Shown: positions 1-20,979 of the stretch, piece by piece | Position numbering within the stretch: the first letter of the stretch is position 1 | Layout: the number at the start of each line of letters is the position of its first letter | NCBI GenBank assembly: GCA_026388345.1 | Contig: JAPLJY010000114.1 | Span: 1 to 20,979 of the forward strand | Direction of reading: 5' to 3' | From: Deltaproteobacteria bacterium | GTDB taxonomy: Bacteria > Desulfobacterota > Syntrophia > Syntrophales > UBA5619 | DNA: 20,979 nt | Position numbers and translations under genes: made by a program | Notes under the pieces: model-generated | What the model was told of the DNA's origin: nothing | The model's database searches: none | Seen by the model: the letters and a program-made list of their open reading frames with translations, nothing else

Positions 1-2
1 AT

Positions 3-605
3 TACCGCCGGGCGATACTGCACGAGCAGGCCGCGCCGTCGTCGGTTGCGGCGGTTCCGAATCTCGCGGATATCACGCAGCAATATGCGGCGGCGCAAGG
101 AAGGATCGCCGCACAAAGCCAGGCGCTGAAATCCGATGTAGATTTCTCGGAGAAAAAACTCGCCGAACAGGGCCGGCAGTTTACGACGAAACTCACGGAA
201 AATGACCGGCAGTTTGCGGCGAAGCTGGACATGGACCGGAAGATGCTGGATACCTGGGGTGAACAGAACAAATGGGCTACGGCAATCGCAATTGCCAACC
301 TGGGACTCCAGGGGTTGGCCATTCCGGCGCAGTCAAAGACGCGGGAAAAGCAGGACGCGATCCTCCAGGATTTCGCCGCGAGCATGAAAAGTAATGTGGA
401 CAAGATAATTGCCACGTATGGCGACCGGATCTCCGCACAGGAAAAGATCAACGCGGCCCGGGAGGCGGAGGCCGCAGCGCGAATCGCGGAGATAAACGCC
501 CCCCCTGTGCAGGCGGATCAGATCGGGGAACTCGGCGGCATGCCGCACCTGGACCTGCCGGAGGTTTCGGCATTGCGGCGGAGAAATTCTCGCGGAGAAT
601 ACTAA
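3..605 (+). CDS. Coiled-coil virion-region protein, 5'-truncated
   Basis: The reading frame is open from base 3 to the TAA at 603-605, so the gene begins left of the window. The first ATG in this frame (231) is internal and has no ribosome site. The visible 200 residues are polar and Gln/Ala/Lys-rich, with heptad-like stretches (for example EQGRQFTTKL and ENDRQFAAKL, an imperfect repeat near residues 55-75) and a long helical middle section. A short hydrophobic run (ATAIAIANLGLQGLAI) could be a membrane-interacting helix. There is no recognisable catalytic motif. It ends 15 bp before the next gene and is probably cotranscribed with the three genes after it. By position and composition it may be an internal-core or ejection protein of the virion; that role is inferred. 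Confidence 0.8.
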   Translation, partial: YRRAILHEQAAPSSVAAVPNLADITQQYAAAQGRIAAQSQALKSDVDFSEKKLAEQGRQFTTKLTENDRQFAAKLDMDRKMLDTWGEQNKWATAIAIANLGLQGLAIPAQSKTREKQDAILQDFAASMKSNVDKIIATYGDRISAQEKINAAREAEAAARIAEINAPPVQADQIGELGGMPHLDLPEVSALRRRNSRGEY

Positions 606-620
606 AGGAGGCATATCATC

Positions 621-2105
621 ATGGCATTCAGCATGAATCTCAGGGATCTGGCCAGCCCGCAGTACGCAGCGGTGACAGGGAGAAAACGGAAGGTGCCCTA
701 TACATCCTACCTGACCGCGATGGGTCCATCCGTTCGGGCCGCGGCGCAACAGGAGACTGCGGACACACTCCGGGAGAAAGAACTGCTGCAGAATTCGACG
801 CAGTTTGATACGGCGCAGAAACAAAGTCAGCAGCAATTTGACGCCAGCCAGGCGCTGGAGAGGACGCAACTCGGCATTTCGGAGGAGCAGGCGCAGAAGT
901 CGGCAGAGATACAGGGAGTGCACACCGCCATCACCGCCACGGCGCTTGCCAACCAGGCGGGCCTCATCAACCTGAAGGATGTGGCGGCCCCTGTTGTGAG
1001 CACCGTCAAGGATGCAGCATCCACGATCGGGACACCCTTGAAGGATGCAGCAACGGCGGCCTACCAAAAGATCTTCCCGAGTGCACCTCCGGAGACACCT
1101 GCGCTCCCGGTGACAGATTCGGTAACACCTCTGTCTCAGACAACTCCGATGACTACCGCCGAAGCGACTGCCCTCGAAAATACATCGTTAGCACAGACTG
1201 CGGCGGCAAAAGAGGCCGCAAATGAGGTGGCGGCGGCGTCGTCATCATATTCACCGGCAACGGCAGAATATGCTTCCACAGCGGCAGCGGCAGAGGCCCC
1301 GGTGGCGCCTGCCGCCACTGGCGGCCCTACTGCCGGCGGGGCCGCCGGAGTATTGGCAATTATTTATGCTGCCGATGCCCTGCGAAAGAAATACGGCAAT
1401 ACAAACGTTCCCATGGAAGAAAGATCGAATAAGGAGAAGAATTTTTCGACTCCGGTGGTCTCTTCTACCCCGATCGCTTGGCTATCCGATCAGTTGCCGG
1501 ACGATTCAAAATTCGCAAAGTCCACAACTGCATCGAGAAATCTGGAGGAAGGGATTGCCGGCCGACCCCTCGACAAGGCGTTCGAAGGGGACATTGTCGG
1601 GTCTGTATCTGAGTTGTGGAAAGGGGTTAAAGAAGCGCCGGGCCAACTTTGGGACGCCGCAAAGAATTTCGCTACCTCTAACCCTATGGCAGATCTTGGA
1701 AGAAAGTATTTGGGAGATACCGCGGGAAATATCATGGAGTTCGCTAATCCGGTTGCTGTGATTTCGAAGGCATGCATCATCGTCACCGCCTGCACCTTCT
1801 CTAACTCCGAAGAGGTCAATATCTCCCGCGAGTACCGCGACAAGTTTCTGACCCCGGTGCAACTCCGGGGATACTACATGATCGCCGAGAAGGTTGTGCC
1901 ACTGATCAACCGGTTCTCGATCGTCAAGCGGCTTGTGAAGCGGTTTCTGGTGGATAACCTGATCGCCTACGGAAAACACGAACTGCAAAAGGGACCGCCG
2001 CCGCGCACGGCCGCAACAACCATAACCCGCGGATTCCTGGCTCTTTGCGAGCATGTTGGAAACCGGAAACCGTCTTTTGTCCGCTGTAATGGCGAAATCG
2101 TCTAA
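621..2105 (+). CDS. Ala-rich structural protein with a C-terminal CFI-box-like motif
   Basis: This 494-residue protein starts at an ATG preceded by AAAGGAGG with good spacing. Residues about 45-110 are a Gln-rich coiled coil (QKQSQQQFDASQ). Residues about 130-260 are low-complexity Ala/Thr/Pro with one short hydrophobic helix (GVLAIIYAADAL, about 245-257). The C-terminal part opens at about residue 385 with CIIVTACTFSNSEEV followed by REYRDKFL and a basic hydrophobic tail. This resembles the C-x-I-x-TA...RD 'CFI-box' C-terminal domain found at the ends of many unrelated bacterial and phage proteins, whose function is unknown. The gene lies in the putative internal-virion cluster, 13 bp before the next gene. 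A virion role is inferred from context; only the C-terminal motif is recognisable. Confidence 0.8.
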   Translation: MAFSMNLRDLASPQYAAVTGRKRKVPYTSYLTAMGPSVRAAAQQETADTLREKELLQNSTQFDTAQKQSQQQFDASQALERTQLGISEEQAQKSAEIQGVHTAITATALANQAGLINLKDVAAPVVSTVKDAASTIGTPLKDAATAAYQKIFPSAPPETPALPVTDSVTPLSQTTPMTTAEATALENTSLAQTAAAKEAANEVAAASSSYSPATAEYASTAAAAEAPVAPAATGGPTAGGAAGVLAIIYAADALRKKYGNTNVPMEERSNKEKNFSTPVVSSTPIAWLSDQLPDDSKFAKSTTASRNLEEGIAGRPLDKAFEGDIVGSVSELWKGVKEAPGQLWDAAKNFATSNPMADLGRKYLGDTAGNIMEFANPVAVISKACIIVTACTFSNSEEVNISREYRDKFLTPVQLRGYYMIAEKVVPLINRFSIVKRLVKRFLVDNLIAYGKHELQKGPPPRTAATTITRGFLALCEHVGNRKPSFVRCNGEIV

Positions 2106-2118
2106 GGAGGTCACCATA

Positions 2119-3483
2119 ATGAACGGAAACCCTTACGGCGCTGTGCCGGAAGCCCTCAAAGAAACCAGACTGACGCTTCGCGACATCATGGCCGCCCACA
2201 TGGAGAACAAGCTGGCCGAAGGACGGCTGAACCTTGAAAAGACGAAGGCGGAGACGGAAACAGCCCTGATCGCCGCCAACATCAAGCGCGACGAGCTGGC
2301 CAATCTCCGGGACACGGCGCACCTGAATCAGCAGGCGGAGCAGTTCCGGGAAGGCCAGGCACAGCAGGATGTCCAGTTCAATAAAAACCTGACGTTCCAT
2401 GATGCGGCGCAGAAACTCGCCGAAAAGGGGCAGACAGAGCAGCACGAGATCGCGACCGGACAACTGGGCGTTGCAAAATCAGCGGAGGATCGGGCGGCCC
2501 GCGAAGAGAAGCGCAAGAATGAGGAGCGGACCATCGGGGACTGGATGAATGCTGCGGGGATCCACCCCGGACTTGGGGAATTCCTGGGGGTGGATCCGAA
2601 CAAGAAGATCAAGCGAGCCGATGCGGAAAACTTCTACGCCACGATTCATGCGGCCTTTAAGTCCAGCCCGGCCATGTCGCTGATGGCCAACGGGTACAGT
2701 CTGAAAAACGAGTTGATCGGGATGCAGGATAAACTCCGGACGCCCGGACTCGATCCCGCACAGGCCGCGGAACTCAAAAAGAAATACGACAGGGGGTTGT
2801 CCACATTCGAGGACCTCGACCGGCTAATCATGGCGGAGAAGGTTCCGGACCAGGCGAAGATCGCCCAGGCGGCGCGGCAGAGTTATACCGACAACCCGGA
2901 ACTGCATACAAAATACCCGGATTTCGAAAAGTATCTGACCGCGTTTCAAAAGGATGTCACGAGCGCCCGGGGCGTCTTCCAGGATGATATCGGGAAATTG
3001 AAGGGAGATAGCGCCCTCAAGGAGATTACGGGAGAAAAAATAAAGGTCGACCCGGATTATGACCAGACCATGTCTTCATTCAGCAAACTCATCAGCGCCA
3101 ATGCGAAACCGGACATGGTTGCCGCGATAAAAGCCGGGCGCATACAAAGAGAAGCCAAGGGCGACTTCAAAGGGGCTTACGACTACCTCAACGGATATGC
3201 GAAAAAATTAACCGGAGGAAACAAGTTGGCCCCGTCGCCTGCTGCGGAAAACCCGAGCGAAGCTGCAAGAAAAAACCTGAACAGCATGAAGTCGGCTATG
3301 GGCGTCGACTTGCGCCCACGCGCCGTATTGCAAAAAGTGGGGCTGGTAAAATCACCTGCCGAGCAACTTGCGAATCTTGAACGAGATTATAAGGCAGGGG
3401 TTATCGGTGCCACGGCATACGAACAGGCGAAGCGCGAAGCGGAAGGCTTGATGACCCAGGGCGGTGCTACCCGTTCATGGTAG
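2119..3483 (+). CDS. Coiled-coil putative internal virion protein
   Basis: I chose the ATG at 2119 because AAGGAGG lies 8 bp upstream. An in-frame ATG at 2053 lies inside the previous gene and has no ribosome site. The product is 454 residues. Residues about 20-165 form a continuous highly charged coiled coil (Glu, Lys, Gln, Ala), and the remainder is soluble and mainly helical. There is no signal peptide, membrane segment or catalytic motif. It sits between two other helical proteins and directly before the giant multi-domain gene, a position that matches the middle internal-core protein of podoviral virions. I recognise no family, so the assignment rests on gene order and composition. Confidence 0.78.
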   Translation: MNGNPYGAVPEALKETRLTLRDIMAAHMENKLAEGRLNLEKTKAETETALIAANIKRDELANLRDTAHLNQQAEQFREGQAQQDVQFNKNLTFHDAAQKLAEKGQTEQHEIATGQLGVAKSAEDRAAREEKRKNEERTIGDWMNAAGIHPGLGEFLGVDPNKKIKRADAENFYATIHAAFKSSPAMSLMANGYSLKNELIGMQDKLRTPGLDPAQAAELKKKYDRGLSTFEDLDRLIMAEKVPDQAKIAQAARQSYTDNPELHTKYPDFEKYLTAFQKDVTSARGVFQDDIGKLKGDSALKEITGEKIKVDPDYDQTMSSFSKLISANAKPDMVAAIKAGRIQREAKGDFKGAYDYLNGYAKKLTGGNKLAPSPAAENPSEAARKNLNSMKSAMGVDLRPRAVLQKVGLVKSPAEQLANLERDYKAGVIGATAYEQAKREAEGLMTQGGATRSW

Positions 3484-3523
3484 TACGGACGTACAATTGC
3501 GATAGGAGCAGAGAGAATTGACT

Positions 3524-6500
3524 ATGGCAGAGATATCCGCGTACCTACTCGCAGAAGCCCGCCGCCGCGCCGATGAAGATTTCGGACCTGATCCCGCGCC
3601 GGCGGCGGATGCTAAAAAATCCGCGGCGAAAACGACAGACCGGCAGCCAACCAGCTATCTGCTTGCAGAAGCCAGACGCCGAGCCGATGAAGATTTCGGT
3701 CCTGATCCCGCGGCCAAAAAACCAGCGCCACCCCGCGGCGTGTTTGCCGAGTCGGCATCCGCCCTGGGGGCCGGTATCGTCTCCACCGCGGAGTCAATGG
3801 GTGCTACCGCCGAGATGATCGGAATCCCGGGCGGGAAGGCCGTGCGGGAGAAAATGAAGGAAGTCGGCGAGTCCGACATGCTGCGCCGGCCGGACTACCT
3901 GCAGAACGTGGACATATGGAAACAGCCGGGCGTGATGACCGACTGGCGCTGGTGGGTTCGCTCACTGGGAGAGAATGCCCCCAACATGGCCACCATGATG
4001 CTGCCCGGTGTGGCGGCGATCCGCGCGGCGCGCGCGGCAGATTTGGGAGTAAAGGCGATCCGCGCCGCGGGCCTCGCCGGATCCTGGACCGGATCGATGG
4101 CCCTGGAGGCGGGGAGCGCCTACGGCCAGGCGAAGGACGAGATGACCCAGGCCGGGACCCTCGATCCTGATTCGATCGAGAAGATCGCCACCCTCGAGGG
4201 CATCACTGCCGGCACGGTGAACTCACTCATAGAAATGCTTCCGTTTGACAATTTGTTTCTTAAACAGGCCGGCGCCGACCGTTTCGTAAAAAGGATTGTC
4301 CGCCAAACGCTCCTGGAAGGATCGACGGAAGGATTCCAGGAAGCGGTCAATATCTATGTTGAGAAACTCGGCCACAAACCGGACCAGAATCTCTCTGACA
4401 ATATCGGCCGGATCCTCGAATCGGGGATCATCGGCGGGATGATGGGCGGGATGGCCGGCGGTACGATCGGCACCGTTGAACATCGCCGAAACGTGCAGCA
4501 TTACAACGCGCTGGGCGATCAACTCGGGGTCAAGGATACGGTCTTTTCCCTCAAAGACGCGGGGATGCCCGATCAGGAGATCGCCAGGCTGGTAGACACC
4601 CGAATCAAGGATATCCGGACAAAAAATGACGAGACGCCGAAAGGGGCCGACTGGATCTCCGGTGGTGACGAAATCAAGGATGCCGCCCGAAAACTGGTGA
4701 TACCCGAAGTGGACTCAAAGGAGATGGTAGACTACCTTCTCTACGGGGCCGGGAAGTACACACCGCCGCCGGGTCTCTTCGGAAACACGACGACCAGGGC
4801 AAAGAGGGGCGTCCTGGGAATGTTCGGGATGAAGGAGAAGGTTCCCGTCGAAACGACCGCTGAGGGCGCGACGACGGAAACGACACAGAAAACGCCAACC
4901 GAACGCGGAACGGGCGATCTGACCGCCGGGCCGCAGGCGGTGAAGGATATCGGCCTTGCGGAACCACAGGCGACGGTGATCCAGGAGGAGAAGAAAAGCG
5001 AAACGCTGAAAAAAGGTCTTACCGCATATGAGGCAGCCATCGCCGGGATGACGGAGGAGGACCAGCAGCGCCTGGAGGAGGCCCGGCAGCAGGAACTGTT
5101 TATCAAAGAGCAGGAAGACCAACAGGCCGCGGCCGAAGAACAAGCACAGACTCAGGCCGCGATCATGCAGGCGGCGACGGAGAAGGACGCCGTTATTAAA
5201 GACGCGGCCGCGGGCGATCCCAAGAAACAGGAGATTGCCGCGGAGGTGATGGGACTTTCCGACCGGGTCGTGATTTCAGCCGTCCAACGAGACCTCGGCC
5301 TGAACGTCCGGCCGGCGGGGCAGGACCTCTACGAGATTGTTACCAAAAAGGGGGCGCAGCCGGTCCCGATCATGACGCTCCGGAAACTTTTGGCAGAAAA
5401 ATACGTGGCCGATTACGACGCGGATCAAATTGCACAGGCCGCGGCAGAGAAGAAGCGGCAAGATGATTTCGAAGCGGTGCGGAAACGGACCGAAGAGGCC
5501 AGAATCAAGAAGGAAAAGGAACTTTCCGTCCAGGTACTATCCATGGCGCGTGAGGGACTCCGGTATGGCCGGATGATCACCACACAGCAACTTGCCCTGT
5601 TGGAGGCCTCCCGGGACCAGCTCACACAGGAGGAGATCGCGCGCCTCGATGCGGGCCCAAATGTCGTCAAACCTTACTCCCCGCCCAAGTCGCTCAAGGT
5701 CCTGGGCGTCAGGGGAAGACCCGCGGCTGTCTCCCCGGTACAAGAAACTTCCAACGCGGAGGAAGCCGGGCAAGCTTCCGGGCGCACAGGGGAACAGCCC
5801 AGTACCCGAACGGCGCAAGTCGAAGCCGCAGCCGGTCTTCCGGAAGAGGCCGGTCGCCACCCCGCGCAAGATGCTGCCGATGAGGCCAAGGTCCGGGAAT
5901 ACGTTCTTGACGACCTCGCCTACCAACTGAAGGAGATCGGACCGACCGGATGGGTCGGAAACGAGGAAGGCGGGGGGAGACGGATCGCGGCCGGAGGCGC
6001 GATCTCCCGGACGGTGAAGACCTTCGGCAACCAGTCCACTACGCCGCTGCGCGACGAGAAGGGGAAACCCGTCACGCTGAAGCTCTCCAAAGCGTTCCTG
6101 GCGAACGTAATCGACAAGGCCCGGACGGGGAAACCTCTCACCGATCAGCAGCAGGCCGTCCATGACGTGATAATCCACGAGGCGAAAGACGAGGAGGCAT
6201 ACGCCTGGAAGATGGTTTCCGAAGAAGCGGATGCGATGGCGGGTTTCAATCCGGAGGAGTTTGCGGCAGAGGAACCCGCGACGGATTTCAACCCCGGCGA
6301 ATTTACAAATGAGGGGAAGGCAGCGCCTGCCACGGCCCAGGGGGAAGAAACGGCAGGTATGACGAAGGAAGAGACGGCCGCGGGGAAGATCGTTCAACCG
6401 GATGCAAATTCCGAGATTAACGCCGCGGCGAATGAAGCGGCCACGTCGCCGAAAAACAACATCCCCGAACCGACGCTGGCACAACAGGAGGCGGGGAATT

Positions 6501-9500
6501 TCAAGAAGGGCCATGTCAATTACCAGGGTCTTGACATATCCATCGAGTACCCGAAGGATTCCACCCGCAAGGGCGTGGATAAAAACGGCAACGCATGGGA
6601 AAGGGCCGTTGCCAGCCATTACGGTTATATCAAACGGACCACAGGGAAAGACGGCGAACACGTCGACGTATACCTCTCTCCAATTGCCGAACCCGAGAGC
6701 GACAAGGTCTTCGTCGTTGACCAAAAAGACGACAAAAGCGGAAAGTTTGACGAGCATAAGGTCATGCTCGGATTAAACACGGAGGAAGAGGCCCGGCAGG
6801 GCTACCTGGCCAATTACGACAAAACGGGTCCGGACCGGATCATGGGCATCACGGAAATGTCCGTTGATGATTTCAAGGCCTGGCTGAAAGACGGGGATCA
6901 AAAAAAACCCGCCGCGGAATGGCAGACAAAGAAAACTAAACATCCGTGGGAGATGACGCGGGAGCAATATGTTAATTCGGGAATGTACCCAGAAATTCCA
7001 GAAGGTCATCAAAGCAAAGCAGCAATCAAAGCAAATAATGAACAAAACCATAAGGAATTGGTTAGTCAGGCCCTCACCAAAGGCAAACCCGTTCCCCCCG
7101 AAGTCTTAAAGGACTACCCGGAACTCCAGAAATCGGCCCCGGCTCAAGGTGTCGCGATCCGTGAACCGTTTCCCGTGTATTCGGTAACAGAAAAAGGCTT
7201 GACAAGGTTCTCCCGTAAGGTTGATAATGAGAACCAAGGAGGGCTGTTTGATGAATTACCCGAAACCGGAGCCATGCGGGCTGAAAATATACCAGCCGCC
7301 AGTCCGGAAACCAATGGTGGACGGAAAATACCCGCACCCGGAGGAAAGCTGCTTCCTTACGGGACAAGAACAGGGACACTGCCTTCCGTCAAAAGCGAAC
7401 CCATTGGAACCTGGGAATCCTCCCGCGGAGCAATAAACAGCTTCGTGGATTTGGCGGTCATCGCCCGCGACAACATCGGGCGGGACGCCCGGGAAAGTTT
7501 GATCTCCGTCGTAACCGGCAAGGATGGAAAAATCCTTGCCGTCAACCAGCATACCATCGGGTCCCCAAATCAAAGTCAAGTCTACCCCTATGTCATTGCC
7601 GGCCAGATCCTGAATGTCCCCGGCGCTGTTCGTGCGTGGACGGTTCACAACCATCCGTCGGGCGAGGCGCAATTGTCGAAGCCGGACCTTGACATCAGCA
7701 CGTCCATTGCCGACCTGTTGGAAGGAACCGGTATAAAGGGCGAAAAAATCATGGCGGTCACGTCGGAAGAATATTCGTCCGGGGAAGGCGTTCTTCCGGT
7801 GCCGGCTAAAGAAAAAGCGATTCACTCAATCCCCGTTCTCGGGCGGAAATATGATCAAATACCGCAGAAATTGCAGTCCATCACAGGGCCGGATGAGTTC
7901 GAGGCATTCGGCCGCCTGCACCTGAAAAACGGCGGAATCGCCCTCTTCTCATCTCAGCGCCAGCCGGTTGCAGTAATAGAGGTCGAAGACTTTTCGAGAC
8001 TCCGGCCCCTCCATGCGGAGATCCTCCGCGAGGTAGAAAAAAGAAACGCCGTGGACTTTATGGTCTACGACGGAAAGAAGGTGCTGTCGGAAGCTGATGT
8101 CTCCAATCTGGTGGCCTTTGCAAAACAGACGGGTCTTGAATTCACGACGGTCTTCGACAAGGCGGGTGATCATTACAAAGCGATACAGGGACTTATCGAC
8201 AACGCCAAGGCCGGCCGCAGCAGCCAGAAAACCTTTTATTCGGTTGAGGAGAGAGATGCAATCGGACGCGATTCGGCGGCCTTTGCTGATCAGCTTGATG
8301 ACTTTGCGGCAGGCAAACTTCTCAATCGGCTTGAACCAATTACGATTGGAGAAACTCCTGTCGTTCTTGAAAAACTCGGCGCAGAACAACTTCCACTGGT
8401 CATTACACAGGGAACAGTTGAGAAGGCGACAACCGGGAAGCATGGCGTTTCGATTGAAACCCTCAAGCAGTTACCCGCTCATATTGCCGACCCCATCATG
8501 GTCTTCGATTCAGCCACAGAGGCCGATAGCCTCGTCGTTATGACGGAACTGAAACAGGATGGAAAGACCATAGTGGCCGCGATTCGACTGTCCAAAGAGG
8601 TGGGGCGCAATGTCGTCAATGACATTATCAGCGTCCACCCGAGAAACAGCGAATATCACTTCATAAATTGGATCAATCAGGGACTGCTGCGGTACATGAA
8701 CAAAAGCAAAAGCCGCGCTTGGAGCGTGACAAGCGGGCTACAATTGCCCGCAGTGAGAGGCTCCAAACTCGGCTCGACTAAAAAAATACTCTTCGATCAT
8801 GATCTTGTCAAGGAAAAATATTCGACTGAGCAGGGCAACGTCCCCGTCCCCACCCTCGCCGATGTCCAAACCATCTTTAAGGGCCAGGAGGTCATTCAGC
8901 CGGGCGGGCAGAACTCCCCGGTTTATGTTAAAACACAGGGCGGAAAGTATCTCACGGCGGAGACAGTGAAAGAAATCTCCCCGGATGCGGTAGACTTCGA
9001 ATATGCCCATGGGGAGAAGTTTGATTCGGGAACGATGCAGATCTCCGGGGCGTATGGCGACGGTGTCGCTCACCTTGTCCGAGGTGTCGCGGGAAAGTGG
9101 ACCCTTGCCCATGAATCCATGCACTTCCTGGAAGATGCCGGGATTCTTGACGGGACGGATGTTTCCACCCTGCAGGACCACATCCAGGAACTGGTCCGCG
9201 ACGGAAAGATCGAGACTGCCAACAAGAAGGATATCGGCGGCTCCGAGGACCGGGCCAACTTCCTGGCTGATGCACTGACGAAGGAAAAACCGCCGCAGGG
9301 ACTCGTCGGGAAAGTAATCACCCGTGTCCGTGAATTCCTTGACAATTTAATGGAAGCATTTGGCATCCGGACGGCCGGCACCGTGGTCCGCGATATCGAG
9401 ACGGGCAAGATATTCAATCGCGGCATTCCCGGAACGCGGGCATACGCGGCCAACCGGAGTTTGAAAAAGTCCCCGGTCCAGTACGCCCTGGCCGAAGACG

Positions 9501-12500
9501 CCCCCCGACGCCACGCCATCCCCGAGAAGGCCGGACGCATCATCGCATCTAACAATGATTTCAAAAAGCTGACCGCACACGCCGATTTTCCCGCCGCCAA
9601 GAAAGGCAACAAGGCCGCGGCCGTCCGGCTGGTCCAGGCGCTGGTCAAACCGGAAACGGTTGCGGAAGCCGAAAAGCGCTTCGGCGCCGGCGCGATCTAT
9701 GCAGCACCGCACGCCGCGGAGGCAACCGGCCGCAACGCCATTCCTGTAACGCTTGCGGAATATTACGCAGCAAAAACGGATGGCACCGCGGATTCAAATA
9801 TCGTCCAGTCCGTCCGCGCTTTTCATACCGGCGCGAAAGCCATGGACCGCCTGATCTCCCGCGTTCGCTTCTCCGGAGACGTCGTGAAAGACGGCCGGTA
9901 TGTGCTCGTCGATGATGTGACCACCATGGGCGGCACCCTGGCCGAGCTGGCGAACCACATCCAGGAAGGGGGCGGAAAGGTGGAGGGCGTCATTGCCTTG
10001 ACAAACGCCTCCCGCTCTGCTACCCTGGCCGCCAGCAAACAGGTCACCAGCGAAATCGAAAGGAGATTCGGAAATGACGTCAGAGAACTCTTTAAAATCG
10101 AACCAACCGCCCTCACCGCAGCCGAAGCCGGATACCTCATCGGTCTCCGAGATGCTGACACCCTTCGAAATCGAGCAGCTGCGGCAAAACAAGAAAGAAG
10201 TGAGCGATTACGCGCAAAAGGCATTCGCACATCTCCGCCCGAAAAAGTAGCTACCCCTCCTACATCCGAGAAAGCAGCGCCGCCTGCTACGACACCCGAG
10301 AAAGTAACCCCGCCTGACAAAACCATTGCCAAGAACGCCTGGACCGGCCGTGTGGTCCAACCCGCGGGCCGTGCCATCAACCGCGGCCTGCAGATGATGA
10401 TCGGCAAGGTTGATCCGGCCTATCAGACGGCGATCCGGCGATTTGCCAATCAGTTTCGGGAATTCTGGTCGCCGGCGGCAACCCTTCCCAGCGGTGAAAA
10501 ATGGCTTGCTGAAAGGGCTCGCGGCATGGGCAATGTCGCAAAAGCGCTCCAGTTCATTGAACAATTGCACGGAAAACTGAATCTCCTCCCAGCCTATATC
10601 AAGAAAACGATGTTCCAGGTGCTGGATGGACAGGTCCCCGTTGAGACCCTACCGACGACCTTCACAATCCAAAAGAAGGAAAGGGGCCGCATTGTGACCG
10701 AGGAGATGAAACCGCAGGACCTGGCGCGGATGATTCGCCGCCGATCGGATGTCATCGGCCAGATGATGGTGGACCGCGGGATTCTTACCGAGAAGCAATT
10801 CAAGGCCAACGAGGGGAGTTACATCCACTACGCCTATGCCTATTATGTGCTGGGAGAGGACGCGGCGATTGCCGTGACAAGCACGGGGAAACTCGATCTT
10901 AAAGAAACGATGCACCGGAACCCGAATTTGACAATGGAGCAGCGCTACGCCCTGGGGCTCATCGATGATGCATCGATAGCCGTGCCCCTGGGAATGGGGA
11001 AGGCGCTTACCGATATCGCCAAATGGGATTACCTAAACAATATTGCAAAGAATCCCGATTGGGTATGGCAAAATTCCCTCGTCAAGGTGCCCGTCGGCGT
11101 GCCTCTAAAAAAGGACCAGTCCGGTCGCACCCGGCGCTTGGTCAATATGACCGTCGGTAGTTTGACCGAAACGATCAAAAAATATGAAGAGATGAACCGG
11201 GTTCAACCGACGCCGGAGGTGCAGGAACAACTTCGGATCTACAAGGAGGCGTTGGCTAAGGTCGAGGAGGCGTTAAAAAATATACCCGAGGGGTATAAAC
11301 AACTGCCCCAGGGCAAGAATTACGGTCCCCTCGCCGGCGCGTATGTCCGGGAAACGATCTACAACGACATCGTGCCCGTCCTTGGCCAACTCAACGCGGA
11401 CATGGGGAAGGCCATGCGGACTTTTCTCGAACTTGAGGCAAAAGCCGTCTCCGCGTTCAAATTCGGGAAGGTCGCCGTTAATTTCCCCACGGCATTCCGC
11501 AACATGGTGTCCAACTTCATCCAGATCAACATGAGCGGCCGCCCTTTCTACAAAATACCCGGCGACGTCATCTCCGCCGCCGAATCCATGCGCGCGAAAG
11601 ATGTCTATTACGAAGAGGCGTTCGGCATGGGAATCTTCCATACCAACTGGTTTTTGACCGAAATCAACGACGTCCTTAACGAATTCCGGAAGGCGCAAGG
11701 CGGCGGCATCGACAAGTTTTTCATAGCCGTAAAAAATCTCGGGAAATACTACGGAAAGATTGACGATATCAGCAAGTTTGCAATCTTCCTGCAACAGAGG
11801 AAAGAAGGTAAATCCATCGACGAATCCGCCGTCCACGCTTTGAAGTGGGGCATGGATTACTCCCTGGCGTCACGCTCGATCAAGGCGGCCCGGCGGCATC
11901 TCATTCCTTTTGCCTCGTACAATTACAAGATCGCGCCCTTGATCGCAGAATCCCTGCGCGACCGCCCCTGGGTTTTGGCAAAGTACGCGATGCTGCTCCC
12001 GCTTGCACTGAAAATGTTAGCCAAGAACTATAATGACCTTGACGATGAAGACATGAAGGATCTTGAAAAGCAACTGCCCGCCTACACCAAGAAGTCCGGA
12101 TCAATGATGATCCTTCCATTCAAGACGGACAAAGGGCAGTATCAATGGCTTAACGCCGAATACTTCCTGCCCTGGGGCAACTGGTTTAACATTTTCAGGG
12201 ACATGAAAGATAAGGACGTCGGCGAACTCACCCGCGATGTCGGAATCACCCACCCACTTTTGGATATCATGACCATGTTCCGCAGCGCCAGGGACGGATC
12301 ACCGCCGATGCATCCTTTCTTCGGCAAACCAATATACAATGAGTTGGATCATCCGGCAATGAAGATTGCTAAAATGGCTCATCAATTGGCCTTCACATTC
12401 CTTCCCTCGATGATCTCGCCTATCGAAGGCGCCTTAGGTTATACCATCGACGCGGTAAGAGGCAAGGAGGACCGCTGGGGCCGGGAGGTAACACCCGCCC

Positions 12501-13072
12501 AGGCGGCCGGACGGTGGCTGGGCTTCAACGTCGTTTCCGTATCACCGGAACAGTCCGCGGCGATCGCCGGCGTCCGGATTCAGGAGCTGAAGAAAGAATT
12601 CTCCAGGATGGATGCCGACCCCTCCATTTCGGATGAACGCAAAGCCGCAGCGAAGGAGAGGATGCAGGAAAGTATAGCCGGTTACGCCTGGGAGAACCCC
12701 ACCAGCGTTCTGCCGATCCAAAAAAAGAAAGGCAACGATCCCGTCTTTACCGCCCTGGTCGAGATGGTCAAAAAGGGTATCCTTAAGACCGGACCTCCCG
12801 GTCGCTCCATCGAGATCGCCGGAACGCCCTACAAAATGACCCTGGATCAACAGCGGGAATATTTCGACAAATCGAGCGAGATCGCCCACCGCAAACTGGA
12901 AGGCCTGGTCACCTCGCCTGCCTGGACGACAATGCCCGACAAACGAAAAACAGAGGTGGTTTCCCACATCATGGAAAACGCCAGGAAAGGGGTCCGCCAG
13001 AAGATCAAAGGGGAGATCGCCCGGACGAACCGAGAGAAACTGGCGGCGTCAAGTTCCGCCACAGGAGAATAA
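3524..13072 (+). CDS. Giant polyvalent phage protein: pyrophosphatase, JAB, MuF-C-like, metallopeptidase, PRTase and LPD38-like domains
   Basis: The product is 3182 residues from the ATG at 3524. An in-frame TTG at 3518 has AGGAG nine bases upstream and could be the true start. Segments in order: duplicated motif (7-25, 45-63); Gly/Ala hydrophobic helices (about 80-320, including GGMMGGMAGG); coiled coil (about 500-570); inorganic-pyrophosphatase-like domain (about 990-1123); a linker with GKPVPPEVL (about 1140-1204); RadC-type JAB domain (1304-1420) with JAMM residues H1375, H1377, S1385 and D1388; MuF-C/PBECR-like domain (about 1640-1757); HESMH zincin motif (H1863, H1867); phosphoribosyltransferase with YVLVDDVTTMGGT from residue 2126; a Pro/Thr/Lys linker; and a 900-residue LPD38-like C-terminus. 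Such proteins are known from phages and conjugative elements and are thought to be delivered with the DNA to counter host defences. Virion location is inferred. Confidence 0.9.
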   Translation: MAEISAYLLAEARRRADEDFGPDPAPAADAKKSAAKTTDRQPTSYLLAEARRRADEDFGPDPAAKKPAPPRGVFAESASALGAGIVSTAESMGATAEMIGIPGGKAVREKMKEVGESDMLRRPDYLQNVDIWKQPGVMTDWRWWVRSLGENAPNMATMMLPGVAAIRAARAADLGVKAIRAAGLAGSWTGSMALEAGSAYGQAKDEMTQAGTLDPDSIEKIATLEGITAGTVNSLIEMLPFDNLFLKQAGADRFVKRIVRQTLLEGSTEGFQEAVNIYVEKLGHKPDQNLSDNIGRILESGIIGGMMGGMAGGTIGTVEHRRNVQHYNALGDQLGVKDTVFSLKDAGMPDQEIARLVDTRIKDIRTKNDETPKGADWISGGDEIKDAARKLVIPEVDSKEMVDYLLYGAGKYTPPPGLFGNTTTRAKRGVLGMFGMKEKVPVETTAEGATTETTQKTPTERGTGDLTAGPQAVKDIGLAEPQATVIQEEKKSETLKKGLTAYEAAIAGMTEEDQQRLEEARQQELFIKEQEDQQAAAEEQAQTQAAIMQAATEKDAVIKDAAAGDPKKQEIAAEVMGLSDRVVISAVQRDLGLNVRPAGQDLYEIVTKKGAQPVPIMTLRKLLAEKYVADYDADQIAQAAAEKKRQDDFEAVRKRTEEARIKKEKELSVQVLSMAREGLRYGRMITTQQLALLEASRDQLTQEEIARLDAGPNVVKPYSPPKSLKVLGVRGRPAAVSPVQETSNAEEAGQASGRTGEQPSTRTAQVEAAAGLPEEAGRHPAQDAADEAKVREYVLDDLAYQLKEIGPTGWVGNEEGGGRRIAAGGAISRTVKTFGNQSTTPLRDEKGKPVTLKLSKAFLANVIDKARTGKPLTDQQQAVHDVIIHEAKDEEAYAWKMVSEEADAMAGFNPEEFAAEEPATDFNPGEFTNEGKAAPATAQGEETAGMTKEETAAGKIVQPDANSEINAAANEAATSPKNNIPEPTLAQQEAGNFKKGHVNYQGLDISIEYPKDSTRKGVDKNGNAWERAVASHYGYIKRTTGKDGEHVDVYLSPIAEPESDKVFVVDQKDDKSGKFDEHKVMLGLNTEEEARQGYLANYDKTGPDRIMGITEMSVDDFKAWLKDGDQKKPAAEWQTKKTKHPWEMTREQYVNSGMYPEIPEGHQSKAAIKANNEQNHKELVSQALTKGKPVPPEVLKDYPELQKSAPAQGVAIREPFPVYSVTEKGLTRFSRKVDNENQGGLFDELPETGAMRAENIPAASPETNGGRKIPAPGGKLLPYGTRTGTLPSVKSEPIGTWESSRGAINSFVDLAVIARDNIGRDARESLISVVTGKDGKILAVNQHTIGSPNQSQVYPYVIAGQILNVPGAVRAWTVHNHPSGEAQLSKPDLDISTSIADLLEGTGIKGEKIMAVTSEEYSSGEGVLPVPAKEKAIHSIPVLGRKYDQIPQKLQSITGPDEFEAFGRLHLKNGGIALFSSQRQPVAVIEVEDFSRLRPLHAEILREVEKRNAVDFMVYDGKKVLSEADVSNLVAFAKQTGLEFTTVFDKAGDHYKAIQGLIDNAKAGRSSQKTFYSVEERDAIGRDSAAFADQLDDFAAGKLLNRLEPITIGETPVVLEKLGAEQLPLVITQGTVEKATTGKHGVSIETLKQLPAHIADPIMVFDSATEADSLVVMTELKQDGKTIVAAIRLSKEVGRNVVNDIISVHPRNSEYHFINWINQGLLRYMNKSKSRAWSVTSGLQLPAVRGSKLGSTKKILFDHDLVKEKYSTEQGNVPVPTLADVQTIFKGQEVIQPGGQNSPVYVKTQGGKYLTAETVKEISPDAVDFEYAHGEKFDSGTMQISGAYGDGVAHLVRGVAGKWTLAHESMHFLEDAGILDGTDVSTLQDHIQELVRDGKIETANKKDIGGSEDRANFLADALTKEKPPQGLVGKVITRVREFLDNLMEAFGIRTAGTVVRDIETGKIFNRGIPGTRAYAANRSLKKSPVQYALAEDAPRRHAIPEKAGRIIASNNDFKKLTAHADFPAAKKGNKAAAVRLVQALVKPETVAEAEKRFGAGAIYAAPHAAEATGRNAIPVTLAEYYAAKTDGTADSNIVQSVRAFHTGAKAMDRLISRVRFSGDVVKDGRYVLVDDVTTMGGTLAELANHIQEGGGKVEGVIALTNASRSATLAASKQVTSEIERRFGNDVRELFKIEPTALTAAEAGYLIGLRDADTLRNRAAAAKQERSERLRAKGIRTSPPEKVATPPTSEKAAPPATTPEKVTPPDKTIAKNAWTGRVVQPAGRAINRGLQMMIGKVDPAYQTAIRRFANQFREFWSPAATLPSGEKWLAERARGMGNVAKALQFIEQLHGKLNLLPAYIKKTMFQVLDGQVPVETLPTTFTIQKKERGRIVTEEMKPQDLARMIRRRSDVIGQMMVDRGILTEKQFKANEGSYIHYAYAYYVLGEDAAIAVTSTGKLDLKETMHRNPNLTMEQRYALGLIDDASIAVPLGMGKALTDIAKWDYLNNIAKNPDWVWQNSLVKVPVGVPLKKDQSGRTRRLVNMTVGSLTETIKKYEEMNRVQPTPEVQEQLRIYKEALAKVEEALKNIPEGYKQLPQGKNYGPLAGAYVRETIYNDIVPVLGQLNADMGKAMRTFLELEAKAVSAFKFGKVAVNFPTAFRNMVSNFIQINMSGRPFYKIPGDVISAAESMRAKDVYYEEAFGMGIFHTNWFLTEINDVLNEFRKAQGGGIDKFFIAVKNLGKYYGKIDDISKFAIFLQQRKEGKSIDESAVHALKWGMDYSLASRSIKAARRHLIPFASYNYKIAPLIAESLRDRPWVLAKYAMLLPLALKMLAKNYNDLDDEDMKDLEKQLPAYTKKSGSMMILPFKTDKGQYQWLNAEYFLPWGNWFNIFRDMKDKDVGELTRDVGITHPLLDIMTMFRSARDGSPPMHPFFGKPIYNELDHPAMKIAKMAHQLAFTFLPSMISPIEGALGYTIDAVRGKEDRWGREVTPAQAAGRWLGFNVVSVSPEQSAAIAGVRIQELKKEFSRMDADPSISDERKAAAKERMQESIAGYAWENPTSVLPIQKKKGNDPVFTALVEMVKKGILKTGPPGRSIEIAGTPYKMTLDQQREYFDKSSEIAHRKLEGLVTSPAWTTMPDKRKTEVVSHIMENARKGVRQKIKGEIARTNREKLAASSSATGE
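3542..3712 (+). repeat. Duplicated 19-codon N-terminal motif in the giant protein
   Basis: Codons at 3542-3598 and 3656-3712 both encode the 19-residue YLLAEARRRADEDFGPDPA without any amino-acid difference, yet the DNA copies differ at seven positions, all synonymous. The 19 residues between them are Ala/Lys/Thr-rich and unrelated. Silent divergence with an unchanged peptide indicates an old duplication kept by selection on the protein. Confidence 0.9.
7251..7436 (+). CDS. Possible nested out-of-frame ORF (61 codons)
   Basis: An ATG at 7251 is preceded by AAGGAGGG with 7-base spacing and opens a 61-codon frame, +1 relative to the giant gene, ending at 7436. It lies in a low-complexity linker of the giant protein just before the JAB domain. 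The predicted peptide is Pro/Lys/Gly-rich with two Cys and matches nothing I recognise. The ribosome site coincides with codons for QGG of the main frame, so it may be chance. Reported mainly because the signal is strong; probably not a gene. Confidence 0.2.
   Translation: MNYPKPEPCGLKIYQPPVRKPMVDGKYPHPEESCFLTGQEQGHCLPSKANPLEPGNPPAEQ
10074..10250 (+). CDS. Nested 58-residue ORF overlapping the end of the phosphoribosyltransferase segment
   Basis: ATG at 10074 follows AAAGGAG with 8-base spacing, a better start signal than many annotated genes have. The frame differs from that of the giant gene and runs to TAG at 10250. The 58-residue product has a Ser/Pro/Gln-rich start and then a credible charged amphipathic segment (LTPFEIEQLRQNKKEVSD, then a basic end). 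That looks like a natural small protein rather than a random shadow. It begins inside the codons for the C-terminal helix of the PRTase segment and ends in the Pro/Thr linker. A likely reading is that the PRTase domain was captured together with the overlapping downstream gene of its former operon. Whether it is still translated is unknown. Confidence 0.45.
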   Translation: MTSENSLKSNQPPSPQPKPDTSSVSEMLTPFEIEQLRQNKKEVSDYAQKAFAHLRPKK

Positions 13073-13075
13073 ACT

Positions 13076-13477
13076 ATGCCAATTGCAGAACTTTTCGGCA
13101 GGGAATACACGATTCCCTTTGATCCTGAAGTGATCGCGGGACTGTCCTATCGGGGCATTTTCGTCGGCCCCGATCCGGGAACGAAACCGGATCAGATCAA
13201 TGCGGAAGTACTTCAGATCAAAACCCATCTCGATAAACTCTGGGCGGATCAGAAAATGCGGACGGTGCCGAGCGGGATGGAGACAAAACCAAGGATCGAA
13301 AATCCGCCTGTCCAAGAAGAAGCACCGCCGGGAAACGGTTTTCCTATGCCGCAGTTTCAAGGGGCGGCAAAGAAATTCACGGCGATGAAAACCATGCCAA
13401 CGCCGAAAACCACGTTCAATCTGAGGGATATCACGCCGGATCAACTCAAACGAAAGCCAATCGTGACGGAAATGTAA
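13076..13477 (+). CDS. Small hypothetical protein after the giant gene
   Basis: This 133-residue protein begins three bases after the stop of the giant gene, with AGGAG just upstream (in acaggagaataaact), and is surely cotranscribed. The first 65 residues form a compact domain-like stretch (MPIAELFGREYTIPFDPEV). The rest is Pro/Lys/Thr-rich and probably extended. There is no signal peptide or membrane segment and I recognise no family. It is the last gene of the internal-protein cluster: the next genes have their own promoter and different base composition. A virion or assembly role is possible from position only. Confidence 0.75.
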   Translation: MPIAELFGREYTIPFDPEVIAGLSYRGIFVGPDPGTKPDQINAEVLQIKTHLDKLWADQKMRTVPSGMETKPRIENPPVQEEAPPGNGFPMPQFQGAAKKFTAMKTMPTPKTTFNLRDITPDQLKRKPIVTEM

Positions 13478-13490
13478 ACGAAAATTCCCA

Positions 13491-13518
13491 TTGACATCTT
13501 GCGGATACGGTTTATCAT
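13491..13518 (+). promoter_or_regulatory. Sigma70-type promoter for the cargo island
   Basis: TTGACA at 13491-13496 and TATCAT (5 of 6 to consensus) at 13513-13518 are separated by 16 bases. They lie in a 129-bp AT-rich gap about 90 bp before the secreted repeat protein. This is the best promoter in the window and would let the downstream genes be expressed independently of phage late transcription, as is usual for morons. Confidence 0.65.
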
Positions 13519-13606
13519 AATACCGCTTATGCGGAATATTCTCCGGAACCGATCAACCGTTAAAGATCCATAAACATTCAAACAACATAACCAGGGAGAA
13601 AATATC

Positions 13607-13957
13607 ATGAAAAGAATGATCCTTCTGGCGTTGTGTTTATGTCTGGTCTTATTTGCCGCGGGCAGTTTTGCGGAAGATTGGCAATCCGACGGATTGGGCG
13701 GATTTCGTTCCGACAAAGGCCGGGCGCTTCGAGATGATGGGTTAGGGGGCTTTCGCACAGAGAAAGGCGATACGATCCGGCCGGATGGTGTGGGCGGGTT
13801 CCATAATTCCGATGGCAGTTCGTCACGCTCCGATGGCCTTGGCGGCTTTCGGCATAGCGATGGTTCGTCTACGCGTCCGGATGGTTTAGGAGGCTTTCGC
13901 AATTCCAATGGAACAGGGTGTCGCCCCGACGGACTTGGAGGCTACCGATGCGATTGA
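13607..13957 (+). CDS. Secreted protein built of 16-residue DGLGGF repeats
   Basis: The 116-residue product starts at ATG 13607 with GGGAG 8 bases upstream. Residues 1-22 are a clear Sec signal peptide (basic start, Leu/Cys-rich core, likely cleavage after SFA). The mature chain is almost entirely tandem repeats of exactly 16 residues: five full copies from residue 28 and a final half copy. Each has a DG(L/V)GG(F/Y) core, a polar Ser/Asp/Lys loop and usually an Arg near the end. Two Cys fall in the last 15 residues and could form a terminal disulfide. Similar Gly-rich repeat proteins of unknown function occur as short exported proteins in proteobacteria. It overlaps the downstream lipoprotein gene by 10 bp. 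Role unknown; a periplasmic or surface role in the lysogen is inferred. Confidence 0.85.
   Translation: MKRMILLALCLCLVLFAAGSFAEDWQSDGLGGFRSDKGRALRDDGLGGFRTEKGDTIRPDGVGGFHNSDGSSSRSDGLGGFRHSDGSSTRPDGLGGFRNSNGTGCRPDGLGGYRCD
13688..13954 (+). repeat. 48-bp coding tandem repeat (5.5 units)
   Basis: Starting at 13688, every 48 bp encodes a unit with core DGLGGF (DGVGGF in unit 3, DGLGGY in the last half unit). Copies are diverged at the DNA level but the spacing is exact, so the register is conserved by selection on the protein rather than by recent slippage. Confidence 0.85.
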
Positions 13958-14523
13958 AAATATTACGCATCATGATTGTGTTCTTGATCATGTTGCTGCC
14001 TTCAGGATGCGCACACAGGCCGACGGCGCTCGAACAGTCGCTTGATACACTGCGGGCCCTGCGAAGTGCTTATGATAACAACATATATTACTATAACAAA
14101 TCCGTTCAATCGTGGAATGATTCGTATAGCTCTTTTGATGCCGATTGCGCTGCGTTCAATAGAGCATTGTCCAACGATCAGATCGATGCTCAACGTAACT
14201 GGGTGAAATACAGAAATAATGAAACTGGATCAAAATATCTGGAATCGCTCTCCGCCGAACAAATGCAGGCAGCGTTGGACCTGGAAGACCGCCAGAAACT
14301 ACTCGTAAAACAGAGACAGGACATCAAGGATCACAAGGTAACTCTGGATCGTAATTGGGCCGAGATAGAACAGTTCGCGGTAGCGCTCCAAAATACCGCC
14401 CAATCCGAATTCCGCAAAGACGCCATCATCGAAGCGGGTCTTTGGCGTCTGCATGATCAGACCAACAGGATGAGCGAACAAATGATGCAGAGATCACGGG
14501 ATCTCATGCTCATGAGAAGATAA
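13948..14523 (+). CDS. Putative lipoprotein with helical domain
   Basis: ATG 13948 is chosen because GGAG lies seven bases upstream. A GTG at 13918 in frame lies deep in the previous gene. The start overlaps the end of the repeat-protein gene by 10 bp, implying translational coupling. The 191-residue product has a basic start, a hydrophobic stretch and a lipobox-like LPSGC with the modified Cys at residue 21 (Pro at -3 is atypical). The mature part is highly charged and helical with likely coiled coil (about 100-150), and has no C-terminal membrane segment, which argues against a unimolecular spanin. The region is visibly more AT-rich than the structural genes. It probably acts with the repeat protein in the cell envelope (inferred). 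Confidence 0.8.
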   Translation: MRLKILRIMIVFLIMLLPSGCAHRPTALEQSLDTLRALRSAYDNNIYYYNKSVQSWNDSYSSFDADCAAFNRALSNDQIDAQRNWVKYRNNETGSKYLESLSAEQMQAALDLEDRQKLLVKQRQDIKDHKVTLDRNWAEIEQFAVALQNTAQSEFRKDAIIEAGLWRLHDQTNRMSEQMMQRSRDLMLMRR

Positions 14524-14568
14524 ATCATGAAATGAAATAACCAATCCCGTCAAAACCACAAAAAGCAA

Positions 14569-14597
14569 TTGACAAATTTTGAAATATCCGGCAGATT
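14569..14597 (+). promoter_or_regulatory. Candidate promoter upstream of hicB
   Basis: TTGACA at 14569-14574 is a perfect -35 box. With 17-base spacing the -10 box would be CAGATT, only 3 of 6 to consensus, so it may need an activator or be leaky. It sits in the 124-bp gap between the lipoprotein gene and hicB. Autoregulation by HicB is common in the family, but I see no clear inverted repeat. Confidence 0.35.
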
Positions 14598-14647
14598 CAG
14601 ATAGTGCCCGTTATCAAAGAATATGAAGTATTTGGAGGATATATTCC

Positions 14648-14872
14648 ATGTCGGACTACTTTTACAAGGTCATCGTAGAACCGCAGCCGGAAGGCGGATT
14701 CACCGCGTATGTTCCCGGCCTTCCGGGCTGCGTCTCTGAAGGAGAGACTTACCGTGAAGCCCTGGACAACATCCGGGAAGCGATGGAACTTTACCTGGAA
14801 GCCAAACGGGAACGAGGCGGGGAAATCCTAACCGATACCACCCACATCGCCGAGATGTGCGTCAGCCTGTGA
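14648..14872 (+). CDS. hicB: HicB-family antitoxin
   Basis: The 74-residue product starts at ATG 14648 with GGAGG about nine bases upstream. Nearly the whole protein is the HicB-like RNase-H-fold domain: YKVIVEPQPEGGFTAYVPGL, then PGC, an acidic SEGETYREAL helix start and the AMELYLE helix. The family binds and neutralises the HicA RNase. This copy lacks the C-terminal ribbon-helix-helix or HTH extension of longer HicB proteins, so DNA-binding autoregulation through that domain is not expected. It precedes and overlaps hicA by four bases (GTGA), the antitoxin-first order. In a prophage such a pair would favour maintenance or act in phage exclusion. Confidence 0.88.
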   Translation: MSDYFYKVIVEPQPEGGFTAYVPGLPGCVSEGETYREALDNIREAMELYLEAKRERGGEILTDTTHIAEMCVSL

Positions 14873-15090
14873 GCGGTATCCTTCCGTCCCTGACACCCAA
14901 AGAAGCGGCCGCCGCCCTCGAACGGATGGGCTTCCGGCTTTTCCGGCAGCGGGGAAGCCATAGGATTTACGTCAAGGAGGATCTGCAAGTCATCGTTCCA
15001 TTCCATTCCAAAGACCTCAAGAAGGGCACGCTGCACCAGATCGTCAAGGGCTCCGGCGTCTCTGTCGAAGAATTTCTGAAGCACCTGTAA
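14869..15090 (+). CDS. hicA: HicA-family mRNA interferase toxin
   Basis: The frame is open from further upstream, but the GTG at 14869 overlapping the hicB stop (GTGA) gives 73 residues, the usual HicA length, and implies coupled translation. A second GTG at 14857 is the alternative. The double-stranded-RNA-binding-like fold is recognisable: an N-terminal helix (PKEAAAALERMGF), the strand with the catalytic His in RQRGSHRIY (H31), then IVPFHSKDLKKGTLHQIVK and the final helix. HicA cleaves mRNA independently of the ribosome and is held inactive by HicB. All expected motifs are intact, so the toxin appears functional. Confidence 0.88.
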   Translation: MSGILPSLTPKEAAAALERMGFRLFRQRGSHRIYVKEDLQVIVPFHSKDLKKGTLHQIVKGSGVSVEEFLKHL

Positions 15091-15136
15091 ATAAACCCAT
15101 CAAAAAACCTCTTGACAAAGCAACGCGATCCGCCGA

Positions 15137-15370
15137 TCACCGGCTACAAAACATCCTGATATAGTTCTTTTTTTTCATTTCAATCTCTTGCAGATATTTG
15201 TCCAAGTACTTCCTGTATCCGTCGATCTTGTCTTTTTCTATGACCTCTTTGGCTACGAGAAGTTTTTTGAGATGAATTATCTCGATCTGGGATAGCTGGC
15301 AGAGAATTTCCAAATCCTGAATTTTCCGGTCCATGTCATTGATTTTACTTTCCATGAGATCATCGTCCAT
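15137..15370 (-). CDS. Small coiled-coil protein, the only minus-strand gene
   Basis: Read on the minus strand, ATG (complement of 15368-15370) has GGAGGG six bases upstream, so I chose it over an ATG 36 bases further out. The 77-residue product is acidic at the start and basic at the end, with one long charged helix containing Leu/Ile heptads (ILCQLSQIEIIHLKKLL), typical of a short dimeric coiled coil. There is no DNA-binding or membrane motif and I recognise no family. It is AT-rich and divergent from the antirepressor module. A promoter fitting it is visible upstream. Location next to HicAB and the antirepressor makes a small regulatory or host-takeover role possible, but this is a guess. 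Confidence 0.65.
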   Translation of the reverse strand: MDDDLMESKINDMDRKIQDLEILCQLSQIEIIHLKKLLVAKEVIEKDKIDGYRKYLDKYLQEIEMKKKNYIRMFCSR

Positions 15371-15401
15371 AGTCGCCCTCCATGATGGTGCGGAATGCGT
15401 A

Positions 15402-15430
15402 TTCATATATGGCGGTCAGCGGGTTGTCAA
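15402..15430 (-). promoter_or_regulatory. Minus-strand promoter for the coiled-coil gene
   Basis: On the minus strand TTGACA (complement of 15425-15430) and TATGAA (complement of 15402-15407) are separated by 17 bases and lie about 30 bp before the start codon of the minus-strand gene, leaving room for its GGAGGG ribosome site. This supports the gene as real. Confidence 0.5.
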
Positions 15431-15473
15431 GAAACCATCAGCAGTGGCAGCGATACTCTTCAAAAAAAACTTC

Positions 15474-15501
15474 TTGACAAAACAGCACTGCCGGGTTTAT
15501 G
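15474..15501 (+). promoter_or_regulatory. Weak candidate promoter before the Ash-like/antirepressor unit
   Basis: TTGACA at 15474-15479 follows an A-tract; a TTTATG at 16-base spacing is a poor -10 box. A start from here would fall close to or inside the GGAGG at 15501-15505 that serves the next ORF, so the real promoter may lie further upstream. A second A-tract plus TTGACAAA copy occurs at 15112-15119 in similar context. Confidence 0.25.
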
Positions 15502-15515
15502 GAGGAATCACTACA

Positions 15516-15659
15516 ATGCCAAGCGGTTTTCCGCACCCGTCAGCAGCGGTTTTTTTGTGTAACCTGCATGCAGACATAAAAAGCGCCGACAAGGCGGGTC
15601 AACGAGGGCCGAATAGAACACCCGCAAGGGGAATAAGCCCCGCCGTCTTGGCACGGTAG
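15516..15659 (+). CDS. Ash/Icd-like short phage ORF leading the antirepressor
   Basis: ATG 15516 has GGAGG ten bases upstream and encodes 47 residues. The frame is open further left but without a ribosome site. The sequence PHPSAAVFLCNLHA in the middle and the ending RGISPAVLAR resemble the short proteins annotated as Ash family (phage P4 type) or Icd-like cell-division inhibitors in enterobacterial prophages; I recall these as often sitting just before P22-type antirepressors. The stop codon lies inside the 5' arm of a long hairpin that reaches the ribosome site of the next gene, so the ORF may act as a leader peptide controlling it. Whether the peptide has its own function cannot be told from sequence. 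Confidence 0.5.
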   Translation: MPSGFPHPSAAVFLCNLHADIKSADKAGQRGPNRTPARGISPAVLAR

Positions 15660-15707
15660 TTGAGACCCGCCGCCTTCAATAACGCGGCGCAACTACTAAA
15701 TGCCAAG
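15647..15707 (+). promoter_or_regulatory. Long leader hairpin partly covering the antirepressor ribosome site
   Basis: Three stacked stems can form: CTTGGCA (15647-15653) with TGCCAAG (15701-15707), GTAGTTG (15656-15662) with CAACTAC (15690-15696), and CGCCGC (15668-15673) with GCGGCG (15684-15689), giving 20 Watson-Crick pairs with one small internal loop, one 5-base bulge and a 10-base apical loop. The outer stem takes up the first three bases of the AAGGAGG ribosome site (15705-15711). The 5' arms overlap the Ash-like ORF stop (15657-15659), so a terminating ribosome would open them. A small GGGG/CCCC hairpin (15628-15641) lies just upstream. Confidence 0.65.
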
Positions 15708-15716
15708 GAGGCCAAC

Positions 15717-16991
15717 ATGTCTGCAACAAAGCAATACCCAGTCGTACCCGCGTCCGTGTCATTCCACCAAAACACCCTTTTAACCGCCGAGGTAAACGGC
15801 ATCCAGTACGCCGCCATGAAACCCATCGTCGAAGGCATGGGCATAGACTGGCGCGGTCAACAGGCGAAAATTAGGAAATCAAAGAGGTTTGACGATATCT
15901 CCATACCTTTGCAAACCACCGGCGGCATACAGGAAATGGTTTGCATGCCCATTACAAAGCTTAACGGCTGGCTTTTCTCCGTCAACTCCGACAAGGTGAA
16001 ACCGGAGATCCGGGAGAAGATCCACCAGTACCAGGAGGAGTGCTTCGTCGTCCTCCACGATTACTGGCACAAAGGGGCGGCCGTCAACGACCGGGCAACC
16101 ATCGAATCCACCCAGACTGACCCCGCCCGCCTGGCCGAATCGCTGATGCAGGCCCTGATCGCGTCGCTGTCAGGCCTGCATAATGACAAGATCGATGATC
16201 TGGGCATGGAGATCGTTACCCGCCTCCGGGACCTCGCCGAGCAGATCTCCGACGTGCGGGGCCGGGAAGATCTGCTTCCCGCGCTGGAAGTCTTAAACGG
16301 CAACGTCTCGAACATGCGAAGGCAATTGGTCAACATGCTCCCGAAAATGTCAATACCGGCGGACCTGGTGAACGACCTTCGCACGGTCGCCGAGCGTCTG
16401 ACTGCCATCGCCGATCAGCAGGACAATGCGAACTTTGCCTTTCACGAACGGCTCCGCGCGATGGAAATGCGGTATCGGGGCATCGAACTGAACCAAACGG
16501 CAAAACAGATCGGCGGGCAACCCGGCGTCATGGATTACGTGGAAGGGAATGTGCCGGAATCGCTTCGCCACACGTTCAACATGATGAGGATCCCCAAGGC
16601 CGCCGGAAGGACCATGCTTCTTCGGTTCATGAACGAATGCCTGATTCCGGACCCGGACTCCCGGGTCGAGACGAACAGACTGTACCCCGTTTATTGCGCC
16701 TGGTGCTTCGCCAACATGAATTCCCCGGTTCCCATTACCTCCTATCGGAAACTTCTCAAGGAATACATTTCCAATTTTGACGGTATGTCGCTCAAAATGG
16801 ATAATTACGTGCAGTATCTGACTGGGGGAAAAGTCCGGATTCCCAAGGAGATCGACCGGACAACCGAGTCCCAGGATAAACTCCCCGCCGAGACGATCGT
16901 CGCGCCGCCAGCCGAACCGCCGGCTGAACCGCAACCGCGGAAATTCGCGGGTTTAACCTCCCGGTTTTTCGGCAGAAAGGAGGGGGAATAA
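15717..16991 (+). CDS. ant: P22-type phage antirepressor (P22_AR_N) with C-terminal winged-helix-like region
   Basis: ATG 15717 has AAGGAGG 5 bases upstream; 424 residues. Residues about 14-122 match the P22 antirepressor N-terminal domain: strand and helix around YAAMKPIVEGMGIDWRGQ, a conserved LNGWLFSVNSDKVKPEIREK segment and YQEECFVVLHDYW. Proteins of this kind bind and inactivate phage repressors, favouring lytic growth. The middle (about 150-260) is helical and probably oligomeric. Residues about 273-375 (LYPVYCAWCFANMNSPVPIT and the following helix) look like the winged-helix module at the C-terminus of phage D5-type primase-helicases, suggesting DNA binding. The tail is Pro/Glu-rich. 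The gene is preceded by an Ash-like ORF and a hairpin that may control translation; the next gene starts two bases after its stop. Confidence 0.85.
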   Translation: MSATKQYPVVPASVSFHQNTLLTAEVNGIQYAAMKPIVEGMGIDWRGQQAKIRKSKRFDDISIPLQTTGGIQEMVCMPITKLNGWLFSVNSDKVKPEIREKIHQYQEECFVVLHDYWHKGAAVNDRATIESTQTDPARLAESLMQALIASLSGLHNDKIDDLGMEIVTRLRDLAEQISDVRGREDLLPALEVLNGNVSNMRRQLVNMLPKMSIPADLVNDLRTVAERLTAIADQQDNANFAFHERLRAMEMRYRGIELNQTAKQIGGQPGVMDYVEGNVPESLRHTFNMMRIPKAAGRTMLLRFMNECLIPDPDSRVETNRLYPVYCAWCFANMNSPVPITSYRKLLKEYISNFDGMSLKMDNYVQYLTGGKVRIPKEIDRTTESQDKLPAETIVAPPAEPPAEPQPRKFAGLTSRFFGRKEGE

Positions 16992-16993
16992 CT

Positions 16994-17377
16994 ATGGAAA
17001 AAACAAAAGAGCCCCGCGTTGACGCCTTCGTCAACGTCACCATCCTGCACGAACAGACCGGCGGACGGATGGCGGATATCTGCACCAATTTGAATTATGA
17101 AATCAACCATCGACTAAGTAGACTACTTAATAAATCATGGTGTCCGGAGGATATCAAAGCAGACATCAGAAATACGATTCGGTATCTGAGCAAAGCACTG
17201 ACCGATGCCGTGAGCGTTCAAACCTACCTTGCGGATCACTCACGGAGCGTCCCGGAACCTGTTGCCACCCGGATTTGCGACCCGAAACGGCTATTCAAGC
17301 TGGTAGTCATCCAGGGGACTCGCGGCCAGGGCGCCGAACTTCCCGCCGTTGCGTCGGAAGGAAGGGCCGCACAATGA
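16994..17377 (+). CDS. Hypothetical protein downstream of the antirepressor
   Basis: The 127-residue product starts two bases after the antirepressor stop with a strong GGAGGGGG ribosome site, so the genes are cotranscribed. It is soluble, with an N-terminal domain of mixed strands and helices (VDAFVNVTILHEQTGG, then a helix with NHRLSRLLNKSW) and a less ordered Gly/Ala C-terminus. I recognise no family. Its stop overlaps the ATG of the next, interrupted ORF (ATGA), which implies coupling. Function unknown. Confidence 0.7.
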   Translation: MEKTKEPRVDAFVNVTILHEQTGGRMADICTNLNYEINHRLSRLLNKSWCPEDIKADIRNTIRYLSKALTDAVSVQTYLADHSRSVPEPVATRICDPKRLFKLVVIQGTRGQGAELPAVASEGRAAQ

Positions 17378-17571
17378 CGAACATGAATACACAAGAAATG
17401 CCGATGGGTCCGTGAAGTTCGCCCGAGCCTGCCTGGGAGGCGATGAGCGACAAGCGCCAGGCCGAGACGGTTTCCGGGATCGTCTCGCACGCCAGGAAGG
17501 GTATCCGGCAGCGGATCAAGGCCGAAATCGCCCGGGCAAACCAGGAGAAGATCCGGGAGGCGCACAAATAA
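17374..17571 (+). pseudogene. TGA-interrupted ORF homologous to the C-terminus of the giant protein
   Basis: From ATG 17374 (overlapping the previous stop) the frame reads 13 codons to a TGA at 17413-17415, then continues open for 51 codons to TAA at 17569-17571. The part after the TGA matches the last residues of the giant protein: over 42 aligned residues starting at PAW, 26 are identical, including a shared DKR, ARKG and EIAR. Reinitiation at ATG 17443 is possible but its GGAGG is only two bases away. The simplest view is a remnant of a second giant gene of the same family, or a small gene made from its tail and broken by the TGA. TGA recoding is not supported by anything seen. Confidence 0.6.
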
Positions 17572-17636
17572 TGGCATTATTTTTCTTGACAACGGGTAAA
17601 TCTCTGCGAAAATTGCAGGCAGAGGCGAACCAATGA
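17571..17636 (+). CDS. Tiny 21-codon ORF coupled on both sides
   Basis: The ATG overlaps the preceding stop (TAATG) and its TGA overlaps the next start (ATGA). GGGAGG lies about 11 bases before the ATG. The peptide begins hydrophobic (MALFFLTTG) and ends charged. It may be a leader or coupling peptide for the membrane gene, whose own ribosome site is weak, or simply a residue of the decayed gene before it. Confidence 0.35.
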   Translation: MALFFLTTGKSLRKLQAEANQ

Positions 17637-17824
17637 GCATAAGGGAGATCACCAAAGAGAAAATGGGCAGGATGCCGGTTATGATCGCGGTTGCGATCCT
17701 GCTGGTGATGGCCGTGGGCGCGTTGATGATCTGTACCGGCCTTGTCGTCGAGCACAGCCCGGCGGTGGCCGGGATCGGAACGGGATTTGTCGCTTTCGGC
17801 GTCTGGTGCTTTTACAGTTACTGA
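17633..17824 (+). CDS. Small two-helix membrane protein (holin-like)
   Basis: This 63-residue protein has a short charged cytoplasmic start (MSIREITKEK) and two predicted membrane helices, about residues 13-38 (MPVMIAVAILLVMAVGALMI core) and 44-62 (AGIGTGFVAFGVWCFY), joined by a short turn. Size and two-span topology fit class II phage holins, but there is no endolysin next to it, and holins are too diverse to call from composition alone. Its start overlaps the 21-codon ORF (ATGA) and the local ribosome site is poor, so it is probably translated by coupling. Confidence 0.6.
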   Translation: MSIREITKEKMGRMPVMIAVAILLVMAVGALMICTGLVVEHSPAVAGIGTGFVAFGVWCFYSY

Positions 17825-17879
17825 GGAGAATCTTAATGGCGGGCGGCCGGGAATGAGCAGGCCGACATAGAAGTATCCG

Positions 17880-17931
17880 GCCGGGGTCTCGATAAAGGGA
17901 CCCCGGCGACCACCCGGTCTGATCAACCGGG
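17880..17931 (+). other. Two consecutive GC-rich hairpins before the terminator
   Basis: A 9-bp stem (GCCGGGGTC at 17880-17888 with GACCCCGGC at 17899-17907, loop of 10) is followed after five bases by a 6-bp stem (CCCGGT at 17913-17918 with ACCGGG at 17926-17931, loop of 7). They lie in the 238-bp gene-free stretch 17825-18062. That stretch also holds only two tiny overlapping ORFs (6 codons from 17836 behind a good AGGAG, then 5 codons). The element may be an RNA 3'-end structure or a small RNA. Confidence 0.4.
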
Positions 17932-17951
17932 CGCACAATTTGACAGAAATT

Positions 17952-17991
17952 AAAACCGGGTCGGCATTCGGATGCTGCCCCGGTTTTTTTT
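17952..17991 (+). terminator. Strong intrinsic terminator
   Basis: ACCGGG (17955-17960) pairs with CCCGGT (17979-17984), an inner GCAT/ATGC stem closes around TCGG, and an uninterrupted run of eight T follows the C/G stem from 17984. It ends the antirepressor transcript and separates it from the tail-protein cassette. Confidence 0.85.
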
Positions 17992-18062
17992 ATTGTCGAT
18001 TCCTTCCTTACCGAAGGCATCGCCGACATAACGAATGAACGAAACGAAAGGAGGTGCCCATC

Positions 18063-18314
18063 ATGATCAACAATGCAACCATCCAGTTCCCGTTTTCGCA
18101 TGGAGATCTGCAGATGAAGGTGGCGTATAACGCCACCGGAGATCCGGAGTATATTGGCCGGGCGAGACCCGCGGCTTTGACCAGCGCTGCGGAATGGCAG
18201 ATCAAGAAAGTGACCTACGATACGGACCGGAAGCCGACCGCGGTGCAGTTCGCCGACAGCGTGAACGATTACACCAAGATTTGGGACAGCCGGACCGGGT
18301 ACAGTTATTCCTAA
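18063..18314 (+). CDS. Small structural protein of the receptor-binding cassette
   Basis: ATG 18063 is preceded by AAAGGAGG with ideal spacing; an in-frame GTG at 18054 overlaps that ribosome site and is rejected. The 83-residue product is strand-rich (IQFPFSHGDLQMKVAYNATG) and contains EWQIKKVTYD and the ending KIWDSRTGYSYS. This pattern, I believe, recurs in small phage proteins encoded near tail-fibre genes, though I cannot name a family. It begins a four-gene run that ends with the DGR target protein, all with strong ribosome sites. A baseplate or fibre-associated role is inferred. Confidence 0.7.
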   Translation: MINNATIQFPFSHGDLQMKVAYNATGDPEYIGRARPAALTSAAEWQIKKVTYDTDRKPTAVQFADSVNDYTKIWDSRTGYSYS

Positions 18315-18326
18315 AAGGAGGAACCG

Positions 18327-19256
18327 ATGCCATCAAGAATCAATCCCTACACCGGCGAGGTCGTCCTGACGGAATTACCCTCGGGACTGGCCTTTGCCGG
18401 GCGGACAAACAGCGGCATGACGCCGGCAAATGCGGCCATCGTGTGCGCACAACTCGCCGGGTATGGCGATGACTATTTCAACAACCACTTCTACATGCAG
18501 GTGATCAAGGCGGCGCACGAACTCCTGGCGATTGACGTCGCCCCCACGCCTGCCGACTTTGCCGCAGGGGCAACGCTGACCGGGGCAACAAGCCTGAAGA
18601 CCTGCGTCGTGGTCGCGAAACTGACCTCGACAACCTATATTGTCAAGTCGCGAAGCGGGACGTTCACGGACGGGGAGGTGATCTCCGACGGGACGAACAG
18701 TCGCGATTGCGGCACGGGATTTCCGACGTTTACCGCCGCGGCGGCGCCGGAGCATGAGGTCCGGAAGATCACCGATTACGTGAGCGCCACCGGGACATTT
18801 ACGGTGGACGCGTATACCCAGGTTGTTGATCCCCTGAGCGAGATCCTGGTGCTGCACGAATCCCTGGTATATCCGGGCCGAGTTCAGATCAAGGGCACGA
18901 CCATCAATCTGCAGCAAGCGGCCGCGGCCTACACCCTGTTCACGGGAACGACGCAGGATATTATCGTCGATAAACTGACCTTCCGGCTGCCGAATGTAAA
19001 CGTCTCAAATGATGCGACGATCACATCGATCGCCATTGCCACAGACGACGCTACGCCGCAGGTCATGATCTCTGCCGCCCAGGGGGCCAAAGCAAACCTG
19101 CCTGCCGAAGCGCAGATTCCCTGGACGGGCGCCGTGCTGTTGAAAGTCGGGAAGAAAATTAAACTGACGATCGCCGGTGGCGCGGCGGATGCGGCGATTG
19201 TCTGCGATGTCGTAGCCGAGTTCCGCGCCGTAATTGAAGGCGGATACCTGGCGTAA
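18327..19256 (+). CDS. Beta-rich putative tail or fibre protein
   Basis: 309 residues from ATG 18327 with AAAGGAGG upstream, 12 bp after the previous gene. After a helical N-terminal part (residues 30-75), the rest is Thr/Ala/Gly/Val-rich with alternating strands (ATLTGATSLKTCVVVAKL, TYIVKSRSGTFTDGEVI), typical of trimeric or jelly-roll phage appendage proteins. There is no signal peptide, membrane span or catalytic motif. It is encoded between two small genes upstream of the DGR target, so it may connect the variable adhesin to the virion. Family not recognised. Confidence 0.72.
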   Translation: MPSRINPYTGEVVLTELPSGLAFAGRTNSGMTPANAAIVCAQLAGYGDDYFNNHFYMQVIKAAHELLAIDVAPTPADFAAGATLTGATSLKTCVVVAKLTSTTYIVKSRSGTFTDGEVISDGTNSRDCGTGFPTFTAAAAPEHEVRKITDYVSATGTFTVDAYTQVVDPLSEILVLHESLVYPGRVQIKGTTINLQQAAAAYTLFTGTTQDIIVDKLTFRLPNVNVSNDATITSIAIATDDATPQVMISAAQGAKANLPAEAQIPWTGAVLLKVGKKIKLTIAGGAADAAIVCDVVAEFRAVIEGGYLA

Positions 19257-19296
19257 AGGCACTTGTGGGGACAGATAAACATGATCAGGAGGAAAT

Positions 19297-19602
19297 ATGA
19301 AAGGGTATCCCAAAGTAATTGCAACAAAAGCGGATTTTGATTTTCTACTGGCCGATCCGGAATTCAAGGACCGGGCTCTCGCAGATCTGAAAACGGTTGC
19401 GGACCTGGCCGACGACACAATGGAGAGGGTCGTCAGCTATGACCTGGACGTCGCCGGGAAAATGATCAATATCGTCACGGAAACTGTCCCGGCGCCCTTG
19501 CCCACATGGAAACGGTTGGGATTTGCATCGGGCGAAAATACGGCGGATCTTTACGCGGTTAATGCGCCCGTCGTCATAGAAACGACGAAAGGGGGTAATT
19601 GA
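19297..19602 (+). CDS. Small acidic protein directly before the DGR target gene
   Basis: The 101-residue product starts at ATG 19297 with AGGAGG upstream. It has an acidic helical first half (ADFDFLLADPEFKDRALADL) and a strand-rich second half. Its stop is two bases before the ATG of the variable-protein gene, so the two are translated together. It has the size of a tail-fibre assembly chaperone or small baseplate protein; no family is recognised. Confidence 0.7.
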   Translation: MKGYPKVIATKADFDFLLADPEFKDRALADLKTVADLADDTMERVVSYDLDVAGKMINIVTETVPAPLPTWKRLGFASGENTADLYAVNAPVVIETTKGGN

Positions 19603-19604
19603 TT

Positions 19605-20684
19605 ATGGCAAACCGGCAAGTCACATTGGATGTTTCCGACAACATCATCGCCGCCGCGGTCATGGCCCAGAACTTCTGGGCGCTGAAGAATCTACGGCTT
19701 ATCGAGCCGCACGCCGCCGGCGACAACACGCGGGTGGTTGTAAATCCAGCCGCAAATTATGTCCCGATCGACATCGGCGGGCATTGGTTTTTGATGGATG
19801 AGGCTGTGGATGTGGACTCGGTGGACGATCTGGACACCGGGACGCTGGCGGCGGGAACGGATTATTACGTCTACGCCTGCACGAACGGATCGACGCTGTC
19901 ATTCAAGGTTTCGGCCAACGCAACCGTCCCCACCGGATTCGACGCGGCTCATTCCCGCAAGATCGGAGGATTTCACACGCTGTGCACGGCAGTCGGGACG
20001 ATCGGCGGGCATACGCTCACCGGTTACGCGCAAAAAGACATCCTGCCCGCATCCGTGTGGTGCCTGAAGCACCGGGCGAAAACGTTGGTCAACGTTGGCC
20101 TGGTCTATGACAGCGGGATTCAGAAGTGGGTGGATATCTACCTGCAATCCGGAACAGCGACGGGCACCACCTCCGTCAACGGTGGAACCATCACCGACAC
20201 CCGAACATGGATGGACCACGTGGATGATGGCCATGCCGTGGGGAAACGGCTGCCGATCGACCATGAATTCCAGTCGTTTGCCGCAGGATCCAATGAGGAG
20301 ACCAATATCACCGGGTCCGCCGATCCAGGGACCACCGGCGGCCATTCCGATACCGCCGGACGGAGGATGATCTCCAACATCGGCTGCGAGGATTGCTGCG
20401 GGGCGATGAGTCAATGGTTGCAGGATGAGGCTTACATATACTCAGGCGCCACCGGATATTATGGGAACCTGCCCGGAGGAAAAGGATCGGTTTACACAAA
20501 TTTCACCAGTGATCCTGGTGCACCAGAAATGGATAATGCTGATGCAGGCAGTGACACCAAGCTGATCGCCGGCGGCGATTGGGCCCATGCTGCGTTTTGC
20601 GGCTCTCGCTATCGTGCTGCGAATTACTATCGCTGGAATGCGGATACGGCTATCGGCGCGCGCTTCGTCTCGGAGCCACTGTAG
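19605..20684 (+). CDS. DGR variable protein, receptor-binding-like with C-terminal C-type-lectin fold
   Basis: ATG 19605 has AAAGGGGG nine bases upstream; a TTG at 19599 overlaps the previous stop and is less likely. The product is 359 residues. Residues 1-200 are strand-rich and probably attach to the virion. Residues about 215-359 carry the hallmarks of DGR target domains of C-type-lectin (formylglycine-enzyme-like) fold: NIGCEDCCGAMSQWLQD, LPGGKG, AGGDW, CGSRYR, YYRWN and a final IGARFVSE. Residues 319-357 are encoded by the variable repeat. Compared with the template, D325, A327, H328, F331, A338, D347 and A349 replace N, N, N, I, N, N and N. In Bordetella phage BPP-1 the equivalent protein determines host tropism; the same role here is inferred. 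Confidence 0.9.
   Translation: MANRQVTLDVSDNIIAAAVMAQNFWALKNLRLIEPHAAGDNTRVVVNPAANYVPIDIGGHWFLMDEAVDVDSVDDLDTGTLAAGTDYYVYACTNGSTLSFKVSANATVPTGFDAAHSRKIGGFHTLCTAVGTIGGHTLTGYAQKDILPASVWCLKHRAKTLVNVGLVYDSGIQKWVDIYLQSGTATGTTSVNGGTITDTRTWMDHVDDGHAVGKRLPIDHEFQSFAAGSNEETNITGSADPGTTGGHSDTAGRRMISNIGCEDCCGAMSQWLQDEAYIYSGATGYYGNLPGGKGSVYTNFTSDPGAPEMDNADAGSDTKLIAGGDWAHAAFCGSRYRAANYYRWNADTAIGARFVSEPL
20560..20674 (+). repeat. DGR variable repeat (VR)
   Basis: 115 bp aligned to the TR without gaps. Ten differences: TR adenine becomes G at five sites, C at four and T at one; no other base changes. All seven affected codons are AAT, AAC or ATT in the TR and six of the seven are Asn codons, so changes fall at first and second codon positions. 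The last 21 bases before the final adenine contain no adenine and are identical in both copies, as expected of the initiation-of-mutagenic-homing (IMH) end. Confidence 0.95.
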
Positions 20685-20708
20685 CCGGATAGCGTAGAAA
20701 ACGGAAAA

Positions 20709-20731
20709 CGTCGCCGATTTTTTCGGCGACG
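20709..20731 (+). promoter_or_regulatory. Hairpin downstream of VR
   Basis: CGTCGCCGA (20709-20717) is followed by five T and its perfect complement TCGGCGACG (20723-20731). It lies 34 bp after the VR and 25 bp after the stop codon. In BPP-1 a hairpin or cruciform of similar size just after the IMH is needed for efficient target recognition. No T-run follows, so it is not a standard terminator. Confidence 0.7.
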
Positions 20732-20772
20732 ACGGTGTGGTGAGGGGTTACAGGCCATGAAGTCATTGTCGT

Positions 20773-20887
20773 AGCTGATCGCCGGCGGCAATTGGAACAA
20801 TGCTGCGATTTGCGGCTCTCGCTATCGTAATGCGAATTACTATCGCTGGAATGCGAATACGAATATCGGCGCGCGCTTCGTCTCGGA
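20773..20887 (+). repeat. DGR template repeat (TR)
   Basis: 115 bp, 213 bp downstream of the VR, same orientation. It contains 25 adenines, eight of the codons being AAT or AAC in the VR register, which is typical of templates designed for adenine mutagenesis. It has no start codon or ribosome site in the VR frame and stops (TAG 20770-20772, TGA 20903-20905) flank it, so it is not translated. It would be transcribed as part of the template RNA for the reverse transcriptase. Confidence 0.93.
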
Positions 20888-20928
20888 TACAGGATTGCAA
20901 TTTTGAGCGAAACTCCTGGCTGGATTTC

Positions 20929-20979
20929 ATGGCCTTGTCTCCGGATGATCCGGAGGCAAAACACATAGCGGAGGTCGCG
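20929..20979 (+). CDS. Possible 5' end of an ORF running off the window
   Basis: After the TR, only one plus-strand frame stays open to the right edge. It contains ATG 20929 (MALSPDDPEAKHIAEV) but is also open further left through the TR and has no convincing ribosome site. It does not visibly resemble a DGR reverse transcriptase start. It could be an accessory gene, an early part of the reverse transcriptase, or chance. Confidence 0.25.
   Translation, partial: MALSPDDPEAKHIAEVA

Follow-up and report, generated by a model that had tools for sequence, protein, structure and literature searches.

A tailed-virus diversity-generating retroelement with an Mtd-type target, very probably truncated by the end of its contig

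The right edge of contig JAPLJY010000114.1 very probably carries part of a tailed-virus diversity-generating retroelement (DGR), namely the target gene, the template repeat (TR) and the beginning of the template-RNA spacer; the reverse transcriptase (RT) of this element would have been lost to an assembly break. The stretch analysed (the window; 20,979 nt of Deltaproteobacteria bacterium assembly GCA_026388345.1) appears to be the whole contig and stops 92 nt past the TR. The DGR put forward in the original prediction is supported by a variable repeat (VR) that differs from the TR at adenines only, by a target of the Mtd family, by variation in relatives at TR-adenine codons, and by a truncated template-RNA element after the TR (Table 1). 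Counting against it are the absence of an RT from the window, the decay of cassettes within the group, a hairpin loop that is not GRNA, and the low model confidence of the VR part. The window element is a DGR of a known kind, while the part worth a bench test is the reading of its relatives as Avd-free elements with an OB-like protein. By analogy with these relatives and with BPP-1, from which the presence of an RT, retrohoming and a role in attachment are carried over, a transcript of TR and spacer would serve as template for a DGR reverse transcriptase prone to misincorporation at adenines. The resulting cDNA would replace the VR and change residues of the Mtd-type receptor-binding protein, and these changed residues would alter the range of virus attachment.

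Table 1. Features of the putative DGR and of the gene upstream of it, in window positions
Feature	Position	Strand	Basis or description
Small gene, 101 aa, directly upstream of target	19297..19602	+	Cluster C1
Target gene, predicted Mtd-type receptor-binding tail protein	19605..20684	+	359 aa from ATG; Pfam, PHROG, PDB sequence and fold matches
Variable repeat (VR)	20560..20674	+	3′ end of target gene; alignment to TR, codon-wise variation in relatives
IMH-like VR 3′ end	20652..20674	+	G+C-rich, adenine-free; homology stops at GGA, then GCC
Inverted repeat 3′ of VR	20709..20731	+	9-bp stem, loop TTTTT; starts 34 nt after VR
Template repeat (TR)	20773..20887	+	Outside any gene; alignment to VR
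IMH*-like TR 3′ end	20865..20887	+	TACAGG next, in place of GCC
Start of template-RNA spacer	20879..20979	+	TR end plus 92 nt, cut by contig end; model positions 1-91 of 135

The VR/TR pair

Upon realignment, the VR and TR match exactly as originally described, over 115 bp without gaps and at an offset of 213. All ten mismatches fall at TR adenines, which occupy 25 of the 115 positions (hypergeometric P = 4.4e-8), and they comprise five A>G, four A>C and one A>T changes. The original count of seven residue changes is likewise correct, since seven target codons are altered (N>D, N>A, N>H, I>F, N>A, N>D and N>A); six of these are AAY in the TR, which holds eight AAN codons. Similarity stops abruptly at both ends of the repeats, beyond which the flanks are unrelated, and the 98 nt separating VR from TR contain no gene. 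The TR itself is non-genic, with an in-frame TAG at its 5′ edge. A chance origin of the adenine-only differences is excluded at 4e-8, and the lack of non-adenine differences agrees with the recent homing originally proposed, to which no date is attached.

At their 3′ ends the repeats display a conserved switch, GGA followed by GCC in the VR and by TACAGG in the TR; TACAGG follows the TR in 38 of 77 loci and TCCAGG in 11 of 77. The name IMH for the VR end is borrowed from BPP-1 by analogy. When this sequence is shuffled 100 times, no shuffle yields a stem as long as the 9 bp of the inverted repeat downstream of the VR. A stem of at least 6 bp follows the VR in only 26 of 77 loci, 16 of them at no more than 5% of shuffles, so the group does not have it throughout.

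Target protein and upstream neighbour

The target protein matches Pfam mtd_2nd (5.9e-25) and the tail protein family PHROG 11262 (3.3e-57), and aligns by sequence with the PDB Mtd chains of Bordetella phage (4.7e-13), which its model also matches in Foldseek (E 1.8e-15, TM 0.63). The open reading frame opens at a TTG at 19599, and the tabulated gene holds if the start is the ATG. The model reaches a mean pLDDT of 72.6, with the VR part at 54-59 in most blocks and at 83 in the last block, and an FGE-sulfatase match at the C-terminus falls below its cut-off. The proposal of a C-type-lectin-type variable C-terminus is thus borne out by Mtd homology in both sequence and fold, with the lectin-type part modelled at low confidence. 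The product of the small upstream gene has no match in Pfam or PHROG; at many related loci its relatives (cluster C1, 30 loci, duplicates included) are neighbours of either the cassette or the target gene.

Related loci and variation among target relatives

Related loci, designated by L numbers, were gathered through the target protein (32 in viral contigs and 2 in genome contigs), through the spacer pattern (22), and through an RT alignment search (80 taken of 389 matches). A VR/TR pair is present in 77 of the 78 distinct loci scanned (window and ANMV-1 included, 22 near-duplicates dropped), that is, in 76 of the 77 others, and the only miss, L070, has just 361 bases upstream of its RT. Over the 77 loci there are 1349 mismatches, of which 19 lie off a TR adenine, a count that is a lower bound because the multi-locus scan penalised non-adenine mismatches, a bias that does not affect the window alignment; 59 pairs have no off-adenine mismatch. 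The available portion of PMC8144416 distinguishes six DGR clades and describes mismatches as overwhelmingly at adenine. The ten changes in the window compare with a mean of 17.5 across loci. The closest related locus, L002 (81% over residues 1-285), has TR, spacer and RT. Among 11 aligned RTs of related loci, the motif IGNYTSQ occurs in 10, with IGNLTSI in L032, and YCDD occurs in all 11.

The target has 2251 homologues, 120 of them listed, and the window's own protein was aligned with 46 others picked from the near full-length ones, codons being classed by the window's TR rather than by the relatives' own TRs. Relative to the four closest listed relatives (83-86% identity), differences occupy 53 of 60 cells at VR codons whose first or second base is a TR adenine, against 4 of 88 at VR codons lacking a TR adenine (Fisher P 2e-27), and 165 of 1288 cells outside the VR. 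Compared among themselves, the same four relatives differ in 74/90 TR-adenine, 11/132 adenine-free and 265/1932 outside cells; for all 46 aligned relatives against the window, the corresponding values are 555/690, 182/1012 and 4655/14125. At the level of sequence comparison, this concentration of close relatives' variation at TR-adenine codons supports a DGR.

Template-RNA spacer and position of the RT

The 92 nt after the TR (20888-20979), of which the original prediction made no use, align to the spacer of related loci and, judged from this alignment, belong to the putative DGR element. Measured in 12 relatives, the distance from the TR to the RT start is 113-150 nt in 10, and in the other two the start pattern is unmatched. 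Since the RT of related loci begins at this distance, the contig ends 92 nt after the TR and the spacer is truncated, the RT gene probably starts about 21-58 nt past position 20979, in sequence missing from the assembly. Searches turned up no contig that overlaps this one, and the contig end has no exact match among viral contigs.

Structurally, the spacer alignment (47 sequences, window included) carries 25 base pairs, 17 of which show changes on both sides; such cells number 218 against 66.6 in shuffles, and 93.9% of cells are paired against 75.8%. On each of the five measures used, all 500 shuffles score lower. Sliding the structure by 1-3 columns leaves 30-52% of cells paired, a contrast inflated by the derivation of the structure from the same alignment. 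A covariance model built from 42 sequences with the window left out, and searched over 26 sources with 7 matches, recovers the window at 71.7 bits (E 8e-17), the match being truncated at its 3′ side by the contig end. The model also recovers RT-bearing loci outside the training set (L009 at 77.6, L037 at 60.2 and L032 at 47.9 bits) and, with lower scores, YPCBV-1 (28.9), ANMV-1 (19.4) and the RT-less locus L008 (17.7), with no match in BPP-1 or in 18 of the 19 RT-less loci searched. A covarying template-RNA model therefore recognises such elements even when the RT is cut off.

Three RT queries give no match over the 21 kb of the window, as would be expected if an RT encoded at another site in the virus or host acted in trans, or if the pair had a different origin, for example duplication followed by adenine-biased change. 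Both alternatives are highly improbable: the RT of related loci directly follows the same spacer, the window spacer reaches the contig end, and the adenine pattern is not a product of chance. An RT situated in cis, just beyond the assembly break, is the favoured placement.

Cassette loss among related loci

Within the sequence covered, 24 Mtd loci lack an RT, window included, and 13 of these have at least 1 kb past the target match (L005, L006, L008, L010-L013, L017, L025, L027, L030, L033 and L036; the list includes near-copies, for example L010 and L011). Derivatives of this kind raise the prospect that the window holds a dying DGR, in which TR and spacer survive, a deletion or replacement has removed the RT just past the contig end, and the VR is frozen. 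In L008, for instance, the RT is absent, the TR is complete and the spacer survives as a weakly matching remnant. L033 and L028, which share a sample number, are 99.97% identical across 11,659 bases, after which L033 continues without TR and RT. Inside the TR remains of L033 (11661-12265), L017 (5699-6485) and L025 (11544-12330) lies a gene for an HNH endonuclease (PHROGs 3377 and 374); L028:11661-13229 is the counterpart of the L033 stretch, and relatives carry TR and RT there. The window departs from these loci in two respects that make a dying DGR improbable: its spacer is intact so far, matching model positions 1-91 where the RT-less loci yield the single L008 remnant and 18 yield none, and its VR is free of non-adenine drift. 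A cassette interrupted by the assembly break is accordingly retained as the preferred reading of the window. A recurrent swap of a DGR cassette for a homing-type endonuclease would itself be worth study.

A small gene after the RT in related loci

According to the available portion of PMC10053308, Avd is essential and present in most DGRs, with HRDC and MSL as other accessories; the accessible text of PMC12875486 describes a spacer that folds and recruits the RT-Avd complex, with Avd inactivation lowering activity to about 1e-9. Among related loci, bAvd (PF22296) is matched in 0 of 66 records, mostly fragments (0 of 15, 0 of 50, and ANMV-1). In the first set of 17 records it is found in two, both Avd-type controls (BPP-1 and YPCBV-1), and in further phage records it is found in 5 of 9, ANMV-1 being among the four without it. 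Avd queries give no match in the window, which extends as far as position 20979.

Where the sequence continues for at least 450 nt past the RT, a gene of about 97 residues follows it in 97 of 101 loci (not deduplicated), the exceptions being BPP-1, L064 (broken), and L066 and L067 (not found). It accompanies 50 of 52 distinct RTs (85% identity), sits at the RT stop codon and has at least 60 homologues, and no named family was found for it. Its product is modelled at pLDDT 90.6 with an OB-like fold that gives middling Z values against known OB domains. Eight members have predicted pI values from 5.6 to 9.0, compared with 9.6 for the Avd of BPP-1, so that the family is not uniformly basic. In a midpoint-rooted RT tree, the 52 RTs of related loci and one crAss-like phage RT group together at 100/100, apart from seven Avd-type RTs; the long-branched ANMV-1 RT is placed with the Avd-type RTs (89/86), outside the group of related loci.

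Tentatively, the window element may belong to a broad Avd-free group of DGRs in viruses of bacteria and probably also of archaea, in which the predicted OB-like protein at the RT stop is a candidate for the job of Avd, either by tethering the RT to its template RNA or through the handling of single-stranded cDNA. The place of ANMV-1 on the RT tree slightly weakens this reading and also argues against a single origin of ANMV-1 and the related loci despite the small gene of ANMV-1. Followed outward, the window thus yields evidence for a whole group without an accessory that is essential in BPP-1, together with a candidate substitute. If the OB-like protein does replace Avd, two unrelated solutions could be compared to test what an accessory protein adds to mutagenic retrohoming.

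The small gene, or part of it, also occurs apart from the cassette: it persists at 10840-11127 in both L010 and L011, where RT and TR are gone, and at 11078-11281 in L008, where the RT is gone. In the crAss-like phage cr55_1 (L137:3726-4061), a small gene unlike this one overlaps the RT at its downstream side; it belongs to PHROG 11557, a family annotated as of unknown function, and the record has no bAvd match.

Other features of the window

Further upstream, a single open reading frame of 3184 residues (3518-13072) encodes inorganic-pyrophosphatase-like, MuF C-terminal and RadC-like domains. A HicB-like antitoxin and HicA toxin pair (14648-15090) is followed by a P22_AR-type antirepressor (15660-16991), and positions 15593-15679 match the Rfam family sRNA-Xcc1 (RF02221) at 61.6 bits against a gathering score of 53.

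Comparison with known systems

The mtd-avd-TR-brt element of BPP-1 resembles the window in its Mtd-family target with the Mtd fold, in a VR at the 3′ end of the target gene, in a downstream TR and in adenine-only differences. Both also have an inverted repeat after the VR and a structured spacer between TR and RT, the spacer role being described in the excerpts of PMC12875486; in the available part of PMC3240598, a hairpin or cruciform follows the VR, and avd or HRDC serve as accessory loci. Unlike the window, where 98 nt without a gene separate VR and TR, BPP-1 carries avd in the interval from mtd to the TR, and its stem loop is GRNA rather than TTTTT. The BPP-1 spacer is unmatched by the RNA model, and its target is about 28% identical to that of the window.

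Chromohalobacter phage YPCBV-1 has a target partly similar to that of the window (35% over 42% of the query), together with a TR and an RT. Its spacer match to the RNA model indicates an RNA fold partly common to an Avd-bearing DGR; unlike related loci, it has avd, and its record extends only 109 nt past the RT.

The archaeal virus ANMV-1 (KP703175.1; PMC4372165) resembles the related loci in having an Mtd-like target, adtA, a TR right after the VR, an RT and then a small gene. This small gene is annotated as hypothetical and is 50.5% identical to that of L003; as in related loci, the 38-kb record has no bAvd match, and the RNA model matches it weakly. Unlike theirs, its RT groups with Avd-type RTs, so that a common lineage is not established. 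A legend in the accessible part of PMC4372165 labels an Avd, and Nanoarchaeota ORFs are so marked there by size and charge. An annotated 64-residue hypothetical between target and RT (L136:2708-2902) overlaps the TR (2693-2805); it reads as a translation of the TR and may not be a gene.

Caudoviricetes sp. vir525 (BK063673.1, listed host Methanosarcinales) is a different virus with a target 44% identical over residues 43-359, and its circular 60-kb record, without bAvd, has the TR-RT-small gene arrangement of the related loci.
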